IMG/VR virus record: IMGVR_UViG_3300033144_006256
Location: 20,645 to 84,644 of that record
Strand: one strand, 5' to 3'
Source of the DNA: a virus
DNA length: 64,000 nt
Below are positions 1 to 64,000 of this stretch, one piece after another; within the stretch, counting starts at the first letter, position 1; each line of letters opens with the position of its first letter. The notes under the pieces are model-generated. The model saw nothing but the letters and a program-made list of their open reading frames with translations. It searched no databases and was not told where the DNA came from. The position numbers and the translations under genes are program-made.

Positions 1-1
1 A

Positions 2-913
2 GGCGGAAAAGAAAAAGTAGATATACAATTATTAGGGCAACAAACCCGATTATCAAAAGCAGTTTTGAAAAATAGCACACAAACAACACTTTATACAGAT
101 ACAACAGCAGGATTAACAACTGCTGCGGCTGGTTCAGTAGCGGATTTAGGACTTGTTATGAGAGCGATAATAACAAGGTGGCAAGCAGAAGAAACTAATC
201 CGATTATTACAACAACAGCAGGGCAATGTAAAGATACAAACACAACAGAAACTTATACTTTTACATCAAGAACTTATTTAGATGCAATTAATACAGTAAA
301 AGGATTATCACCATCAGCATTATGGTATTGGTATTTAGATGAAAATAATGTTTTCAATTTTAGAAGTGATGCAATTACAGAACACACCTTTTATTTTGGC
401 AAGCATCTTTCAAGTTTAAAGGTAGAAAAACGCATTGACACAATCGTTAATTTCGTGTTAATATACAATCGTGATACAGGTTCACCGATATACAGAATGT
501 ATACAGATAATAATTCAGTTAATCTATATGGGACACGAACATTAAAAATACAAAATAAAAGTATTATAAACACAGATATTGCAGATAAAATAGGAAATAG
601 AATTATAAATGAAATGAAAAATCCAGATGTTCGTGTTGAAATGGATATAATTGATAATAATGAAAGCAGTGATGGATATGATATTGAAAGTATCCGTCCA
701 GGCGATACTTTCAAATTGCGTGGCGTTAATGACGCTTTGGCAAATACAATTTACGATGATATGCAAATTACAGAAGTTCAATATAGATTAGATGGGGCAA
801 GGGTTATAGCAGAACCAGTAAAATCAGGGATTATTCAATCAATAGTGAATGTAAATACAAAACTAGATGAAATAGGGAGCGAAGGTGTAGGCACAACATA
901 CACCGCAGCGTAA
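2..913 (+). CDS. Tail/baseplate structural protein, 5' end outside window
   Basis: The frame is open from the first bases of the window, so the gene starts upstream and only its last 303 residues are seen. The product is soluble, Thr/Asn-rich and mostly beta-like, with no membrane segment. The segment SIRPGDTFKLRG followed by an ITEVQYRLDG strand resembles the C-terminal part of siphophage tail/baseplate hub-like proteins. It stops at TAA one base before the ATG of the next gene, so the two are probably translated together. Family assignment rests on general resemblance and position next to the lysis genes; it is not a firm domain call. Confidence 0.55.
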   Translation, partial: GGKEKVDIQLLGQQTRLSKAVLKNSTQTTLYTDTTAGLTTAAAGSVADLGLVMRAIITRWQAEETNPIITTTAGQCKDTNTTETYTFTSRTYLDAINTVKGLSPSALWYWYLDENNVFNFRSDAITEHTFYFGKHLSSLKVEKRIDTIVNFVLIYNRDTGSPIYRMYTDNNSVNLYGTRTLKIQNKSIINTDIADKIGNRIINEMKNPDVRVEMDIIDNNESSDGYDIESIRPGDTFKLRGVNDALANTIYDDMQITEVQYRLDGARVIAEPVKSGIIQSIVNVNTKLDEIGSEGVGTTYTAA

Positions 914-914
914 A

Positions 915-1388
915 ATGGAAAGTGATATTATAAAAGCAATAGATAAATTAAAAGAAAGCAACGAAAAATTAATTTCAGTTGCATATAATCAAGGGTTTAA
1001 ATCATACGGAGAACATATTAAACCAGCAGAAGAAACAAAGATAGAACTTAATAAATTAAATGTAGAAGTATCAACTATGAAAGATTATATGAAAGCCATT
1101 GATAAAAAAATGGAAAACCACGATGAAGTATTAGATAAAATACATAACGAATTGAAAGATTTTATAAATAATGCTAATATAAAATTTGAACAAAAAGATT
1201 TAAACAGAAACGAACATAAAGAATTAAGGGTTAGCTTAGAAGAATATAAAGATAAAGCAGAAAGCAAGTTTGCTTCTAAAGGTATTGAAGATATGCTAAC
1301 ATCAATAAATAGGAAAGTTTGGATAACAATTATTATTTTTATATTAAGCACTTGTGCATTTGTGGCAGTAAAATTTGGGTTATTATAG
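915..1388 (+). CDS. Coiled-coil protein with C-terminal membrane anchor (XhlA-like?)
   Basis: 157 residues. Residues 1-130 are charged, heptad-rich and lack Pro, typical of a long coiled coil; residues 134-155 (VWITIIIFILSTCAFVAVKF) form one transmembrane helix at the extreme C-terminus. This layout, a soluble coiled coil then a tail anchor just before the endolysin, recalls XhlA/hemolysin-type holin accessory proteins, although those are usually shorter (70-90 residues). It could instead be a tail-associated membrane protein. The gene follows the tail gene by one base and precedes a 413 bp non-coding region. Confidence 0.5.
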   Translation: MESDIIKAIDKLKESNEKLISVAYNQGFKSYGEHIKPAEETKIELNKLNVEVSTMKDYMKAIDKKMENHDEVLDKIHNELKDFINNANIKFEQKDLNRNEHKELRVSLEEYKDKAESKFASKGIEDMLTSINRKVWITIIIFILSTCAFVAVKFGLL

Positions 1389-1559
1389 TTCAATTTTTTA
1401 CAACTAAACAAAAGTATATCGTTAACGGTTATCTTTATGCGTAAATGCGTATAAAAGCGTATTATTTGAAACATAAAGGTAATTATGCTATCTCAGATTA
1501 TATGTAAATTGCAATTTATATATAACTTTGCTTAGTTTTAAGTAATTAAAAAAATATTG

Positions 1560-1779
1560 TAGTTTTTAACAACTTAGCGAATGACATTCTGAAAGAAGAA
1601 TAGGGCAACCAACGCCCGAACTATTAAAACAATTCCGCATAGTTAGTTTATAGCTTTTATCAAGTATCCAAGCCATTCGTTTGGTTTGGGATTATATACT
1701 TAGATAGAACACGCAAGTGGGAAGATAATGCGAGCAACTGCTGTAAGTGTTGCATTTTTCGCTAAGTTGTTAAAAACTA
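1560..1779 (+). ncRNA. Candidate structured RNA, 220 nt, closed by a perfect 22-bp stem
   Basis: Positions 1560-1581 and 1758-1779 are perfect reverse complements (22 bp). Inside are further hairpins: 1586-1590/1597-1601, GGGC 1603-1606 with GCCC 1614-1617, AACTAT 1619-1624 with ATAGTT 1639-1644, AAGTATCCAAGCC 1662-1674 with 1683-1701, a CAC-GCAA-GTG hairpin at 1710-1719, and GCAAC 1734-1738 with GTTGC 1749-1753. The element ends just before a palindrome and 22 bp before the amidase ATG, so it may be an independent RNA or a leader of the lysis genes. It fits no riboswitch class I recognise. The flank 1389-1559 shows nothing codable. Confidence 0.6.
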
Positions 1780-1791
1780 TAACAGGTTATA
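1778..1791. promoter_or_regulatory. Palindrome TATAACAGGTTATA upstream of amidase
   Basis: Exact copy of the dispersed palindrome. It starts on the last two bases of the 22-bp stem and ends 10 bases before the amidase ATG at 1802, a position suited to an operator or translational hairpin. Confidence 0.6.
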
Positions 1792-1801
1792 AGATAAAAC
1801 A

Positions 1802-2467
1802 ATGATTACATATTTTAATTGTGCGGGACATAATAAAAAATCAGTAGGGGCGGCATATTTTAATACAACAGAAGAACGGCAAACAAGAGAAACAAGAGAT
1901 GAAGTATCAACTAACCTTTTACCATATAATATAAATGTAGTAAAAGATAATGATGATTTTTCATTAACTGATACTATTAAATGGATAAATAAAAATTGTA
2001 AATCTGGCGATATTGCGATTGAAATTCATTTTAACGCTTCTAAAAAACATAATGCAAGGGGTGTAGAAGGTTGGGTATATACTGGAAATGCTAAAATTGG
2101 TTTATTATGCCGTAATATAGTTAAAAGAATTAGCGATTATACAGGTATGAAAAATAGGGGAGTTAAATATAGTGATAAGTATGCTTTTATAAGAGATACT
2201 AAATGTGATGCTATAATTCTTGAATGTGGATTTTTAGATAGTGAATTTGATGCAAAGATAATTCTTGATCCGAATAACGATGATTTGATTTCTAAGGCGA
2301 TTTCAGATGAAATGGTATCTTATATGGGGTTATCGCTTAAAACCCCGCAGAACGCAGATTTGAGCGAACCAGAGCAACTTGATGATGAAGATTTTGAAGA
2401 ACTTGATGAAAAACTTGATGAAATTTTATATGATTTAGATGAAATTATCAAAATATTAAGCAAATAA
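1802..2467 (+). CDS. N-acetylmuramoyl-L-alanine amidase (Amidase_3 type endolysin)
   Basis: 221 residues, cutting the amide bond between MurNAc and L-Ala of murein. The Amidase_3 zinc fold is visible: first His in the CAGHNKK motif (H10), acidic ligand in EERQTRE (about E24-E25), second His in IEIHFNAS (H76), and catalytic Glu in ILECGFLD (E141). No signal peptide is present, so release needs a holin or leakage. After residue 180 comes a very acidic Asp/Glu tail in place of a recognisable wall-binding repeat. It follows the structured RNA and precedes the M23 peptidase, forming the lysis block. Confidence 0.85.
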   Translation: MITYFNCAGHNKKSVGAAYFNTTEERQTRETRDEVSTNLLPYNINVVKDNDDFSLTDTIKWINKNCKSGDIAIEIHFNASKKHNARGVEGWVYTGNAKIGLLCRNIVKRISDYTGMKNRGVKYSDKYAFIRDTKCDAIILECGFLDSEFDAKIILDPNNDDLISKAISDEMVSYMGLSLKTPQNADLSEPEQLDDEDFEELDEKLDEILYDLDEIIKILSK

Positions 2468-2545
2468 CATAAAAACTTATTAGTATATTCAAAAGATATT
2501 TTCGCAAAGATATGAATAAGCGTATATGTTATTAAGGGAAAATTT

Positions 2546-3133
2546 ATTTGTAAGCGTATTTTCATACCTGCAATAATTATAGCATTCGTTATACCTCCGC
2601 TTCTATCGTATTATTTAACAAAAAATAATACCTTAAAAGAAAATAAAATACTTATAGAAGAAATTGATGAAGAAATAATCGGTGGATCTGATTATACTTT
2701 ATTTGAATATACAATACCACCTAAGTCTAAACCAAAAAAAATAACATCATCTAAAAAAAGAAATGTTATTGCTAGTGAAAGTTTGGGCTTTTTTATTTGC
2801 CCTGCTACTGGAATATCTTGGGGAAAGTATCACGGAAGAAATGCTGTTGATATAGCGAATGCTAGTGGAGGAAATATTATAGCTTCTGCTTCTGGCATCA
2901 TCACCAAAGTTGGCAAAGGCTATAATGGCGGTTTGGGCAACTATGTTATAATTGCCCACTCAGAGGGCGTAGAAACTCTGTATGCACACTTATCGGCTAT
3001 TTATATATTTGAGGGTCAAGAAATTCAACAGGGGGCAATTCTGGGGCTTATGGGGGCTACTGGACACTGTATACCCGCAGGAGCTGTTCATCTTCATTGG
3101 GAAGTTCACGGAGCTGATAATCCTTTAAACTAA
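2546..3133 (+). CDS. M23-family murein endopeptidase, membrane-anchored, apparent AUU start
   Basis: 195 residues. The C-terminal part is an M23/LytM zinc metallopeptidase: YHGRNAVDIAN supplies the His and Asp ligands, TLYAHLS and HLHWEVHG the HxH-type residues. This family cuts peptide cross-links of murein. The frame is open back to 2516 and encodes a basic N-terminus then a hydrophobic helix (PAIIIAFVIPPLLSYYL), but has no ATG, GTG or TTG before 2783. An AAGGGA sequence at 2534-2539 lies 6 bases before an ATT codon at 2546, which I take as the start. The usual call would be TTG 2783, which loses the anchor. The end overlaps the convergent gene at 3125. Confidence 0.7.
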   Translation: MCKRIFIPAIIIAFVIPPLLSYYLTKNNTLKENKILIEEIDEEIIGGSDYTLFEYTIPPKSKPKKITSSKKRNVIASESLGFFICPATGISWGKYHGRNAVDIANASGGNIIASASGIITKVGKGYNGGLGNYVIIAHSEGVETLYAHLSAIYIFEGQEIQQGAILGLMGATGHCIPAGAVHLHWEVHGADNPLN

Positions 3134-3292
3134 GATTTCAAAAAGTTCTTTTTTAAAATCATATTTTCTATAATCTATATAACCGCATTTATCACATTCA
3201 AAGTAGTGACCCCAATTGCTGTTATCTATAAGCGGATTTCTAATTGCAAAAGGGTTTTTACCAATTTCATTATTACAATGTAAGCATTTCAT
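3125..3292 (-). CDS. Small zinc-ribbon protein
   Basis: 55 residues, read leftward. Two CxxC pairs (CLHCNN near the start and CDKCGY in the second half) form a zinc ribbon of the kind seen in many small phage proteins; no enzyme domain is present. It is the last gene of the leftward operon that starts at 4724, and its stop overlaps the end of the convergent M23 peptidase gene by nine bases. Function unknown. Confidence 0.6.
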   Translation of the reverse strand: MKCLHCNNEIGKNPFAIRNPLIDNSNWGHYFECDKCGYIDYRKYDFKKELFEILV

Positions 3293-3297
3293 ATTTT

Positions 3298-3444
3298 TTA
3301 TTTAAAATCGTTTATTATATTTTTAAAACTTTCCCAAAAAGTATGTTCGCTATAAGTATAATATCCAAAAGCCATTAAAAGGATAAAAGGTAATCCTAGT
3401 GTTATTGCAAAAATAAATATAAGTTTTCTATACAGTTTTTCCAT
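3298..3444 (-). CDS. Small single-pass membrane protein
   Basis: 48 residues with one hydrophobic stretch (LIFIFAITLGLPFILLMAF) after a basic N-terminus, then a polar tail. It lies in the leftward operon with short gaps to both neighbours. No family is recognised. Confidence 0.55.
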   Translation of the reverse strand: MEKLYRKLIFIFAITLGLPFILLMAFGYYTYSEHTFWESFKNIINDFK

Positions 3445-3462
3445 TTTATTTTATTAAACTTA

Positions 3463-3681
3463 TTACAAATTATATTCTAATCCTGATTTATCCCATAAAC
3501 TTTTCAATTCTTTATCTTTTAATTTTGAAAATAAACATAAACTTCTAAACCCTAGTGCTTCATTTAATAAATTTTTATCCATTTCTGTTGCTGTATTATT
3601 TTTAACATTAAATAATCTAGCTGAACCATTTATATTTATTGCTTCTAATATTTTTATTCTTGTTTTACTTAATATTTTCAT
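3463..3681 (-). CDS. Hypothetical protein, 72 aa
   Basis: Small, basic, mostly helical protein (begins MKILSKTRIKILEAIN) with no recognised domain. The first 30 residues could be a helix-turn-helix-like unit, but the evidence is weak. It sits in the leftward operon between two small membrane proteins. Confidence 0.5.
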   Translation of the reverse strand: MKILSKTRIKILEAININGSARLFNVKNNTATEMDKNLLNEALGFRSLCLFSKLKDKELKSLWDKSGLEYNL

Positions 3682-3682
3682 A

Positions 3683-3787
3683 TTATTTTATTATACTTAT
3701 TACACAAGCAAACCATAATCCCCATATACCAACAAAAAAATAAACTTTTAAGATAGTTAGCTTAGGATTTTTCCACTTGGATTTCAT
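3683..3787 (-). CDS. Small single-pass membrane protein, 34 aa
   Basis: Begins MKSKWKNPK, then one hydrophobic helix (VYFFVGIWGLWFACVISII). Its ATG overlaps the stop of the upstream gene (ATGA), the coupling typical of this operon. No family recognised. Confidence 0.5.
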   Translation of the reverse strand: MKSKWKNPKLTILKVYFFVGIWGLWFACVISIIK

Positions 3788-4059
3788 AAATATTCTACTA
3801 CTTTAATCCCCAGTTTTTTACAAAGTTTTTTAAAATCATTTTTCCCATTATAATATTGATAAAAGATTATTGAAACATCATCTGATTTTCCTTTATAATA
3901 TCTATCCACAAAATAAGCAAATCCGCATTCTTTTTTATCTATTAAACCGCAGATATTATCCATATCACCAATATTTTTTCCTTCATAAGGGCAGAACCTT
4001 TTTACCTTTAAAGGAATTTCTATTACAAGATTATTGTTTTTTACAGATATTTTTTCCAT
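3784..4059 (-). CDS. Hypothetical protein, 91 aa, cysteine-containing
   Basis: Five Cys residues (CPYEG, NICG, KECG, KLCKK) in a mainly beta N-terminal half and helical C-terminus. The spacing is compatible with a metal site but matches no family I recognise. The start codon overlaps the stop of the methyltransferase gene (shared base 4059), so the two are coupled. Confidence 0.55.
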   Translation of the reverse strand: MEKISVKNNNLVIEIPLKVKRFCPYEGKNIGDMDNICGLIDKKECGFAYFVDRYYKGKSDDVSIIFYQYYNGKNDFKKLCKKLGIKVVEYL

Positions 4060-4724
4060 TATAATATTCTTTTATTTGCTATATTACAATAATTTTTACT
4101 TAATTCTATCCCTATAAATTTCCTATTAAATTGTTTTGCAATTTTTAATATAGTCCCACTACCACAGAAAGGATCAATTATTAAATCATTTTCTTCTGTT
4201 GTCGATAATATTATTCTTTTTGCAATTTCTTCAGGAATTGGACAGCTATGATTATTATTCTTTTTACTAACATTTTTAATTTGATTTACTTTCCACCAAT
4301 CGTAACTTCTACAAGTTTTTCCTTCTGCAATTCTTTTTTTTATTCTTTTATCATTAGGATTTTTATATTCTTGAGGTATTTTTCTAAAATCTGGTTTGCA
4401 ATTCCACCAAGTTATAATCCTATGTTGTTTTGCTGTATTGCTATTATATACCCAACTTACAGATTGTTGGCATAAACCCAAATCAAGTGTTGCTAAAATA
4501 TTTATTGTTTCTTCTGGATAATGAATTATTATTGATTTTTTATTTGAAAAAACATTATATAATAAATCCCTATATTCATCTACATCTAAATTATCAGTGT
4601 AATTATCATAATGATATTTTTGGTTATAAGGTGGATCGCTTATAAAAAATGCTTTAGATAATATTTTATTATCAATATTATCTAAAATTTCTAAACAGTC
4701 ACCTTGTATAATTTTATTTTCCAT
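4059..4724 (-). CDS. DNA methyltransferase, N4-cytosine/N6-adenine type
   Basis: 221 residues. Catalytic motif IV ISDPPY is near residue 29 and SAM-binding motif I DPFCGSGT near residue 184: the beta-class order of amino-methyltransferases. DPPY favours N6-adenine, but N4-cytosine is not excluded. The start chosen at 4724 (MENKIIQGD) matches the family N-terminus and leaves a leader of about 90 nt from the promoter at 4820-4847; an upstream in-frame start at 4808 would sit almost on the transcription start. The leader holds a hairpin (AATGCCA with TGGCATT). Likely protects phage DNA from restriction. Confidence 0.85.
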   Translation of the reverse strand: MENKIIQGDCLEILDNIDNKILSKAFFISDPPYNQKYHYDNYTDNLDVDEYRDLLYNVFSNKKSIIIHYPEETINILATLDLGLCQQSVSWVYNSNTAKQHRIITWWNCKPDFRKIPQEYKNPNDKRIKKRIAEGKTCRSYDWWKVNQIKNVSKKNNNHSCPIPEEIAKRIILSTTEENDLIIDPFCGSGTILKIAKQFNRKFIGIELSKNYCNIANKRIL

Positions 4725-4819
4725 TTTGTTTTCACAACAAGTTATAGTTATTTTTCCAAAGAATGCCACTAGCGATTGATGAACTAATGGCATTTTCAAG
4801 AAATACAACTTATATTTTT

Positions 4820-4847
4820 ATTATAGCAGATATTTAAAAAATGTCAA
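4820..4847 (-). promoter_or_regulatory. Sigma-70 promoter for leftward operon
   Basis: On the minus strand CGCTTGACA (-35 at 4842-4847), 16 bp spacer, TGC-TATAAT extended -10 (4820-4825). It belongs to a repeated promoter family in this phage and drives the methyltransferase operon. Confidence 0.85.
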
Positions 4848-4884
4848 GCGACCATATAACCATTATAACTTTAAAAACAAGGAT

Positions 4885-4913
4885 TTGACATTTTTAGTAG
4901 TATGAATTATAAT
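4885..4913 (+). promoter_or_regulatory. Sigma-70 promoter for small RNA copy 1
   Basis: TTGACA 4885-4890, 17 bp spacer, TATAAT 4908-4913. The predicted start, about 4920, is the first base of the RNA closing stem. It is divergent from the promoter at 4820-4847. The 37 bp between them hold an imperfect TATAACCATTATA palindrome at 4855-4867, a possible shared operator. Confidence 0.85.
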
Positions 4914-4919
4914 ATAGTT

Positions 4920-5024
4920 AATGTATAGGGAAGATAGTTATAAAATTGATAACAGTTTTATAATCCGAGAAATCGGTGAAAACTTTTCTATACATTGCAT
5001 TTAACACCCGTAAGGGTGTTTTTT
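4920..5024 (+). ncRNA. Small structured RNA, copy 1 (three-way junction with GAAA tetraloop)
   Basis: About 105 nt between a strong promoter and an intrinsic terminator. P1: 4920-4933 pairs with 4983-4996 (14 bp with two G.U). P2: TTATAAAA / TTTTATAA, 10-nt loop. P3: CCGA-GAAA-TCGG. The terminator is AACACCC-GTAA-GGGTGTT plus T-tract (5003-5024). A second copy on the minus strand at 29094-29199 keeps the promoter spacing, the GAAA loop and the terminator but has different paired bases in P1, P2 and P3, so structure rather than sequence is conserved. No open frame fits inside. Confidence 0.85.
5003..5024 (+). terminator. Rho-independent terminator of small RNA copy 1
   Basis: 7-bp stem AACACCC/GGGTGTT, GTAA loop, then a T6 tract (5019-5024, including the last stem bases). 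The stretch from GGGTGT through TTGCTTGT is repeated at copy 2 on the minus strand. Confidence 0.9.
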
Positions 5025-5026
5025 GC

Positions 5027-5408
5027 TTGTTGAATAATGCGAATTATGTTCAACAAAAATACAATTATGTTTTTTGATATAAAAAGTTTTCGCTATATCG
5101 GAGTAGGCGTACGAAACTGACGAGTGTTTAGCCAGTTAAGTTTTCTGGTGAATTAAAAAAACGATATTTCTTAATTACCTAGTGACTGGGTTAAGAAATA
5201 ATGATAAGCGATTAAAATTAAATAACAAATATTCTAATTAAAAGGATTTTATATCGCCACCAATGCTTCTGTGTGCTTGTTATGTAGCTACAGATAACCG
5301 TCACGAAAAGGGTGCTGGGGTGCGGATCCTCTAAATATCCGCCACTTCTTGAAGAATAAATTTTTAATATTCTAACGCACAAAATCTAAACATCCCTTTT
5401 TATATCAA
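5027..5408 (+). ncRNA. Candidate large structured non-coding region
   Basis: No usable gene. A hairpin TTGTTGAA/TTCAACAA lies at 5027-5056. Then a 13-bp long-range stem (5074-5086 with 5396-5408) encloses CCAG/CTGG (5132-5148), ATTTCTTAA/TTAAGAAAT (5166-5199) and GCGGAT/ATCCGC (5322-5342). The GC-rich patch 5305-5345 stands out in AT-rich DNA. I found no match to tmRNA, RNase P or group I intron cores. Strand is assumed from the upstream promoter; it could be read-through from the small RNA or an independent transcript. Confidence 0.45.
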
Positions 5409-5649
5409 CATTCATATAAATATCCAATTTATTAATTCCATTTCAAAAGCGGGATAACTACAACAATTTTTGAAGAATAAATTATAAAGAAATAATATTA
5501 AACAAGTAAGAATAAAAAGAAATAAAAAAAAGAAAAAAACCGCTTGCGATAGCAAGCCACGAAGCGTAGCGAAGTGTGTATCGGAAATAAAAAATAAAAA
5601 ACAAAATATTAAATAATAGTAATAATTTTAAAAAAAGATAATACAACAC
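5409..5649. other. Non-coding, AT-rich stretch
   Basis: No gene seen. It holds poly-A-rich sequence, two GAAGAATAAAT copies (near 5350 and 5470) and the dispersed repeat at 5538-5586. Confidence 0.6.
5538..5586 (+). repeat. Dispersed GCGTAGCGAAG repeat, copy 1
   Basis: Contains CTTGCGATAGCAAG, a palindrome, then GAAGCGTAGCGAAG and GTATCGGAA. A diverged pair of units occurs in inverse orientation at 28587-28670. Both are non-coding and lie 0.4-0.6 kb downstream of a copy of the small RNA. Confidence 0.65.
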
Positions 5650-5677
5650 TTGACATTTTTCCTATATCTGTTATAAT
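5650..5677 (+). promoter_or_regulatory. Sigma-70 promoter, start of rightward early region
   Basis: TTGACA 5650-5655, 16 bp, TGT-TATAAT extended -10 at 5672-5677. It lies 30 bp upstream of the first gene of the rightward block at 5708. Confidence 0.85.
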
Positions 5678-5707
5678 AAAGATATAATAAATTAAAGGAA
5701 CAAAAAT

Positions 5708-6271
5708 ATGTCTAAAATAACAATATCTATAATAAAAAGTTTTATTAAAAAGAACTTTAAAAAAATATACATAAAAATAACAAGTAATTTTGATACTAAT
5801 GATGATTGCTTAATTGGGTTTAAAGATAGCGAATTTAATATTATGGCAGAAAGCATAAGATACCCTAAAAATACATTGGGGATAGAAGGTGCTTGGTTTA
5901 TAGGAAACAGCAGGGATTATTTTGAAAAATATGAAGATGATGAATTTACTGGATATACAGTTAGTAATTGTTGCGGTTCATTTATAATAGCAATTAAAAA
6001 ACCAACAGATAAAAATATATTAGATGATTATATACAATTAAAAACTAATTTTTATGGTAAAAAGTTTTCAATATACCAGTTATTCTTAAATGAATTTCGG
6101 GGGAAAGATAAAAAATTTAGTGAACTTACAGATATACCAGCAGATTTAATACCTTGCCTAGCAATATTTAATGATAATAAAATACAATTATGGTTTCATC
6201 TTAACAATGGGGCAACAGTAAAAGAATATTTAACAAATAAATTTTTAAATAAAGAATTTGGAAGGAAATAA
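5708..6271 (+). CDS. Hypothetical protein, 187 aa
   Basis: First gene after the 5650 promoter; RBS AAAGGA is 8 bases before ATG. Basic, amphipathic N-terminus then an alpha/beta protein (motifs FIGNSRDYFEKYEDDE, CCGSFIIAIKK). No membrane helix and no family recognised. Its promoter-proximal position suggests an early-expressed host-takeover or regulatory protein, which is inference only. Confidence 0.65.
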   Translation: MSKITISIIKSFIKKNFKKIYIKITSNFDTNDDCLIGFKDSEFNIMAESIRYPKNTLGIEGAWFIGNSRDYFEKYEDDEFTGYTVSNCCGSFIIAIKKPTDKNILDDYIQLKTNFYGKKFSIYQLFLNEFRGKDKKFSELTDIPADLIPCLAIFNDNKIQLWFHLNNGATVKEYLTNKFLNKEFGRK

Positions 6272-6275
6272 AAAT

Positions 6276-6626
6276 ATGAAATTTAATTTAAAAGAAGAAT
6301 ATAAGGAAGCAGATTTAACTAATATAGAAACACTTAAACAAATAGTTATAAATAAATTTAAAGAATATAAGTTGCCTTTAAACAAGATTATAAAGAAAGA
6401 TGATGGAATGTTTATTTATGGTAAATATTGCACAGAACATTGCAGAATAGTAAGAAAATTAGTTAAAGAAATATCTAATAATGAATATTTATACGAAAGA
6501 AAAAAGAAATATTATAATTGCAATTTTATTGGTACAGAAAATTTAGAAGAATTTCAAAATATACTTGAAATGATAATTAGTGAAAATTTAAGAAGAAAGG
6601 AATTTAAATTATATGAAAAAATATAA
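6276..6626 (+). CDS. Hypothetical protein, 116 aa
   Basis: Charged, mostly helical protein. An in-frame TTG at 6258 exists, but the ATG at 6276 has a GGAAGGAAAT ribosome site (6260-6269) and is preferred. It follows the previous gene by four bases. The pattern YCTEHCRIVRKLV puts two Cys and a His close together, perhaps a metal site. No family recognised. Confidence 0.6.
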   Translation: MKFNLKEEYKEADLTNIETLKQIVINKFKEYKLPLNKIIKKDDGMFIYGKYCTEHCRIVRKLVKEISNNEYLYERKKKYYNCNFIGTENLEEFQNILEMIISENLRRKEFKLYEKI

Positions 6627-6792
6627 AAAAACTATGAAAAAATTTGGTTTCATAATAGGTGTAAATGGTTTTCCAATTGATGTACAAGAAACTACGGAGA
6701 AAAAAGCTTTATTAAAATTTATAGATAAATATTATAAAAGGTTAGAAGATGAAAATTTTATATTTAGTTGTTTGGGGGAAATGGTTAAATAG
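6613..6792 (+). CDS. Hypothetical protein, 59 aa
   Basis: Starts inside the end of the upstream gene (14 bp overlap). Begins with a lysine-rich stretch, then KFGFIIGVNGFPID and a helical tail. The small alpha/beta protein has no known family. The AGAAAGGAA ribosome site precedes the ATG. Confidence 0.5.
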   Translation: MKKYKKTMKKFGFIIGVNGFPIDVQETTEKKALLKFIDKYYKRLEDENFIFSCLGEMVK

Positions 6793-6818
6793 ATATAATA
6801 AATTAAGAAATTAAAAAT

Positions 6819-6968
6819 ATGATTGATACAAACATTATATTACAAAAAGAAATAAACAATGCACTTATTGAAAGTAATAAAATTACTGCTAAACTTCAAA
6901 CAAGTATATTAGAAGATATAGAAAAAATTAAAAAGCGATTAGATAAATTAGAAAAAAGGATAAAATAA
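6819..6968 (+). CDS. Short coiled-coil protein, 49 aa
   Basis: MIDTNIILQKEI then a continuous heptad pattern ending in KKRLDKLEKRIK. No ribosome site is obvious; the AAAAAT-ATG context matches several neighbours. Function unknown. Confidence 0.5.
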   Translation: MIDTNIILQKEINNALIESNKITAKLQTSILEDIEKIKKRLDKLEKRIK

Positions 6969-6972
6969 AAAT

Positions 6973-7047
6973 ATGAATTATAAAGATGAATTAAAATTTC
7001 AAGAAATATTAAATAGATTATATGTTAAAGATGAAACAAAAAAATGA
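6973..7047 (+). CDS. Very short ORF, 24 aa, coupled to the methylase gene
   Basis: Starts ATG in the same AAAAAT context and ends in ATGA overlapping the next start at 7044. Charged helix. It could be a leader peptide for translational coupling rather than a functional protein. Confidence 0.35.
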   Translation: MNYKDELKFQEILNRLYVKDETKK

Positions 7048-7724
7048 AAAAATCTTGGAAATATTCATCACCAAATGGCAAGGAAGTTTGGAAAGAACTT
7101 GAAAAAATATCTAATGTTGGATATTCAAATTTCTTTACTGATTGGCTTGATTTAATATTAGCATCGCTTCTTTCTTTAACTGATAATTTAAAAAGGGATA
7201 ATATTAAAGAAAAACTACTTAATAATAAACTTGATGGCATATACGAAGAAAGATATTTGCAAATCGCCAATAAATATAAAAGCGAAAAAGAAATAGGAAA
7301 TCGTCCAATAGATTTTTTTGCAAATGCTTGGAACAAACTTTTTAAAGAAACATTAGAAAAACAAAAAGATATTTTAGGTGATATTTATCAGGGCAGAATA
7401 ACAATGGGAGAAGCAGGACAGTTTTTTACGCCAGAACATATCACAGAAGCGATGGCAGAAATGCAAATAACAGAAGATAATAAAAATATAATCGATCCGT
7501 GTTGCGGTAGCGGAAGATTTTTAATATCAGCTAATAAGAAGAATAAAAACTGTTATCTTAATGGTATTGATATTGATAATAGATGTGCCAAAATGTGTGC
7601 TATAAATATGTGGATATTTGATTGCAATGCAACAGTTAGACAAGGCAATCCTTTAACAAATGAATTTTACAATCAATGTGATATACGAAAAGGCTGGTTT
7701 ATTTATGAACGAATTTTAGCTTAA
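7044..7724 (+). CDS. N-6 DNA methylase-like protein lacking motif IV
   Basis: 226 residues. Residues about 110-200 match the HsdM-type N6-adenine methylase core: GEAGQFFTPE and DPCCGSGRFL (motif I) then GIDIDNRCAKMCAINMW. The expected NPPY/NPPF catalytic motif does not follow; the protein ends at GNPLTNEFYNQ and a short tail. It can probably bind SAM but not methylate in the usual way, unless it pairs with another subunit. It may be a decoy or remnant, or a phage-specific short form. It ends a cluster of five coupled genes. Confidence 0.7.
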   Translation: MKKSWKYSSPNGKEVWKELEKISNVGYSNFFTDWLDLILASLLSLTDNLKRDNIKEKLLNNKLDGIYEERYLQIANKYKSEKEIGNRPIDFFANAWNKLFKETLEKQKDILGDIYQGRITMGEAGQFFTPEHITEAMAEMQITEDNKNIIDPCCGSGRFLISANKKNKNCYLNGIDIDNRCAKMCAINMWIFDCNATVRQGNPLTNEFYNQCDIRKGWFIYERILA

Positions 7725-7770
7725 CAAAGCGGGAAGATAAAGTTATCCACTTTTATCCACCTTTGAACGC

Positions 7771-7798
7771 TTGACATTTATTCTACATCTGCTATAAT
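7771..7798 (+). promoter_or_regulatory. Sigma-70 promoter
   Basis: GAACGCTTGACA with -35 at 7771-7776, 16 bp, TGC-TATAAT at 7793-7798. Nearly identical over about 36 bp to the promoter at 19646-19673. Confidence 0.85.
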
Positions 7799-7804
7799 AA
7801 AAAT

Positions 7805-7910
7805 AACAAAGAAAAGCGAACCCTATCGGGCAAGATATAATAAACACAAGTTACTAATTATATCTACAACGACGGGCTGGCAATTCTATAAATAATAATA
7901 TAATTTAGAA
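7805..7910 (+). promoter_or_regulatory. Structured 5' leader
   Basis: Untranslated leader between the promoter and the GGAG site at 7911. It holds AGATATAAT near 7834 pairing with ATTATATCT near 7857 (9 bp) and GC-rich patches (CCCTATCGGGC, GACGGGCTGGC) unusual for this DNA. No function known. Confidence 0.4.
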
Positions 7911-7923
7911 GGAGAACAAAAAA

Positions 7924-8142
7924 ATTAATTCAACAACAAAATATATAAAAGCAAAAATTAAAATAATAAAAAAAGATGTTGAAAATTATGATACAGAATC
8001 AGCACACGAGACAGAAGATAGTTTACGGGATGAAATATTAAAAAATATAGCTTCTGGTGAATATACAAAACAAGAATGTATAGATATGGCAAAAGAAGTA
8101 TTAAAAACTAATAAAATAAATTTTACTAGATGGTGTGCATAA
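7924..8142 (+). CDS. Hypothetical protein, 72 aa, apparent AUU start
   Basis: Open frame from 7909 (after a TAG) to TAA 8140, with no ATG before codon 55 and no GTG or TTG near the front. A strong AGAAGGAGAAC ribosome site (GGAG at 7911-7914) is followed 9 bases later by ATT at 7924. The protein is Lys/Glu-rich and helical and ends in KINFTRWCA. The ideal site spacing to ATT makes AUU initiation likely. Otherwise the site serves nothing. Function unknown. Confidence 0.6.
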   Translation: MNSTTKYIKAKIKIIKKDVENYDTESAHETEDSLRDEILKNIASGEYTKQECIDMAKEVLKTNKINFTRWCA

Positions 8143-8154
8143 TAAAATAAAAAT

Positions 8155-8421
8155 ATGGGAATACTAATTATAACAACAATAATAATATCACTGATAACAT
8201 TAATAGCTTGGATTGCTGATATGAATGTAAAATACATCTTAAAAGTAATTTTCTGGATAATATTAGCAATAGTATTTTTCAAGATAATATCATTAGGGAT
8301 TAAACAACACGAACAGAACGAATGTACAGCTTTACTAAAACAGAAAGAAAATATAGGCGAAATATGGTTTTCGGCAGATTGGCAAAAGAAAATGTGCTCA
8401 ACTTTCAACATAGAACTTTAA
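8155..8421 (+). CDS. Two-helix membrane protein, 88 aa
   Basis: Residues 2-19 and about 27-46 are hydrophobic helices separated by a short loop (WIADMNVK), followed by a soluble C-terminus with a Cys (HEQNECTALLKQK). Size and topology allow a holin-like role, but it lies far from the endolysin and precedes a structured leader. Function is unknown. Confidence 0.55.
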   Translation: MGILIITTIIISLITLIAWIADMNVKYILKVIFWIILAIVFFKIISLGIKQHEQNECTALLKQKENIGEIWFSADWQKKMCSTFNIEL

Positions 8422-8433
8422 AACATAATAAAT

Positions 8434-8547
8434 TTAGCTTGCTTGACTGCTACTCATTTACATAGGTTTTTTTAGCAAGTATTTAAGACATAGGTATTTG
8501 CAATTTTTGTTCTCCTATGTATCTGGAGTAGCAATTTAGCAAGCTAA
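8434..8547 (+). ncRNA. Structured 5' leader A (TTAGCTTGCT/AGCAAGCTAA stem)
   Basis: Outer 10-bp stem 8434-8443 / 8538-8547; second stem TGCTACTC 8448-8455 with GAGTAGCA 8526-8533; third stem ACATAGG 8460-8466 with CCTATGT 8514-8520. A second ACATAGG (8488-8494) and an inner AGCAAG (8474-8479) offer competing pairings. It ends 6 bases before the GGAGG of the next gene. The same outer stem with different inner stems recurs at 13798-13890. Confidence 0.7.
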
Positions 8548-8562
8548 CTAAAAGGAGGCAAT

Positions 8563-8706
8563 GTGAAAACAAAACAAGAATATTGGTTAAATATCGCCAA
8601 CCAATTAAAAAACAGGGGCGATAACGAACAGAAAATAAAAAGAATAATTACAACTTGCAGTGATGATAAAACCGCTAATCAAGTGATAAACTATATAAGG
8701 AAATAA
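8563..8706 (+). CDS. Hypothetical protein, 47 aa, GTG start
   Basis: AAAGGAGG (8551-8558) stands 4 bases before GTG at 8563; the ATG at 8561 meets a stop at once. Short helical basic protein (begins VKTKQEYWLNIANQLKNR). Its translation is probably governed by the structured leader ending at 8547. No family known. Confidence 0.5.
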   Translation: MKTKQEYWLNIANQLKNRGDNEQKIKRIITTCSDDKTANQVINYIRK

Positions 8707-8710
8707 TTTT

Positions 8711-9055
8711 ATGGATACAAAACAAGAATTCAAAAAATTTAAAAAGGAACATACATTAAAAGATATGCAGGAAGAAAAAAACCAACAAGATTATATTAAT
8801 AAAGATACTGCTGTTAATCTTGAAAAAGAAATCCTGCTAAAAGAAGAAAAAATTAGTGATATGCTATATCAAGGTGAAGCGAACATTAGGTTTTGTAATA
8901 TGCTAAGTGAAATGTTAAAAGAAGAAGAAAAAAAGATTTTCTGGTTTGCACGACCGAAATATAAAGTGATTTTAAAGATTTACAGAAAAGCGATTAAGGA
9001 TTGGAGAGAATTAAATATCAATTTAAAAATGGATATAGATAAAAAAGTAAAATAA
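8711..9055 (+). CDS. Hypothetical coiled-coil protein, 114 aa
   Basis: Highly charged, nearly all helical, with a Lys/Glu-rich first half and an aromatic patch FWFARPKYK about residue 78. No membrane helix or known domain. Four bases separate it from the upstream stop and five from the RlpA-like gene. Confidence 0.55.
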   Translation: MDTKQEFKKFKKEHTLKDMQEEKNQQDYINKDTAVNLEKEILLKEEKISDMLYQGEANIRFCNMLSEMLKEEEKKIFWFARPKYKVILKIYRKAIKDWRELNINLKMDIDKKVK

Positions 9056-9059
9056 AAAT

Positions 9060-9644
9060 ATGAAACAAAAATTAAAATGCAAGTTTTGTAAAAAAACATT
9101 CATAGATATAATCGGACAGGATAAAAATAATGCAATTTGTGATAATTGTGTAAATGGAAATGTCAGAATAATAAAAACATCTTGGTTCAGCTTAGTAGTT
9201 TTGATACTTTTAACAGCATTATTGATAAGTTGTTTTATGCTAAAAGTTGTATTGTTTGAAAGAGAATTAAAATCTATAACGGTTATAAAGATTGAAAGGC
9301 AAGAAATAATTGAAGAACCAGAAATTTTACCAGCGATTCCGCAACCAAAAAAGATATTATCATTAAAAGCCAGCTACTATGTAAATAACTGCTGTGGTAA
9401 AGATGTTTGTATTACAGCTAATGGCGAAGTATATGACGATAGCCAGCTTACCGCAGCGTGCAATCTTGTGCCACTAGGAACGATTTTAAATGTTCAGCAT
9501 AAAGAAAAAGAAATCACAGTAAGGGTAAATGATAGAATTAGCAAGAAATATGGCAATAGCAGAATAGATTTGTCCAAAGGGGCATTTGCAAAATTAGGGA
9601 ATTTAGAAGCGGGGTTGTTAAATGTAAAAGTTTTAATAAACTAA
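9060..9644 (+). CDS. Zinc-ribbon / transmembrane / RlpA-like (DPBB) protein
   Basis: 194 residues in three parts: a four-Cys zinc ribbon (CKFCKK and CDNCVN, residues 7-29), one transmembrane helix (about 42-65), and a C-terminal double-psi beta-barrel. The barrel carries RlpA-family signatures: KASYYVNN, TANGEVYD, VPLGTIL, VRVNDR and RIDLSKGAF, with the conserved Asp residues of the 3D/RlpA fold. Such domains bind or cut peptidoglycan. Placing a cytosolic metal ribbon on the same chain as an extracytoplasmic wall domain is unusual and suggests a signal-coupling or anchoring role (inference). Confidence 0.75.
   Translation: MKQKLKCKFCKKTFIDIIGQDKNNAICDNCVNGNVRIIKTSWFSLVVLILLTALLISCFMLKVVLFERELKSITVIKIERQEIIEEPEILPAIPQPKKILSLKASYYVNNCCGKDVCITANGEVYDDSQLTAACNLVPLGTILNVQHKEKEITVRVNDRISKKYGNSRIDLSKGAFAKLGNLEAGLLNVKVLIN
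9275..9287. promoter_or_regulatory. Palindrome TATAACGGTTATA inside the RlpA-like gene
   Basis: Exact 13-bp palindrome with one central base, within coding sequence. Identical to the site at 24061-24073. Confidence 0.4.
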
Positions 9645-9653
9645 ATTAAAATT

Positions 9654-10028
9654 ATGAAAGATTATAAAATTGAAACAAAACCTAGTTTTTGGGAAGTGAT
9701 ATTAAAAAGAGGTTGTTATTCTGACAAGGAAGAAAAACATTTATTTTTCAGAGCGAATGATGAGAATGAAGTTTGGAATTTTCTTTGTAGATATTTAGAA
9801 GATACTTTTGTAGATATATATAATTATGATGGTATTAGTCATATTGGTGCGATAAAAATTTACGGAGAAGATAAAAAAATTATAAAAAAGTTTGTTACAA
9901 ACAAATTAAAAAAATATTTGGTAGAAATGGAATATAGGGATGAAGATGAGATAGAATGGGATACTGATTATGGATATGCTTGGGCTTGTAAAATATTAAG
10001 ATTAAATGTAATAGAATTTAAAAAATAA
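9654..10028 (+). CDS. Hypothetical protein, 124 aa
   Basis: Acidic alpha/beta protein with many aromatic residues (VWNFLCRYLEDTFVDIYNYDG). No family recognised. It lies between the RlpA-like protein and the recombination genes. Confidence 0.55.
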   Translation: MKDYKIETKPSFWEVILKRGCYSDKEEKHLFFRANDENEVWNFLCRYLEDTFVDIYNYDGISHIGAIKIYGEDKKIIKKFVTNKLKKYLVEMEYRDEDEIEWDTDYGYAWACKILRLNVIEFKK

Positions 10029-10049
10029 ATAAACTAAAAAGGAGCAATA

Positions 10050-10901
10050 ATGGATAACTTAAATATAGAAAAATTTAATCCCACTAAGGCAGAAGTAATT
10101 AAAATAACTGATAAATACAAGAATATACAGATTAAAGGGTTAGAAGATAAACAAGGGTATTTAATTGCAAAATCAGGCAAGCAAGAATTATCAGCATTAA
10201 GAACAGCTGTTAAAAGTTATGGAAAAGAACAGCGGGTAGAAGCATTAAAATATCAGAAAGCAGTTATAAAAGCAGAGAATGAACTTTTAAAAATTATAAA
10301 ACCGATTGAAGATAAAATTAAATTAAAAATAGATTTAATAGATGGTGAAAAAGAAAAAATAAGAATGCAAAAATATCTTCCAGATAGAAAAGCAAGACTA
10401 AAAGAAATTGATATTGAACTTGAAGATAGTGAATTATTAGAAATGGATAATACAGAATTTGAAAACTTTTTTAATGAAAAGAAAACTGAAATTCTTGCAG
10501 AAAAAGAAAGAAAATTACAAGAAGCAGAAGATAAACTTGTAGAAGAAAAAAAGAAAATTGAAATTGATAAAGGGATTGCAAAAGCAAAAGAAGAAGCAAG
10601 AAAAGAAGCTATGAAACAAGCAAAAATAAATATAGAAAATGCAAAAATACAAGCTGAAAAAGATAAAAAGAAAGCAGTTGAAGAAGCAAAGCAGAAAATA
10701 CTTGATGAACAACAAGAAAAAGAAAATGCAAAAATAGTAGAAGAAGAAAAGAAAAAACAAGAAGCAGAAGAATTACGAAAACAAGAAAAATATCAACTTT
10801 TTCTTGAAAGAAATGATTATAAAGATGATGGAAGTTTCAAAATAGAAACAGAAGATGGTTTAGTTGTCCTTTATAAGAAGATTGATGAAATAATAATTTA
10901 A
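10050..10901 (+). CDS. DUF1351-like coiled-coil recombination-module protein
   Basis: 283 residues. N-terminal 80 residues form an alpha/beta cap with KGLEDKQGYLIAKSGKQEL; residues 100-250 are a long charged coiled coil; the C-terminus is YKIDEIII-like. Length, the early ALRTAVKSYGKEQR motif and the position just before a Rad52-type annealing protein match DUF1351 phage proteins of recombination modules. The precise role is unknown; a Gam- or SSB-like accessory is possible. RBS AAAGGAGC. Confidence 0.6.
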   Translation: MDNLNIEKFNPTKAEVIKITDKYKNIQIKGLEDKQGYLIAKSGKQELSALRTAVKSYGKEQRVEALKYQKAVIKAENELLKIIKPIEDKIKLKIDLIDGEKEKIRMQKYLPDRKARLKEIDIELEDSELLEMDNTEFENFFNEKKTEILAEKERKLQEAEDKLVEEKKKIEIDKGIAKAKEEARKEAMKQAKINIENAKIQAEKDKKKAVEEAKQKILDEQQEKENAKIVEEEKKKQEAEELRKQEKYQLFLERNDYKDDGSFKIETEDGLVVLYKKIDEIII

Positions 10902-10918
10902 TAAAGAAAGGTAAAATT

Positions 10919-11536
10919 ATGGCAAATGAAATTAAAAAACTACAAATAACAGAAGAAATAAGAAAACAGTTAAATGCACCGCTTCCAGCAGAAGCAATAT
11001 CAAAGCATCCAACTAAAACATTTCTAAGCACAATAAAATCTATTTTTATCATAGAACGATTAAACAGTGTATTCAAATTAGGCGGGTGGCATTTATCAAC
11101 AGAAATTATTAAAGAAACACCTGATTATGTTTTGGTAAAAGGTGAATTAAAAATACACGATTATGATGTGAAGATAACACCACAATTTGGAGGGCATAAT
11201 ACAACAGGTAAAGGAACAGAAATTGCAGATGGTTATAAAAGTGCTGTTACTGATTGCCTTAGTAAATGTGCTAGTTACCTTGAAATAGGCATAGATGTTT
11301 TTAAGGGGAAATCAACACCAGCACAAAGTTATAACAGTTATAGCAAACCAGCTTATACACCAAAACTAGCACAACAACAAACAACAGAACAACAGATGAA
11401 TAATCAAGACAAAAAAGATTTAACCTGCACAGAATGTTTAGTTGAAATCTCAGTTGCTGAATATGAATTTTCTAAGAAAAAATTTGGAAAAGCACTTTGC
11501 AGAAACTGTCAAGGCATAGCAAGGGGTAATGAATAA
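10919..11536 (+). CDS. Rad52/Rad22-type single-strand annealing protein
   Basis: 205 residues. Core residues 60-125 show the Rad52-superfamily pattern: GKGTEIADGYKSAVTDCLSK then CASYLEIGIDVFKGK. A linker rich in Gln and Thr leads to a C-terminal zinc finger (CTECLVEIS ... KKFGKALCRNCQ) common on phage recombinases. It anneals complementary single strands for recombination-dependent replication. The neighbours, a DUF1351-like protein before and a PD-(D/E)XK nuclease after, complete an annealing-exonuclease module. The stop overlaps the next start (TAATG). Confidence 0.8.
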   Translation: MANEIKKLQITEEIRKQLNAPLPAEAISKHPTKTFLSTIKSIFIIERLNSVFKLGGWHLSTEIIKETPDYVLVKGELKIHDYDVKITPQFGGHNTTGKGTEIADGYKSAVTDCLSKCASYLEIGIDVFKGKSTPAQSYNSYSKPAYTPKLAQQQTTEQQMNNQDKKDLTCTECLVEISVAEYEFSKKKFGKALCRNCQGIARGNE

Positions 11537-12037
11537 TGAATATTTGGGTTACCACTGATACACATCTAAATCATACTAAATTGATTGAATATGGGCGACC
11601 AGAAAATTTTGAAGATAAGATTAAAAAAGGGTTGGTTAATAATATTAAAAAAGATGATTTGTTAATCCATTTAGGTGATGTTTGTATAGGGGATGATAAG
11701 AAAAATAATAATTGGTTTAAAAAAAAGATTGAAGTGCAAAACTATTCTTGTATTAGGAACCCACGATAATAAAACGATCAATTTTTATTTATCTAATGGC
11801 TGGGATTTTGCCTGTGAAAGATTTGATTTCAAAATGTTTGGTAAACGAATTGCCTTTACACATATGCCGATTGCTTGGGATGGATATTTTGATATAAATC
11901 TACACGGGCATTTCCATAATACAGATTATAGAAGGAACGAACCAGACTTTAATAAAGTTATAAGTGGTTATAATAAACTTATATCATTAGAATTTACTAA
12001 TTATCAACCATTAAATCTTCGTAAAATAATAAAATGA
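11536..12037 (+). CDS. Metallophosphoesterase, broken by a frameshift at an A8 run
   Basis: Two overlapping frames together give one calcineurin-like phosphoesterase: DTHLNH and HLGDVC in the first (11536-11769), VLGTHDNK (GNHD-like, Asn replaced by Thr) and LHGHFHN in the second (to 12037). The switch falls at the A8 run 11719-11726; deleting one A joins WFKK to RLKCKTILVLG. All five metal-site blocks are present, so the gene looks recently broken, rescued by slippage, or affected by a sequencing indel. It lies between the annealing protein and the nuclease with overlapping start/stop codons. Confidence 0.75.
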
Positions 12038-12591
12038 AACCCCCAAAAAATTACATTTCGTATAGCCAGCTTTGTCTATTCTTAGAAGATAGGGAAGAAT
12101 ACTTTAACAGATATTACAGGAATATAAAGCGAGAGCCAAATGAAAAAATGCAATTTGGTAAATTAGCACATAAAGTTTTAGAAGATAGAACATTTATAGT
12201 AAGTAATTTAACTGATAAACAGAATAAAATTATTGAAAAAATAAGAACAGAAATACCAATAACTGAACAATGCGAAGTTAAAATTGAAGTTGAATATAAG
12301 CCGATAAATTTACTTGCTATTTTTGATGGGATACAAGGTGATACTATTGTTGAATATAAAACAGGGCAATTATGGAACCAGAAACGTGTAGATGAACATT
12401 TGCAATTAACATTTTATTCATTAGTTTATTGGTCAAAATATAAGAAAATGCCACGGCTAAAGTTAATATCAATTAGTTCTGCAAGCGGAGCAATCAGAAC
12501 ATTCTGGACAGCAAGAACTTATGAAGATATTAAAGATTTACAGGATAAAATAAATTACTTTTATAGTGAAATTAAAAGTTGGAAAGGGTAA
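12034..12591 (+). CDS. PD-(D/E)XK nuclease, RecB/Cas4-like
   Basis: 185 residues. The nuclease core is visible: GKLAHKVLED (His), LLAIFDGI (Asp), VEYKTG (E-x-K) and HLQLTFYSLVY (QxxxY). This is the single-domain RecB-like/Cas4-like fold, normally a 5'-3' exonuclease partner of phage annealing proteins. Cas4-type iron-sulfur cysteines are absent. ATGA overlap with the metallophosphoesterase shows coupling in the recombination block. Confidence 0.8.
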   Translation: MKPPKNYISYSQLCLFLEDREEYFNRYYRNIKREPNEKMQFGKLAHKVLEDRTFIVSNLTDKQNKIIEKIRTEIPITEQCEVKIEVEYKPINLLAIFDGIQGDTIVEYKTGQLWNQKRVDEHLQLTFYSLVYWSKYKKMPRLKLISISSASGAIRTFWTARTYEDIKDLQDKINYFYSEIKSWKG

Positions 12592-12592
12592 T

Positions 12593-12808
12593 ATGAGAAT
12601 ATCAAAAAAATTAAAACTTAATTATGAACTTTGTATAAAATATCTAAAACAGGCAGATTTAGCAGATTTAGAAACTGCTTGTAGAAGTTTAAGTATGTTT
12701 GGTTATATTCTTAACTTTTATAACGATGCTAAAAGATTTTCAGAATATTGTGAAAGTATAGGTGAACACGAAATAGCTAAATATGCAGTTCGTAATTGGA
12801 ATAAATAG
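12593..12808 (+). CDS. Hypothetical protein, 71 aa
   Basis: GGAAAGGG precedes ATG 12593. Helical, with two helices joined by DLETACRSLSMFGYI; the end is EHEIAKYAVRNWNK. No family recognised. Confidence 0.55.
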   Translation: MRISKKLKLNYELCIKYLKQADLADLETACRSLSMFGYILNFYNDAKRFSEYCESIGEHEIAKYAVRNWNK

Positions 12809-12823
12809 AAAGGAAAAATAAAA

Positions 12824-13261
12824 ATGGATAAATTAATTTACGAAGAATATGACGAAAATGGTAATATAATCCCTTGTGAATATCATAATGAAATTAGAAA
12901 ATGCAAATTATGTGAAATTTTACTTTCTAAAACGAGAGAATGCCATAAATTAAGAATTAAAGGTGATAATGAAGAATGGATAACTATTAAATACGGTGAT
13001 TATTATGATGAAACTCCGAATTATTGTAAAAATTGTTATAATAAGTTTATAAAAAATAACGATATCAAGAAGAAAAAAAATAATGGTGGTTCAAAACCAA
13101 AGAAAGTTAAACAATTAACATATCAGAATGATGTTGTTAAAATATGGGATAGTATATCAGATGCAGCTGATGAGCTTAATTTTACACGGCAAGGTATATC
13201 TAACTGTATAAATGGCTATATTAAATCATATAAAAACTATAAATGGGAATTAATTAAATGA
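12824..13261 (+). CDS. NUMOD1-type DNA-binding protein, possible degenerate homing endonuclease
   Basis: 145 residues. The C-terminal 50 residues (KQLTYQNDVVKIWDSISDAA, then a helix and YKWELI) match the NUMOD1/IENR1 helix-turn-helix repeat that directs homing endonucleases to DNA. The N-terminal half has two CxxC pairs (CKLCEI, CKNCYN) that could be the zinc frame of an HNH nuclease, but no catalytic His-Asn pair is clear. Probably a homing-endonuclease relative that binds DNA; cutting is uncertain. Confidence 0.65.
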   Translation: MDKLIYEEYDENGNIIPCEYHNEIRKCKLCEILLSKTRECHKLRIKGDNEEWITIKYGDYYDETPNYCKNCYNKFIKNNDIKKKKNNGGSKPKKVKQLTYQNDVVKIWDSISDAADELNFTRQGISNCINGYIKSYKNYKWELIK

Positions 13262-13722
13262 ACATTAATGATAATTATTTAGAAACATTTAAAAGATTAG
13301 AAAAAGATATTATTAAATGGGACGATCTTGAACATCAAGAAGAAGCAACAGAAACAGTATTTAGTATTTCAAGACAATTATTTATGATAGCAAAAGGAAC
13401 TATTGATAAAGATAGATTAAAAAAGATGATGGCGGAACTTTCAGCAATGCTTATTTATCTGAAAACAAAAAAAGTAGTATATAAAAATACTATGGAAAAG
13501 CAAGAAAAATCACTAAAATATGTTTATGCTACAAAAATGAAAGATGAAAAAATAAGCAAAGAAAGAACTATAACAATGATAAAAAATGAAATTGAAAGTG
13601 AAACGATAGAAATTGAAAATGAAATATTGAAAAGTAGGCAATTATTTGAATTTTATTCTGGTTGTTGTGATGTTTCGGAAACACTAATAACTGTAATACA
13701 AAGTATTTGTAAAACCGCATAA
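13258..13722 (+). CDS. Hypothetical coiled-coil protein, 154 aa
   Basis: ATGA overlap with the upstream gene. Mostly helical and charged, with two Cys near the end (SGCCDVSE). No family recognised. Confidence 0.55.
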   Translation: MNINDNYLETFKRLEKDIIKWDDLEHQEEATETVFSISRQLFMIAKGTIDKDRLKKMMAELSAMLIYLKTKKVVYKNTMEKQEKSLKYVYATKMKDEKISKERTITMIKNEIESETIEIENEILKSRQLFEFYSGCCDVSETLITVIQSICKTA

Positions 13723-13730
13723 TTCGCCAA

Positions 13731-13764
13731 AAATTGCCACGTGTTGCGTTTTTAGAAGCGAATT
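13731..13764 (+). terminator. Hairpin after 13722, possible terminator
   Basis: AATTCGC 13731-13737 pairs with GCGAATT 13758-13764, with AAAAATTGC / GCGTTTTT pairing inside. No T-tract follows, so termination is uncertain. Confidence 0.4.
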
Positions 13765-13797
13765 GGTATATATATCCATCTTTGAAAATTAAATCAC

Positions 13798-13890
13798 TTA
13801 GCTTGCTGTAGTGTTCCGTTCGGTGCGATCATCGTTTAACCCTCCTTTTTCGGTGTTTTTATATCCGAACGGAATATTTTAGCAAGCTAA
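13798..13890 (+). ncRNA. Structured 5' leader B (same outer stem as leader A)
   Basis: Outer stem TTAGCTTGCT 13798-13807 / AGCAAGCTAA 13881-13890, identical to leader A. Inner stem TTCCGTTCGG 13814-13823 / CCGAACGGAA 13865-13874, 10 bp and unrelated in sequence to the inner stem of leader A. The loop carries CCCTCC, which could pair with a ribosome site. It ends 20 bases before the next ATG. Confidence 0.7.
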
Positions 13891-13910
13891 CAACTAGAAA
13901 GGTAAAAATT

Positions 13911-14633
13911 ATGGAAAACATAATTAAACAAGGTAAACTAGAAAATAATATTTACTATTTACCAGAGATACAACTAGATAGAAAAGAATATTTAGAAGTT
14001 GCAAAACACTTAAAATTCTTAGGTGGAAAATGGAAAGGCGGTAAAATAGGCGGGTTTATTTTTGATAGAAATATAAACAGTATTGATGAACTTTTAGGCA
14101 ATAATACAAAAAAGAAAAAAGAATTACAGTTTTTTGAAACACCTGAAAAATTAGCGAAAGAACTTGTAGAATTAGCAGAGATAAATAATTATGTAGATAT
14201 TTTAGAACCTTCTGCTGGCAGAGGAGCGATTATTAAAGAAATAAAAAAAGTATGCGACAGGCAAATACAATTTTGTGAAATTGATAAAACAAATTTAAAA
14301 TATCTTGATAAAATTGATAATTTAGAGAATGTATCAGATAATGGCGATTTTTTGGAATTTAACCATATGACATTTGATAGAATAATTGCTAATCCCCCAT
14401 TTTTTAAAAATCAAGATATTAAACACATATTGCATATGTATGATTTATTAAGGAATAAAGGCATATTAGTTTCTATCGCTTCTAAACATTGGGAAAATTC
14501 TAAAAATAAGAAAGAAACAGAATTTAGAAAGTTTTTAGAATATACAAAAGCTGAAATTATAGATATAAAAGAAGGAGAATTTAAAGAAAGCGGGACAACT
14601 ATTGGAGGGGTAATAATTAAAATTAAAAACTAG
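13911..14633 (+). CDS. N6-adenine DNA methyltransferase
   Basis: 240 residues. SAM motif I LEPSAGRGAIIKE is near residue 97 and catalytic motif IV IIANPPFF near residue 160, the order of gamma-class N6-adenine enzymes. The N-terminal 70 residues (LKFLGGKWKGGKIGGFIFD) are an extra domain found in phage methylases of this type, probably for DNA recognition. Expressed behind leader B, so likely under translational control. Role: protection from restriction or phage DNA marking. Confidence 0.8.
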   Translation: MENIIKQGKLENNIYYLPEIQLDRKEYLEVAKHLKFLGGKWKGGKIGGFIFDRNINSIDELLGNNTKKKKELQFFETPEKLAKELVELAEINNYVDILEPSAGRGAIIKEIKKVCDRQIQFCEIDKTNLKYLDKIDNLENVSDNGDFLEFNHMTFDRIIANPPFFKNQDIKHILHMYDLLRNKGILVSIASKHWENSKNKKETEFRKFLEYTKAEIIDIKEGEFKESGTTIGGVIIKIKN

Positions 14634-14646
14634 AAAGGAAAAAATT

Positions 14647-14844
14647 ATGCGTAATAAAATTGTAGCAGGATTATTAGCTTTATTACTTGGCTGGACAGGG
14701 TGTCACAAATTTTATTTGGGTAAAGCATCAGGTATATTTTATATCTTATTCTGCTGGACATTTATTCCAACAATTATCGCTTTTTTTGAAGGAATATCAT
14801 ATCTTTTGATGTCCGATGAAGAATTTGATAAGAAGTATAATTAA
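14647..14844 (+). CDS. TM2-domain membrane protein
   Basis: 65 residues with the TM2 signature GWTGCHKFYLGK between two hydrophobic helices (IVAGLLALLLG and FYILFCWTFIPTIIAFF). TM2 proteins sit in the inner membrane. Their molecular role in phages is unknown. RBS AGAAAGG. It follows the methyltransferase by 13 bases and ends just before a promoter. Confidence 0.8.
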   Translation: MRNKIVAGLLALLLGWTGCHKFYLGKASGIFYILFCWTFIPTIIAFFEGISYLLMSDEEFDKKYN

Positions 14845-14848
14845 CCCC

Positions 14849-14876
14849 TTGATATTTTTCAGAAATACGGTATAAT
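14849..14876 (+). promoter_or_regulatory. Sigma-70 promoter for small RNA
   Basis: TTGATA 14849-14854, 16 bp, TATAAT 14871-14876; predicted start about 14883, the first base of the RNA closing stem. Confidence 0.8.
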
Positions 14877-14882
14877 AATAGT

Positions 14883-14986
14883 AAGCTTTGCGACATATTA
14901 AAACTATAATAGGTTATAAAAAAAATACCAAATATATATATTTTACAAGAAGCCACTTAGTTGCAAAGCTTAATAGGTGGTTTTTT
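14883..14986 (+). ncRNA. Small RNA with stem interlocked with its terminator
   Basis: AAGCTTTGCGAC 14883-14894 pairs with GTTGCAAAGCTT 14960-14971 (12 bp, one G.U). AAGCCAC 14950-14956 pairs with GTGGTTT 14977-14983 followed by T-tract, forming the terminator. The second strand of the first stem lies in the terminator loop, so the two helices are pseudoknotted or mutually exclusive. A TATAATAGGTTATA palindrome (14905-14918) lies within. No ORF. It is not sequence-related to the 4920 RNA, but has the same plan: promoter, closing stem at +1, terminator at about 105 nt. Confidence 0.65.
14905..14918. promoter_or_regulatory. Palindrome variant TATAATAGGTTATA
   Basis: One-base variant of the dispersed palindrome, located within the first third of the small RNA and about 30 bases after its start. 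Confidence 0.45.
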
Positions 14987-15037
14987 GTTTAAGCTACAAG
15001 ATAAAATCTTGATTAAAAATAGAAAAGTAAAAAAACA

Positions 15038-15370
15038 ATGAATAAAATAAAACTTGATAAAAAAGAAAAGGCATTTAAAAAAAGATTATGTAAAATATCT
15101 GGCATTTTTAGCGATGAATATTCAATTTTTACAGAATTTAATACATTAAAAAATATTTCTTCTAATGATATAATGCATTTGTCATCTGCTGGATTTTTTT
15201 GCTTAGCTGGCGAAGATATGATTAGTCCTTTTAACAATATAGTAGAGGATAATGTTGAAAATTTATTTATAAAATGGATTTTTAGTGGTGATTTAGTAGC
15301 AAGAGATAAAATAGTTGAAATTATAAATAATACAATAATAGAAAAAAAAGGAAAATCATATTTTGCCTAA
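15038..15370 (+). CDS. Hypothetical protein, 110 aa
   Basis: Alpha/beta protein (begins MNKIKLDKKEKAFKKRL; later SSAGFFCLAGEDMISPF). No family recognised. Its last bases contain the TTG start of the next gene. Confidence 0.55.
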   Translation: MNKIKLDKKEKAFKKRLCKISGIFSDEYSIFTEFNTLKNISSNDIMHLSSAGFFCLAGEDMISPFNNIVEDNVENLFIKWIFSGDLVARDKIVEIINNTIIEKKGKSYFA

Positions 15371-15659
15371 AATTAAAAAAACTATTTTAAAAGAAAGTGG
15401 CTATATCTATATTTTAAAAAACAAAGAATTTTATAAAATTGGTAGATCTAAAAATCCTAAGAATAGAATAAAAAGCTATGTCACAGAAAATCCTGATGAA
15501 ATTGAAATAATATTATGTGAATATGTTGATGATTATAAAAAGGCAGAGGAAGAATTGCATATATTATTTAAAGATAAAAAACATAGGGGAGAATGGTTTA
15601 AACTTAATAATGAAGATATAGAACTTATAAAAAATTATATAAATAAAGAAAGGATATAA
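15363..15659 (+). CDS. T5orf172/MUG113-like GIY-YIG superfamily protein
   Basis: 98 residues. YIYILKNKEFYKIGRSKNPK then RIKSYVTENP is the signature of the T5orf172 (Mug113) branch of the GIY-YIG fold, followed by the conserved AEEELHILFKDK helix and GEWFKL. These are small DNA-binding or nuclease-like proteins of phages. Start is TTG at 15363, with AAAGGA about 12 bases upstream, overlapping the previous stop by 8 bases. Confidence 0.7.
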   Translation: MPKIKKTILKESGYIYILKNKEFYKIGRSKNPKNRIKSYVTENPDEIEIILCEYVDDYKKAEEELHILFKDKKHRGEWFKLNNEDIELIKNYINKERI

Positions 15660-15661
15660 TT

Positions 15662-16417
15662 ATGCGAAGCACAAGAAAACAGCCATTTTGTTGGCAAGAG
15701 AAAAAAATAACACGGCTTATAAGAGAACAATATAAAAAATCAATGAGGTCTAAAATGTTGTTACTATATGTTACTATAACTGAGATAGATAGTGATTTTA
15801 ATGGTAAAGATATAAAATACTACACAAAAACAATATCTACATATAGCGGGCTAAGTAAAGATTTCATACCAACAGGATTAAAATATTTAGAAAAGTTAGG
15901 GATAATAATATTAGAAGAAGATAGGGAAAATGGGAAGTTTAAAGGTAAAAGGATAAATTTTACACCTGAGAATGTTGAAGAAATGCCCCGAAAAACCATT
16001 GCCGTAAAACCCACTAACGGTAAACCCCTTAATGAAAAAAACGAACCATCAGAAGATAGTATTATTATAGAAGATAGTAAAGATAAAGAAGATAATATTA
16101 TACAAGCAGAGCTTGTGGATGATAAAAATTCTTCTTCTAAAGAACCAAACCAAATAAATACACTAATAGATAAATTTAAACCGATAAACCCTTCTTGTTA
16201 TAAGTTATTCCCTAATAAAGGTCAGCGTAATGCTTTAGACAGGATGATTAAAAAACACGGCTTTGAAGAACTAAGCAAATTATTAGATGCTTTACCAGAT
16301 ATACTAAGTAAAAAGTATTCCCCAAATATAACAACCCCAGTAGCATTAGAAAATAAATTAGGCGATTTGATGATGTTTATTAAGAAAAATAATAAGAAAG
16401 GATATATAGAAGTATGA
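15662..16417 (+). CDS. Winged-helix replication initiation-type protein
   Basis: 251 residues. The N-terminal 110 residues form a winged helix (SMRSKMLLLYVTITEID, TKTISTYSGLSKDFI, LKYLEKLGIIILEED) like phage replisome organisers. A low-complexity acidic linker (about 120-165) follows, then a C-terminal helical domain (NKGQRNALDRMIKKHG, ALENKLGDLMMFIKK) similar to the C-terminal part of phage DnaD-like or replication proteins. No helicase or polymerase is seen nearby, so it probably recruits host replication enzymes. Stop overlaps the next ATG. Confidence 0.65.
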   Translation: MRSTRKQPFCWQEKKITRLIREQYKKSMRSKMLLLYVTITEIDSDFNGKDIKYYTKTISTYSGLSKDFIPTGLKYLEKLGIIILEEDRENGKFKGKRINFTPENVEEMPRKTIAVKPTNGKPLNEKNEPSEDSIIIEDSKDKEDNIIQAELVDDKNSSSKEPNQINTLIDKFKPINPSCYKLFPNKGQRNALDRMIKKHGFEELSKLLDALPDILSKKYSPNITTPVALENKLGDLMMFIKKNNKKGYIEV

Positions 16418-16749
16418 AAATTTTAAAAATGATGTCTGGAATTGAATTTTTATTAGAAGATGTTGAAGCAGAAAATATAGCAAGAATATTTGGTCAACAA
16501 AAATTAGTTAAACTTAGAAGCGGTGAATATGTTAATACTGCCAGTATAGAAGTTATTAAAGATATAGATACTGTCCCATATTGGGACGGGTATATGCTTG
16601 AACCAGACGGAAGAAGTTTTATTAGAGATGGCGTAAAAGTAAAAATGGAAACTGATACCTTCTCAGAAATTGAATATAAGCCACATCCAAAATATCTTGC
16701 TATGAAAAAACAATTAGATAAAAAACTATCAATGCCTAAAGCTAGGTAA
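16414..16749 (+). CDS. Hypothetical protein, 111 aa
   Basis: Coupled by ATGA to the replication protein. Mostly beta (LVKLRSGEYVNTASIEVI), with a basic C-terminus ending KLSMPKAR. No family recognised; position suggests a replication accessory (inference). Confidence 0.55.
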   Translation: MKILKMMSGIEFLLEDVEAENIARIFGQQKLVKLRSGEYVNTASIEVIKDIDTVPYWDGYMLEPDGRSFIRDGVKVKMETDTFSEIEYKPHPKYLAMKKQLDKKLSMPKAR

Positions 16750-16765
16750 CTAGAAAGCGGTAGAT

Positions 16766-17125
16766 ATGGAAGTTAAAAATTTTTGGGAATATACAGATGA
16801 TGAATTAAGGAAATTATGGGTTGAAAAAAATATTTGGGAATTTGAAAAAAAATATAAAGAACTTTGCAATGGTGATAGAATAATGAACCAAGTTTTAGGA
16901 AGCACATTTAAACCATTAGTAGATTATTGTTTAAAAGAAAAAATAATATCAAAAACAATACAAAATGGAAAAAATTATTATGCTATATATTTGCCAAAAT
17001 TCTTATGGTGGAAAGAAAAATATAATATTATGGCTGAATGCCAAAAAAGAAAAGAAGATAAAAGAAAATATGCAGAAAAACTTGAAAAAGAAAAAAATAA
17101 ACAACTAAATGAAAATAATGTTTGA
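16766..17125 (+). CDS. Hypothetical protein, 119 aa
   Basis: Begins with an aromatic helical part (NFWEYTDDELRKLWVEKNIW) and ends in a highly charged helix (KRKYAEKLEKEKNKQLNEN). The AGAAAGCGG ribosome site is upstream. Unknown family. Confidence 0.55.
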   Translation: MEVKNFWEYTDDELRKLWVEKNIWEFEKKYKELCNGDRIMNQVLGSTFKPLVDYCLKEKIISKTIQNGKNYYAIYLPKFLWWKEKYNIMAECQKRKEDKRKYAEKLEKEKNKQLNENNV

Positions 17126-17606
17126 ACCTAAAATTGAATATTTTGAAAAATTAAATGAAATTAAAAAAAGATACAAAGAATTATGGAAACCAAAAATTGC
17201 CCCGTATAAAATTTATTATTGGTTAAATATTTTTACTCCGATAGAAGAAAATATTTGGAGTGATATAAGATATTTAGGATTGACATTTTATCCACAATAT
17301 CCAGTTGATAAATATTTTATAGATTTTGCCGACCCGATTAAAAAAATAGGCATAGAAGCAGATGGTAAAATACATTTTAATCAATTAGAAAAAGATGAAT
17401 TGCGTGATAAAAAATTAGCTAAATTAGGTTGGGATATTATTAGAATACAAGGTCGCCAAACATATAAAACAATTAAAGATTATTTTCCAGAAGAATATAA
17501 TAAAGAAGATTATGATGAAAAAATAATGGAAGAATATGAAAATGATTGTTCAGAGGGAATACTTAGAAAATTACTAAGAAACTATTATTCTGATAGTAGG
17601 ATATAG
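17109..17606 (+). CDS. DUF559-like PD-(D/E)XK endonuclease
   Basis: 165 residues. The sequence YPQYPVDKYFIDFADP, then IGIEADGKIHF, DELRDKKLAKLGWDIIRI, is the DUF559/Vsr-like nuclease core with Asp in FIDFA and Glu in GIEADG. Such proteins nick or cut DNA in repair or mobile-element contexts. The start overlaps the upstream gene by 17 bases; a second ATG at 17118 is also possible. Confidence 0.7.
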   Translation: MKIMFEPKIEYFEKLNEIKKRYKELWKPKIAPYKIYYWLNIFTPIEENIWSDIRYLGLTFYPQYPVDKYFIDFADPIKKIGIEADGKIHFNQLEKDELRDKKLAKLGWDIIRIQGRQTYKTIKDYFPEEYNKEDYDEKIMEEYENDCSEGILRKLLRNYYSDSRI

Positions 17607-17626
17607 AAATATGCTTTTTAGATAAC

Positions 17627-17654
17627 TTGACATTTTCAGCAGTTGTAGTATAAT
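17627..17654 (+). promoter_or_regulatory. Sigma-70 promoter
   Basis: TTGACA 17627-17632, 16 bp, TATAAT 17649-17654. It lies 7 bases before the small gene at 17661, so that transcript would be nearly leaderless. Confidence 0.8.
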
Positions 17655-17660
17655 AAGAAT

Positions 17661-17805
17661 ATGGATAAAAAAGAAAAATTAAAAAAAATTTGGAAAAGTA
17701 TCGCAAGAAATTATAAGTATAAACAATGAAAAAAATAATATAGAAAACAGATTAAAAATACTAAGAAAAAGATTAAAAGAATTAGGAAAAGAAATAGAAA
17801 GGTAA
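17661..17805 (+). pseudogene. Small coiled-coil gene split at an A8 run
   Basis: From ATG 17661 the frame closes after 22 codons (17729). Removing one A from the A8 run at 17681-17688 gives an open frame to TAA 17803: MDKKEKLKKFGKVSQ followed by a heptad-rich tail ending LKELGKEIER. The stop sits within the ribosome site of the next gene, as for intact neighbours. Same defect type as the metallophosphoesterase. Either 22 aa, a slippage product of 47 aa, or a sequencing indel. Confidence 0.45.
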
Positions 17806-17809
17806 AATT

Positions 17810-18364
17810 ATGAAACTACAAAAATTTCTTAAAAAAGATATACAAGAAGCATTTAACCTTAACCAAGAACTTAAAAAATATGTAGAAGGAACAACACTTT
17901 TCTATCTGCAAACAGGAAGAATATCAAAAATAATTCGCGATAATAAATATTATCTTGCCTTAGATGAAGAATGTAAAACATTTAATCAATACATCGCTAC
18001 ATTAGGAATATCACAAGGGCATATTTATAACTCTATAAGAATTTATGAAAAATGGGTATTAGAATATGGATATAATGTAGACGATTTAGCAGAAGTCCCA
18101 TATTCTAAACTGTTAATGATAAGCCCGATTACAACAGCAGAAAATAAAGATGAAATGCTGGCACAAGCAAAAGTATTATCCAGATCTGATTTAAAACATA
18201 ATATAAGTGGAGAACAAGGGAAAACAGAAGATTGCTATCTTGCTAAAATAAATTTTGAAATAGTATGTGATAAATATCAGAATGGAAATTGCACACTTAG
18301 AAATGAACCTTGTAAACAAGAACAGAAGATTTTAAATATTGTTAATAATAAAGAAATAAAATGA
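17810..18364 (+). CDS. Hypothetical protein with HTH-like N-terminus, 184 aa
   Basis: Residues 30-110 (FYLQTGRISKIIRDNKYYL, TFNQYIATLGISQGHIYN) look like a DNA-binding helical domain of phage DUF3102-type proteins; the C-terminal part has four Cys (CYLAKI, VCDK, GNCTLRNEPC) that may bind metal. A regulator is plausible. RBS AGAAAGG. Coupled by ATGA to the NinG-like gene. Confidence 0.55.
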   Translation: MKLQKFLKKDIQEAFNLNQELKKYVEGTTLFYLQTGRISKIIRDNKYYLALDEECKTFNQYIATLGISQGHIYNSIRIYEKWVLEYGYNVDDLAEVPYSKLLMISPITTAENKDEMLAQAKVLSRSDLKHNISGEQGKTEDCYLAKINFEIVCDKYQNGNCTLRNEPCKQEQKILNIVNNKEIK

Positions 18365-18747
18365 AGAAAAAATTAACAACACAGCAAAAAATAAGAAAGC
18401 TACAAAAAAAGGCAGATAGTTTATATCATCAAATAATTTGTAAAAGATTTCCAAAATGTTTAGTATGCGAAGTTAATGATAGCCAATGTGCTCACCACTT
18501 TGTCAGGAAAAGCCAGTCAGCAGAATTACGCTATAATTTTTCTAATGGGATAAATATCTGTGCAAAATGCCATACACTACATCATAGAACAGGCGATCCT
18601 AGAATACACGATACAATTATAAGAAAAAAAGGCACAAAATGGGCAGATGAACTTTATAAGATTAAAAATAAAGTTAATAAACAATACAAAGGTATTGAAT
18701 ATTACGAAAATATAATTAGTAATTTTGAAAGAATATTAAATGAATAA
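18361..18747 (+). CDS. NinG/Rap-like HNH recombination nuclease
   Basis: 128 residues. CLVCEV and CAKCHTLHH zinc pairs frame an HNH motif (QCAHHFVRKS, FSNGINIC, HHRTGDPRIHD), matching the lambda NinG family, which acts on recombination intermediates. It overlaps the upstream stop by four bases and the next gene by eight. It complements the Rad52 and PD-(D/E)XK genes in the same early block. Confidence 0.75.
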   Translation: MKKKLTTQQKIRKLQKKADSLYHQIICKRFPKCLVCEVNDSQCAHHFVRKSQSAELRYNFSNGINICAKCHTLHHRTGDPRIHDTIIRKKGTKWADELYKIKNKVNKQYKGIEYYENIISNFERILNE

Positions 18748-19054
18748 AGAAAAAGAATTTTTAACTAAAAGAATGATAGGCGAAAAAATAAGCCCTGTTT
18801 TAGAAGAAATAGAAGATGCACTTTGGGGTTTTGAATATAACAAAGCAGGTGAAAAACCAAAATTCACAGAAGCAGGATTTAGAGCAAGTATAAAAATTTT
18901 TATGGCAAACCTTTTAGAAAGAATGTATAATAAACAAGAAAAAGAAAATATGCCACAAAAAGAACGTCAAAAACAAGCAGAATATTTTGGTAAAGAAATA
19001 AGGGAATTAGTTATACTTGCAACTGGCATAGATACGCATAAATTATATAAATAG
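18740..19054 (+). CDS. Hypothetical protein, 104 aa
   Basis: Helical protein (ALWGFEYNKAGEKPKFTEAG, IKIFMANLLERMYNKQ). Overlaps the NinG-like gene by 8 bases. Similar short proteins occur in phage replication-recombination blocks, but no domain is recognised. Confidence 0.5.
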   Translation: MNKEKEFLTKRMIGEKISPVLEEIEDALWGFEYNKAGEKPKFTEAGFRASIKIFMANLLERMYNKQEKENMPQKERQKQAEYFGKEIRELVILATGIDTHKLYK

Positions 19055-19067
19055 AAAGGTAAAAATT

Positions 19068-19409
19068 ATGGTTCATACAGAAGAAAAATGTAGATATTGT
19101 AAATATTTCCATAACCCAGATGGAAAAGTAAAAATACTATATCACGATAATATTTGTTGTGTTGTAGAAGATAAATTTAGAAAGCGATTATTAGTAGTAT
19201 ATAAAAACCATTTCTTAGCTCCACCAATTCAAAAAGATGATATACATATGGTTTTAATCGCAAGAAAATTCGGTGATATAGATCCGAAAAAAGGTAAAAC
19301 AATAAAAGGACACTATATAATTCAAGTAATCCCTGAAAAAGGGAGCGAAGCGGAGGGCAATCTGAAAGGAAAAAAACGTGAAACCAAGAAAATTCAAAAA
19401 GATATGTAA
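19068..19409 (+). CDS. Hypothetical zinc-binding protein, 113 aa
   Basis: Starts with a Cys/His cluster (CRYCKYFH) then VKILYHDNICCVVEDKF and LLVVYKNHF, which loosely recalls the entry of HIT-family proteins, but the HxHxH catalytic motif is absent. The C-terminal tail is lysine-rich. RBS AGAAAGG. Overlaps the next gene by 32 bases. Confidence 0.5.
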   Translation: MVHTEEKCRYCKYFHNPDGKVKILYHDNICCVVEDKFRKRLLVVYKNHFLAPPIQKDDIHMVLIARKFGDIDPKKGKTIKGHYIIQVIPEKGSEAEGNLKGKKRETKKIQKDM

Positions 19410-19641
19410 AGTTTGTAAAAAAATATTTTTAGGAAATTCACCAACAGCTAAATATTGTCAAGAATGCAAATTAACAGCGGTAGAAAATATAAGGCATAAA
19501 CAAAATTTAACTTATTGGGAAGAAAAAGGAAAAATAAGGAATAAGATAGGCAGAAATATGGTTAGAATACTTAGAAATAAAGGGTATGAACACGAACAGA
19601 TGTTGGAATATTGTGAACAAGCAAAAGTTATCAACAGTTGA
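19378..19641 (+). CDS. Four-cysteine zinc-finger protein, GTG start
   Basis: 87 residues. CKVCKKIF and CQECKL form a zinc ribbon, followed by a basic helical region (KIRNKIGRNMVRILRNKGY). Probably nucleic-acid binding. GAAAGGA lies upstream of GTG 19378. It is the last gene before the promoter at 19646. Confidence 0.6.
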   Translation: MKPRKFKKICKVCKKIFLGNSPTAKYCQECKLTAVENIRHKQNLTYWEEKGKIRNKIGRNMVRILRNKGYEHEQMLEYCEQAKVINS

Positions 19642-19645
19642 ACGC

Positions 19646-19673
19646 TTGACATTTATCCTATATATGCTATAAT
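19646..19673 (+). promoter_or_regulatory. Sigma-70 promoter, near-duplicate of 7771
   Basis: TTGACA 19646-19651, 16 bp, TGC-TATAAT 19668-19673. It shares TTGAACGCTTGACATTTAT with the 7771 promoter, beyond the core boxes. Confidence 0.85.
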
Positions 19674-19704
19674 ATAATTATATTATAGAAATATTGAAAA
19701 CCAA

Positions 19705-19787
19705 CCATCCCCCTAACTCTCTACACAACCCCGAGTTTCTACCCTCCTTGAAACTGTGGTAGGTTGTGTGGGGTATTAGGGGGGAGG
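19705..19787 (+). ncRNA. GC-rich structured leader with possible pseudoknot
   Basis: CCCCCTAA 19709-19716 pairs with TTAGGGGG 19776-19783; ACACAACC 19723-19730 with GGTTGTGT 19762-19769; AGTTTC 19734-19739 with GAAACT 19750-19755. The loop TACC 19740-19743 can pair with GGTA 19758-19761, a small pseudoknot. The top loop carries CCTCCTT, complementary to a ribosome site. Very GC-rich for this DNA. The remaining leader up to 19949 has no gene. Confidence 0.6.
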
Positions 19788-19874
19788 AATAAAGCAATGT
19801 GCCTTAAAATAAACTTAATAATTTTATTAAATAACTAAGGATGAACTTTAAATAATTAACTACATCATTTGCAT

Positions 19875-19917
19875 TCTTAGTTGAGGGTGGAACTCTTTTG
19901 CTCATTCTCAACTAAGA
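19875..19917 (+). promoter_or_regulatory. Leader hairpin before 19950
   Basis: TCTTAGTTGAG 19875-19885 pairs with CTCAACTAAGA 19907-19917 (11 bp). Part of the 276-nt untranslated stretch between the 19646 promoter and the gene at 19950. Confidence 0.55.
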
Positions 19918-19949
19918 TTTCAAGTGATTTAATAAATTAAGTAAAAAAT

Positions 19950-20138
19950 ATGGAGAAAAAAGAATTATTAGAAATGAAATTACACGAAGAATGTGTCGTT
20001 AATAAATATTATTCGGTATTAAGAGTTTTTGGAGGATGGATTTATAATCAAATGTTGGAAAATCAAGATGGAATTTGGACTTCCACGTCAACATTTGTCC
20101 CTGAAGTATTAGATTGTGAAGTAATAATGAAAAGTTAA
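19950..20138 (+). CDS. Hypothetical protein, 62 aa
   Basis: Small beta-rich protein (YYSVLRVFGGWIYNQ, WTSTSTFVPEVLDCEVI). Expressed behind a long structured leader, which suggests tight control. Unknown family. Confidence 0.5.
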   Translation: MEKKELLEMKLHEECVVNKYYSVLRVFGGWIYNQMLENQDGIWTSTSTFVPEVLDCEVIMKS

Positions 20139-20175
20139 AAAACCGCCTAAGTTCTTTACAATTAAGGAGGATAAG

Positions 20176-20292
20176 ATGAAAACTTATATTGCTACACTGT
20201 GCTTTATAACTCTTTTAAACTTTTTTATATCAAGGGGGTGTAATAATGAATATAAAAGAAGTTCCGAAAGAAAAAGCAATAAAAAGGTATGA
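20176..20292 (+). CDS. Small hydrophobic peptide, 38 aa
   Basis: AAGGAGG stands 6 bases before ATG. MKTYIATLCFITLLNFFIS is a signal-like or membrane helix, followed by RGC and a basic tail. A Cys after the helix might be lipidated, but the lipobox is poor. Overlaps the next gene in another frame by 47 bases. Confidence 0.4.
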   Translation: MKTYIATLCFITLLNFFISRGCNNEYKRSSERKSNKKV

Positions 20293-20506
20293 GGGTTTTA
20301 TCAGGTTTGTTTTACGAAAACCAAGTAGATATACTAAAGCTAATTTAGCCAGAGCAGACTTATTACGAAGGAATATTTGCAAGAACGGTGGGACTATCAT
20401 AGATGCAGAGAAAGCATATAGAAGAGCAATAGTAAGGATAGATGAAGAAAGGAAACTAAGGGAACAAAGGGTAGCCATAAAACAACAGCAATTAAGAGGG
20501 TGGTAA
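20246..20506 (+). CDS. Hypothetical basic protein, 86 aa
   Basis: Arg/Lys-rich helical protein (ARADLLRRNICKNGGTI, AYRRAIVRIDEERKLREQR). A strong AAGGGGGTG site precedes the ATG. Probably nucleic-acid binding; no family recognised. Confidence 0.55.
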   Translation: MNIKEVPKEKAIKRYEGFIRFVLRKPSRYTKANLARADLLRRNICKNGGTIIDAEKAYRRAIVRIDEERKLREQRVAIKQQQLRGW

Positions 20507-20507
20507 T

Positions 20508-20801
20508 ATGGCAGGCACGCCGAACCAAATTAACGAAAAGCTAAGTAAGCAGATAGAGGAACAGTTTGATACATTTGTTGATAAAGCCACAAAGTTAGGA
20601 ATGATAAGCAAGGTGGTAAATATCCGCAATAAGAAACCGATTGATAAATATACTTATCTAACAGAGCTTTTATTCAGAAATCCAGTATTCATTGATAAAG
20701 ATATGCTCATCTTGATGACCTTAGTAGAACGGCAATGTATCAACTACGGATATGATAGCAAAACACTATCAGAAGCAACGGTAAAGGCAATGAAAATATA
20801 G
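20508..20801 (+). CDS. Hypothetical protein, 97 aa
   Basis: Begins MAGTPNQINEKLSKQIEEQF; helical with KPIDKYTYLTELLFRNPVF. Follows the previous gene by one base, with GAGGGTGG as ribosome site. Unknown family. Confidence 0.55.
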   Translation: MAGTPNQINEKLSKQIEEQFDTFVDKATKLGMISKVVNIRNKKPIDKYTYLTELLFRNPVFIDKDMLILMTLVERQCINYGYDSKTLSEATVKAMKI

Positions 20802-20839
20802 TTGGCAGGTTTCCTCCTCCTTAACCGCCAACCTCAAAA

Positions 20840-20868
20840 GAGCAGACACCTTAGGCAAGTGTCTGCTC
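20840..20868 (+). terminator. Perfect 10-bp hairpin, loop CTTAGGCAA
   Basis: GAGCAGACAC 20840-20849 / GTGTCTGCTC 20859-20868, loop CTTAGGCAA. The same 9-nt loop is at 21385-21393 in a hairpin with another stem. No T-tract follows, so it may be a processing or regulatory hairpin rather than a terminator. Confidence 0.55.
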
Positions 20869-20897
20869 CCACCTTAAATAAATAATAAATAGGAAGT

Positions 20898-21389
20898 ATG
20901 AAGAAATATTTTAAACATTTTTGGACAATCGCAAAACACAAATATTATGTTGGGATAGAATGTTTTAAGGTTGGGCTATATTGGCAAGGGATAATACACG
21001 ATTTTTCAAAGTATAGTTTAACTGAATTTTTTATCTCCGCTAAATATTTTCAAGGAAAAAGTAGTCCGATAGATGCAGAAAGAATTAAAAATGGATATTC
21101 TGTCGCGTGGCTTAACCATAAAGCTAAAAATAAACATCATTTTGTTTATTGGGTTGATTTAGACAGGGGAAAAGCAATCCCTTGTGATATGCCAGATAAG
21201 TATATTTTAGAAATGGCTTGTGATTTTATAGGTGCTGGGAAAGCGTATAACAATGTTTCAAGCGATACAAGCGAACCACTAAAATATTATAACGAAAAAA
21301 TAGACAAGCAATTTATGACCAAAAATACACAAGATAAATTTGAGAAGCTATTACAGAAATATTCTGATACAGGGAGATTAACACCTTAG
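20898..21389 (+). CDS. DUF5662 family protein
   Basis: 163 residues. Clear family signature: GLYWQGIIHDFSKYS, TEFFISAKYFQG, DAERIKNGYSVAWLNHKAK, NKHHFVYWVD, and a MACDFIGAGKAYN helix. The conserved His/Asp residues suggest an HD-like metal-dependent activity, but no reaction is established for the family. It is often found in phage and mobile DNA. Its stop codon lies in the loop of the hairpin at 21372-21405. Confidence 0.8.
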   Translation: MKKYFKHFWTIAKHKYYVGIECFKVGLYWQGIIHDFSKYSLTEFFISAKYFQGKSSPIDAERIKNGYSVAWLNHKAKNKHHFVYWVDLDRGKAIPCDMPDKYILEMACDFIGAGKAYNNVSSDTSEPLKYYNEKIDKQFMTKNTQDKFEKLLQKYSDTGRLTP

Positions 21390-21405
21390 GCAAGCACTCT
21401 CTCCC
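21372..21405 (+). terminator. Hairpin sharing the CTTAGGCAA loop
   Basis: GGGAGA 21372-21377 / TCTCCC 21400-21405 with the CACCTTAGGC-AAG core inside; overlaps the end of the DUF5662 gene. No T-tract. Confidence 0.45.
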
Positions 21406-21428
21406 AATAATAAATTAAATTAAATAAT

Positions 21429-21677
21429 ATGAAGACAATAGCGATTGATGAAGAGGCAATAAAAGGGCTTATAACCAAAAAAGATATAATCGGCGACCTT
21501 TATGCAATTTTACTAATGGTTAGTGGTATGGAGAAAAATCAATTTGTTGGAGGGGGTAGGCTAGAAGAATTAAAAAGTGTAGCTCCTTATCAAATAGCAA
21601 AAAAAATAATGCAATTACAAACTGAGATAGAAACAAAGGTTTTATTAGGTGATACTGAAATAAAAGCGAATAAGTAG
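21429..21677 (+). CDS. Hypothetical protein, 82 aa
   Basis: Begins MKTIAIDEEAIKGL; helical with VGGGRLEELKSV. The upstream bases and first residues resemble those of the gene at 21820, so the two may share an origin. Unknown function. Confidence 0.5.
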   Translation: MKTIAIDEEAIKGLITKKDIIGDLYAILLMVSGMEKNQFVGGGRLEELKSVAPYQIAKKIMQLQTEIETKVLLGDTEIKANK

Positions 21678-21681
21678 TTTC

Positions 21682-21800
21682 ATACGACGGTATGTCTGGT
21701 GCAAACCCAGAGTTCGCTGTCAAGAAACACCTCCACTTTTCCGCTTAAAATACCGGGAAATTAGAGAAAATATTTTGTTGTAAAGTGGACTTTACAAGGA
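21682..21800 (+). promoter_or_regulatory. Chain of hairpins in a gene gap
   Basis: CATAC-GACG-GTATG (21682-21695), TCTGG / CCAGA just after, and a CCACTTT / AAAGTGG pair spanning roughly 21732-21789. Non-coding. No known class recognised. Confidence 0.35.
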
Positions 21801-21819
21801 ATAAATTAAATTAAAAAAT

Positions 21820-21975
21820 ATGAAGACAATAGATATTCCCCACAAAGAAATATGTAGAATGTGGGAAGAAAAATGCAAAGAATTTTCAGATTTGCAGTTA
21901 AAAAATATTGGTTTAAATAAAGAAATTAAAAATCTTAACAGTATAATTCTAAAAATTAGAGGTTTAATAAATTAA
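21820..21975 (+). CDS. Hypothetical protein, 51 aa
   Basis: MKTIDIPHKEICRMWEEKC then a coiled-coil tail. Start context and first residues resemble the gene at 21429. Unknown function. Confidence 0.5.
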   Translation: MKTIDIPHKEICRMWEEKCKEFSDLQLKNIGLNKEIKNLNSIILKIRGLIN

Positions 21976-21986
21976 GGATAAAAAAT

Positions 21987-22067
21987 ATGGAATTATTTGC
22001 ATATATTTTAATAGGAATTGGGATTAGTGTGATATTATATTCTATCAGAATTATAACCAAAAAATGA
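21987..22067 (+). CDS. Very small membrane peptide, 26 aa
   Basis: MELFAYILIGIGISVILYSI and a basic end. One transmembrane helix. AAGGATAAAAAAT-ATG context as in neighbouring genes. Confidence 0.4.
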   Translation: MELFAYILIGIGISVILYSIRIITKK

Positions 22068-22097
22068 ATGAAGATTTAACAAATTAAGATAAAAAAT

Positions 22098-22191
22098 ATG
22101 AATATAGAAAAAAAATAAAGAGAATATAAAGTTAAATGATATTTCTAGTAGCAAAGTATTTAAAAATTACCTTAGTGAAATAATAAAAATT
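22098..22191 (+). pseudogene. Short ORF split at an A8 run, in front of a methyltransferase
   Basis: ATG 22098 closes at 22118 after 6 codons. Deleting one A from the A8 run at 22108-22115 opens a frame that runs, without a stop, into the methyltransferase beginning at 22192. The 22192 ATG has no ribosome site, while ATG 22098 has the usual AAGATAAAAAAT context. Third case of the same defect. Confidence 0.35.
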
Positions 22192-23022
22192 ATGAAAAAT
22201 AAAATTATACAAGGTGAAGCATTAGAAGAATTAAAAAAACTTCCAGATGAAAGTGTCAATATGTGTATTACGAGTCCACCTTATTGGACTTTAAGAGATT
22301 ACGGAGTTGAAAGGCAACTAGGGTTAGAGCCAAATTTTAATATTTATATTACTAATCTCTGTAATATTTTTGATGAGGTTAAAAGAGTATTAAAAAAAGA
22401 AGGAACTTGTTGGGTTATTTTAGGAGATACATATATGACACAAAAAAGAAAATTGCCTGATAAATGCCTCTGTCAAATTCCATCCCGCTTTGCAATAGAA
22501 ATGACAAATAGAGGTTGGATATTAAGAAATGAATTGATATGGCACAAATCAAACTGTATGTCCTCATCAGTAAAAGATAGATTTACAGTAGATTTTGAAA
22601 AGATATTTTTCTTTGTTAAGGGTAAAAAATATTATTTTGAAACGCAATATGAACCGATGAATGATAAAAGTAAAGAAAGATATAAATATAACTTTACTGG
22701 GAATAAAAATAATGATGGTAAACTTACATTGCAAGAACCAAAGGGGAAATCAATACAATCAAATAAAGGTAGAAATAAACGCTGTGTTTGGAAAATTACA
22801 ACTAAATCATATAAAGAAGCACACTTTGCAACATACCCAGAAAAACTTATAGAGACACCTATATTAGTTGGTTGTCCAGAAAATGGGATAATTCTTGACC
22901 CATTTTTCGGTGCAGGAACAACAGGAGTAGCTTGTAAAAACCTTAATCGTAGATTTATAGGTATAGAAAAAGATAAAGAATATTTTAAAATAGCAGAAGC
23001 GAGAATAAAATCAACACCATAA
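22192..23022 (+). CDS. DNA methyltransferase (beta class, TSPPYW)
   Basis: 276 residues. Motif IV ITSPPYW at residues 26-32 and motif [14 protein letters not shown] at about 234-246, then [18 protein letters not shown]. The SPPY form is typical of N4-cytosine enzymes, although N6-adenine members exist. It contains the usual long middle segment with target recognition ([16 protein letters not shown]). The start at ATG 22192 fits the family N-terminus ([19 protein letters not shown]). Likely anti-restriction. Confidence 0.85.
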
Positions 23023-23075
23023 CCGCTGTTTTAAAAGAGTTTAACCTTAAATAAATAACAAGAAAGGATAAAAAT

Positions 23076-23546
23076 ATGAATATGGATAAAAAAGAAATTC
23101 AAAAAAGAGTTTTACAAAATGGGGAACCATTAGACTTAGATAAATTTACTTGGGATAAAGATACTAAAACATTTTCAAGTTTAGAAGATAATTTAGTACT
23201 TGATTTTAATGGTATAGATTACTGTGTTTTTTCTGCTGGCTCTGACTGTGTTTTCAAAACTGGCTCTGGTTGTATCTTCAAAACTGGCTCTAACTGTGTT
23301 TTTGATACTGGCTCTGGCTGTGTTTTTTCTACTAGCTCTTACTGTATTTTTTCTACTGGTTTTAACTGTGCAGTAGTTAGAAGAGATGTTTATGGAGTTA
23401 TAGAATTAAAAGAAAATCAGAAAATTAAATTAAATGGATGGAATATTAAAGGTTATAAAATCCTAGATGAGGAAGAAAAATCTCTATCTGGCAAAAAAGT
23501 AAAAGTAGAACTAGACGGTAAAAGTTATACAGCTACTATCGATTAA
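23076..23546 (+). CDS. Protein with tandem CVFxTGSx repeats
   Basis: 156 residues. Residues about 48-103 hold six to seven 8-residue repeats of the form C-[VI]-F-x-T-G-[SF]-x. Regular Cys and Phe spacing points to a short beta-solenoid with stacked cysteines. The C-terminal part (ENQKIKLNGWNIKGYKI) is a small beta domain. I know similar repeats only from uncharacterised phage proteins. The DNA of the repeats (ACTGGCTCT units) is itself repetitive and prone to copy-number change. Confidence 0.6.
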   Translation: MNMDKKEIQKRVLQNGEPLDLDKFTWDKDTKTFSSLEDNLVLDFNGIDYCVFSAGSDCVFKTGSGCIFKTGSNCVFDTGSGCVFSTSSYCIFSTGFNCAVVRRDVYGVIELKENQKIKLNGWNIKGYKILDEEEKSLSGKKVKVELDGKSYTATID

Positions 23547-23560
23547 TAAATTAAATAAAT

Positions 23561-23734
23561 ATGGATAAGAAATTAATATACAATTATAAAGAATTATACG
23601 ACCCATTAGATGATATTACTTTTAGTTCAGAACTGCTAATCAGAAAATTAAATAAAAGAGAATACCTCAATAATGATGAAAGAGAATTATTGATAGAAGC
23701 AATTGAAGTGTGCGTTAATCTTTTAAAATGTTAG
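23561..23734 (+). CDS. Hypothetical protein, 57 aa
   Basis: MDKKLIYNYKELYDPLDDI and a helical rest ending VCVNLLKC. The next gene starts in its last codons. Unknown. Confidence 0.5.
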   Translation: MDKKLIYNYKELYDPLDDITFSSELLIRKLNKREYLNNDERELLIEAIEVCVNLLKC

Positions 23735-23808
23735 ATTATATTATTGCAATTGGGTTATTAACTTTATTTTTTGGAAGTATTTTAGCTGTAATTTTAGGGG
23801 GGGGGTAA
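23728..23808 (+). CDS. Very small membrane peptide, 26 aa
   Basis: MLDYIIAIGLLTLFFGSILA then VILGGG. Its last three Gly codons are a G9 run (23797-23805) that also serves as ribosome site of the next gene. Confidence 0.4.
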   Translation: MLDYIIAIGLLTLFFGSILAVILGGG

Positions 23809-23809
23809 A

Positions 23810-23995
23810 ATGGATAAGCAAGAAATGAATATAAAAATAATGACAGATTATCGCTTAGCATTAGAAGAAATATTTAGAAATGTTAGAAATTTAGACGAAG
23901 ATAGATTAGTAGAATTAGATATTAATAGTGCCTTTTTAAAAGAAGAAGAAATACAATTAGTTTGGAAAAGTATTTTCAAAAAAAGAAGAAGATAA
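23810..23995 (+). CDS. Hypothetical protein, 61 aa
   Basis: Charged helical protein (KIMTDYRLALEEIFRNVRNL). ATG two bases after the previous stop, behind a G9 run. Followed by a terminator. Confidence 0.5.
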   Translation: MDKQEMNIKIMTDYRLALEEIFRNVRNLDEDRLVELDINSAFLKEEEIQLVWKSIFKKRRR

Positions 23996-23998
23996 TAA

Positions 23999-24021
23999 AA
24001 GGAGGCATAAGTTGCCTCCTT
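23999..24021 (+). terminator. Hairpin terminator overlapping the next promoter
   Basis: AAGGAGGCA 23999-24007 / TGCCTCCTT 24013-24021 with 5-nt loop; a T5 tract follows within the promoter spacer. Confidence 0.7.
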
Positions 24022-24048
24022 GACTTTTTCATAAAAAAAGCGTATAAT
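24020..24048 (+). promoter_or_regulatory. Sigma-70 promoter for the ParB/MT-A70 gene
   Basis: TTGACT 24020-24025, 17 bp, TATAAT 24043-24048. A palindrome at 24061-24073 covers about +7 to +19. Confidence 0.85.
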
Positions 24049-24060
24049 TACAACATAAAC

Positions 24061-24073
24061 TATAACGGTTATA
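24061..24073. promoter_or_regulatory. Palindrome TATAACGGTTATA between promoter and ATG
   Basis: Perfect 13-bp palindrome placed just after the predicted transcription start and 3 bases before ATG 24077: the clearest operator-like placement in the window. Confidence 0.65.
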
Positions 24074-24076
24074 ACT

Positions 24077-24943
24077 ATGAAAATCAATCAAATAAAAGTT
24101 TGTAAAAGGTTTAGAAAAGATCTTGGTGACTTAGAAGAATTAAAAAAATCAATTAAAGAAATAGGGCTTTTACAACCAATAGTTGTTGATGAAAATAATA
24201 ATTTAATAGCTGGACAAAGAAGATTACAAGCATTTAAAGAATTAAGTATCACTGATATAGATGTGAATATAATAAAAATAGATAGTAGTTTAAAAGGTGA
24301 ATATGATGAAAATGTTATAAGGAAACAATTTACACCGACAGAGGGGGTTAAAATATGGGAAGCAATGAAAAGTTATCAGGGGAAAAATCAATATACACAA
24401 GAGGATGTGTCCAATTTGGACACAAGCAAAAAAAGAGATAGGGCAGCTAAAGCAACAAAGATAGGAAGAACAAATCTTTCAAAGGCAAAACAAGTTATAG
24501 AATATGGGGATAAGGATATAATAAAAGAAATGGATAAAACCGAGAATATTAGTGGAGCATACAGTAAAATTAAAACAGCAAAAACACTAGCAGATATTGA
24601 ACAACAAAAAAAAGATATAGCAAGTGGCAAAATAAAACTTCCAGAAGGTGTATTTGAAAATATAGTTGTAGATCCGCCTTGGGATTACAAATCAGAATAT
24701 AATGCAGAAACACGAAGATCAGCTAATAAATATCCACCAATGACGTTAGAAGAAATAGAAAATATTAAATTACCATTAGCGGATGATTGTATATTATGGT
24801 TTTGGACAACACAAGCATTTATCTTTGAAGCTAAAAGAATACTTGATAATTGGGGTTTTGATTATAAAGGAATGTTAATTTGGGATAAAGGGCAAATGGG
24901 TCAAGGTTATTGGCTAAGAATGCAATGTGAGTTCTGTGATTAG
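24077..24943 (+). CDS. ParB-like N-terminus fused to a truncated MT-A70 adenine methyltransferase
   Basis: 288 residues. Residues 1-60 show a ParB/Srx-type domain (IGLLQPIVVDENNN, LIAGQRRLQAFKEL). A helical middle follows, then MT-A70: VVDPPWDYKSEY at about 196-207 (DPPW catalytic motif), DDCILWFWTTQAF, and MLIWDKGQMGQGYWLR. The MT-A70 core normally continues about 40 residues past this, but here it stops at QCEFCD. The DNA then passes directly into the end of a cytosine methyltransferase in another frame, so the 3' end was lost by deletion. Activity is doubtful. Confidence 0.75.
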   Translation: MKINQIKVCKRFRKDLGDLEELKKSIKEIGLLQPIVVDENNNLIAGQRRLQAFKELSITDIDVNIIKIDSSLKGEYDENVIRKQFTPTEGVKIWEAMKSYQGKNQYTQEDVSNLDTSKKRDRAAKATKIGRTNLSKAKQVIEYGDKDIIKEMDKTENISGAYSKIKTAKTLADIEQQKKDIASGKIKLPEGVFENIVVDPPWDYKSEYNAETRRSANKYPPMTLEEIENIKLPLADDCILWFWTTQAFIFEAKRILDNWGFDYKGMLIWDKGQMGQGYWLRMQCEFCD

Positions 24944-25253
24944 ATTTTTTAAACAAGGGGTAAATGCATCTGATTTATTTAATGGTAATTATTTTAATAC
25001 AAGAAGATTAGCTTTAAATAAACCAGCACCAACAATTACAAAAACTAAAGCATTATTACATCCGACAGAAGACAGATGGCTTACAATAGAAGAATGTAAA
25101 GCTATATCAACTTTCCCAAAAGATTTCAAATTTATTGGCTCATATAATAACCAATGGGCAAGAATAAGGAATGCTGTTATGCCAAAATTTATGGAAGCGA
25201 TTGCGTTACATATTAAAAAAGAAATATTAGAAAAATACTATGAAAACAATTAA
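24927..25253 (+). pseudogene. C-terminal remnant of a C5-cytosine DNA methyltransferase
   Basis: About 105 residues matching only the last quarter of Dcm-type enzymes: NGNYFNTRRLALNKPAPTIT, LLHPTEDRWLTIEECKAIS, TFPKDFKFIG, NQWARIRNAVMPKFMEAIA. The PCQ catalytic loop and SAM-binding motifs are missing. A GTG at 24927 and an overlap with the truncated MT-A70 gene may allow translation, but catalysis is impossible alone. The junction lies near 24940. Confidence 0.75.
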
Positions 25254-25422
25254 CCTTATATGCCAACAATGTGGCACAAAACTATTAAAACAACCACAGA
25301 ACATAAATAAGAGGCAACAACCTTTTTCTACTTGGTATAATGGCTTTTGTGATGTATGTGGTAAAGAAAAAACAGTGACTGAAAACCGTGATTTTGGCTA
25401 TTTAAAAGAAAAAAATGATTAA
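25240..25422 (+). CDS. Zinc-ribbon protein, 60 aa
   Basis: CQQCGTKLL and CDVCGKEKT pairs form a zinc ribbon. Start overlaps the remnant gene by 14 bases. Similar to small phage zinc ribbons with unknown roles. Confidence 0.55.
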   Translation: MKTINLICQQCGTKLLKQPQNINKRQQPFSTWYNGFCDVCGKEKTVTENRDFGYLKEKND

Positions 25423-25565
25423 CTATAAAAACAAATATCCATTATCTACCCTTAATACTTAATAAAATAACAGATATAGAAATAATGGGTAATAATCATT
25501 CAACAGAGCAAGGAATACAATATAAGCATATTAGAAACGCAATTAATAATATAATAGAAAGTTAA
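25414..25565 (+). pseudogene. Possible frameshifted small gene
   Basis: ATG 25414 reads MINYKNKYPLSTLNT then stops. Another frame, open from 25419 to TAA 25563 without a usual start, reads NKITDIEIMGNNHSTEQGI and ends NNIIES (an ATG at 25485 gives 26 residues). The two can be joined by one shift near 25458. Weak evidence. Confidence 0.3.
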
Positions 25566-25570
25566 AAAAT

Positions 25571-25675
25571 ATGAAAACTAAAAAACCTTGTCCAAGTTCA
25601 AAAATCCGTTCTAAAGGTAAAGGACGTGGGTTAGGTATAGGAAAAGGTAAGGGACCGATAGGAAGAAGAAAATAA
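25571..25675 (+). CDS. Ultra-basic Gly/Lys/Arg peptide, 34 aa
   Basis: MKTKKPCPSSKIRSK followed by GKGRGLGIGKGKGPIGRRK. Almost no acidic or hydrophobic residues; likely binds DNA or RNA. Immediately followed by a palindrome at 25678. Confidence 0.45.
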   Translation: MKTKKPCPSSKIRSKGKGRGLGIGKGKGPIGRRK

Positions 25676-25677
25676 CT

Positions 25678-25691
25678 TATAACCTGTTATA
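25678..25691. promoter_or_regulatory. Palindrome TATAACCTGTTATA
   Basis: Exact inverse-orientation copy of TATAACAGGTTATA, flanked by one more paired base on each side. It lies 39 bases before the ATG at 25731. Confidence 0.6.
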
Positions 25692-25730
25692 ACTTTAATA
25701 AATTAAAAAAAACATATAGTAAAGGATAAA

Positions 25731-25886
25731 ATGCCTACTGTATCAGAAGAAAAGAAAAAAGAATATTTAGCACTTATAAGAAGATTATTAGTTATGAATC
25801 CAAATATAACTGTTTTAGGTATTCAATCAGCATTAGAAAATAGTAAAAATAGTTTTAATCGATTTTTTTATAAAAATATGTTATAA
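25731..25886 (+). pseudogene. Truncated paralogue of the 26657 gene
   Basis: 51 residues. The first 35 (SEEKKKEYLALIRRLLVMNP, ITVLGIQSALENSK) align with the start of the 26657 protein (SEEKKNQFMEYIRRLLVMSP, ISILSIQESLEKSK), then the frame runs into unrelated sequence and stops. It stands directly before the homing endonuclease, with the intact copy after it, as expected when a homing endonuclease invades a gene. Confidence 0.7.
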
Positions 25887-25895
25887 TATATTTAT

Positions 25896-25947
25896 AGGGA
25901 CGAGAAATATTTTTTATGCCTGCCAATGGCTCGTCCCTGAGGTAGGC
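25896..25947 (+). ncRNA. H-type pseudoknot upstream of homing endonuclease
   Basis: Stem 1 AGGGACGAG 25896-25904 / CTCGTCCCT 25930-25938. Stem 2 GCCTGCC 25918-25924 (in loop 1) / GGTAGGC 25941-25947 (one G.U). Junction of two bases. Stem 2 and the junction bury TGAGGTAGG, the only ribosome-site-like sequence before ATG 25964. Confidence 0.6.
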
Positions 25948-25963
25948 TTTTAAGTATATTATT

Positions 25964-26652
25964 ATGCCATCAGGAGTTTATAAAAGAAGTGAATTAGAAA
26001 AAAATAGATTATATAATAATCTAAAATATAGTATTAGGGTTGGTATGACTGGCAAAAAGCATTCAGAGCATTCAAAAAAGAAGATGAGTAATTCTAAATT
26101 AGGTAAGCATTATTCGACAAGGACTGAGTTTAAAAAAGGTAACCCACCGTGGAATAAAGGCAAAAAATTATCAGATGAATATAGAAAAAAATTAAGTGAA
26201 TCACATAAGGGGTTGCAATCTTATTGGAAAGGCAGAAAAAGAGGAGCGATGTCAGATGAATGGAAAAGAAAAATATCAGAAGCTAATAGGGGGGGGCTAA
26301 AGGGAACGCTTGGAAAGGTGGTATAACAAAAAAACATTTTGCAGAAAGAAATAATGTTGAAATTAAAATTTGGAAGGCTAATATTTTTAAAAAATATAAT
26401 TGGTCTTGTAGAAAATGTGGTAAAATAGGTGGTAGGTTGCAAGCCCACCATATATATAATTTTTCTAGTCACATTAATTTTAGATCTAAGATTGATAATG
26501 GTATATTACTATGCAACGAATGCCATAAAGAATTTCATAAAATATATAAAAGGGTAAATAATAATATAGAGCAAATAGATATTTTTATAAATGGTTATAA
26601 TACTATAAAACAGTTTTTAAGGGATAATTATAAAGAAATATTTTGTGATTAA
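25964..26652 (+). CDS. NUMOD3-HNH homing endonuclease, frameshifted at a G8 run
   Basis: The first frame (25964-26326) carries NUMOD3 repeats (GKKHSEHSKKKMSNSKLGK, NKGKKLSDEYRKKLSESHKG). The second, to 26652, continues GNAWKGGITKKHF and an HNH nuclease (CRKCGKIGGRLQAHHIYNF, NGILLCNECHKEFH). The break is at G8 26289-26296 and needs a -1 shift; a G-run of that kind is slippery. As written, only the DNA-binding part is made. It lies between a truncated and a full copy of the likely small terminase gene, and a pseudoknot precedes its start. Confidence 0.8.
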
Positions 26653-26656
26653 AAAT

Positions 26657-27148
26657 ATGCCAGCATATAGTGAAGAGAAAAAAAATCAATTTATGGAGTA
26701 TATTAGAAGGCTATTAGTTATGAGTCCTAATATTTCTATTTTATCAATACAAGAATCTCTTGAAAAAAGTAAAGGGATAAGGCTAGATAAAGATTATATA
26801 CATAAACTAAGAAACAAAATATTTGCAGAAAGAGCGAATAGGTATAATTATTATACTATAAAAAAATTGTTGCCAGAATATAGTGACGAAATAGAAATAA
26901 TTAAAAGTAGATTGTGGAGCATATTAAATAACAAAGATGCTGAAGATAGAGATAAAATTAGGGCTCTAAGTGAAATAAGAAATTCAAGTAAAGATTTACT
27001 AAACGCTATGGCTGATGCTGGCGTATTTACAAGGGAGATAGGAAAACTTGATACTGGTATGGCTGAAATAGTAAAGATGATTAAAGAATACTACCCTAAA
27101 AAAGAAATAAAGCCAGAAGATGTGCCAGGTGAAGCACCGCAGGAATAG
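26657..27148 (+). CDS. Probable terminase small subunit
   Basis: 163 residues. The N-terminal 60 residues are helical with a possible helix-turn-helix (NISILSIQESLEKSKGIRLD, KDYIHKLRNKIFAERANRY). The middle SRLWSILNNKDAEDRDKIRA, LSEIRNSSKDLLNAMADAG resembles the oligomerisation helices of phage small terminases. It lies 2.1 kb before the large subunit. TerS is inferred from architecture and position; a different DNA-binding protein is possible. Start ATG 26657 chosen over an in-frame codon at 26645. Confidence 0.5.
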   Translation: MPAYSEEKKNQFMEYIRRLLVMSPNISILSIQESLEKSKGIRLDKDYIHKLRNKIFAERANRYNYYTIKKLLPEYSDEIEIIKSRLWSILNNKDAEDRDKIRALSEIRNSSKDLLNAMADAGVFTREIGKLDTGMAEIVKMIKEYYPKKEIKPEDVPGEAPQE

Positions 27149-27150
27149 TG

Positions 27151-27181
27151 TTAGAAGCCCCAAAATTGCGTTCTAAGGGGT
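27151..27181 (+). terminator. Hairpin/pseudoknot after probable TerS
   Basis: TTAGAA 27151-27156 / TTCTAA 27171-27176 and GCCCC 27157-27161 / GGGGT 27177-27181 interlock; the GCCCC/GGGGT helix is followed by TTT and can act as a weak terminator. Confidence 0.4.
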
Positions 27182-27212
27182 TTTAAAGTAAAAAGTAATT
27201 ATAATATACATT

Positions 27213-27332
27213 ATGGAAAAAGAAACATTTGATGCAATAAGAATAATAATATCTTGTTTTGGCTTATCTGTCGCAATAATAGGATTTTTTTATGGAAGTA
27301 ATCACAGGATATACAGGGTTTATGGTTTTTAA
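27213..27332 (+). CDS. Small membrane protein, 39 aa
   Basis: MEKETFDAIR then one hydrophobic helix (IIISCFGLSVAIIGFFY). The next gene starts inside it in another frame, a nested pair of small membrane proteins. Confidence 0.4.
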   Translation: MEKETFDAIRIIISCFGLSVAIIGFFYGSNHRIYRVYGF

Positions 27333-27393
27333 TGCTTTGGCTATATTCGCTTGGAGTATTTATTTAAGAAAAATTTATATTGAAAATAAGTAG
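27292..27393 (+). CDS. Small membrane protein, 33 aa
   Basis: MEVITGYTGFMVFNALAIF then AWSIYLRKIYIENK; one helix. Overlaps the upstream gene by 41 bases in another frame. The nested layout recalls holin/antiholin or spanin pairs, without family proof. Confidence 0.4.
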   Translation: MEVITGYTGFMVFNALAIFAWSIYLRKIYIENK

Positions 27394-27452
27394 CTTATCT
27401 AAGCCAAAAGTGCTAATTCTATGGGGGGTTCATTTTACATAATAGTTAAAAT

Positions 27453-27518
27453 ATGAAACAAGAAGATTGGCAAAAAATATAAGGTTTATTAGAAAGGCAA
27501 AAAAATGAAAAAACATAA
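27453..27518 (+). pseudogene. Tiny gene with in-frame stop
   Basis: MKQEDWQKI, TAA (27480-27482), then GLLERQKNEKT in the same frame. Looks like a 21-residue peptide gene with a nonsense change. Weak. Confidence 0.2.
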
Positions 27519-27741
27519 TCCATATAAACTAACTATAGAAAAAATAGAAAACGGCTTTTTGCTAACCCATAATGAACAACTTGACGATGATTGGGTAAAA
27601 GAACGCAAGGAAGCAATCATAGAAGATGATGATGAAGAAAAAGAAATAGTAGCAGTGCTTCAACAAGTAGCTGAATATTTTGGTATTTATAATAGCAAAC
27701 ATAAAGAAAGAAATTTAGAGATAGGATTTAAAAAAAATTGA
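27505..27741 (+). CDS. Conserved phage hypothetical protein near terminase, 78 aa
   Basis: ENGFLLTHNEQ, an acidic stretch, then AVLQQVAEYFGIYNSKHKERN is the pattern of a small protein common before terminase genes in phages. AGAAAGG site. Function unknown. Confidence 0.6.
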   Translation: MKKHNPYKLTIEKIENGFLLTHNEQLDDDWVKERKEAIIEDDDEEKEIVAVLQQVAEYFGIYNSKHKERNLEIGFKKN

Positions 27742-27818
27742 TAAAGTATTTGATATAGTATATTGTTTTAGAATGATTAAAATTATTTGGTGAATATTGG
27801 GATAGTATGTGGTATTAA

Positions 27819-27891
27819 GCAGATGTAGTTTAACTGTTAAAACTATCATTCCAACAAAATGATTTTAGCGGTACAACTCCGTTCATCTGCA
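27819..27891 (+). tRNA. tRNA-like gene, degenerate (tRNA-Gly-like)
   Basis: Acceptor GCAGATG 27819-27825 pairs perfectly with CATCTGC 27884-27890, discriminator A. D arm GTTT/AAAC. Anticodon stem TCATT/AATGA with loop CCAACAA. T arm AGCGG/CCGTT with loop TACAACT in place of the usual TTCRANN. The GCAGATGTAGTTTAA start resembles tRNA-Gly(UCC), but position 33 is C instead of U and one extra base precedes the anticodon stem, so decoding is doubtful. It may be a tRNA-like structure or decoy. No encoded CCA. Confidence 0.5.
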
Positions 27892-27924
27892 CAGGTTTTT
27901 TAACATTAAATAAAGGAGGGAATA

Positions 27925-28419
27925 ATGACAATAATACCAGTAGTAATTATTGTATTAAAGAAATGTAACCATTTTGTATTAGTAGTTAATTCAACTAAAC
28001 TCAATGGAAAAGCATTCCCAGGTGGTAAAATTAAATTTGGTGAAACAATAAGAGAAGCAACAATGCGTGAAGCGAAAGAAGAATTAGGTATTGATGTTAA
28101 GGTTGAAAGAATAATCGGGTATGGTGAAATGATAACAGCTGGATATGCAGGTGATAGAAAATATTTATCATATGCAGAACTAAACGCACTGCCAGAAACA
28201 CAGAAAAGAAATTTTATTAATCCGTGTAGTAAAAAACATTATTTATTCTATACAGTCCTTTGTTCAAAGAAATTTAAGAATAGCAGAGTAGTATTGAATG
28301 AAGAAGCCACAGAATGTTTTTGGGTCACAATTAATGAGTTAGAAGAATGTGGGTTAAATGGAATTTGGGAACAGCCGATAGGACACATTAAACAATCAAT
28401 GTTTAAAAATCCATATTAG
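27925..28419 (+). CDS. NUDIX hydrolase
   Basis: 164 residues. Complete Nudix box: GGKIKFGETIREATMREAKE then ELGI (GX5EX7REUXEEXGU). Upstream FPGG is the usual lead-in. Hydrolyses a nucleoside diphosphate derivative; the substrate cannot be told. A good AAAGGAGGG site precedes the ATG. It lies alone between the tRNA-like gene and the non-coding region, so it might act on NDP-sugars used by the glycan cassette or on oxidised or capped nucleotides (inference). Confidence 0.85.
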   Translation: MTIIPVVIIVLKKCNHFVLVVNSTKLNGKAFPGGKIKFGETIREATMREAKEELGIDVKVERIIGYGEMITAGYAGDRKYLSYAELNALPETQKRNFINPCSKKHYLFYTVLCSKKFKNSRVVLNEEATECFWVTINELEECGLNGIWEQPIGHIKQSMFKNPY

Positions 28420-28501
28420 TTCTTTATCAAATAAGAAATATGGTATAACTGTTAAAAGAATACAAAGATTTTGTTTATAATACTTCCAATATTCTTAAAA
28501 G

Positions 28502-28534
28502 GGGGCGGAATGCTAATGATGCAATATCCGCCCC
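28502..28534 (+). terminator. Strong GC hairpin after NUDIX gene
   Basis: GGGGCGGA 28502-28509 / TCCGCCCC 28527-28534, flanked by AAGAATA / TATTCTT. No T-tract on either strand. May stabilise or end the early transcript. Confidence 0.5.
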
Positions 28535-28586
28535 AAAATACTAATATTTCCAAGTATTATTTAAGGTTTTGTTATTAGTTTTATAC

Positions 28587-28670
28587 TTCCGATACAAACT
28601 TCGCTACGCTCGTTGCTTTTGTATAAAACACCCTTCGCTACGCTACGGGGTTTTCTATCAAAAGCGGTTT
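28587..28670 (-). repeat. Dispersed GCGTAGCGAAG repeat, inverted, two units
   Basis: Read on the minus strand it contains AAAACCGCTT, a CCCCGTAGCGTAGCGAAG unit and a GAGCGTAGCGAAG unit followed by GTATCGGAA, matching the copy at 5538-5586. The plus-strand CACCC/GGGG pair inside could end rightward transcripts. Confidence 0.6.
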
Positions 28671-29093
28671 TCTTTTTTCTATAATCTTTTCTAAACTTTT
28701 TCTTTATTGTTTATATTTATCTGCTTAGTGTTGGCATAGTTATCCCATAGCGATATTTAAAAAAATATAACCTTATAATGCCTTCTGTGGAGTTTTTCTA
28801 AAGACTAAGTTACTATCCTTAAACAAATGTTACAAAAAAAATGTAAATTTGGCGGCCTCTTTTCCTATATTACCATTGGATAGCATCCCATTTCGGAAAG
28901 GTCGTGCTTTTGCACACATAGAGTATTGATTTTGCTGATGCAACTATCACGCTTTAGAATTAAGGAGGAGTGGTTACCTTCAAGTATGCTCTCCCCACAG
29001 GATTAACAAACTATATCATATGTAGTAGGGTGATTAGATAAAAGCACATAAGCACACTTACTTTATCTTATTCGTTCCCTACATTTTACAAGC

Positions 29094-29116
29094 AAAAAAC
29101 ACCCAATAAAGGGTGT
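29094..29116 (-). terminator. Terminator of small RNA copy 2
   Basis: Minus-strand ACACCC-TTTATT-GGGTGT then TTTTTT. The stem 3' arm through TTGCTTGT is identical to the copy-1 terminator. Confidence 0.85.
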
Positions 29117-29199
29117 CTGATGCAATGAGATATAATATTTTACCAATTTCTTGGCATACAAATTTGTCGATAAAATTGTAATTTATATTATATTCCATT
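29094..29199 (-). ncRNA. Small structured RNA, copy 2 (three-way junction with GAAA tetraloop)
   Basis: Minus-strand RNA of about 106 nt. P1: 29185-29199 with 29124-29138 (AATG/CATT, two mismatches, then 9 bp). P2: 29157-29180 (TACAA-TTTT / AAAT-TTGTA type, one T.T). P3: CCAA-GAAA-TTGG (29143-29154). Terminator ACACCC / GGGTGT 29099-29116 on the plus map, then T6. Compared with copy 1, the promoter, GTTAATG start, GAAA loop, CATTGCAT and terminator are kept, while paired bases in all three stems differ but still pair. Confidence 0.85.
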
Positions 29200-29205
29200 A
29201 ACCAT

Positions 29206-29234
29206 ATTATAATTTACTTTTAAAAAATTGTCAA
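29206..29234 (-). promoter_or_regulatory. Sigma-70 promoter for small RNA copy 2
   Basis: Minus-strand TTGACA (29229-29234), 17 bp, TATAAT (29206-29211). The -35 box ends at the base before the terminase ATG at 29235. RNA starts 7 bases after the -10, as in copy 1. Confidence 0.85.
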
Positions 29235-30704
29235 ATGGATAAACAAGAATTAGAAAATATAGCAGAGTCACAATTAAATTTTAGTGAATTTATTAAAAGA
29301 ATATTCTCTAAAAGTTTTGATAAATTTATCGGTGGGCAATACCCAACAGATGTTGCTAATTTTATGCAATATTATCACGATAAAGGGAAAAATACGATTA
29401 GAATATCAGCAAGGTTGCACGGAAAATCAACTTTTATTTATGCATATATAATGTGGCTAATATTCAGAATGGATAAAGATTTATCCATTATTTATTTTTC
29501 ATATAGCGGGAAAATGTCCGCATACCATATAACTAAGATAAAAAAACTAATACAGAACAATCCATACTTTAATGAACTTATTGATTTAAAACCAACAGCA
29601 GAAACACTAATGGCATATAGGTGGAAGAACAGCAAACACGAAGTAACAGTTAACCCACAAGGGCTATTAGGGTTTAAGCGAGGTTTACACAGCTCAGTAG
29701 TTATTATAGATGACCCATATTCTATTGACAAAGAAATTGTAAATGAAGTAGTAAACTTTTCAAATGTTGCCAAAATAAATAATATTATTAAAGCACAGGT
29801 GTTAGATATACCATATGTTGATGGCGGTGAAATACATATAGTTGGCACGCCATTTTCAAATGATGATGTGTTTTTTGATAAAGAATTAAGAAAGATGTTT
29901 GCATTCTGGCAAGCCCCAGCGATTAAAGATGAAAAGAATAAAATAGCATTATGGCCTGAATATATGGATTGGGATGAATTAATGAAAAGGAAAGTAACCA
30001 GAAGTAATTTTTTTGCCCGTGAATATCTTTGCCAGCCGATAATTGCAAGCGAAGGGTATCTTACAAAAGAACAAGTATTAAGTGTAGTTGACGATAGCTT
30101 AACAAATAACGATATTTATGATATAATGACAACGCCTGCAAATACAATAGCAGGATTTGATATAGGAAAGAAGCTACACCCATCAGCAATAACTGTCCTT
30201 AGATGGGATGGGACAGCTTATAAAGAGATATACAATAGATTTTTAGATAATTGGGATTATACAAATGGCGGAGAATTTGACCCTGATAATCCAACACAAT
30301 TAGAATTATTAAAACTTGTAGTAAAGAATTTAAAAGTTGATATTTTATACTTTGATAATACTCGTGGGGAATTTGAAGCGTTTATAGAAACACAGAGCTT
30401 GCCACAACAGGCAATCCCAGTAGTATTTTCTTTAAAAGAAAAAACAGCTATGGCAATGCATCTTAGCAATGCCATAACTGAAAAACTAATTTTAATACAA
30501 AACAAACAGAGATCTATCAACAGTTTATTATCTGTTATGAAAGATTTACAATCAATAGAAACACCAGAAGGTCACGGGGATATGTTTTGGGCAATGGCAT
30601 TGGCTGCAAAAGCCCTTTATGAAATACACCCAAGAGAAGGTGGGGCAAAAGTATCCACAGGTTCACCATCAATAGTAGATGGCGAAATACCGAAAGGATA
30701 CTAA
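29235..30704 (+). CDS. Terminase large subunit
   Basis: 489 residues, the packaging motor. ATPase: Walker A ISARLHGKST at residues 57-66, Walker B SVVIIDDP at 154-161. RNase H-like nuclease with Asp in GFDIGKKLHPSA (about 306), ILYFDNTRG (about 372) and GDMFWAMALA (about 449). Length is normal. It is followed at 15 bases by the portal. The ATG is directly next to the -35 box of the antisense-direction small RNA promoter, so terminase translation and that promoter share DNA. The gene itself has no clear ribosome site. Confidence 0.9.
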   Translation: MDKQELENIAESQLNFSEFIKRIFSKSFDKFIGGQYPTDVANFMQYYHDKGKNTIRISARLHGKSTFIYAYIMWLIFRMDKDLSIIYFSYSGKMSAYHITKIKKLIQNNPYFNELIDLKPTAETLMAYRWKNSKHEVTVNPQGLLGFKRGLHSSVVIIDDPYSIDKEIVNEVVNFSNVAKINNIIKAQVLDIPYVDGGEIHIVGTPFSNDDVFFDKELRKMFAFWQAPAIKDEKNKIALWPEYMDWDELMKRKVTRSNFFAREYLCQPIIASEGYLTKEQVLSVVDDSLTNNDIYDIMTTPANTIAGFDIGKKLHPSAITVLRWDGTAYKEIYNRFLDNWDYTNGGEFDPDNPTQLELLKLVVKNLKVDILYFDNTRGEFEAFIETQSLPQQAIPVVFSLKEKTAMAMHLSNAITEKLILIQNKQRSINSLLSVMKDLQSIETPEGHGDMFWAMALAAKALYEIHPREGGAKVSTGSPSIVDGEIPKGY

Positions 30705-30719
30705 TATTAAGAATATACA

Positions 30720-32561
30720 ATGAAAATTTTTGGCTTTGAAATAAATAGAAAAGAAAAAAAAGAAGATGCTAATTATAATATAGCAAGAATAATGCGTGAA
30801 ATTGGCGTACCTCGTGATGCTGTTATTGGTGAATATAAAACAGAAGAAAACCCTGATGAATTGAATATTGATACATATATAAGAATGCAACAAAACGATG
30901 GCACAGTTCAAGCTATTATAAGAATGTTGTCTCTGCCTATACAATCCGCAGAACCTTTTATCATAGGTGCAGAAAATGATAATGGGGAGGCGGATTTTAT
31001 TCGTACTGTTTTATTTGGCTCAGAATTTGAAGGTGGGATGTCAACACCAATGGCATTAGTTATATCAGATATGACAAGAGCAATAGCAGAAGGGTTTAGA
31101 GCATATAATAAAGTCCCGCAAGTTATAACACAAGGGGATTATAAAGGGAAAATAGGTTGGCGTAAAATAGCCCCACGAGATGCACAAACGATTAAGATAA
31201 AGGTAGATAAACACGGAGGATTTGATGGGTTACACCAAATAGCAACATTAGGTGATCAAACAATAGATAAAAATATTCCAAAAGATTATGCTTTACTATA
31301 TACATTTCAAAAAGAAAAACACGGGTTGTATGGTGAATCAATATTAAAATCCGCTTTTTACCATTATGATAAAAAGCATAAACTTTACTACATAGCTTGT
31401 AAAAAGGCAGAAGTAGAAACGATGGGGATACGAACAGTTGAACTCCCACAAGCACCAAATCCATCAGATAGAACTGCGATAGAAAAAGCAGTTGATAATA
31501 TAGGGATTAATACAAGAATATCTGTCCCACATAATTATAAATTTGATGTTAAATTTCCTTCTAATGGTGGTTCAGATTTTATAATGAAGAATATAGAACA
31601 CCACGATTTAGAAATGGCAAAATCTGCTTTATGCGGTATGCTTGAACTAAATTCGGGAGGTAGTTATGCACTATCAAAAGATAAAAGTAATTGGTTAGTA
31701 TTAGCAATAAATGGGATTATGAAGGGAATGGAAGCAACAATAAATTCTTATGTAATAGCTCCATTGATAAATTATAACTATGGGACATATAATTATCCTA
31801 AATTTAAATTCCCTGCGATAACAACAGAAGCGGAAGATTTACTTACAGAAGTTTCTAAAAGTATATTTAGTAAAGCTGAAATGTTGCCAACAGAAGTATT
31901 TAATGATGTTGTTAATAGAGCAGTAGAAAAAATGGGGATTAAAAAAGAACCACAAGATGCTACAAAAGAATTAAAGAAAATAGAAAAAGAAAGTGATGAA
32001 AAAGAAAAAATAGATAACCTTGTCGAAAAGGCGAAGACAGAAGTTAAATTAGAAGAACCAGAGTGTCCATTCTGGCGTGAAAAAAACAAATATGAACAAT
32101 CAGTATCATTTGAAGATATAGAAGAAAGAATGGATTTACAGAGTGTTGATTTAGAAGAAAAACTATTGCCTATATTTAAAAAGCAAAGAGCTCAGTTAAA
32201 AGTAGCAATTAAAAAAGCAATTAGAAATAATGATATTAAAAGTATCAAGAAATTAAAATTAATTAAACAAGATAAAATGCAAGAAATACTTTTAGAAGAA
32301 ATGAATGATACATTTGAGTTTTCTAAAAGGAAAGCAGCAGATGATGATAAGAACCAATCGCCAAAAACATCTAAAGCGACAGAAAAAATACTAAAAGCTA
32401 AAGCTAAAGAATATGCTGATATGCACGAAGATAGTGTAAAGGAAAGTACCATTAAATATCTTGAAGAAGCATTAAAAGATAAAAATCTTAAACTTGAAGA
32501 ACAAAAGGAAGAAGATTGGAATGATACATTAGAAGAAATAATAGAGAAAGTAAATGGATAA
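30720..32561 (+). CDS. Portal protein, DUF935 (Mu gp29-like), with long C-terminal extension
   Basis: 613 residues. The N-terminal 400 match the DUF935 portal family: DTYIRMQQNDGTVQAIIRML, IGWRKIAPRDAQTIKI, YTFQKEKHGLYGESIL, KSAFYHYDKKHKLY. Residues about 420-613 are charged helical sequence (WREKNKYEQSVSFEDIEER, EILLEEMNDTFEFSKRK) longer than in Mu and possibly homologous to a head-assembly domain. Forms the dodecameric DNA gate. Overlaps the next gene by 8 bases. Confidence 0.85.
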   Translation: MKIFGFEINRKEKKEDANYNIARIMREIGVPRDAVIGEYKTEENPDELNIDTYIRMQQNDGTVQAIIRMLSLPIQSAEPFIIGAENDNGEADFIRTVLFGSEFEGGMSTPMALVISDMTRAIAEGFRAYNKVPQVITQGDYKGKIGWRKIAPRDAQTIKIKVDKHGGFDGLHQIATLGDQTIDKNIPKDYALLYTFQKEKHGLYGESILKSAFYHYDKKHKLYYIACKKAEVETMGIRTVELPQAPNPSDRTAIEKAVDNIGINTRISVPHNYKFDVKFPSNGGSDFIMKNIEHHDLEMAKSALCGMLELNSGGSYALSKDKSNWLVLAINGIMKGMEATINSYVIAPLINYNYGTYNYPKFKFPAITTEAEDLLTEVSKSIFSKAEMLPTEVFNDVVNRAVEKMGIKKEPQDATKELKKIEKESDEKEKIDNLVEKAKTEVKLEEPECPFWREKNKYEQSVSFEDIEERMDLQSVDLEEKLLPIFKKQRAQLKVAIKKAIRNNDIKSIKKLKLIKQDKMQEILLEEMNDTFEFSKRKAADDDKNQSPKTSKATEKILKAKAKEYADMHEDSVKESTIKYLEEALKDKNLKLEEQKEEDWNDTLEEIIEKVNG

Positions 32562-33726
32562 TGGAAAGTTTATTAAAAAAATATCTTTAATATGTGAGAA
32601 AGAAGGAATATATAACTCCGAACTTATACAATTAAAAAAAGAAAATTTAACAAAAGATGAATTTATATCAGGCATAACAAATCTTATAGAAGAAAAAAGA
32701 AAACAACGGATAATAGAACTCAAAGAAGCAAAAAAAAATGAAACACAGGAAAATATAATATCTATAACAGGTTATATAAAAAATATAAATGAAAAGTTAT
32801 TTAAAAAATTTATAAATGAAAAACCAAACTGGTATAAAGAACCAGTAGCAAAAGTAGAAGTGACTAATCTCAATACACCAAGAGAAGAAATAAAGGTTTC
32901 TAACTTCCCTAAGCAGATAGAATTTCCAGAAGAAATAAAAGTCTCTAACTTTCCAGAACAACAAAAGCCATTAAAGAAAATTGAAATAACTAATTTCCCA
33001 GATTACCCAGAGCCATTAAAAGAAATAGAAGTAAAGAATTTTCCAAAACAGATTGATATTAAAAAACCAGATTGGTATAAAGAACCGAAAGATAAAGTAG
33101 AAATAACTAATTTCCCAGAACAGAAAGAATTTCCAAAAGAAATAAAAGTTACAAATCCTCAAGAAAATGTTATAATAAAGAATGATATAACAGTTAAAGA
33201 GCCAAACTGGATAGCAAAATTACTTCCAGATAATAATATTGTTAAAAAGATATCAGATAGTGTAAGTAAGATATTAGATAAAGTTACAAGCACATCAGTT
33301 GGCAGAATAATTAAAAATAAGTTTATAGTTAAAACAGAAAAAGAAAATCCTTTAAATGTTGTGCTAGTAGATCCAGTTACTAAACAACCAACAGAATTAA
33401 ATGTTAGGGTAGCAGGAGGCGGTGGAGGTTATCAAGATACGATAGGGATAAAAAATGCTAGTGAAGAAACTATTAACCCAGCGACAGAAGAAAAGCAAGA
33501 TAATACTATAACTGCGATAGAAGATGTAGAAACATCTGCTGACGAAACTACAACGGCAGTAAGCTCATTAGAAACAGCATTAACAGAAGGTGATGGACTT
33601 AGAAGAAATATAGAACAAGGGGAAACATTAGAACTTATATTAATAGAACTTAAAAAAATAAATAAACATTTTGAAACTATCACTGATGAAGAAATAAACA
33701 GTGATGATATAAACCTAGAAAGTTAA
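32554..33726 (+). CDS. Structural protein with NFP-type repeats
   Basis: 390 residues. Residues about 105-210 have six to seven imperfect repeats around I-[KE]-V-[ST]-N-F-P (EEIKVSNFPEQQ, KIEITNFPDYPE, EIEVKNFPKQID). A Gly-rich hinge (VAGGGGGYQD) and a C-terminal helical part with NPATEEKQDNTITAIED, typical of phage neck/head accessory proteins, follow. The repeats suggest an extended beta fibre. Located between portal and Mu F genes, so probably virion-associated. Confidence 0.6.
   Translation: MDNGKFIKKISLICEKEGIYNSELIQLKKENLTKDEFISGITNLIEEKRKQRIIELKEAKKNETQENIISITGYIKNINEKLFKKFINEKPNWYKEPVAKVEVTNLNTPREEIKVSNFPKQIEFPEEIKVSNFPEQQKPLKKIEITNFPDYPEPLKEIEVKNFPKQIDIKKPDWYKEPKDKVEITNFPEQKEFPKEIKVTNPQENVIIKNDITVKEPNWIAKLLPDNNIVKKISDSVSKILDKVTSTSVGRIIKNKFIVKTEKENPLNVVLVDPVTKQPTELNVRVAGGGGGYQDTIGIKNASEETINPATEEKQDNTITAIEDVETSADETTTAVSSLETALTEGDGLRRNIEQGETLELILIELKKINKHFETITDEEINSDDINLES
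32763..32776. promoter_or_regulatory. Palindrome TATAACAGGTTATA inside the NFP-repeat gene
   Basis: Exact 14-bp copy within coding sequence. Confidence 0.4.
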
Positions 33727-33731
33727 AAATT

Positions 33732-34280
33732 ATGAAAATACAAGATGGCACAGGTAGTGGTAATATGCAGAAAATTAATAATGAAAACCAAGCACATACA
33801 TTATCAATAAGTATGCCTGTACAGCACCACGTAAATCACGATCACAAAAAAGTATATTCTGTATTAATAAATAAAACACCAACTGCTGCAGGAGATTGTT
33901 TTTGTTATATTAAAAATACAGATGATGATGATTTGATAATTACAGATACGAAATTTTTTGCTGCGACAGATGAAATTATACAAATTAAACTGTCTGATAT
34001 AGGGACGCCTATAGGCGGAACAGATGTAACCCCAGTTAATAAAAACGCAGGCAGTGGAGAAGAAGCATCTGGGATATTCCAAACAGGCGTTGATATAACA
34101 GGGTTATCTGGTGGAGCAACAGTAGATGAATTCCAAGTTGATGGTGGAACAGGTACAAACTATAATAGATGGTTATCTGGGCTTATTATACCTAAGAATA
34201 AAATAGCCACATTTTATGTAGTAACAGGAGGAATAGCAATAAGGGGTTCTATCACGTTTTATATCCACGAATCATTATAA
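33732..34280 (+). CDS. Virion structural protein, 182 aa
   Basis: Beta-rich protein (HKKVYSVLINKTPTAAGDCF, KNKIATFYVVTGGIAIRGS) without membrane segments; resembles unassigned phage structural proteins encoded next to heads. Six bases after the NFP-repeat gene and four before the next; a head fibre or decoration role is inferred. Confidence 0.55.
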   Translation: MKIQDGTGSGNMQKINNENQAHTLSISMPVQHHVNHDHKKVYSVLINKTPTAAGDCFCYIKNTDDDDLIITDTKFFAATDEIIQIKLSDIGTPIGGTDVTPVNKNAGSGEEASGIFQTGVDITGLSGGATVDEFQVDGGTGTNYNRWLSGLIIPKNKIATFYVVTGGIAIRGSITFYIHESL

Positions 34281-34283
34281 AAT

Positions 34284-35393
34284 ATGGCTATAAGGAACAC
34301 TATAATTGATCCTGAAACTGGACGTGAAGCATCAGTAGTTGATGGGGCAGAAGTAAATGCTCTAGCTGTAGCAACACGTCCGCTTAAAACTTTTGAAAAT
34401 AAAGATATATATTTTCAAAATGAAACATACGGTGCAGAAATGAACCAAAATGTAGCGACTGGCGGTACTCCTATACATATACACGATGGTACGGATAATA
34501 TATATTGGACAGCATCAGCAATATCTGGGAATTGGGTATTTGATAGTACAGATCAGAATCATACTCCTGCTGGTTCAAAAAGTATTGATGCAACAGGGAC
34601 AACAAATAATAGCATAGCACAAATAGCAAAAGGTAGCTCACAAGATTTAACTGGATATGTTTCAATAACTGGTTGGATATATATCTCTAGTTGGTCGGCA
34701 GCTGGCACGAAACACATTGAATTATATGGGTGGGACACTGGGACAGGACTAATTGTAGGTAATTCTGTTAATATAGATGATTATATAAATACAGGGCAAA
34801 TAGGAAGCTGGCAGAAATTTACAATTAATCTTAAAGATTTTGGGATAAAAAATAAAACTATAGATTCTATAAGAATACAAACTACAACAACTGCGGTAGC
34901 ACCTAATTATTATTTAGATGATATACAGATAGAAGAAACAGGAGCCCCATTAGAATATAATATACAGCCAGAAACAGATACTTGGTTACATATACACGAA
35001 ATAAGTATGGTATTAGCAGATGCTTATACAGGGACGATAACAGGGCTTGATGATGGGACAGAAAATACAACAATGCAAGCATTATCATATAACAAGATAT
35101 TGGGCGTTAGCGAATTAGATAGCGGGATTATTTATAAACATACTGCTAATGGTAATACAAAGTTTTCTTATAATATGAAGAGTCTAGCAGATATACTTGA
35201 TAACACTTGTTCAAGGATAATAACGTCTGGGTCTGATAGAATAAATACTTTTATAAAAATATGTTTTGTATATACTGAACCAATAATTCTTAAATGGGAA
35301 GAAATGGATAAATTATCATTTACTATTTCAGATGATTTAAGTGGGTTATTAAGGTTTAGAATTAAAGCAGGGTGTAAAGAGGAAAAAAGATGA
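34284..35393 (+). CDS. Virion protein with jelly-roll (carbohydrate-binding-like) domain
   Basis: 369 residues. Residues about 85-215 form a beta-sandwich of CBM type: NWVFDSTDQNHTPAGSKS, GTKHIELYGWDTGTGL, IGSWQKFTINLKDFGIKN, YYLDDIQIEETG. Flanking domains are phage-like beta structure (NVATGGTPIHIHDGTDNIYW). Probably a surface-exposed head accessory that binds glycans, which would fit a phage that also builds glycans. Confidence 0.6.
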   Translation: MAIRNTIIDPETGREASVVDGAEVNALAVATRPLKTFENKDIYFQNETYGAEMNQNVATGGTPIHIHDGTDNIYWTASAISGNWVFDSTDQNHTPAGSKSIDATGTTNNSIAQIAKGSSQDLTGYVSITGWIYISSWSAAGTKHIELYGWDTGTGLIVGNSVNIDDYINTGQIGSWQKFTINLKDFGIKNKTIDSIRIQTTTTAVAPNYYLDDIQIEETGAPLEYNIQPETDTWLHIHEISMVLADAYTGTITGLDDGTENTTMQALSYNKILGVSELDSGIIYKHTANGNTKFSYNMKSLADILDNTCSRIITSGSDRINTFIKICFVYTEPIILKWEEMDKLSFTISDDLSGLLRFRIKAGCKEEKR

Positions 35394-35977
35394 ATTTAGA
35401 AGAAAAAAAGAAAAAAGAAGAAGAAATAATTGAAGAAGAATTTGATTTAGACGAATTTACAGAAGAAGTTGTTAAAAAGAATAAACCATTGTCAGATGGT
35501 GTATTAGCTGGATTAGCGGCAACAACTATTACATATGCAGTCAATACTGGACGGAATGAATATTTTGAAAGTGTTAAAAAAGATACTTATGCTTATGAAT
35601 TTTCGGCGTTATTAGATAGCAAAACTTGTAATCGTTGTTTATCACTGGACGGCAGGGTAATAGAAGCTAATGATTCTGCATATCAAGAACAAATGCCTAG
35701 TTTGCATATTTTCTGCCGCTGCCTATGGATAAGAATAGATAAAAGCGAAGATGATTTACCAAAGATAACAGGTATCCCAGAAAACATACCAACTGAATTT
35801 AATGAAATACCAAAATACCCGACACTTAGGAAGGATCAGAAAGAAGCAAGGATTGAAGTAGAAAAAAGAATTAAACGATTAGAAAAAAAAGTTAAAAAAT
35901 ATGAAACATCAGAAACATATCCGAACAGGGTTAAGAGTTTAAGCAAAACTATAAGCGGATTAAAGAGGGCATTATAA
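35390..35977 (+). CDS. Mu F-like minor head / head morphogenesis protein
   Basis: 195 residues. Hallmarks of the Phage_Mu_F family: LAATTITYAVNTGRNEYFES, LLDSKTCNRCLSLDGRVIEA, MPSLHIFCRCLW. The Cys-x2-Cys and H-x2-C-x-C pattern binds metal. Normally required for early head assembly near the portal. Shorter than gpF of Mu. ATGA overlap with the upstream gene; TAATG overlap with the next. Confidence 0.8.
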   Translation: MNLEEKKKKEEEIIEEEFDLDEFTEEVVKKNKPLSDGVLAGLAATTITYAVNTGRNEYFESVKKDTYAYEFSALLDSKTCNRCLSLDGRVIEANDSAYQEQMPSLHIFCRCLWIRIDKSEDDLPKITGIPENIPTEFNEIPKYPTLRKDQKEARIEVEKRIKRLEKKVKKYETSETYPNRVKSLSKTISGLKRAL

Positions 35978-36105
35978 TGGGAACTAAAATATACAAAGGG
36001 GAAACAATTAGTTGTCTGTATTGCGGAGAAAAGAATATAAAAGGAAGAGATTACTGTTGGAAGTGCTTCAAACCACTTCGTCCGATTAACAAACCAATAA
36101 CATAA
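35977..36105 (+). CDS. Small zinc-ribbon protein, 42 aa
   Basis: CLYCGEKNIKGRDYCWKCF shows two CxxC pairs. Starts on the stop of the Mu F gene. Unknown role within the head operon. Confidence 0.5.
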   Translation: MGTKIYKGETISCLYCGEKNIKGRDYCWKCFKPLRPINKPIT

Positions 36106-36144
36106 TATACAAAAATTGTTATATGTGGTATAATACAAATAAAT

Positions 36145-36618
36145 ATGGAAAAAATACAATTATTATTAAATATAAAAAAAGATATTCAGCTTGAAGAAGC
36201 TGAAAAAGGTGATTGGATAGTTGAAGGATATGCAACTACACTTGGAAGAAATTCACATAGAATGCGAATGACAGAAGAAGCATTAAGACAAGTAGCTGAA
36301 AACTTTAAAACATATACAACTGTTTTATTTAATCACGATAGCAATGCATTAATTGGAAAAATACTTGATGCAACAGCAGACGGGGATGGTGTTTGGGTAA
36401 AAGTAAGAATATCAAAAAGCGAACCTGATTATTGGGCAAAAATTCAAGATGGAACATTAAACAAATTTTCTATACAATATGAAGCTAAAACAAGGAGAAT
36501 ATTTGTAGATGGTGAATTTATAGATGAAATAATAGAAGCATTTGCTGTTGAAGCAAGTTTGGTATCAATCCCAGCACAAAATAAGGCAGAGGCAATATTA
36601 AGCTATGTAGTAACATAG
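36145..36618 (+). CDS. HK97-type prohead protease
   Basis: 157 residues. WIVEGYATTLGR, RQVAENFKTYTTVLFNHDSN (His) and LNKFSIQYEAKT (Ser), then VEASLVSIPAQNKAEAIL: the U35/HK97 prohead protease with His-Ser catalytic pair. It trims scaffold and capsid proteins. Unusually, a second, Mu-type protease domain follows in the gene at 36799. Confidence 0.85.
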   Translation: MEKIQLLLNIKKDIQLEEAEKGDWIVEGYATTLGRNSHRMRMTEEALRQVAENFKTYTTVLFNHDSNALIGKILDATADGDGVWVKVRISKSEPDYWAKIQDGTLNKFSIQYEAKTRRIFVDGEFIDEIIEAFAVEASLVSIPAQNKAEAILSYVVT

Positions 36619-36636
36619 AATTTAAAGAATAAAATT

Positions 36637-36774
36637 ATGGACGAAATAGTTTCAAAAACCAAGAAATTATTTCTTCGTGATAATAGTATAAAGAGCAGCG
36701 GTACTGCTCTACGTGGAGAGACAATAAGACCATTTATGGGTAACTGTAATAAGGCAATCTCAGTGAAGCGTTGA
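36637..36774 (+). CDS. Hypothetical protein, 45 aa
   Basis: MDEIVSKTKKLFLRDN then SSGTALRGETIRPFMGN. It begins MDEI like the next gene, so the two starts may derive from a duplication. Otherwise unknown. Confidence 0.35.
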   Translation: MDEIVSKTKKLFLRDNSIKSSGTALRGETIRPFMGNCNKAISVKR

Positions 36775-36798
36775 TATCTTATTAGAAAGGATAATACC

Positions 36799-38589
36799 GT
36801 GGACGAAATAAAAGCGTTAATAACAATATTAGAAAGTGCATTAAAAAGTGAAAACAAAGAAGCGATAAAAGAAAGTATTGATAAAGTTATTGCTAAACTT
36901 AAAGGAACAACTGATAAAACAAAAGAAAATGGGTTAAAAGATAGTGTAATCCCATATAAACAAACTCCCTTAGCAGAAGAAAAAGAAAAATGGGATGCTG
37001 GTGCAGAAGTTAAAAAGGCAACAGGCGATGCAGAAAAACTTTATACAATGCACGCTTATGTTGATAGAAGCGATGATAATTTTGATGATACAGAAAGTAA
37101 ATGGTATAAATTGCCGCATCACAAAGGCGATGGCGACCAGCAGTTAGTTTGGAAAGGATTATCAGCAGCAGTAGCGGCAATGCGTGGTGCTCGTGGTGGC
37201 GTTGATGTCCCAAAAGAAGAACGAACAGGTATAATGGCACATTTAAGAAAACACTATGCAGAATTTGATAAACCATTCCCAGAAGAAGATAGTGACATTC
37301 CTATTTTGGGGTTATCTGAAGATAAAAAAACTATTTATAGGATCGATACAGATAGTAAATCAACTGTTGACGGGAATCTTGTAAGGGCTCAAGTATTAAA
37401 AATTAAAAAGTTAATACATAGGGATGCAAAAGGCGGAGTATTAAATGTTACTAAAGAAAGCATTAAAAAAATAATCAAGAATTTTAAAGATGGCATTATA
37501 GATAATGTTTATGTCCCGCTTGGGCATACAAATGATGTTAAAAAAAATACTGGGAAAGTTGTTGATTTAATACCAACAGAAGATGGGATGGATGCAATTA
37601 TAGATGTGCGTGATAAAGGAATAATAAAAAAGTTGAAAGATAAATTGATTGAAAAAGTTTCTGCTTCAATAGATGAAAATTATCTTAATAAAGAAACAGG
37701 CAAATTTGTTGGTCCCGTATTAAGGCATATAGCATTAGTATCAGAACCGTATATAAAAGGGATGAATAAAGATGGTCTTGTTTTTTTAGAAGAAGATGAA
37801 GAAAAAAATGTTGTAGTATTAGTAGAAGAAACAACAATAGAAGAAGATTTAACAACAATTAAAGATACAATTAACTTTGCGATTGAAAGGATTGCGAAGA
37901 AACTAGTAAAGGATAAAAAAATGTATACAAATGAAACTAAAAATACATCTGATGAGGTTAAGAAAGAAGATGAAGTTATAGAAGAAAAATCAGATGAAAT
38001 TAAAGATGAAAAAACTACAGAGGATGAAAAATCTGATGAAACTCCCAAGGAAAAAACTAAGGAAGATGAAAAATCTGATAAAAAATCAGATGAAAAATCT
38101 ACCGAAGATGAAACTAAGGAAGAAAAATCAGAGGATACTTCAACGGATAGCGAATCGAAAGATGAAACTACTGAAGAAGAATCAGAGTCTGTAGACAACA
38201 GCGAGAAAGATGAAGAAATCAACCTCGCAGAAGCTGAAAAAGAATATAATGAATTCTTAATAGCTGGTAAAGTACTGCCAGTTCAAAAAGATGCCGTTAT
38301 AGCATTGTTAGCTTCTAAAGGAACGATTAACTTATCAGAAAGTGAAAAATCAGTTTCTGAACTAGTTAGAAGTTTACTAGAAAAGCAAAAATCTTTGGAT
38401 TTTGAAGAAAAAGGTGCTGAAAATACTGATAAAGTAGAAACGAAGAGTGAAGATGCAGAAGCGATAAAAGATGAAAAAATCGGTTTTTTAAAGCAAAAAA
38501 TGGGTTATTCAGAGGAAGAAGCCCAAGTTGCCTTTGAAGAATATTCAAAGATAAATGAGGCAAAAGGCGGGATGGAAACAACAGGATAA
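36799..38589 (+). CDS. Mu-like protease fused to acidic scaffold
   Basis: 596 residues, GTG start with AGAAAGGATAAT. Residues about 45-165: a domain seen next to phage head proteases (VIPYKQTPLAEEKEKWDAGA, YKLPHHKGDGDQQLVWKGL, AAMRGARGGVDVPKEERTG). Residues about 180-320: Mu protease (gpI)-like core (VYVPLGHTNDVKKNTGKVVD, MDAIIDVRDKGIIKKLKDK, LRHIALVSEPYIKGM). Residues 370-475: a very acidic Lys/Glu/Asp/Ser low-complexity scaffold, then a helical end. In Mu, protease and scaffold come from one gene too. Repeated GATGAAAAATC-type codons may vary in number. Confidence 0.75.
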   Translation: MDEIKALITILESALKSENKEAIKESIDKVIAKLKGTTDKTKENGLKDSVIPYKQTPLAEEKEKWDAGAEVKKATGDAEKLYTMHAYVDRSDDNFDDTESKWYKLPHHKGDGDQQLVWKGLSAAVAAMRGARGGVDVPKEERTGIMAHLRKHYAEFDKPFPEEDSDIPILGLSEDKKTIYRIDTDSKSTVDGNLVRAQVLKIKKLIHRDAKGGVLNVTKESIKKIIKNFKDGIIDNVYVPLGHTNDVKKNTGKVVDLIPTEDGMDAIIDVRDKGIIKKLKDKLIEKVSASIDENYLNKETGKFVGPVLRHIALVSEPYIKGMNKDGLVFLEEDEEKNVVVLVEETTIEEDLTTIKDTINFAIERIAKKLVKDKKMYTNETKNTSDEVKKEDEVIEEKSDEIKDEKTTEDEKSDETPKEKTKEDEKSDKKSDEKSTEDETKEEKSEDTSTDSESKDETTEEESESVDNSEKDEEINLAEAEKEYNEFLIAGKVLPVQKDAVIALLASKGTINLSESEKSVSELVRSLLEKQKSLDFEEKGAENTDKVETKSEDAEAIKDEKIGFLKQKMGYSEEEAQVAFEEYSKINEAKGGMETTG

Positions 38590-38662
38590 AGCGAATTTAG
38601 TTCGTTCCAATTACTATACTGTTTGGTCGGCAGAATAGATTTAACAATACGAGACAAAAACT

Positions 38663-39073
38663 ATGACTGTATTAAGTGCTGATAATAACGCAAAAAGAAA
38701 AGATGGACAGTTCATTGAACATAAATTAGTAGCTTCTGATATTGTATATAAAGATTCGTTAGTATGTAATAATACAAGCGGGTATTTACTTCCAGGCAGT
38801 GATACTGCGGATTTGCGATTTGCAGGTGTTGCATTAGAGCAAGCTGATAACAGTTCAGGTTCTGCTGGTGCTAAATCAGTAAGAGTACAAAAAACAGGTT
38901 CATTTGTATTTGCAAAAGCTACTGCCGTTCAAGGTGATATTGGAGCTGCTGCATATATTCTTGATGATCAAACTGTTGGAACTACTTCTACTAATGGAAT
39001 TCAATGTGGTTATATTTCCGAACTTATAAGTTCTTCAAAAGTACGTGTTCGTATTGATGTTTCAGTGAGGTAA
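38663..39073 (+). CDS. Capsid decoration/cement protein
   Basis: 136 residues, beta-rich (LVASDIVYKDSLVCNNTSGY, RFAGVALEQADNSSGSAGA, SVRVQKTGSFVFAKATAV, VRVRIDVSVR): the pattern of DUF2190-like capsid cement proteins that precede gpT-type capsids. Four bases before the major capsid gene. Confidence 0.7.
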   Translation: MTVLSADNNAKRKDGQFIEHKLVASDIVYKDSLVCNNTSGYLLPGSDTADLRFAGVALEQADNSSGSAGAKSVRVQKTGSFVFAKATAVQGDIGAAAYILDDQTVGTTSTNGIQCGYISELISSSKVRVRIDVSVR

Positions 39074-39077
39074 TCAA

Positions 39078-40019
39078 ATGATTGTTTCAAGTGATTTAAT
39101 GAAACTTCTTTTAGCTGGGATGAAAACCACTTTTATGAAGAGGTTAAAAGAAACTCCAGTTATACACCCTGCAATTACTACTATAACTAACTCAACTAAA
39201 GATAAAGAAACTTATCCTTGGTTAGGGGAAGACCCAGCAGTAACAGAGTGGTTAGATGAACGACAAGAGCAAGCAATAGCAGAACATAATTTTGAAATAA
39301 CTAATAGAAGTTGGTCAAATATGATTTCTGTTGATAGAGATACGATAGAGGACGACGCTTATTCTCAGATTAAGCTACGAGCATCTGGACTAGGCAAATC
39401 TTTTGCTCAGTTCTATGATGAATCTGTATTTACTCTATTAGCTCAAGGCAATTTAACAACTGGGACATCTGGCGAATTCAAGGGGAAAAATATTACTTGT
39501 TGGGATGGCGGAGCATTTTTTGCTTCAACTCATACAATCCAACATACTGGTGTAGATCAATCTAATGTTGGTTCAACTGCATTATCTTATGCTTCTTTAG
39601 CAGCTGCACGAGTATCTATGATGAAGATTAAGAATGATCACGGTAAGCCAATAACAGTAATGCCTAATTTATTGGTAGTCCCACCAGATCTTTATGACAC
39701 AGCTCTAAAGATAACAGGCTCTGCAATAGATCCTTCAGAAGGAACAACTACATCTTTCACAGCGAAGAATACTCTAAGTGGTATAAAAGTAATACAATCT
39801 CCATATCTAACTGATGCTAATAACTGGTTCTTGTTTGACACAGTTAACTCTATAACAAACCCAATTATAATTCAGATTAGACGAAAAGTTCAATTCAATT
39901 CATTAACAGATGGAACAGAATCAGCTTTCTTACGAAAGAAATTGTATTTTGGTTCAGATGCGAGAATTGGATTCGGATTTGCAGATTGGCGATATGCTTA
40001 CGGAGCATTTGTGACCTAA
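39078..40019 (+). CDS. Major capsid protein, Mu gpT-like
   Basis: 313 residues. Mu_gpT family features: TYPWLGEDPAVTEWLDERQE, NRSWSNMISVDRDTIEDD, SFAQFYDESVFTLLAQGN, VMPNLLVVPPDLYDTALKI, and an end RIGFGFADWRYAYGAF. HK97-fold coat subunit. Codon use is richer in GC than in the early genes, as expected of a highly expressed late gene. Confidence 0.85.
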   Translation: MIVSSDLMKLLLAGMKTTFMKRLKETPVIHPAITTITNSTKDKETYPWLGEDPAVTEWLDERQEQAIAEHNFEITNRSWSNMISVDRDTIEDDAYSQIKLRASGLGKSFAQFYDESVFTLLAQGNLTTGTSGEFKGKNITCWDGGAFFASTHTIQHTGVDQSNVGSTALSYASLAAARVSMMKIKNDHGKPITVMPNLLVVPPDLYDTALKITGSAIDPSEGTTTSFTAKNTLSGIKVIQSPYLTDANNWFLFDTVNSITNPIIIQIRRKVQFNSLTDGTESAFLRKKLYFGSDARIGFGFADWRYAYGAFVT

Positions 40020-40059
40020 ACTATAAATTAGTTTATTAACTTAGCTCTTTCGTGCTTTT

Positions 40060-40175
40060 CGCTCCCAATTTTGTTGCGTGCGATAATTATATGATTATTG
40101 TTGACTGCGATTATAGTTATTCTTAATAGTTTAACTTTTGAGCGGTGTCGCTTTGAAATAAACAAATTGGGAGCG
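40060..40175 (+). ncRNA. Structured element closed by a perfect 12-bp stem, before the tRNA
   Basis: CGCTCCCAATTT 40060-40071 pairs with AAATTGGGAGCG 40164-40175. AGCG-GTGT-CGCT hairpin at 40141-40152. Non-coding. It abuts the tRNA-like gene at 40187, so it may be the 3' leader of a tRNA transcript, an independent RNA, or the mark of a mobile insertion. Remaining gap 40020-40059 and 40259-40318: nothing seen. Confidence 0.5.
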
Positions 40176-40186
40176 GAGGTACTAGA

Positions 40187-40258
40187 AGCAGGGTAGAATA
40201 GCGGTAGCTCATTGGGCTTATATCCAAAAGGTCGTCGGTTCGAACCAGACCCCCGCCA
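40187..40258 (+). tRNA. Initiator-like tRNA with UAU anticodon (degenerate)
   Basis: Homologous to tRNA-fMet: AGCGGTAGCTC D-loop region, GGG at the 5' side of the anticodon stem, AGGTC variable loop, GTCGG-TTCGAAC T arm. Anticodon loop CTTATAT gives UAU (reads AUA). Acceptor AGCAGGG (40187-40193) / CCCCGCC (40251-40257), discriminator A. Pairs 1:72 (A.C, initiator-like mismatch), 4:69, 12:23, 29:41 and 52:62 are mismatched. CCA is not encoded (ACA). The complementary strand shows the usual spurious ORF of tRNA antisense. Could be functional, decoy or decaying. Confidence 0.65.
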
Positions 40259-40318
40259 CAATTATAATATGATAGAATCATAGAAACACGTTATAGGCGT
40301 GAAATTAAGGAAAAATAA

Positions 40319-40624
40319 ATGTCAGATTATAAACCATCAATAGCACAACTTTTAAATGATATGTTTGTGCTTGATTATAGCAATATTTCAGCAAGTACAG
40401 TGGTAAAATCAGCAACAGGAACATTTGCAGGTATTTTTGTATCTGCTGCTTCTGCAACACCAACAATAACAGTTTATGATAATACTGCTGGTTCAGGGAC
40501 AAAAATATTAGATACATTTACACCTGTTGCAGGGACATTTTATGATATACCTCCTTGTATTTTTGGAACAGGATTGTATATAACAATTAGTGGGACAGTG
40601 TCTTGCACAGTGTTCTATAAATAA
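40319..40624 (+). CDS. Virion structural protein, 101 aa
   Basis: Beta-rich (ATGTFAGIFVSAASATPTIT, GTGLYITISGTVSCTVFYK), the pattern of short phage head-tail or fibre proteins with a DNTAGSGTKILDTF segment often seen in virion genes. Late operon context. Confidence 0.6.
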   Translation: MSDYKPSIAQLLNDMFVLDYSNISASTVVKSATGTFAGIFVSAASATPTITVYDNTAGSGTKILDTFTPVAGTFYDIPPCIFGTGLYITISGTVSCTVFYK

Positions 40625-40638
40625 AGAAAGGTAAATTT

Positions 40639-40863
40639 ATGAGTAAGAGATTAAGTTTAGATAAAAAAGAATGTTCTAAAATATTAAAAGTTGCAGTTTA
40701 TTCAGGAATATCTGCTCTTTTAGCTGTTTTAATAACATACTTTAAGAGCATTGACATCTCATCACAGATGGCGTATTATTTAGTTATCGGAATACCAGTC
40801 GTTAATACAGCACTTGTAGCATTGAAACAATTTATAGATGAGAATATAACAAAAAAAAAGTAA
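40639..40863 (+). CDS. Two-helix membrane protein, holin-like
   Basis: 74 residues with hydrophobic helices at about 17-35 (VAVYSGISALLAVLITYF) and 42-62 (MAYYLVIGIPVVNTALVAL), charged termini ending NITKKK. Size and class-II-like topology suit a holin, but it sits between head and glycan genes, far from the endolysin. RBS AAAGAAAGG. Confidence 0.55.
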   Translation: MSKRLSLDKKECSKILKVAVYSGISALLAVLITYFKSIDISSQMAYYLVIGIPVVNTALVALKQFIDENITKKK

Positions 40864-40892
40864 CAAGTTAATAAACTTGAATATAAAAATAA

Positions 40893-41573
40893 ATGAATGA
40901 GCAGATCACAATTTTATTTACTACATTTAACAGGTTAGAATATACAAAACAAAGTTTGCCTGTTTTAGTAAAAAATACAGAATACGAAAATATACGGCTC
41001 ATTATTATTGATAACAATTCAACAGATGGAACTCAAGAATGGCTAGAAAAAAACAAGCCAGATAATTCTTGGGTTTTTTATAATAAAAAAAATAATGGCG
41101 TTATAGGTGCTATGAACCAATGTTTGCCCCTGTGTGGCGGGCTAATGGCAAAAGTGGATAATGATACACTTGTCCCTAAAAAATGGCTTACAACGCTATA
41201 TACAAAGTTGCAAGAGCATTCATTGTTCGCTATCGGAGCGAAGCATAAGATAATGAATTCTAATTATAAAACTTGGGATGATTGGATGGAAAATTTGAAA
41301 AAATTAGATAATGATTTATATTTAACAAATTATGTTGGCGGTTCAGGTGTATTATTCAGAACAGAAGGGATAAAAAATATACCAGCTCGTGGAAGATTTT
41401 TTGGCTGGGGTGATATTCAAGAACAAATGGTTAGAAGCGATAAAAAAATAGCTTTTCATAATGGGGTGTATGTTGATTTATTAGATATGGATGCAGACAA
41501 CAAGTATAATACCGATTTCATTGATTATCGTTTAGAAGTAGGAAGGGTTAAAAATGTTAAACAATTGTTATAG
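40893..41573 (+). CDS. Glycosyltransferase family 2
   Basis: 226 residues. GT-A fold: ITILFTTFNRLEYTKQSLP, IIIDNNSTDGTQEWLEK, and AKVDNDTLVP (DxD-type metal site), GGSGVLFRTEGI and GWGDIQEQM near the end. Transfers a sugar from an NDP donor. First gene of the glycan cassette; overlaps the next by 20 bases. Soluble, so the acceptor is probably a phage protein or cytosolic lipid-linked glycan. Confidence 0.85.
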   Translation: MNEQITILFTTFNRLEYTKQSLPVLVKNTEYENIRLIIIDNNSTDGTQEWLEKNKPDNSWVFYNKKNNGVIGAMNQCLPLCGGLMAKVDNDTLVPKKWLTTLYTKLQEHSLFAIGAKHKIMNSNYKTWDDWMENLKKLDNDLYLTNYVGGSGVLFRTEGIKNIPARGRFFGWGDIQEQMVRSDKKIAFHNGVYVDLLDMDADNKYNTDFIDYRLEVGRVKNVKQLL

Positions 41574-42543
41574 GATACTTTATTGTGGTGTGTTTAATCC
41601 GAAACTTATTTATCAAGCATCCCCGATTTCTAATGATGATGTTATAGCCCGTGGATTAGAAAAAAATAATTGCAGGGTAGTTAAATTTGATTTTAGGCAA
41701 GAAACAAAAGAATTTGGTGTTGAAAATATGCGACAGGCATTATATGAAAGAGCAATTAGTTATCAACCAGATATTATATGGTTCGCTAAAACAGATGAAA
41801 TCGGTATTGAAACTTTACTTAATATTAAAAGTGCTTTGCCTAATACTAAGATTGTTAATTGGGCAGATGATATTCGTCCAGAGCCAGTAAAAGAACTTAT
41901 AGAGTTTAATAAACATACAGATTTACTTTTAGCTGATTTTGGCGGTGAATGGTTGAAAAAACATAAAGAACTTGGTGTGAATAGAATAGCAAATTTTTTT
42001 ACATTAGTTGATACTGAAAATTATGTGCATATTGATATACCAGAAACAGAATGGCAAGAAGATATTATATTTACAGGTAAAGACGCTCCATTTTCAGAAG
42101 ATATAAGAAAGGTAGTAAAAAGTTCATTAGAAGATTATGGGGCTAAGATATATGATGAAAATAATTGGATTGGTTATCCAGAATATAAACAAGCTATAAA
42201 TGGTGCTTATATAGGTATAGGTTGCAATTCGCTTAATCACGCAGAACTTTACACATCAGATCGTCTTGCTCATTTTATGGGATGCGGAACATTTTATATG
42301 ACATATAAAATTAAAGGATTAGAAAAGATTTTTAATAGCAATGAAATAATACAATTTGATAGTATAAAAGATATGTATGAAAAAATAGAATACTATTTAA
42401 TAAATGATAAAGAGCGGAAAGAAATAGCTTATAACGGTTATAAGAAGATAAGAAAATTACTTGATTACCGCAGAGTAGTAAATGATTGGTTAAATATATT
42501 ATTTAATAATAAAAGTGAATATGATTGGGTAACAATATTATGA
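41554..42543 (+). CDS. Glycosyltransferase, GT-B (CgeB-like)
   Basis: 329 residues. RILYCGVFNPKLIYQASPIS, NTKIVNWADDIRPEP and the C-terminal SDRLAHFMGCGTFYMTY, EYDWVTIL match CgeB/GT group 1 proteins. An internal palindrome lies at 42430-42442. Overlaps its neighbours at both ends. Confidence 0.75.
   Translation: MLNNCYRILYCGVFNPKLIYQASPISNDDVIARGLEKNNCRVVKFDFRQETKEFGVENMRQALYERAISYQPDIIWFAKTDEIGIETLLNIKSALPNTKIVNWADDIRPEPVKELIEFNKHTDLLLADFGGEWLKKHKELGVNRIANFFTLVDTENYVHIDIPETEWQEDIIFTGKDAPFSEDIRKVVKSSLEDYGAKIYDENNWIGYPEYKQAINGAYIGIGCNSLNHAELYTSDRLAHFMGCGTFYMTYKIKGLEKIFNSNEIIQFDSIKDMYEKIEYYLINDKERKEIAYNGYKKIRKLLDYRRVVNDWLNILFNNKSEYDWVTIL
42430..42442. promoter_or_regulatory. Palindrome TATAACGGTTATA inside a glycosyltransferase gene
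   Basis: Exact 13-bp copy in coding sequence, with one extra paired base on each side. Confidence 0.4.
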
Positions 42544-42698
42544 AATTCAAAAACCATAAAGATAAATTAAAACTTGCCAGAAAAATGATAACAAGAAACG
42601 AAATTAAAAATCACACGCCATTATTCCAAAGTAAAGCGTGGAAATTAAAAAAAATATCAATAAATAATCGTATTAAAAAGAAATGTTTGGAAAAGTAA
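42540..42698 (+). CDS. Small basic protein, 52 aa
   Basis: MKFKNHKDKLKLARKMITR and a lysine-rich end KKKCLEK. Overlaps both neighbours (ATGA upstream, TAATG downstream). Possibly RNA-binding; unknown. Confidence 0.45.
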   Translation: MKFKNHKDKLKLARKMITRNEIKNHTPLFQSKAWKLKKISINNRIKKKCLEK

Positions 42699-43240
42699 TG
42701 GAAGAAATTAAAAAAGATATTCATAACCAGCCAGATAGTGAATGGCATACAAAAGGGATAAAAGAAAGTTGCGAACATTTATTATTTGTAAGTAAAATAT
42801 TCCCATTTAAAAGTGTGTTAGATTTAGGATGTGGGAGTGGCATTGCTTGCAAGATATTAAAAGAAGCAGGGAAACAATGTATAGGGATTAGTCTATCAGA
42901 TGAAGAAGCACACAAAGGGGTAGAGATATTAAAGCAAGATATACACAATTTAGATATACCAGATAATAGTTATGATTTAATTTTTGCAAGGCATATTTTA
43001 GAACACAGCCCTATCCCATTACATATACTTTTTGAATGTAAAAGAATAGCAAAATTAAGTTATATAGTTATACCAGATTGTAATTGGATGAGCTTATCAC
43101 ACACTAACCATTATTCTGTTTTAACACCTGAAATGTGGGAAAAACTTTTTGAAAGGGTTGGATTAAAAATAATTGAAAAGATGCTTGGAAAATGGCACGC
43201 ACACCCAAAAGGTGTAGAATATAGGTATTTATTAAAATGA
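42698..43240 (+). CDS. SAM-dependent methyltransferase (type 11)
   Basis: 180 residues. VLDLGCGSGIACKIL (motif I), NLDIPDNSYDLIFARHILEH and AKLSYIVIPDCNWMSLSHTN. Such class I enzymes in glycan clusters methylate sugars or activate intermediates. The start at 42698 shares bases with the upstream stop (TAATG); an in-frame ATG at 42683 is also possible. Confidence 0.75.
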   Translation: MEEIKKDIHNQPDSEWHTKGIKESCEHLLFVSKIFPFKSVLDLGCGSGIACKILKEAGKQCIGISLSDEEAHKGVEILKQDIHNLDIPDNSYDLIFARHILEHSPIPLHILFECKRIAKLSYIVIPDCNWMSLSHTNHYSVLTPEMWEKLFERVGLKIIEKMLGKWHAHPKGVEYRYLLK

Positions 43241-44313
43241 AAATAGGTTTTATCACAATTTGGGCTCATCGCGGGCAAGCGTATGTTACAAAAGCAATCA
43301 AAGAAGCGTTAGATAAAGAACACGAAACATTTATATTCGCAAGAAGAGGATTTGTTAAAAAAAACGATAAAGAATTATATCCAATACAAGAAATAGCAGG
43401 CGAATGGGAAGCAAAAAACATATACCTTTATCCAGATTATAAAATACATCCGCTACACTTAGCAGATTGGATTATTGATAATAAAATAGAATGTATTGTT
43501 TTTAATGAAGAATATCAATGGGAATTAGTAGAAATGGCTAATTCGCTTAACTGCAAAACTGTTACTTATGTTGATTGGTTCAGTGACCAAACGATAGAAA
43601 AACATAAGATGTATGATTTAAATATAATTTGTGTAGAACATACAGCAGAAGCATTTAAAGAAAATAATATACCATATGAATATATTAATTGGGGTGTTGA
43701 TACAAAGAAATTCAAACCGCAAGAGGATAAAGATAAATGCACATTTTTTCATTCATCAGGCTGGGGCGGAGTAAATTTAAGGAAATGCACATTAGAAGTT
43801 TTTAGAGCGTTTGCGAAATTATCAGATAAATACAAAGATATATCTTTATTCTGGCATTCGCAATCAGATTTGAATAGATACCCAGAAGAAGTTGCTGATA
43901 TACTTAGAAAATATAATATAAAAACATATTTTGGAAGCGTTGATCACCCTTGCTTATATCATAAAGGAGAATTTCATATAGCAGTTAGTAAATTAGAAGG
44001 ATTAGGACTGTATATACCAGAAGGACTTGCTTGTGGATTACCAACAATAACAACAGATAAACCACCGATGAACCAGTTTGTAAATGAAAATAATGGTTAT
44101 TTAGTGGGAACGGTTAAAGAAGAAAAAAGAAAAGATGGTTATTATTTTCCAGAATATACAATAGATGAGCAAGATTTATATAATCAAATGGAACAGGCAA
44201 TAAATGATAAAGATTATGAAGCTAAAAGCAGAAATGCGATTGAAACAATAAAAAGTGATTATAGCATAAAAGAATTTAATAATAATATAAATAGATTATT
44301 TTCAAAATTATGA
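43237..44313 (+). CDS. Glycosyltransferase, GT-B family 4-like
   Basis: 358 residues. IGFITIWAHRGQAYVTKAIK, FHSSGWGGVNLRKCTLEVF, and the donor-site motif GLGLYIPEGLACGLPTITTD. Retaining NDP-sugar transferase. ATGA couplings on both sides. Confidence 0.8.
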   Translation: MKIGFITIWAHRGQAYVTKAIKEALDKEHETFIFARRGFVKKNDKELYPIQEIAGEWEAKNIYLYPDYKIHPLHLADWIIDNKIECIVFNEEYQWELVEMANSLNCKTVTYVDWFSDQTIEKHKMYDLNIICVEHTAEAFKENNIPYEYINWGVDTKKFKPQEDKDKCTFFHSSGWGGVNLRKCTLEVFRAFAKLSDKYKDISLFWHSQSDLNRYPEEVADILRKYNIKTYFGSVDHPCLYHKGEFHIAVSKLEGLGLYIPEGLACGLPTITTDKPPMNQFVNENNGYLVGTVKEEKRKDGYYFPEYTIDEQDLYNQMEQAINDKDYEAKSRNAIETIKSDYSIKEFNNNINRLFSKL

Positions 44314-44924
44314 GTAAGCCAACAAAAAGAGAAATATACAAAAGATTTTGTTATAAAGATAAAATATTAGACCTCATAATAGAATGTCACAAATACGATA
44401 TGTTAAAATCAGATTTCCTATATCCAAAACAAAAAAGAATAGATTTGATAATAGATGTATTAAAAGAGATTAAAAATGGTGGCAATGGGTTTAAGAATTT
44501 AATCAAAAATGAATATTATCCAGAGGGAGATTATAAAACAGTGTGTTCATTTTGTAAGAAAGAAATAGCCGAAGAAGATTTTGATATAGCATTTGGTTAT
44601 TGGAGACCATTCTGGCGTTCAGTTCATAAAAATTGCAAACAAGAGCAAGAAAATAATGAACAATACGAATGCCAAAAAATAGATGCTAATTGTAATGATT
44701 GTAAATATTTTAAAAGAGATATACCATCAGAAAAAGTAGATATACCAAAAGGGAATGAATGCAGAAGTGTATTACCTCCACTTAAAGGATATAAAGGATT
44801 TTGTGGAAAAAATAAAGGTATTGTATATGCATCTCCAAAAATAGCAACAAGCAATAATTGCTTTGTTCATAGAAAAGAAGAAAAATATAAAGATAAATAT
44901 CCACATTGGTTTAAAAAATTATGA
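44310..44924 (+). CDS. Cysteine-rich hypothetical protein, 204 aa
   Basis: Ten or more Cys in pairs (CSFCKKEI, CNDCKYF, FCGKNKG, NNCFVHRK) suggest two zinc-binding units in a protein without enzyme motifs. Lies within the glycan operon, coupled at both ends. Unknown role. Confidence 0.5.
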   Translation: MSKPTKREIYKRFCYKDKILDLIIECHKYDMLKSDFLYPKQKRIDLIIDVLKEIKNGGNGFKNLIKNEYYPEGDYKTVCSFCKKEIAEEDFDIAFGYWRPFWRSVHKNCKQEQENNEQYECQKIDANCNDCKYFKRDIPSEKVDIPKGNECRSVLPPLKGYKGFCGKNKGIVYASPKIATSNNCFVHRKEEKYKDKYPHWFKKL

Positions 44925-45508
44925 AGCGATTGTTACAAGAAAATCCGAATAGTGCGAAATACTGGAATAAAGTTTTTGATAGTGAAATAAAAAATAATAT
45001 AAACAGATTTTGTATTGCAAGATTAAATATGGTTGATGCCCATATAAAGGATGGGACTTCAATACTTGATATAGGATGTGGCAAAGGTGAATTTCTTTTA
45101 GAAATGGCAAAAAGAAAACTTAATTTATTATTACACGGATGTGATATTTCAGAAGTTGCGATTAAAAATTGTAAAAATAAAATGCTAAATGGGAAATTTA
45201 TAACTTGTGATATTAAAGATTTAAAAAAACACTACAAAGAAAATTATTTTAATTATATTATTTGCGAAGAAGTTATTGAACATATAGATAATCCAGAAAA
45301 ACTTATAAAAGATGTCTATAGTATGTTAAAACAAGGTGGAAAATTTATCTTATCAACCCCATATAAGAATAAGATTGGTGGAGAACATATTTGGAGTTTC
45401 AATATAAAAGATTTTGTATATATATTTGAAAATAATAAATGGGAAATTGAACAGATAATAAGATATTATGATTTAAGAAATTTATTCATAAGCGTCATAA
45501 AAAAATGA
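44921..45508 (+). CDS. SAM-dependent methyltransferase
   Basis: 195 residues. SILDIGCGKGEFLLEMAKR, LHGCDISEVAIKNCKNK, FNYIICEEVIEHIDNPEKL, MLKQGGKFILSTPY: class I type 11/12 methyltransferase. Coupled by ATGA to the Cys-rich gene. Substrate unknown, probably a sugar hydroxyl. Confidence 0.8.
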   Translation: MKRLLQENPNSAKYWNKVFDSEIKNNINRFCIARLNMVDAHIKDGTSILDIGCGKGEFLLEMAKRKLNLLLHGCDISEVAIKNCKNKMLNGKFITCDIKDLKKHYKENYFNYIICEEVIEHIDNPEKLIKDVYSMLKQGGKFILSTPYKNKIGGEHIWSFNIKDFVYIFENNKWEIEQIIRYYDLRNLFISVIKK

Positions 45509-45548
45509 AAAATATAAAATAATAATTTAATATAAGGATAATAAAAAT

Positions 45549-46367
45549 ATGAAAAATATACTAATAACACACACAGATTTAGATGGAGCAGGTTGTGCAA
45601 TTATATTTAAACAAAAGTTCCCAGATATTAAAATACAATATCATAATTATGATACAGTAGATACAATCTCAGAAAAACTTTTAAACGAAAAAGATAAGTA
45701 TGATAAAATATTTTTTGCTGATATAACACCAATGGAAGAAATTGGTAAAAAAATGTTAGAAGATGATAAATTTATTTTAATTGATCACCATAAAACAAGA
45801 TTATATTTAGACGGGACAAAAGGTTTTGATACAAATATTTGCGGTGCTTTTATATCTATGAATTACTTAAACCAAATTGATATTAACGAAGATTGTAATA
45901 ATGATTTTATATTATCTGTTGATGCTTGGGACAGTTGGAAATTAGATAGCCAATATAGAAAAAATGGGGAAGGATTAAATTTACTATTCGGATATTATGG
46001 TATGGATAAGTTTGTAGAAGAGTTTAAAGATATGAGAGATATAACAACAGAAGAAAAAACTATTATTTGTGTATTAAGAAAAATAAAAGAAGATTATTTA
46101 AACCATAAAATAGAACAATGTAAAACTAAATTAGACGAAAATGGGAATAAATATTGGGAATTTTATATTGGAGAGCCACAATCAGGGTTAGGCAATTTAC
46201 TTGAAATGGCAGGAGATAAAGCTAAAGATATTAAGTATATAAAATCAATAAATATGAATGATAATGTTGTAAGTTTATATTCTCTTGATATTGATGTTTC
46301 AGAAATAGCAAAAGAGAAAGGTGGAGGCGGACATAAAAAAGCAAGTGGGTATAGCATAGTATTATGA
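45549..46367 (+). CDS. DHH/DHHA1 phosphoesterase (NrnA/pAp-phosphatase type?)
   Basis: 272 residues. ITHTDLDGAGCA (motif I), IFFADITPMEE (II), ILIDHHKTR (DHH), ILSVDAWDSWK, and the DHHA1 end GGGGHKKASGYSI. Family members such as NrnA degrade short RNAs and also dephosphorylate pAp. Three sulfotransferases nearby would produce pAp, so a recycling role is attractive (inference). A c-di-NMP phosphodiesterase role is possible but no sensory domain is present. Confidence 0.8.
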   Translation: MKNILITHTDLDGAGCAIIFKQKFPDIKIQYHNYDTVDTISEKLLNEKDKYDKIFFADITPMEEIGKKMLEDDKFILIDHHKTRLYLDGTKGFDTNICGAFISMNYLNQIDINEDCNNDFILSVDAWDSWKLDSQYRKNGEGLNLLFGYYGMDKFVEEFKDMRDITTEEKTIICVLRKIKEDYLNHKIEQCKTKLDENGNKYWEFYIGEPQSGLGNLLEMAGDKAKDIKYIKSINMNDNVVSLYSLDIDVSEIAKEKGGGGHKKASGYSIVL

Positions 46368-47380
46368 AAAATATAAGTGAAATTAAAATTGGCATTTGCA
46401 TTCCAACAATCAGAGAAGATTGCCTCGTTAAGTTTTTAAAAGAATGGCAACCACAGTTTGATTTAGAAAATATAAATTTCTATATAACAGAAGATAACGA
46501 AACATTAAAGATAGATTATATAAAAGCATTTAAAGAATACAAGAATAAAAATGTTAAGATATACAGCCACAAAGAAATTAAAGAAGATTTAAAAAACAAT
46601 AGCTGGATAATATGCAAAAAAAATTCATCACATAGAAGCTATGGATATTTACAAGCATATAAAGATAATTGCGATATGATAGTTACACTTGATGACGATT
46701 GTTATCCGTTAGAAGATGTAAGATATTTAGAAGCACATTGGAATAAATTAAATGCACAAGTTGATATGTGGGGATCGTCAGCATTTGATAAAAACAGTGA
46801 TAGAATACCAGTAAGAGGAATACCATATAAAAATAGAACAGTTAAAGATAAAGTTATTATCAATCACGGCTTATGGAAAAACAATCTTGATTTAGATGCA
46901 GTCCATCAATTATTAGGGGATTTGAATAATAAAGAAATAGATATTTTTAGAACGCCAACAGTATTTAGCAAATACAGAAGTTTATGTGGAATGTCGCTTG
47001 CCTTTAAGAAAGAAGCAACACCTTTAATGTATTTTGGATTGCAAGGTGAAGATTGGATGTTTGATAGATTTGATGATATTTGGTGCGGGATAATAGCACA
47101 AAAAATAGTATCACATTTAGGAAAGTATATTACTAATGGAACACCGATGATATGGCACGATAGAGCAAGCGATCCATTTAAAAATCTTATAAAAGAAGCA
47201 CAAGGGGTTCAGATAAACGAAACATTTTGGCAGTTTATAGAAGAAATACAATTAGTAGGTAAAACATACAGGGAGTGTTTTAGGCAGATAGCAAAAGAAT
47301 TAAAAAAATTCCCAGAAGAAAAAAAGTATTTCAATAAACTTTCAGAAGCTATGATTATTTGGTTATCGCTGTTTAAATAG
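46364..47380 (+). CDS. Reversibly glycosylated polypeptide-like (GT75) protein
   Basis: 338 residues. IKIGICIPTIREDCLVKFLK, MIVTLDDDCYPLEDVR (DDDCYP), VFSKYRSLCGMSLAFKKEA, FDRFDDIWCGIIAQKI and GTPMIWHDRASDPF resemble plant-type RGP/UDP-arabinopyranose mutases. They convert UDP-Ara(p) to the furanose form or self-glycosylate at an Arg. Rare in phages as far as I know. Could supply or attach an unusual pentose. Confidence 0.65.
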   Translation: MKNISEIKIGICIPTIREDCLVKFLKEWQPQFDLENINFYITEDNETLKIDYIKAFKEYKNKNVKIYSHKEIKEDLKNNSWIICKKNSSHRSYGYLQAYKDNCDMIVTLDDDCYPLEDVRYLEAHWNKLNAQVDMWGSSAFDKNSDRIPVRGIPYKNRTVKDKVIINHGLWKNNLDLDAVHQLLGDLNNKEIDIFRTPTVFSKYRSLCGMSLAFKKEATPLMYFGLQGEDWMFDRFDDIWCGIIAQKIVSHLGKYITNGTPMIWHDRASDPFKNLIKEAQGVQINETFWQFIEEIQLVGKTYRECFRQIAKELKKFPEEKKYFNKLSEAMIIWLSLFK

Positions 47381-47389
47381 AAAATAAAC

Positions 47390-47403
47390 TATAACAGGTT
47401 ATA
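47390..47403. promoter_or_regulatory. Palindrome TATAACAGGTTATA before a glycosyltransferase
   Basis: Exact copy in a 26-bp gap, ending 3 bases before ATG 47407. One of few intergenic gaps in the cassette. Confidence 0.6.
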
Positions 47404-47406
47404 ACT

Positions 47407-48144
47407 ATGAAAATATCAATTATAATACTACAATATAATATCAATAAAGAACTTGTAGAAATAACAAAAGATTGTATCACAAGTTTTAGATTAGCATTAC
47501 AAAATCACGACCACGAAATAATAATTGTTGATAATAATTCCCCTATAAAAGATAAAGAAATAATAAAATCTGCAGATATTTATTTACAAAGAAAAGAAAA
47601 TAATAGTGTTGCACAAGCATTTAATGAAGGAGTAGCAAAATCAACAGGTGATATTATATGCCATAGTGATAATGATGTTTTAGTTGCTCCCGACTGGGCA
47701 TTAAAACTTAAAGAAACTTTTAGAAAAGATAAAGATTGTTCAGTAGTAGGATTTATGCTTGCGAAAGATAAAGAAGATTTGTTTTTCTCTACTGAAGAAA
47801 AAGATAGAATAAATGGTATGCCAGCAGGTTGTTTATTTGCAATGAAAAGAAAAGTTTTTGAAGCATTAAATGGTTTTGATGAAAATTTTAAGGTTTGTTA
47901 TTACGATGATGGCGATTTTCTTTTAAGGGTGTTAAAAACAGGGTTTAAAATAAGAATGTGCTATAATAATAAAGTTTATCATTATTTATCAAGGACAACA
48001 AAAGATAAAGAATATAGAGCAGGGTTGCATACAGCACGAACATTTAATCAAGGTTATTTTAAAGGAAAACACGGAGGTATATGTAAGGATTTATGGAAAT
48101 ATTATATGGATAATTTTTCCCTATACAAGGAGAAAATTAAATGA
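47407..48144 (+). CDS. Glycosyltransferase family 2
   Basis: 245 residues. ISIIILQYNINKELVEI, IIIVDNNSPIKDKEI, DIICHSDNDVLVAPDWAL, and VCYYDDGDFLLRVLKTGFK. GT-A inverting transferase with rhamnosyltransferase-like layout. Coupled by ATGA to the sulfotransferase. Confidence 0.85.
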   Translation: MKISIIILQYNINKELVEITKDCITSFRLALQNHDHEIIIVDNNSPIKDKEIIKSADIYLQRKENNSVAQAFNEGVAKSTGDIICHSDNDVLVAPDWALKLKETFRKDKDCSVVGFMLAKDKEDLFFSTEEKDRINGMPAGCLFAMKRKVFEALNGFDENFKVCYYDDGDFLLRVLKTGFKIRMCYNNKVYHYLSRTTKDKEYRAGLHTARTFNQGYFKGKHGGICKDLWKYYMDNFSLYKEKIK

Positions 48145-48767
48145 AAAGCGTTATAGTCTATGGGCAGCGAAGATCGGGTACGTCGCTATTTGCGGGGGTA
48201 TTATATTATTTAGGTATTCCTATGGGTAAAGAAGCATTGCCAACGCAAGTATCTGATAGAAACCCAAAAGGATTTTTTGAAGATAGAAGCATTATAAAAA
48301 TATCAGAAGTAATGATACAGTATATAATGCGATATGAAAGCATAGATGCAAGTATAGAAAAGTTAAAACAGTTATTCGGTGTTCAAATTGAAAAAGCTAT
48401 CAATAAAAGAAAAAGCAATTGTAATGGTATTTGGGGGGTAAAAGATGTTAATATGATTGATTTATTAGATGTATATCGCAGTTATTTAACACAGGCACAT
48501 TTTATAGTAGTCCATAGAAACCCATTAGATGTAGCAAAATCTTATTCTGATTGGCACAAAACAGAAGTAGAAAATTCTTTAGCTATGGTGATGAAAAATT
48601 ACGAAAAAATAAACGAAAGTATGGCGTTTGAAAATAATAAACTGCTTGTATCTTACGATGAAGCAATACAAAGTCCAGAAAAAGTTGTTAATGAAATAAT
48701 AGAATTTTTGCGAATACAAGTTACACAAGAGCAATTAAATAATGCTATTAAACATATAGGAAAATAG
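48141..48767 (+). CDS. Sulfotransferase
   Basis: 208 residues. P-loop-like PAPS site VIVYGQRRSGTSLFAGVL (5'-phosphosulfate loop) and FIVVHRNPLDVAKSYSDWH (3'-phosphate binding RNPLD) are the two family hallmarks. GFFEDRSI is the acceptor-loop motif shared with the 57749 protein. Transfers sulfate from PAPS to a hydroxyl, here presumably a sugar. Needs host PAPS. Confidence 0.8.
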   Translation: MKSVIVYGQRRSGTSLFAGVLYYLGIPMGKEALPTQVSDRNPKGFFEDRSIIKISEVMIQYIMRYESIDASIEKLKQLFGVQIEKAINKRKSNCNGIWGVKDVNMIDLLDVYRSYLTQAHFIVVHRNPLDVAKSYSDWHKTEVENSLAMVMKNYEKINESMAFENNKLLVSYDEAIQSPEKVVNEIIEFLRIQVTQEQLNNAIKHIGK

Positions 48768-48794
48768 CCAATTAATCCGTAATATGGTAAAATA

Positions 48795-49856
48795 ATGAAG
48801 AAAGATAAAAATATTGTAGCAATATTTGGGACACGACCAGAAGTAATAAAGCTTTCCCCATTATTAAAAGCTGATAAAACTATCAAAACTATTTTTACAG
48901 GGCAACATACTGATTTAACAAAAAATATCTGTGATGAATTAAAAATAAGAATAGATAATGAATGTTGCATAAAAGAACCATATACATTAACAAGTTTAAT
49001 AGCTGATTTAGCCCCGCAATTAGAATGGCATTTTAATAAAATACTCCCAGATATAGTTATTGTTCAAGGTGATACGATATCTGCATATATAGGGGCATTA
49101 GTAGCTTGGATGAAAGGAATTGATGTAGCACACATAGAAGCAGGGTTAAGGACAGATACGCTTTACAGCCCATACCCAGAAGAATTTTTTAGGCGTTCAA
49201 TAGATACAATGGCGAAATATCAATTTGCCCCAACTAAAAGAGCATATAGAACTTTACAAAAAGAAAACGAACAGTTAAAAGATAAAAAGATTTTAATAAA
49301 TACAGGGAATACAATAGTTGATACAGTTAATATAGTAAAAAAACAAATATCAGATAGGAATAAAAAACAAGTTAAAGATATAAAATGTGAATATAAAAAT
49401 TTTGTTTTGACGACATTGCATAGAAAAGAAAATATACAAAATGGGATGAGTGATATTTTTGAAGCATTGAAAGAAATATCTAAAACAAAAAGAATAGTTA
49501 TGATAGAACACCCAACCCCTATTTTAAAAGAAATTACGAAAACATTAAAAGATTATATAACATTGATACCCCCAGTTGGTTATAGAAAAATGATAAAACT
49601 TATAGCACATTGTGATTGTATAATATCAGATAGCGGGGGATTATCAGAAGAAGCAGTTTGTTTAAAAAAACCAATACTGATTACAAGGACAGAAACAGAA
49701 AGAAAAGAAGTGATAAGATGTGGCATAGGATATTTAACAGGGACTAAAAAAGAAGATATAGTAAAAGCATTTAATAATATAAAAAAAATAACAAAGTTAA
49801 ATAATCCTTTTGGAGATGGGCAAGCATCACAAAAAATAATCAATAAGTTAAAATAA
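48795..49856 (+). CDS. UDP-N-acetylglucosamine 2-epimerase
   Basis: 353 residues. NIVAIFGTRPEVIKLSPLL, AHIEAGLRTDTLYSPYPEE, NTGNTIVDTVNIV, VLTTLHRKENIQNG, DCIISDSGGLSEEAVCLKK. WecB/MnaA fold complete, so likely active in making UDP-ManNAc from UDP-GlcNAc. The PEE.NR motif is PEEFFRR here, with Asn replaced. Confidence 0.85.
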   Translation: MKKDKNIVAIFGTRPEVIKLSPLLKADKTIKTIFTGQHTDLTKNICDELKIRIDNECCIKEPYTLTSLIADLAPQLEWHFNKILPDIVIVQGDTISAYIGALVAWMKGIDVAHIEAGLRTDTLYSPYPEEFFRRSIDTMAKYQFAPTKRAYRTLQKENEQLKDKKILINTGNTIVDTVNIVKKQISDRNKKQVKDIKCEYKNFVLTTLHRKENIQNGMSDIFEALKEISKTKRIVMIEHPTPILKEITKTLKDYITLIPPVGYRKMIKLIAHCDCIISDSGGLSEEAVCLKKPILITRTETERKEVIRCGIGYLTGTKKEDIVKAFNNIKKITKLNNPFGDGQASQKIINKLK

Positions 49857-50011
49857 TGAATATCCAAATATCAAAAAATATAGCAAAAAAAATATTAAAA
49901 ATATTAGAAATTGAAATACAATATAATGAAAACATATCAGATAAACAAGGACACCCATACACTAAAGAACTTAGAAAAATTTACAAAAATTTAAGCAGTA
50001 AATTAAAATAA
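49856..50011 (+). CDS. Small helical protein, 51 aa
   Basis: MNIQISKNIAKKILKILEI and a lysine-rich tail KELRKIYKNLSSKLK. Start and stop overlap neighbours (TAATG on both sides). Unknown. Confidence 0.45.
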   Translation: MNIQISKNIAKKILKILEIEIQYNENISDKQGHPYTKELRKIYKNLSSKLK

Positions 50012-51090
50012 TGGTAGATATAATTATTCCAGCATTAAACCAAATAGAATATACAAAGAAGTGTTTAATTTATTTAAAAACGAATACACATATTCCTTTT
50101 AGAATTATTTTTATAGATAATGCGTCAACTGATGGAACCTCTGAATTTGTTGAAAATTTTTGTAAAATGAATAATATTGGATTAAGATTGATTAAGAACA
50201 AGAAAAATGCAGGTGTCGCAAAATCTTGGAACCAAGGACTAAAAGTTTCTGATAGCAAATATATTGCAATAATAAATAATGATATTTTACCTTCCCCAAA
50301 CTGGTTAAAAAATATTATAAATGCAATGGAAAAAGATGAAAATATTTGGTGCGGTTGCCCAGTATTTACAGCAGGTGAAATGCCTGATAATTTTCCTGAT
50401 AATATACCATTGCCAAATAAGATAACAAAAGCGAATAAACTTACTGGCTTTTGTTTTGTTATAAGCAGAAAAGCGATAGAAAGTGTTGGAATGTTTGATG
50501 AACAGTTTAAAATAGGTTGGTATGAAGATAGTTGCCTATGGGCAAGGATAGTTATAGCAGGGCATCCACCGATGACGATACATAATAGTTATATACATCA
50601 TTTTGAAAGTATTACCATAAAAGCGTTTAAAGGGTTTAGCGAATATGCCAAAGAAAATGCAATTAAATTTAAAAGAAAATATGGCGGAGACAAAGAACAA
50701 ATATTATCAAAATTTAACAATGATATGATTATTATTAAAAATGGAAAAATTAAAGTTAAACCAGAGCAAATAGTTGAATTAAAAGAAGCATTTAAAATTT
50801 CAGTCCCGAATAATTTTACGCCAGAAATTAATACAAAAATTCCAGTAGGGGGATATAAATATTTTGATATTATACCAGATTGGGCGAGAAATAATATTCA
50901 TTATCTTGTAGAAAGAGTTAAAATAGAAAAAGAACCAAAGGAAGAAAAAAAAATTAAAAAACCCAAAAAAATAATCAGTAAAAAGCTAAAAACAAATGCA
51001 AGAAAAACTGTTCGTAGCAATACCATCAAAAAGCGATATGGTAGATCTAAAATTCGCAATAAGTCTAAAAGAACTTCAACTGCCAGATAA
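50011..51090 (+). CDS. Glycosyltransferase family 2 with basic C-terminal tail
   Basis: 359 residues. VDIIIPALNQIEYTKKCL, IIFIDNASTDGTSEFVENF, IAIINNDILPSPNWLK, IGWYEDSCLWARI. After about residue 305 comes a Lys/Arg-rich tail (EEKKIKKPKKIISKKLK, KRYGRSKIRNKSKRTSTAR) whose last 95 bases overlap the next gene in another frame. The tail may bind membrane or nucleic acid, or be only a read-through product of overlap. Confidence 0.8.
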   Translation: MVDIIIPALNQIEYTKKCLIYLKTNTHIPFRIIFIDNASTDGTSEFVENFCKMNNIGLRLIKNKKNAGVAKSWNQGLKVSDSKYIAIINNDILPSPNWLKNIINAMEKDENIWCGCPVFTAGEMPDNFPDNIPLPNKITKANKLTGFCFVISRKAIESVGMFDEQFKIGWYEDSCLWARIVIAGHPPMTIHNSYIHHFESITIKAFKGFSEYAKENAIKFKRKYGGDKEQILSKFNNDMIIIKNGKIKVKPEQIVELKEAFKISVPNNFTPEINTKIPVGGYKYFDIIPDWARNNIHYLVERVKIEKEPKEEKKIKKPKKIISKKLKTNARKTVRSNTIKKRYGRSKIRNKSKRTSTAR

Positions 51091-51673
51091 TTCTATCATA
51101 TCAACAATACCAAGCGTTATGGTTCATACTTCAAGAAATATGCTTGTAAAAAGATTTTTAGAAAGCAATTGCGATAAACTATTGTTTTTAGATGTTGATG
51201 AAGTGTTTGAAAATGATTTAGCATTAAGATTATATGCAGATGATAAAGATATTGTAGGGGCGATGATATGTTCCAGAGTGCCAGAATATAAGCCTTGTAT
51301 AACAAAAAAAGTTGGTAATAAATTAACTTCTGTGTTCCCATATGAAAGAAAAATATTTGAAGTAGATACAATAGGGATGGGGGCAACTATGATTAAGCGT
51401 AAAGTATTTGAAAAAATGAAACCGCCATATTTCTATTTTAGCAATATGCGAGAGGGGATTGATACACCAGAAAATAATGTAGGGGAAGATATAAATTTCT
51501 GTTTAGATGCTGGGAAAGCTGGATTTAAAATATACTGTGATGCTTCATTAAACCCTTTACATATAGGGAATAAAGAAGAAACAGATTATCGCAGAGCAGT
51601 TATGTATAATTTAAGTGTTTTAGGTGAAAAAGGAGTTAATAAAATAATAGAAGGGTATTACAATGGAAAATAA
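50996..51673 (+). CDS. GT-A-type glycosyltransferase-like protein
   Basis: 225 residues. KLFVAIPSKSDMVDLKFAIS, KLLFLDVDEVFENDLALRL (DxD), IVGAMICSRVPEYKPCI, VGEDINFCLDAGKAGFKIY. Resembles the 62247 protein in layout. The start ATG 50996 lies deep inside the previous gene. Confidence 0.7.
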   Translation: MQEKLFVAIPSKSDMVDLKFAISLKELQLPDNSIISTIPSVMVHTSRNMLVKRFLESNCDKLLFLDVDEVFENDLALRLYADDKDIVGAMICSRVPEYKPCITKKVGNKLTSVFPYERKIFEVDTIGMGATMIKRKVFEKMKPPYFYFSNMREGIDTPENNVGEDINFCLDAGKAGFKIYCDASLNPLHIGNKEETDYRRAVMYNLSVLGEKGVNKIIEGYYNGK

Positions 51674-52301
51674 TGGCAATTTTAAAGAACTAATAGCAGT
51701 AGTTAAATTTAAAGATTATTTCAAAGAAGCATCCGATTTTCTTAAAGATGATAAAGTATTAAGCGATAAAGGATTTTCTGTTTCAGTCATAAATGAAAAT
51801 GCAAATCACGGGGTAGCTATGATCCATAAAAAACAAACATCAGGGTTGATGGTTAATGGTGTATTGGCACAATATGATGCAAAAGATATACCAGTAAAAG
51901 TTGCAATAGATAATATTCTAAAAACACTTGAAAAGTTGCAAGAAGCAAGGTGGCGTTTTGCTAGAACTGATGATATTGAATATATAAACATAGGAGTAAA
52001 AATTGAATACGAAATAAATGAAAATGAAAAAAAATTATTAAGATTGCCAAATAATATTGATGTTTGGATGTCGAAAATTGAATTTAAAGATAAATTTAAC
52101 CATACGATAGAATATAATTTACAAAAAAACAAATTATCAATATCAATGGATATAAACAGTAAAAATATTAAAGAAGCAACAATAAAAGATATTCTTCAAA
52201 AAGTTAATTCTTATGTATATAATCCAACTGATTTTTTGAAATGTTTAGGTGCTTCTATCTCTAATGATATACCAAGAGATTTGAGCTATATTATTAGCTA
52301 G
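51663..52301 (+). CDS. Hypothetical protein, 212 aa
   Basis: No recognised family. Mixed alpha/beta (FSVSVINENANHGVAMIHKK, GVKIEYEINENEKKLLRLP). Overlaps the upstream gene by 11 bases. Part of the cassette or a virion protein. Confidence 0.5.
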   Translation: MENNGNFKELIAVVKFKDYFKEASDFLKDDKVLSDKGFSVSVINENANHGVAMIHKKQTSGLMVNGVLAQYDAKDIPVKVAIDNILKTLEKLQEARWRFARTDDIEYINIGVKIEYEINENEKKLLRLPNNIDVWMSKIEFKDKFNHTIEYNLQKNKLSISMDINSKNIKEATIKDILQKVNSYVYNPTDFLKCLGASISNDIPRDLSYIIS

Positions 52302-52312
52302 AGAGGATAACT

Positions 52313-52474
52313 ATGGAAACTTTTACAGGAAAATTATTTATTATATTAAGTTCACTTGTAGCAGGTATTGCTGTTGCAACTTTATTCCCATCTTTAGTAG
52401 ATACTAATTGTTGGTGGTATGTAGGAACAGCTGCAGTGTTGGTCGCTGTTTCTTATGTAGTAGAAGCAAAATAA
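52313..52474 (+). CDS. Two-helix membrane protein, 53 aa
   Basis: KLFIILSSLVAGIAVATLF and WWYVGTAAVLVAVSYVV helices. Good GAGAGGATAA site. Could be a holin-like or glycan-export helper; unknown. Confidence 0.5.
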   Translation: METFTGKLFIILSSLVAGIAVATLFPSLVDTNCWWYVGTAAVLVAVSYVVEAK

Positions 52475-52485
52475 ATTTCATATAG

Positions 52486-52510
52486 CTGGTTTAAATTTAT
52501 TTTAAGCCAG
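52486..52510 (+). terminator. Hairpin after 52474
   Basis: CTGGTTTAAA 52486-52495 / TTTAAGCCAG 52501-52510 (10 bp, one G.U), no T-tract. Confidence 0.45.
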
Positions 52511-52538
52511 TCAATAAGCAATTTATAAAAGAAATAAA

Positions 52539-53234
52539 ATGCAAGATTTAGTTAGTATAATAATCCCGTCAAAATACAGGATAGATATTCTTAAGGAAAC
52601 ATTACAGCTAATAGAAGAAAACACCGCATACCCATATTACGAAATTATAACTGTTATAGATTATGATGATTATGAAACATACAAAATAGCAAGTGGTGGG
52701 ACAACAGTCAAAATAAACTATGGCAAATCCAAATATGTTGGCTGCATTAACAGTGGAGCAATATCTGCAAAAGGTAAATATGTAGTATTCTTAGCAGATG
52801 ATGTATTTGTAAAAACAGGATGGCTCTCAGAAGCGATGTATACGATGAACCATTTATTAAAAGGGGTTGGATTAGTCAAATTTTATGATATAGATAAAGA
52901 AAAACATTCTTCTTATGGGTTAGCTGAAAAAGAATTTGCTTATAAATTAAATAATAATAATTTGCTCCCTGACGATTACTATCAATACAATGCTGATGTT
53001 GCATTCCAAATAAAAGCAAGAAAAGCGAAAAAGTATATAGTATGCAAAAGGGCTAGAATAAGGCATTTACATAGTTATATGAAAAATGAAGATAAAACAA
53101 ACCAAAACGCTAAAAGATTATTCCCAAGAGACACAAGGAAACTAAAACAGTTCATAAACGCAACTTGCAAAACATACAATGGAAAAGAAAAGTATGATAT
53201 AGATAAAAGCAATGTATATGGGTATGGTAGATAA
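52539..53234 (+). CDS. Glycosyltransferase family 2
   Basis: 231 residues. VSIIIPSKYRIDILKETL, SKYVGCINSGAISAKGKY, YVVFLADDVFVKTGWLSEA. A palindrome TATAACTGTTATA lies inside at 52646-52658. The end overlaps the next gene. Confidence 0.8.
   Translation: MQDLVSIIIPSKYRIDILKETLQLIEENTAYPYYEIITVIDYDDYETYKIASGGTTVKINYGKSKYVGCINSGAISAKGKYVVFLADDVFVKTGWLSEAMYTMNHLLKGVGLVKFYDIDKEKHSSYGLAEKEFAYKLNNNNLLPDDYYQYNADVAFQIKARKAKKYIVCKRARIRHLHSYMKNEDKTNQNAKRLFPRDTRKLKQFINATCKTYNGKEKYDIDKSNVYGYGR
52646..52658. promoter_or_regulatory. Palindrome TATAACTGTTATA inside a glycosyltransferase gene
   Basis: Perfect 13-bp palindrome with central T, in coding sequence. Confidence 0.35.
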
Positions 53235-53946
53235 ACGATTAGTATTTACTATAACATCAGGACGGTCTGGGACAATGTTGCTTTCAAAATTGCTTAATAT
53301 ATGCCCAAATGTTAATGCGAAACACGAACCAGAACCAACTTTTTCAGACGCTTATTACTATAAACGTGATTTTAAAGAATTTCTACTAGAAGAAAAATTG
53401 CCAAAAATGTTAAAAAGCGAAGAAAAAATTTATATAGAAACATCGCATATATTTTGCAAATGGTTTTTAAAGCCAGCAGTTAAATTAAAAATACCATTTG
53501 ATTTAATATATCTTAAAAGGGATGACAGAAAAACAGCATTATCGTTTTATCAATTAAACGATATACCAGATAGAACAGAAACAGGCAAAAATTGGCTTTT
53601 AAAATCAAAAGATACGCCGAAAGAATGGAGCGATTATCAAATGTGCTATTGGTATGTATTAGAAATGAAAAAAATAGCTAATAATATACTTAAAAAATAT
53701 GGCAGTAAAAAGAAAATAATAACAATATCATTAAAGCAACTGCTTGTTTGGAATAGCTTTAAAAATTTTCTTAATCAATTAAATGTAGAAATTCCAAATA
53801 AAAAAGAATACGAAAAAATTATCAAAAAAAAGTGGAATATTAAAGAAAAAAGAAAAGAAGAAAAACAGCCCTGTGATATAAACAAAGAAGAATATGGGGT
53901 AAATATATGGTTTAATAATAAAAACGCCTTAGAATATAATAAGTAA
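53212..53946 (+). CDS. Sulfotransferase-like protein
   Basis: About 244 residues. PAPS site LVFTITSGRSGTMLLSKLL, 3'-phosphate region LIYLKRDDRKTALSFYQL, and KHEPEPTF typical of glycan sulfotransferases. In-frame ATGs at 53212, 53218 and 53224 are possible starts. Overlaps the previous gene by 23 bases. Confidence 0.75.
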   Translation: MYMGMVDKRLVFTITSGRSGTMLLSKLLNICPNVNAKHEPEPTFSDAYYYKRDFKEFLLEEKLPKMLKSEEKIYIETSHIFCKWFLKPAVKLKIPFDLIYLKRDDRKTALSFYQLNDIPDRTETGKNWLLKSKDTPKEWSDYQMCYWYVLEMKKIANNILKKYGSKKKIITISLKQLLVWNSFKNFLNQLNVEIPNKKEYEKIIKKKWNIKEKRKEEKQPCDINKEEYGVNIWFNNKNALEYNK

Positions 53947-53955
53947 GATAAAATT

Positions 53956-55227
53956 ATGAAAAAAGTAGCAATATTAACAACTTTCCTTGAATACGATGCA
54001 GCATATTCGTTAATCAATGTTGTGTCAGACCAAGTCAAAATGTTGTTGATGCACAATTATAGCCCAACAGTTATAGTTTGTGAATCATTCAACCCTGAAA
54101 ATGCAGGAGTATTTTCAGATGAAAGAGTAACGATTAAAAAGATACCAAACTTTCCATTAGATAATTCTGGGAATTTTGATAATTTTGATGAAATAGTAAA
54201 TGGGATAAAAACTCCTTTGTTTGAAATATTGAAGGATACAGATGTTTGTATAACACACGATATAGTATATCAATGGGCTCATCTACCGCATAATCAAGCA
54301 TCAAGATTAGTAGCAAAGGAACTGCCAAATATAAAATGGTTACATTGGATACATTCTTGCCCAGATGAACCACAGAAATTTGATAATTATAAAGCACTTA
54401 GATACCAAAGATTCCCAAATAGTTTTTATGTTTACCCAAATTCATTAGATACTCCAAGAGTTATGAAAATGTTTGATTTAGAAGAAACTGATGTAAAAGA
54501 AGTTAATCATCCAATAGACGTATGTGAATATTTAGGGTTTCAAGAAATAACAAAAAAATTAGTGGCAGATAAAAATATGCTTGAAGCTGATGTTATCGGG
54601 ATATATCCGCTAAGAATGGATAGAGGGAAGCAACCAGAAAAAGTGATAAAAACATTTGGGGCATTAAAAAAAATAGGGTTATCTGTAAGATTAGTTATTT
54701 GTAATTTTCACGGAACAGGTGAACCATTTGTTAGTTTTAAGAATGAATGTAAACAGATAGGGGTTGATTGGGGATTGAATGATAATGATTTAACATTTAC
54801 ATCCGAATTTGATGATTCAACACACGTCCGATGTCCGCGTGAAATGGTAAGGGATTTATTACTTCTTTCAAATGTGTTTATACAATCATCAACGTCTGAA
54901 ACATATTCATTAGTAGTGCAAGAAGCAGCGTTATGTGGCAATATATTAGTATTGAACCAAGATTTTCCTCCTATGCGACAGATTTATGGTGATAAACCGA
55001 TTTATAAGCCATTTAGTTCTAATATAAATGCTTTGACACACGGATTTGGGACAACTACAACTGATGTAGGGAATGAAAAAGAATTTTATGAAGGAATAGC
55101 AAAACATATAAGATATTATTTAAGTTATGATAAAGCGATTGCAATGAAAACTAAAATAAGAAAAGAAAGAAACTTAAAAACTGTTTTTAGAAAACAGCTA
55201 GAACCATTATTATATGCTAACAGCTAA
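53956..55227 (+). CDS. Glycosyltransferase, GT-B
   Basis: 423 residues. VAILTTFLEYDAAYSLINV, NIKWLHWIHSCPDEPQ, ADVIGIYPLRMDRGKQPEK, IQSSTSETYSLVVQEAALCG. GT4-like layout; the largest transferase of the cassette. Overlaps the next gene by 14 bases. Confidence 0.8.
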   Translation: MKKVAILTTFLEYDAAYSLINVVSDQVKMLLMHNYSPTVIVCESFNPENAGVFSDERVTIKKIPNFPLDNSGNFDNFDEIVNGIKTPLFEILKDTDVCITHDIVYQWAHLPHNQASRLVAKELPNIKWLHWIHSCPDEPQKFDNYKALRYQRFPNSFYVYPNSLDTPRVMKMFDLEETDVKEVNHPIDVCEYLGFQEITKKLVADKNMLEADVIGIYPLRMDRGKQPEKVIKTFGALKKIGLSVRLVICNFHGTGEPFVSFKNECKQIGVDWGLNDNDLTFTSEFDDSTHVRCPREMVRDLLLLSNVFIQSSTSETYSLVVQEAALCGNILVLNQDFPPMRQIYGDKPIYKPFSSNINALTHGFGTTTTDVGNEKEFYEGIAKHIRYYLSYDKAIAMKTKIRKERNLKTVFRKQLEPLLYANS

Positions 55228-55921
55228 ATTTACAGTAATAATTCCAACATTAAATAGATCTGAATATTTTTTGCCACGAGCAATAAATAGCGTGTTAGCA
55301 CAAACATTCCAAGATTTTGAGATTCTTGTTGTGGATGATGGTGGGAAAGATAAGTGTGAAGAAGTATGTAAAAGTTTTAATGATGATAGGATTAAGTATA
55401 TAAAGAAAGCTGGGTTTAATAGATGCGGAGCAAGAAACGAAGGGTTAAGAAATGCGACTGGCGAATGGATATGTACACTTGACGATGATGATTGTTACTC
55501 CCCTGTTTTTCTTGAAGCATTTAATAAAGCAATAATCAAATATCCAGATTATAAAGTATTTAATAGCGGTTTTATACAGGTGCATAGAAATTACGGAGTT
55601 ACTGTTAAACCAGCAAAAGAATTCAAGCCACAAGAAGTTTTTCCATCTGGGACGATAACAAGTGGAGCATTTATTTTTAAAAGGGAAATTCTTGAAGATG
55701 TAGGGTATATGCCAGAAGATTTAAACCTTTGGAAATTGGCTGCGTGGGCAAAAGAAAAATACCCAGAGATAGCACCTTTATTTCCGAATGGTAAAGAATT
55801 AGGGAACCCTTGGGGGGATGATTATTTAGAATTTTATATGATAACTAGAAAGTATAATTCCAAGTGTTTAAACACAGCCCTTTATATATATTGTGGGAAA
55901 CACGGGAATGATTGGAGCTAA
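55214..55921 (+). CDS. Glycosyltransferase family 2
   Basis: 235 residues. VIIPTLNRSEYFLPRAINS, ILVVDDGGKDKCEEV, WICTLDDDDCYSPVF. Classic GT2 start and DDDD metal site. The C-terminus (YIYCGKHGNDWS) overlaps an upstream in-frame extension of the next gene. Confidence 0.85.
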   Translation: MLTAKFTVIIPTLNRSEYFLPRAINSVLAQTFQDFEILVVDDGGKDKCEEVCKSFNDDRIKYIKKAGFNRCGARNEGLRNATGEWICTLDDDDCYSPVFLEAFNKAIIKYPDYKVFNSGFIQVHRNYGVTVKPAKEFKPQEVFPSGTITSGAFIFKREILEDVGYMPEDLNLWKLAAWAKEKYPEIAPLFPNGKELGNPWGDDYLEFYMITRKYNSKCLNTALYIYCGKHGNDWS

Positions 55922-55922
55922 T

Positions 55923-56681
55923 ATGGATATTGCAATAACAACATTCCAGAGAAAATTTTTTACTAAATTTACCATTGATGGAATAGTAGAAAGAACTAAA
56001 ACGCCTTATAGGATACTTGTTTTTGATAATGGTTCAACTGACGGCACAGTAGAAATGCTAAAAGAATATAAAGAAAAAGGGATAATTAGCGAATTGATAT
56101 TATCAGAAAAAAATATAGGGTTAGAACCAGCAAAAAATAAATTATTAGAACTTGTCAAAAGTGAATATTTTGTTAGCACAGATAACGATATTATCCCACA
56201 AAATTCAAATCCAGATTGGCTACAACAATTGTTAACACTTATAAAAGAAAACCCAGAATATGCGGCGATAGCTTGCAGAATGCAGATAATGGTAGGGACA
56301 GGTAATATCTTTGATGAAAAAACTCCTATAAAAGAATTTCCACATCCAGGCGGTTCATTTAGAATAATGAAAACTGATTTGGTAAGAAAAGTTGGCGGAT
56401 GGCGTAATGAATTTTTAAATGGGCGTGGTTCAGAAGAAAGATGTATTTGTGGCAAGTTAAAAAAAGAAGGGTATAAAACAGGGTATGCACAATTTATACG
56501 ATGTTATCATCTTTTTGCTATTAATTGGGGATATGGAGATATGAAACCAGAAGAACACGGGCATAACCCTATATGGCCGCCTTCAGAAAGATATGATAGG
56601 CGTGTAGATTTTAACACGCTTATTCCAAAAGATAATGGTGATTTTGATTGGAAAAGCATATTAAATGAAAATAATAAATAA
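55923..56681 (+). CDS. Glycosyltransferase family 2
   Basis: 252 residues from ATG 55923, one base after the previous stop. DIAITTFQRKFFTKFTIDG, ILVFDNGSTDGTVEML, FVSTDNDIIPQNSNPDWL, ILNGRGSEERC-like acceptor part. An in-frame earlier codon at 55893 is less likely. Confidence 0.85.
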   Translation: MDIAITTFQRKFFTKFTIDGIVERTKTPYRILVFDNGSTDGTVEMLKEYKEKGIISELILSEKNIGLEPAKNKLLELVKSEYFVSTDNDIIPQNSNPDWLQQLLTLIKENPEYAAIACRMQIMVGTGNIFDEKTPIKEFPHPGGSFRIMKTDLVRKVGGWRNEFLNGRGSEERCICGKLKKEGYKTGYAQFIRCYHLFAINWGYGDMKPEEHGHNPIWPPSERYDRRVDFNTLIPKDNGDFDWKSILNENNK

Positions 56682-56697
56682 TATTAAGGATAATAAA

Positions 56698-57249
56698 ATG
56701 CACATAACACGAGAAGTTTTATATGATAAAATAAAAGAATTCTTTAAAACCCCGCGTTCGGGGAAAGTTCTTGCAATCAGCGGGGCGGGGGCTATATGGG
56801 ATATGTTTGATAAAGCTAATTCAGAACTTGTTGAAGTAAAATTCCCAGATACAGATATTCAAAATTTACCATATTCTGATAATGAATTTGATTATATTAT
56901 ATCAGACCAAGTGTTAGAACATATAGAAAATCCTTTTAAGGCAATAGATGAATGTTACAGAGTGCTAAAACCTGGTGGTTGGGTAATACATACTACTTGT
57001 TTTATGAATGAAGAACATTGTAAGAGTTGGGGGGTTAAAGATTATGGGGATTATTGGAGATTTACCCCTGCTTGCTTAAGAATGTTACATAAAAATTATA
57101 GTAATATTTGGACTTGTGATGGATGGGGCAATCGTGAAGCATTAAAACTTATTTTCGCAGGAAAACGATGGGAAGTTGCACCAAGAGAAGTGATAAAAAT
57201 AAACGAAAGGCAATATGCAATAACAACTTGGATTGTTGCACAAAAGTAA
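56698..57249 (+). CDS. SAM-dependent methyltransferase
   Basis: 183 residues. Degenerate motif I (VLAISGAGAIWDMFD) but clear PYSDNEFDYIISDQVLEH and YRVLKPGGWVIHTTCFM. ATG 56698 chosen because AAGGATAATAAA precedes it. Relatives in sugar clusters are often annotated as type 11. Confidence 0.7.
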   Translation: MHITREVLYDKIKEFFKTPRSGKVLAISGAGAIWDMFDKANSELVEVKFPDTDIQNLPYSDNEFDYIISDQVLEHIENPFKAIDECYRVLKPGGWVIHTTCFMNEEHCKSWGVKDYGDYWRFTPACLRMLHKNYSNIWTCDGWGNREALKLIFAGKRWEVAPREVIKINERQYAITTWIVAQK

Positions 57250-57251
57250 TT

Positions 57252-57752
57252 ATGGAAAGTAAAATACCATTTAATTTTAAAAAAAGAGAAGATATACCAC
57301 TTAGTTTAGCATTGGGGTGCGGAAAATCTTATTGGGAAAATCATATCAATATTGATATAAGGGATTTACCAAATGTTGACTTAGTGTGTGATGTAAGAGA
57401 TTTGCCATATGATGATAACTATGTAGATAATATCACTGCGTTAGATGTAGTAGAACATTTAGGAACACACGAATGGCGTGGGGTATTAAAACATTGGGTA
57501 GATAAATTAAAAAAAGGAGGACGTTTACATTTCCGTGTCCCAGATATAAGGAACGCAGTAGAAATACACAAAGATAATGATGATTATTTAATTAGATTAT
57601 TATTTGGGGCTCAAGATTATCCAGAGAATTTACATAAAACAGGTTTTACAAAAAAAATATTAGAAAAAGAATTACCTTTAATGGGATTAAAAATAAATAA
57701 ATTAGCATATAGTGGTGGTGGGAATTTAACAGCAGATTGTATAAAATTATGA
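57252..57752 (+). CDS. SAM-dependent methyltransferase-like protein
   Basis: 166 residues from ATG 57252. LALGCGKSYWENHINIDIR, VCDVRDLPYDDNYVDNITA, LDVVEHLGTHEWRGVLKHW, GGRLHFRVPDIRN. Short predicted SAM methyltransferase common in polysaccharide clusters. Confidence 0.75.
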   Translation: MESKIPFNFKKREDIPLSLALGCGKSYWENHINIDIRDLPNVDLVCDVRDLPYDDNYVDNITALDVVEHLGTHEWRGVLKHWVDKLKKGGRLHFRVPDIRNAVEIHKDNDDYLIRLLFGAQDYPENLHKTGFTKKILEKELPLMGLKINKLAYSGGGNLTADCIKL

Positions 57753-58366
57753 ACGATCCAATATTAGTATTAGGAGCGGGGAGGAGCGGGACAAGTGCAG
57801 TAGCAGGGATACTTCATAATGCAGGTGTATTTATGGGGGAAACATTTATTATACAAAACAGAAATAATCCAAAAGGTTATTTTGAAGATAGGGAATTCTT
57901 AGATTTCCATACTGGGCGGAATAAACTAAAACAATATTCTAAGGAATGGGTAGATGCATTGGAAACCCTTATAAAAAAACGGCAAGCATTAGGTAAAAAA
58001 TGGGGGTTTAAAGACCCACGCACATTATATTTTTTAGAATTTTATTTTAAACAATTCAAAAATCCAAAAATAATAAGATGTATGCGACCGCTTCGTGACA
58101 TTTATATTAGTATGTTAAAAACACGAGGAAATAAAATTGAAGATATAACAGAAGAAATGATAAACAATATGAACCATAATCTATTTATAGGAAGAAATAA
58201 TTTACTAGATGAAATACCAAAAAATAGGAAAGTATTAGATGTATGGTTTGATGATTTAATAAAAAATGATACAAGCAATCAAATAGATAGAATACTTGAA
58301 TATTGCGATATACAAGTAGATAGTAAAACAAAAGATAAATTAAATAATTTTATAAATTATGAGTGA
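57749..58366 (+). CDS. Sulfotransferase
   Basis: 205 residues from ATG 57749 (ATGA overlap). PILVLGAGRSGTSAVAGIL is the PAPS loop; KIIRCMRPLRDIYISML the 3'-phosphate site; GYFEDREFLDF recurs in the 48141 protein, so the two are probably paralogues. Confidence 0.8.
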   Translation: MNDPILVLGAGRSGTSAVAGILHNAGVFMGETFIIQNRNNPKGYFEDREFLDFHTGRNKLKQYSKEWVDALETLIKKRQALGKKWGFKDPRTLYFLEFYFKQFKNPKIIRCMRPLRDIYISMLKTRGNKIEDITEEMINNMNHNLFIGRNNLLDEIPKNRKVLDVWFDDLIKNDTSNQIDRILEYCDIQVDSKTKDKLNNFINYE

Positions 58367-58916
58367 GCGGTATCCAATAAAAAAAGTTAATTTAGAAGAT
58401 GGTGCTAGCAGTGCTCATTTATGGCGTTATTTTAATGCAAGTGGGTTTGTATTTAATGATGATATTGTATTAGATTTGGGATGTGGCAATGGGTATGGTT
58501 CAAAAATACTTTCTAAAAATGCAAAACAAGTTATAGGATATGATTATTGCCAAGATATAATAAATTCTGCAAAAAATACTTTTAGAAAAGATAATATAGA
58601 ATTTATATGTAACAATTTAGATGAAATAGAATTGCCTGAATGTGATTTGACTGTTTGCCTTGAATGCTTAGAACACGTCAGTAATCCAAACACATTAGCA
58701 GAAAAAATAAAAAAAGCTACTAAAAGAACAATTATTATATCAGTTCCAGTCATACCAACTGTTGGTATAAATCCTTTCCACAAAACTGATTTTAACGAAA
58801 AAACTTTGACGGGATTATTCAACGATGATAATTGGAAGTTTCGTTTCAAATATCCACAAGGGGTAAATTCAACATTTGTTTTTTGGAATAATAAACTAGA
58901 AAAATTTGAATTATGA
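58359..58916 (+). CDS. SAM-dependent methyltransferase
   Basis: 185 residues. DIVLDLGCGNGYGSKILSK, IGYDYCQDIINSAKN, TVCLECLEHVSNPNTLA. Class I; coupled at both ends (8 bp and ATGA overlaps). Confidence 0.8.
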   Translation: MSERYPIKKVNLEDGASSAHLWRYFNASGFVFNDDIVLDLGCGNGYGSKILSKNAKQVIGYDYCQDIINSAKNTFRKDNIEFICNNLDEIELPECDLTVCLECLEHVSNPNTLAEKIKKATKRTIIISVPVIPTVGINPFHKTDFNEKTLTGLFNDDNWKFRFKYPQGVNSTFVFWNNKLEKFEL

Positions 58917-59896
58917 AAATAGTTTGCTTTGATAATGTAAATGGTAAAACAACAAGAGAAATATGGGAACATTGGGATTCACAAGGTCACGAAGTAAAGC
59001 ACTCAATGGGATATAATGATAAATGGTGTGAATGGGCTGATATAGCTTGGTTTGAATGGCTTGATAGCAATATACAGATAGCCACACAAGGCCGCCCAGA
59101 CCCTGACAATAAAGGAGAATGGAAATTAAAACCGCTTAGCTTAATGGGACATAAGCCAAAAGTTATTGTTCGTGCTGTTGATATTGAAATATGGGTAGGA
59201 CGGCACAAGCAAGTAATATGGGATGATATAAATGCTTTTACCTATTTATCACCTGTTATAAGGGATTTGGTTTTAACAGAATGTCCAGTTTTAAAAGAAA
59301 AAATTGATAAAGGGGAAATTATAATGGAACAAATGCAATTAGGAATAGATTTAGATAAATGGAAATTCAAAGAAAGAAATGGCAGTAATAAAAAAATGGC
59401 TTTCATATCACATAGATGGAGTGCAAAAGGTTTAGGGTTATTCGCTCAGATTGCTAAAAAATTAATTGATATTGATAATAACTGGACATTCCATATAGTG
59501 GGGACAAGAAGCAATGAAAGATGGTTACACGCATATTTTGAACATATACTAAAAGAAATGGGAATATTTAAACACTTTGAAATTATAGAAAACAAAATCC
59601 CAAGTATCCAAGAATTTTTAGAAGATAAAGATTATATGGTTACTACACATTTTAAAGATGCTTTTTCATTAGTAGTTGGCGAAGCAATGGCAAGCGGTAT
59701 AAAAACTTATGCCCATAATTTTCCAGGTGCGAAAGATATTTGGGGAAAATATGTTTGGACAACGATTGATGAAGTTGTTGATAGGGTTATAAACGAACCA
59801 TATAATTCAAAAGAATATAGGCAATATGTAGCTGATAATCACGATATAAAATTTGCAAAACAAAGGTGGGATAATTTAATAAGTAAGTTGAAATAA
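58913..59896 (+). CDS. Glycosyltransferase, GT-B family 4-like
   Basis: 327 residues. MAFISHRWSAKGLGLFAQI, WTFHIVGTRSNERWLHAYF, DAFSLVVGEAMASGIKTYA. Retaining-type donor site with the E in VGEAMASG. TAATG overlap with the epimerase gene. Confidence 0.8.
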   Translation: MKIVCFDNVNGKTTREIWEHWDSQGHEVKHSMGYNDKWCEWADIAWFEWLDSNIQIATQGRPDPDNKGEWKLKPLSLMGHKPKVIVRAVDIEIWVGRHKQVIWDDINAFTYLSPVIRDLVLTECPVLKEKIDKGEIIMEQMQLGIDLDKWKFKERNGSNKKMAFISHRWSAKGLGLFAQIAKKLIDIDNNWTFHIVGTRSNERWLHAYFEHILKEMGIFKHFEIIENKIPSIQEFLEDKDYMVTTHFKDAFSLVVGEAMASGIKTYAHNFPGAKDIWGKYVWTTIDEVVDRVINEPYNSKEYRQYVADNHDIKFAKQRWDNLISKLK

Positions 59897-60909
59897 TGGA
59901 AAAATTTACACAGCCACATAGTGGCAAAGAAAAAGTATTGATAACAGGGGTAAACGGTTTTATAGGTTCTGCGTTAGGCGTTGAACTTTCTAAAAAATAT
60001 AATGTAGCTGGGATAGTAAGGCAAAGTTCAAGGCGTGGAGATGCTATTGAAAGGCTTAAAAAATCTAATGTTGTGCTTTACGAGGGAGATTTAAGAGATT
60101 ATTGCGGTATAGAATGGATAGTAAAAGATTTTCGTCCTGATTATGTATTACATTTAGGGGCAATAACGCCAGTTTCTTATTCGTTCCAAAAGCCACAAGA
60201 AGTAGGGGAAGTTAATTACATAGGTTCAATCAATCTCCTAGAAGCTATTAAAAGAAATATACCAAGTATTAAAAAAATAATAGTATCTTCCACAATGGAA
60301 GTATATGGATTACAGAAACAAAAACCTTTTACGGAAGATTTAACCCCTCATCCACGAGCTCCATATGCAGTCGCAAAATTAGGAATGGAAAAGTTTATAG
60401 AATACCTTGTTGATTGCTATAAAATGCCGATTATAACATTAAGGCAAACAAACTGTATAGGACGATTAGATAATGATTATTTTGTAGCCGAAACTATTAT
60501 CACACAAATGTTAAAAAATAAAGATAAAATAGAATTAGGCGATCCGCGTCCAACAAGAAACTTCATACATATAGAAGATTTGAAACGATTATATGAAGTA
60601 TTACTTTCCTATAAGAAGAATGATTTATTTGGTGAAATATTAAATACAGGACCTGCTAACGGATTAACAATTAAAAAACTTGCAGAAAAAATTGCTAAAA
60701 AACTTAAATGGGATGGTAAAATAAATTGGTATGCAAGGGAACTCCGTCCAGGCGAAATATTTTATCTTAATTCAACTAATAAAAAGGTTACATCTAAAAC
60801 AGGATGGAAGCCAGAGATAACATTAGACAAAGCATTAGATAAATGTATAGAATTTTGGGAAAGAAAAATTTCTAATAATCCTTATAATGAAAAATTGATT
60901 AAAAGCTAA
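59896..60909 (+). CDS. NAD-dependent sugar epimerase/dehydratase (extended SDR)
   Basis: 337 residues. VLITGVNGFIGSALGVELS (Rossmann), VLHLGAITPVSYSF, IIVSSTMEVYG and the YAVAK catalytic pair (Y-x3-K). The end ITLDKALDKCIEFWE is typical of GDP-mannose dehydratase/UDP-sugar epimerase relatives. Makes a modified NDP-sugar; exact substrate not decided by sequence. Confidence 0.85.
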   Translation: MEKFTQPHSGKEKVLITGVNGFIGSALGVELSKKYNVAGIVRQSSRRGDAIERLKKSNVVLYEGDLRDYCGIEWIVKDFRPDYVLHLGAITPVSYSFQKPQEVGEVNYIGSINLLEAIKRNIPSIKKIIVSSTMEVYGLQKQKPFTEDLTPHPRAPYAVAKLGMEKFIEYLVDCYKMPIITLRQTNCIGRLDNDYFVAETIITQMLKNKDKIELGDPRPTRNFIHIEDLKRLYEVLLSYKKNDLFGEILNTGPANGLTIKKLAEKIAKKLKWDGKINWYARELRPGEIFYLNSTNKKVTSKTGWKPEITLDKALDKCIEFWERKISNNPYNEKLIKS

Positions 60910-60923
60910 AAAAATGCTATAAT
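60895..60923 (+). promoter_or_regulatory. Sigma-70 promoter inside the late region
   Basis: TTGATT 60895-60900, 17 bp, TGC-TATAAT extended -10 at 60918-60923, followed by a palindrome at 60945-60958. Same promoter-then-palindrome order as at 24020-24073. Confidence 0.7.
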
Positions 60924-60944
60924 ATAATTAGTAAAATAGAAAGT

Positions 60945-60958
60945 TATAACAGGTTATA
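60945..60958. promoter_or_regulatory. Palindrome TATAACAGGTTATA before 60960
   Basis: Exact copy ending one base before ATG 60960 and about 20 bases after the predicted transcript start. Confidence 0.65.
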
Positions 60959-60959
60959 A

Positions 60960-61802
60960 ATGGAAATTATTAATACATTCGTTATCCCATATTTAAATAA
61001 TAAAGATGGTATAAAACGATGTTTAGAAACATTATATAAATATACTCCGCATAATTTTAGGGTAATACTTGTTGACCAAAGTGAAGAAGGATTGCCACAA
61101 GAGATTATAGATAAAACACATCTTTATATAAGGTCATATAGAAAGTTAGGGTTTGCAAAAGCTACTAATACAGGTATTAGATTAGCAGATACAAAATATG
61201 TTACTGCCTTAAATGATGATGTAGAATTTATAAACATTAAATGGTGGGACGGCATAGAAAAAACATTTGCTAAATATGATAAGGCATTGGGGGTTAATCC
61301 AACATCGCCAAGAAACTTAGATGCAGGTGGAACACCAGTAAGCGAATGGGAATACAAAAAAGAATATACAGATGAAGAATATAATCAACTTATTGAAAGA
61401 TTTGGGAAAATACAGCGGGACGGAAAAGCACTTGACCAATATTGTTTTATCGATGGGATTTGTACTTGGTGCACAGTCTACAGAAAAGATTTATTAGATA
61501 AGGTTGGATTATACGACGAAACATTCCCAGCTGGTGGCGGTGAAGATTACGATTTAGATAGGGTTGCCTATTTAAGCGGTTATAGAATGATAGGGACTGG
61601 TATGAGCATTGTATGGCATTGGTGGTGTACAACTAAAAATAAAGTTGGAGCATATAACTTAGTTACAGAAGGGTACAACAAATTTAAAAGTAAATGGGGT
61701 AGTTTAAAAGATGTTGATGAAAAAGGCAAAATGTTGCAACCAGATATTTATGGGAAAATAGGCAAAACAGAAATACCAAAGACAGGAAAAACCCCTTTAT
61801 AA
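60960..61802 (+). CDS. Glycosyltransferase family 2
   Basis: 280 residues. TFVIPYLNNKDGIKRCLET, RVILVDQSEEGLPQ, VTALNDDVEFINIKWWDGI, GGGEDYDLDRVAYLSGYRM. It has its own promoter and palindrome, so it may be expressed apart from the upstream cassette. Confidence 0.8.
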   Translation: MEIINTFVIPYLNNKDGIKRCLETLYKYTPHNFRVILVDQSEEGLPQEIIDKTHLYIRSYRKLGFAKATNTGIRLADTKYVTALNDDVEFINIKWWDGIEKTFAKYDKALGVNPTSPRNLDAGGTPVSEWEYKKEYTDEEYNQLIERFGKIQRDGKALDQYCFIDGICTWCTVYRKDLLDKVGLYDETFPAGGGEDYDLDRVAYLSGYRMIGTGMSIVWHWWCTTKNKVGAYNLVTEGYNKFKSKWGSLKDVDEKGKMLQPDIYGKIGKTEIPKTGKTPL

Positions 61803-61805
61803 ACT

Positions 61806-61853
61806 ATGAATAGTCGTGATATAGATTTAAAAGATTTTAAGTATAAAAGATGA
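61806..61853 (+). CDS. Very short ORF, 15 aa
   Basis: MNSRDIDLKDFKYKR, ending in ATGA shared with the next start. Probably a coupling peptide. Confidence 0.25.
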   Translation: MNSRDIDLKDFKYKR

Positions 61854-62266
61854 GCAAAATAGTTAAAGTAAAAATTAAGATGGAAGATTTAGCTGGCGGT
61901 GGAACGCATAATGTTTATCCAAAAGGTTATAATGCTTCTAAAATAAGCGTTCTTGCTTATGGTGGTTCAGAAGAAACTATCGGGAGATTTGGATATTGTA
62001 TTGGTATAGTAAAAGATGAAGATTTAACTAGTTTTTTACAAACAGATGATATTGTAGAAATATTAGAAGAAGAAGCTAATGAATTCGGGAGGAAATATCG
62101 TCCACAAAGGGTTACAATATCAGATCAGAATAAAGTAATAGAAATATTAGCAAAATCAGCATTAGACAATAAACTAAGCGATGAAGATAAAAAAGCGATA
62201 AACCCAGAAGATGAAACATTAGGCATTAACAAAACTAAACTTTTTGATGTTAAAAACCACATCTAA
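61850..62266 (+). CDS. Hypothetical protein, 138 aa
   Basis: Beta-rich first half (IVKVKIKMEDLAGGGTHNV, ISVLAYGGSEETIGRFGYC), acidic helical second half. No family; may be virion-associated because tail genes follow. Confidence 0.5.
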   Translation: MSKIVKVKIKMEDLAGGGTHNVYPKGYNASKISVLAYGGSEETIGRFGYCIGIVKDEDLTSFLQTDDIVEILEEEANEFGRKYRPQRVTISDQNKVIEILAKSALDNKLSDEDKKAINPEDETLGINKTKLFDVKNHI

Positions 62267-62897
62267 AATCCAAATATCAGTTCTTAATCAAGGAAGCATA
62301 CGCCCAGAATTGGCTAATTATTTGATGCAACTGCTAACTGATAATAGGTATCAATTAACAATAACTTACCCATTCTATAAGCCGATACAACATAGCAGGA
62401 ACTTAATTGTTCGTGAATTTTTAAAAACAGATAGAGAATGGCTTATAATGATAGATGATGATATTGTCCCTCATAGAAATATTCTTAGTTTAATAGGATA
62501 TGATAAAGATATAATTGGCTTGCCAGTCCCTATATGGAAAAGCGAGATAGTAGGAGATAAAAGAAAAACAGAAATAGGGTATATGATACTTGATTGGGTG
62601 GAAAATGAAAGTGGATATAGGCAAAGAAAAGTAGAAGGGAACGAAGGTATGATTGAAGTTGATGCAGTTGGTACAGGTTGTATTATAATAAATAGGAGGG
62701 TTTTAGAAAAATTAGATTTTCCTTTTAAAAGAACTTGGAACGAAGATGGCACACAAAATATTGGTTTAGATTTAATGTTTTGTAAAATGGCAAAAGAAAT
62801 TGGCTTTAAAGTTTTTACACATCTTGATTATGTTTGTTCACAATATGAAAATATAGATATACTTGAAATCAGCAAATTGCTGGGTAGTCGTGACTAA
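62247..62897 (+). CDS. GT-A-type glycosyltransferase-like protein
   Basis: 216 residues from ATG 62247. PIQHSRNLIVREFLKTDRE, WLIMIDDDIVPHRNILSL (DDD), DVIG-like IIGLPVPIWKSE, GTGCIIINRRVLEKL and GLDLMFCKMAKEIGFKVF. Same layout as the 50996 protein. Last gene of the cassette, followed by a terminator. Confidence 0.7.
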   Translation: MLKTTSKIQISVLNQGSIRPELANYLMQLLTDNRYQLTITYPFYKPIQHSRNLIVREFLKTDREWLIMIDDDIVPHRNILSLIGYDKDIIGLPVPIWKSEIVGDKRKTEIGYMILDWVENESGYRQRKVEGNEGMIEVDAVGTGCIIINRRVLEKLDFPFKRTWNEDGTQNIGLDLMFCKMAKEIGFKVFTHLDYVCSQYENIDILEISKLLGSRD

Positions 62898-62941
62898 AAA
62901 AGCAATTTACAAGAATACACACTTAAAACTTAGGTTACACT

Positions 62942-62963
62942 CCTAAATAGTTTTAGGTGTTTT
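62942..62963 (+). terminator. Terminator at the end of the glycan cassette
   Basis: CCTAAA 62942-62947 / TTTAGG 62952-62957, then TGTTTTTT. Confidence 0.7.
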
Positions 62964-62982
62964 TTAATTTTAGAGAGGAAAT

Positions 62983-63255
62983 ATGACAACACAACTAGGA
63001 GACATTACAATCACAAAACAAAACAACGATGTCATTGCTTCAATAGAAGTAAGTATTATAGATGGTGAAACAACTATTGATACAAAAACAATATCAGCGA
63101 GAATGCACAAAGATAATAAAGATATTAAAGATAATCTAATGCAGATATTAAAAGCAAAAATATTAAAAGAAAAAACAGAAGTTGAAAATACAAAAACTAT
63201 TGAAACTTCATTGGTCGATTTAAAAACTAATTTAGAAACGGAGCTAAGTAAATAA
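62983..63255 (+). CDS. Hypothetical protein, 90 aa
   Basis: Beta hairpins then a helical end (DITITKQNNDVIASIEVS, LKAKILKEKTEVENTKTI). AGAGAGGAA site after the terminator. Likely a structural accessory. Confidence 0.5.
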   Translation: MTTQLGDITITKQNNDVIASIEVSIIDGETTIDTKTISARMHKDNKDIKDNLMQILKAKILKEKTEVENTKTIETSLVDLKTNLETELSK

Positions 63256-63256
63256 T

Positions 63257-63649
63257 ATGGCTACAATAAAAAGAGCTTTTGCCGCCCTTGCTCAAATTAT
63301 AGGGTCAGGCGATGGATATGTGACATTAAGCGGAACTACTGAAAGTTTCTCTTCTGATGTTGATTTGGAGACTAATGGATATGATGGCTCGCACGTGATA
63401 GTTGAGGTTAATTTTGATTCAACTCCAACTGATGATGTAGAAGTTGCAATTTATGGTTCATTAGACGGTTCTAACTATGACGACACTCCTATTTTCTCGC
63501 AACAAATTGATAAAGACACAGATCCAAACCAAATATCTTTAGTTATAAAAGATTTACTTCATTTCAGAATTGGAGTAAAGCAAACAGGGTCAACAGACAG
63601 CCACGATGTAAGAGCTTATGTCCAGTCTTGGAATTATTCATCTGTTTAA
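63257..63649 (+). CDS. Virion structural protein, 130 aa
   Basis: Beta-sandwich: GDGYVTLSGTTESFSSD, VEVAIYGSLDGSNYDD, LLHFRIGVKQTGSTDSHDV. Pattern common in phage head-tail or fibre-associated proteins. One base after the upstream stop. Confidence 0.6.
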   Translation: MATIKRAFAALAQIIGSGDGYVTLSGTTESFSSDVDLETNGYDGSHVIVEVNFDSTPTDDVEVAIYGSLDGSNYDDTPIFSQQIDKDTDPNQISLVIKDLLHFRIGVKQTGSTDSHDVRAYVQSWNYSSV

Positions 63650-63657
63650 TTTGAAAT

Positions 63658-64000
63658 ATGTTAAAATCCCAAAAACCATTTAGAGGACTTTTACCAAACC
63701 CAGCACACCCTCATAGAAAAGGGCTTGTTGGTCAATGGATAATGAACGAGCAGTCTGGCTTGTATCTAAATGATATGAGCGGGAATGGGAATGCTGGGAC
63801 TATTGTTGGTGCGAGTTGGGGGATTGGTGGAGTAGATTGTACTGGAGGGGGAATTGATTATAGTGCTTTACCTACTGCTTTATCACCCCCGTATTCATTG
63901 GTTTTTACTTTTAAAGCACCAGGTACTGCATCTGGGCAATACATTTTTGATTGTGATAATGGACCTTTATTTATATACCCAGAAAGTAGCCTAATATATA
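63658..64000 (+). CDS. LamG/concanavalin-type tail protein, 3' end outside window
   Basis: First 114 residues seen. KGLVGQWIMNEQSGLYLND, MSGNGNAGTIVGASW is the entry of LamG_3 lectin domains. Such proteins are tail fibres or adhesins that bind host glycans. The GC content rises here, as in the capsid gene. Confidence 0.7.
   Translation, partial: MLKSQKPFRGLLPNPAHPHRKGLVGQWIMNEQSGLYLNDMSGNGNAGTIVGASWGIGGVDCTGGGIDYSALPTALSPPYSLVFTFKAPGTASGQYIFDCDNGPLFIYPESSLIY

Follow-up and report, generated by a model that had tools for sequence, protein, structure and literature searches.

Two intergenic sites in the viral DNA analysed here are, we are confident, a genuine pair of RNA genes, and probably a functional one. 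They appear to be paralogous genes, now diverged, each for a phage small RNA of about 105-110 nt transcribed on its own; the product would be a compact three-way junction with most of its bases paired. Structured RNA families are usually recognised only when carried by many genomes, and to our knowledge the functions of phage-encoded ones are mostly not known. The stretch analysed, termed the window, comprises 64,000 bases (20645-84644 of an 84,644-base virus record). An earlier note on this DNA had described a two-copy unit with its parts in the same order, and the sequence at both sites bears this out: the order is identical at 4885-5030 (+) and 29234-29088 (-). The ends originally given were near right, conservation reaching slightly beyond them, to 5030 and 29088. 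The parts are as follows, the stems being assigned from the fold and from comparison of pairs between the copies.

4885-4913, + strand: copy 1 promoter, TTGACA-17-TATAAT, 12/12 consensus
4917-5024, + strand: copy 1 RNA, predicted transcript of about 105-108 nt, from the fold, with the start estimated from the -10 spacing
4920-4933, + strand: copy 1 P1 5' strand, partner 4983-4996
4939-4962, + strand: copy 1 P2 arm
4965-4976, + strand: copy 1 P3 arm, CCGA-GAAA-TCGG
4983-4996, + strand: copy 1 P1 3' strand, ending in the CATT of CATTGCAT
5003-5030, + strand: copy 1 intrinsic terminator and conserved tail TTTTTTGCTTGT
29206-29234, - strand: copy 2 promoter, TTGACA-17-TATAAT, its -35 abutting the terminase ATG at 29235
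29094-29202, - strand: copy 2 RNA, predicted transcript, from the fold of a stretch one base longer
29186-29199, - strand: copy 2 P1 5' strand, partner 29137-29124
29157-29180, - strand: copy 2 P2 arm
29143-29154, - strand: copy 2 P3 arm, CCAA-GAAA-TTGG
29124-29137, - strand: copy 2 P1 3' strand
29088-29118, - strand: copy 2 intrinsic terminator and conserved tail

Each unit has its own promoter and intrinsic terminator with no gene between them, the arrangement that characterizes a phage-encoded intergenic structured small RNA. Both promoters match the consensus at 12/12 positions, with a 17-bp spacer, and both terminators have the form ACACCC...GGGTGTTTTTTGCTTGT. The predicted transcript of either unit begins near GTTAATG and has a core of ~85 nt; of the 83 core positions that align, 33 differ between the copies, and copy 1, used as a BLASTN query against the whole of its own record, matched copy 2 with E 5.9e-13. 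When the record and four relatives were scanned for short promoter-to-terminator units (promoter at least 10/12), these two were the only ones in their own record and, with their perfect promoters, the strongest folding per base among all matches of the scan. Further perfect TTGACA/TATAAT promoters are present at 4820-4847 (-) and at 5650-5677, 7771, 17627 and 19646 (+), with two more upstream of the window; several of them have a TG just before the -10 and related downstream sequence, unlike both RNA promoters, and that at 7771 stands at the start of a 261-nt gap in which there are no long ORFs. The -10 of copy 2 (ATTATAAT) is palindromic, and a bidirectional promoter is possible there.

Each RNA folds as a three-way junction, in which a closing stem, P1 (14-16 bp), encloses two arms, P2 and, capped by a GAAA loop, P3; the terminator follows. 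The fold energies, -37.7 kcal/mol for copy 1 and -29.7 kcal/mol for copy 2, correspond to z values of -6.8 and -4.6 against dinucleotide shuffles, and 0/200 such shuffles folded as well. With a 1-nt gap set in the P3-P1 joiner, 25 of copy 1's 27 core pairs can still form in copy 2, the two broken ones being an A.C mismatch in P1 and a U.U mismatch in P2; ten pairs are changed on both sides (seven in P1, two in P2, one in P3). Permuting the changed 3' letters gave P values of about 3e-4 for the number of pairs retained and 1e-4 for that of double changes, figures that are strong, not assumption-free, the single core gap having been positioned by hand and the same gap used in the null. MAFFT sets this gap at the base of P1, wrongly, and because of the misplacement RNAalifold run on that alignment misses most of P1. 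The minimum-energy fold of copy 2 alone has 27 of the 32 pairs of copy 1's fold; of 5,000 simulated descendants, made by randomly changing copy 1 at the same 33 sites, none shared 27 pairs, the mean being 4.7. Compensatory change of the sort that distinguishes a phage-encoded structured small RNA is thus found, on one comparison of two sequences from a single virus record. The ten double changes and the outcome of the simulations support the claim, made earlier, of selection on RNA structure; since the fold is kept through the sequence differences, the shape of the RNA is probably what matters.

What has been conserved despite drift of the helices is the pairing itself, the GAAA loop, the A-rich P3-P1 joiner and the base of P1; the loops are AUAA and GAAA in copy 1, AUCGAC and GAAA in copy 2. 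The CATTGCAT sequence, previously listed as an element in its own right, is present, but most of it (CATTG, possibly C) belongs to the 3' strand of P1: its P1-base part pairs with the 5' end GTTAATG, and there is no separate single-stranded element or free linker. A local fold profile over the rest of the two regions revealed nothing else consistent between them.

It is very improbable that the units are instead genes for a leaderless microprotein, with its ATG near the predicted transcription start. The ATG-started frame is open in both copies, for 27 codons in copy 1, where the stop lies before the terminator, and for 39 codons in copy 2, where it continues through the terminator. The differences between the copies are spread 10/9/11 over codon positions, giving no sign of coding in the two RNA units; this even spread and the crossing of the copy 2 terminator led us to reject coding as the main constraint.

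A covariance model built from the two copies scored them at 125 and 109 bits against the whole 84.6-kb record and found no third copy there. No Rfam 15 family matched either RNA at the gathering threshold, and in relaxed searches (E up to 10) the best matches were at chance level, copy 1 reaching 21.1 bits where 45 are required and copy 2 19.7 where 44 are. The RNA is therefore an orphan, as the statement that it belongs to no known class had anticipated, and no description of an RNA of this form was found in the part of the literature covered by our search. Its kind is familiar, that of a phage small RNA with promoter, structure and terminator, of which these copies are an orphan member.

Searches for homologues gave the same picture. 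Exact-peptide searches with the terminase and capsid returned none, and profile searches then yielded relatives. The covariance model found no match in the related phages obtained by capsid or by terminase, several of which are fragments, and the reach of a two-sequence model is limited, so that absence from relatives is not proved; the model matches in L070 and L154 rest mainly on the terminator and are due to chance. Nor did promoter-plus-terminator scans of the relatives detect an analogue of the RNA unit. There was no credible model match in 392 and 90 sampled Bacillota genomes (phylum and order, respectively, of a Firmicutes bin), a weak test. A scan of GTDB genomes with the core pattern gave zero matches, and the matches from the IMG/VR pattern scans (2, 12 and 4) were rejected: not one has the fold of the RNA, and they seem to be chance matches. 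BLASTN of the RNA against phages gave chance matches alone; one, in an Aerococcus phage, was rejected as partial (58 bases) and situated just upstream of an ordinary gene. Comparison of the intergenic regions with phages and plasmids produced nothing useful.

Among known RNAs, 6S RNA has a long stem closing a junction from which a second stem extends. The present RNA has a similar closing stem and junction, in a core of 85 nt that is about half the length of 6S RNA, and the Rfam 6S families matched neither copy at gathering or relaxed thresholds. For a possible mode of action there is a precedent in RCd22: about 100-130 nt long, structured and encoded by a prophage, it has a SigA promoter and a terminator of its own and acts by binding protein directly (PMC12373285). 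RCd22, or abiF motif RNA (RF03085), of Clostridioides difficile prophages resembles ours in phage origin, structure and possession of a promoter and terminator, and provides an example of a phage RNA of similar size acting by protein binding. RCd22 differs in its two repeated abiF hairpins and in its place upstream of an Abi_2 toxin gene; our RNA contains no such repeat. Neither RNA matched RF03085 at gathering or relaxed thresholds, no Abi_2 gene was found in the record, and a ToxN search of the record, run without a positive control, was empty; the tandem RNA motif beside an Abi_2 or ToxN-like toxin gene that defines abiF motif RNAs and type III antitoxins is thus not seen. ROOL and GOLLD, also phage-encoded structured RNAs (PMC12286853), are far larger, many GOLLD members exceeding 800 nt, and their Rfam families were not matched.

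The genomic surroundings bear on possible links with packaging. Head proteins encoded in the window are of Mu type: a gpT-like capsid, a Mu-type portal and an S78 protease. Copy 1 is flanked by a divergent DNA methyltransferase gene (4059-4808, - strand, N6/N4 type) and by a gene for a 187-aa protein that matches no family; copy 2 has a NUDIX gene on one side and the terminase large subunit (TerL) gene on the other. The closest relatives by capsid are 46-50% identical, and most of those by TerL about 35-42%. In L146, the best syntenic relative, the terminase subunit genes overlap (TerS 9550-10041, TerL 9995-11359), whereas the TerS gene of the window (26645-27148), the product of which is 50% identical to that of L146, is separated from TerL by 2.1 kb:

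27149-29234, no strand assigned: 2.1-kb accessory insertion between the TerS and TerL genes relative to L146, containing a 78-aa ORF, tRNA-Val, the NUDIX gene and the copy 2 region

Because of this difference from L146, copy 2 can be placed, on gene order, in accessory DNA, and its position beside the terminase is most simply explained as the landing site of the insertion. The tRNA-Val (AAC) of the insertion is at 27819-27892. There is no clear Shine-Dalgarno site at the TerL start (29210-29237), where the -35 and spacer of the RNA promoter occupy that place. Elsewhere in the window, a tRNA-Ile with anticodon UAU (40187-40259, an ARAGORN call) would, if functional, represent an unusual reading of AUA in bacteria, and a long run of genes downstream of the capsid gene (40893-63649), several of them glycosyltransferase- or methyltransferase-like, is similar in the close relatives G003 and G013. 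A methyltransferase 65% identical to that beside copy 1 is found in G013, where the RNA model has no match.

The packaging RNA of phi29 is, in its short form, about 120 nt long. It is an essential phage RNA built on a three-way junction (PMC5340915), and an equivalent serving the terminase here could be imagined from the junction it has in common with our RNA and from the adjacency of copy 2 to a terminase gene. We regard this as extremely doubtful. The present RNA differs from phi29 pRNA in its terminase context and in existing as two copies, of which copy 1 is 24 kb away; RF00044 (phi29 pRNA) is absent from the Rfam matches even at E up to 10; our covariance model has no match in relatives that share this type of terminase; and the complementary interlocking arm loops of phi29 pRNA were not seen on inspection of either copy, those of copy 1, AUAA and GAAA, not being complementary. 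The packaging-linked role suggested earlier finds no support, the RNA model having no match in TerL relatives at ~35-42% or in the capsid relatives, and copy 2 lying in an insertion; the 'early' role proposed alongside it is likewise unsupported.

Similarity between the loci extends beyond the RNA. The two intergenic regions are collinear over ~700 nt and align in two parts only, the RNA unit and a distal block:

5512-5620, + strand: second shared block, AGCGTAGCGAAG units and an A-rich run, in the same order and on the same strand relative to the RNA
28550-28720, - strand: second shared block at locus 2, counterpart of 5512-5620

The middle, between RNA unit and distal block, is unalignable (366-481 nt, z 1.8). 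The block appears to be part of the same duplicated segment as the RNA, and an old duplication in which these two parts alone have stayed recognisable is likely; the block may be a terminator, a repeat element or part of an origin. If each ~700-nt region were a replication origin, the RNA could be a primer or a regulator of replication, and the sharing of RNA and second block, with its repeated AGCGTAGCGAAG units beside an A-rich run, by two collinear non-coding regions would be in keeping with this. Such an origin-linked RNA is nonetheless improbable: GC skew shows no sign change at either site, and the terminators at 5003-5024 and 29118-29094 would stop a primer 370-490 nt short of the shared block.

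The positions of the promoters raise another possibility, that the units act in cis, the divergent promoter and terminator interfering with or insulating the neighbouring gene and the RNA being a by-product; at locus 2 the unit would be antisense to any transcript entering terminase from upstream. The -35 of copy 2 abuts the terminase ATG, itself without a clear Shine-Dalgarno site, and copy 1 diverges from the methyltransferase promoter. We think a cis element unlikely, as it leaves unaccounted for a three-way junction kept through ten compensatory changes; at locus 1, moreover, the methyltransferase promoter is outside the RNA, and no overlapping minus-strand transcription unit is seen there, a terminator-like site being present at 5557 (-).

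The alternative is action in trans. An antisense small RNA, pairing with phage or host mRNAs and altering their translation or decay, would typically have the size, strong promoter and terminator seen here, and its seeds could differ from copy to copy. The fold leaves few bases unpaired, though: those of the GAAA and P2 loops, of short joiners and of a small stretch ahead of the terminator. Those that are conserved are mainly in the GAAA loop and the A-rich joiner, and the P2 loop, which would be a natural seed, is not the same in the two copies. Complementarity to phage start regions is not clearly above that of shuffles: masked duplex predictions to 131 such regions were at about shuffle level, the best duplex of copy 1 (-5.1) being slightly beyond the best shuffle (-4.5) and that of copy 2 not beyond shuffles. 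Antisense action thus deserves some weight but seems unlikely.

A protein-binding RNA is favoured over an antisense one, because the RNA offers few single-stranded positions and a target seed was not detected, and recognition by a protein is pointed to by the keeping of shape while sequence drifts. Our preferred reading, held tentatively and at somewhat less than an even chance, is thus of a trans-acting, protein-binding accessory RNA. Each gene would be transcribed from its consensus housekeeping-sigma promoter to its own terminator, probably without a phage factor, since consensus promoters suggest that host polymerase would suffice, and the product would be bound in trans by a protein that reads its shape, not its sequence. 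The function would be an accessory, 'moron'-like one, most plausibly as decoy or inhibitor of a host protein of defence or RNA metabolism; next to neither copy did we recognise a gene for a toxin or an RNA-binding protein. A bolder version, which we consider rather unlikely, is of a new class of phage decoy RNA: imitating a host RNA, it would sequester a protein of defence or RNA processing, the small three-way junction being made at once from a host promoter and the two copies covering variant targets.

Two diverged copies in one virus thus contain enough compensatory change to support a fold without an outside homologue. If homologues never turn up, the RNA will be a single-phage curiosity; if it binds a host protein, the few anti-host RNAs known would be joined by one that is small and easily tested.
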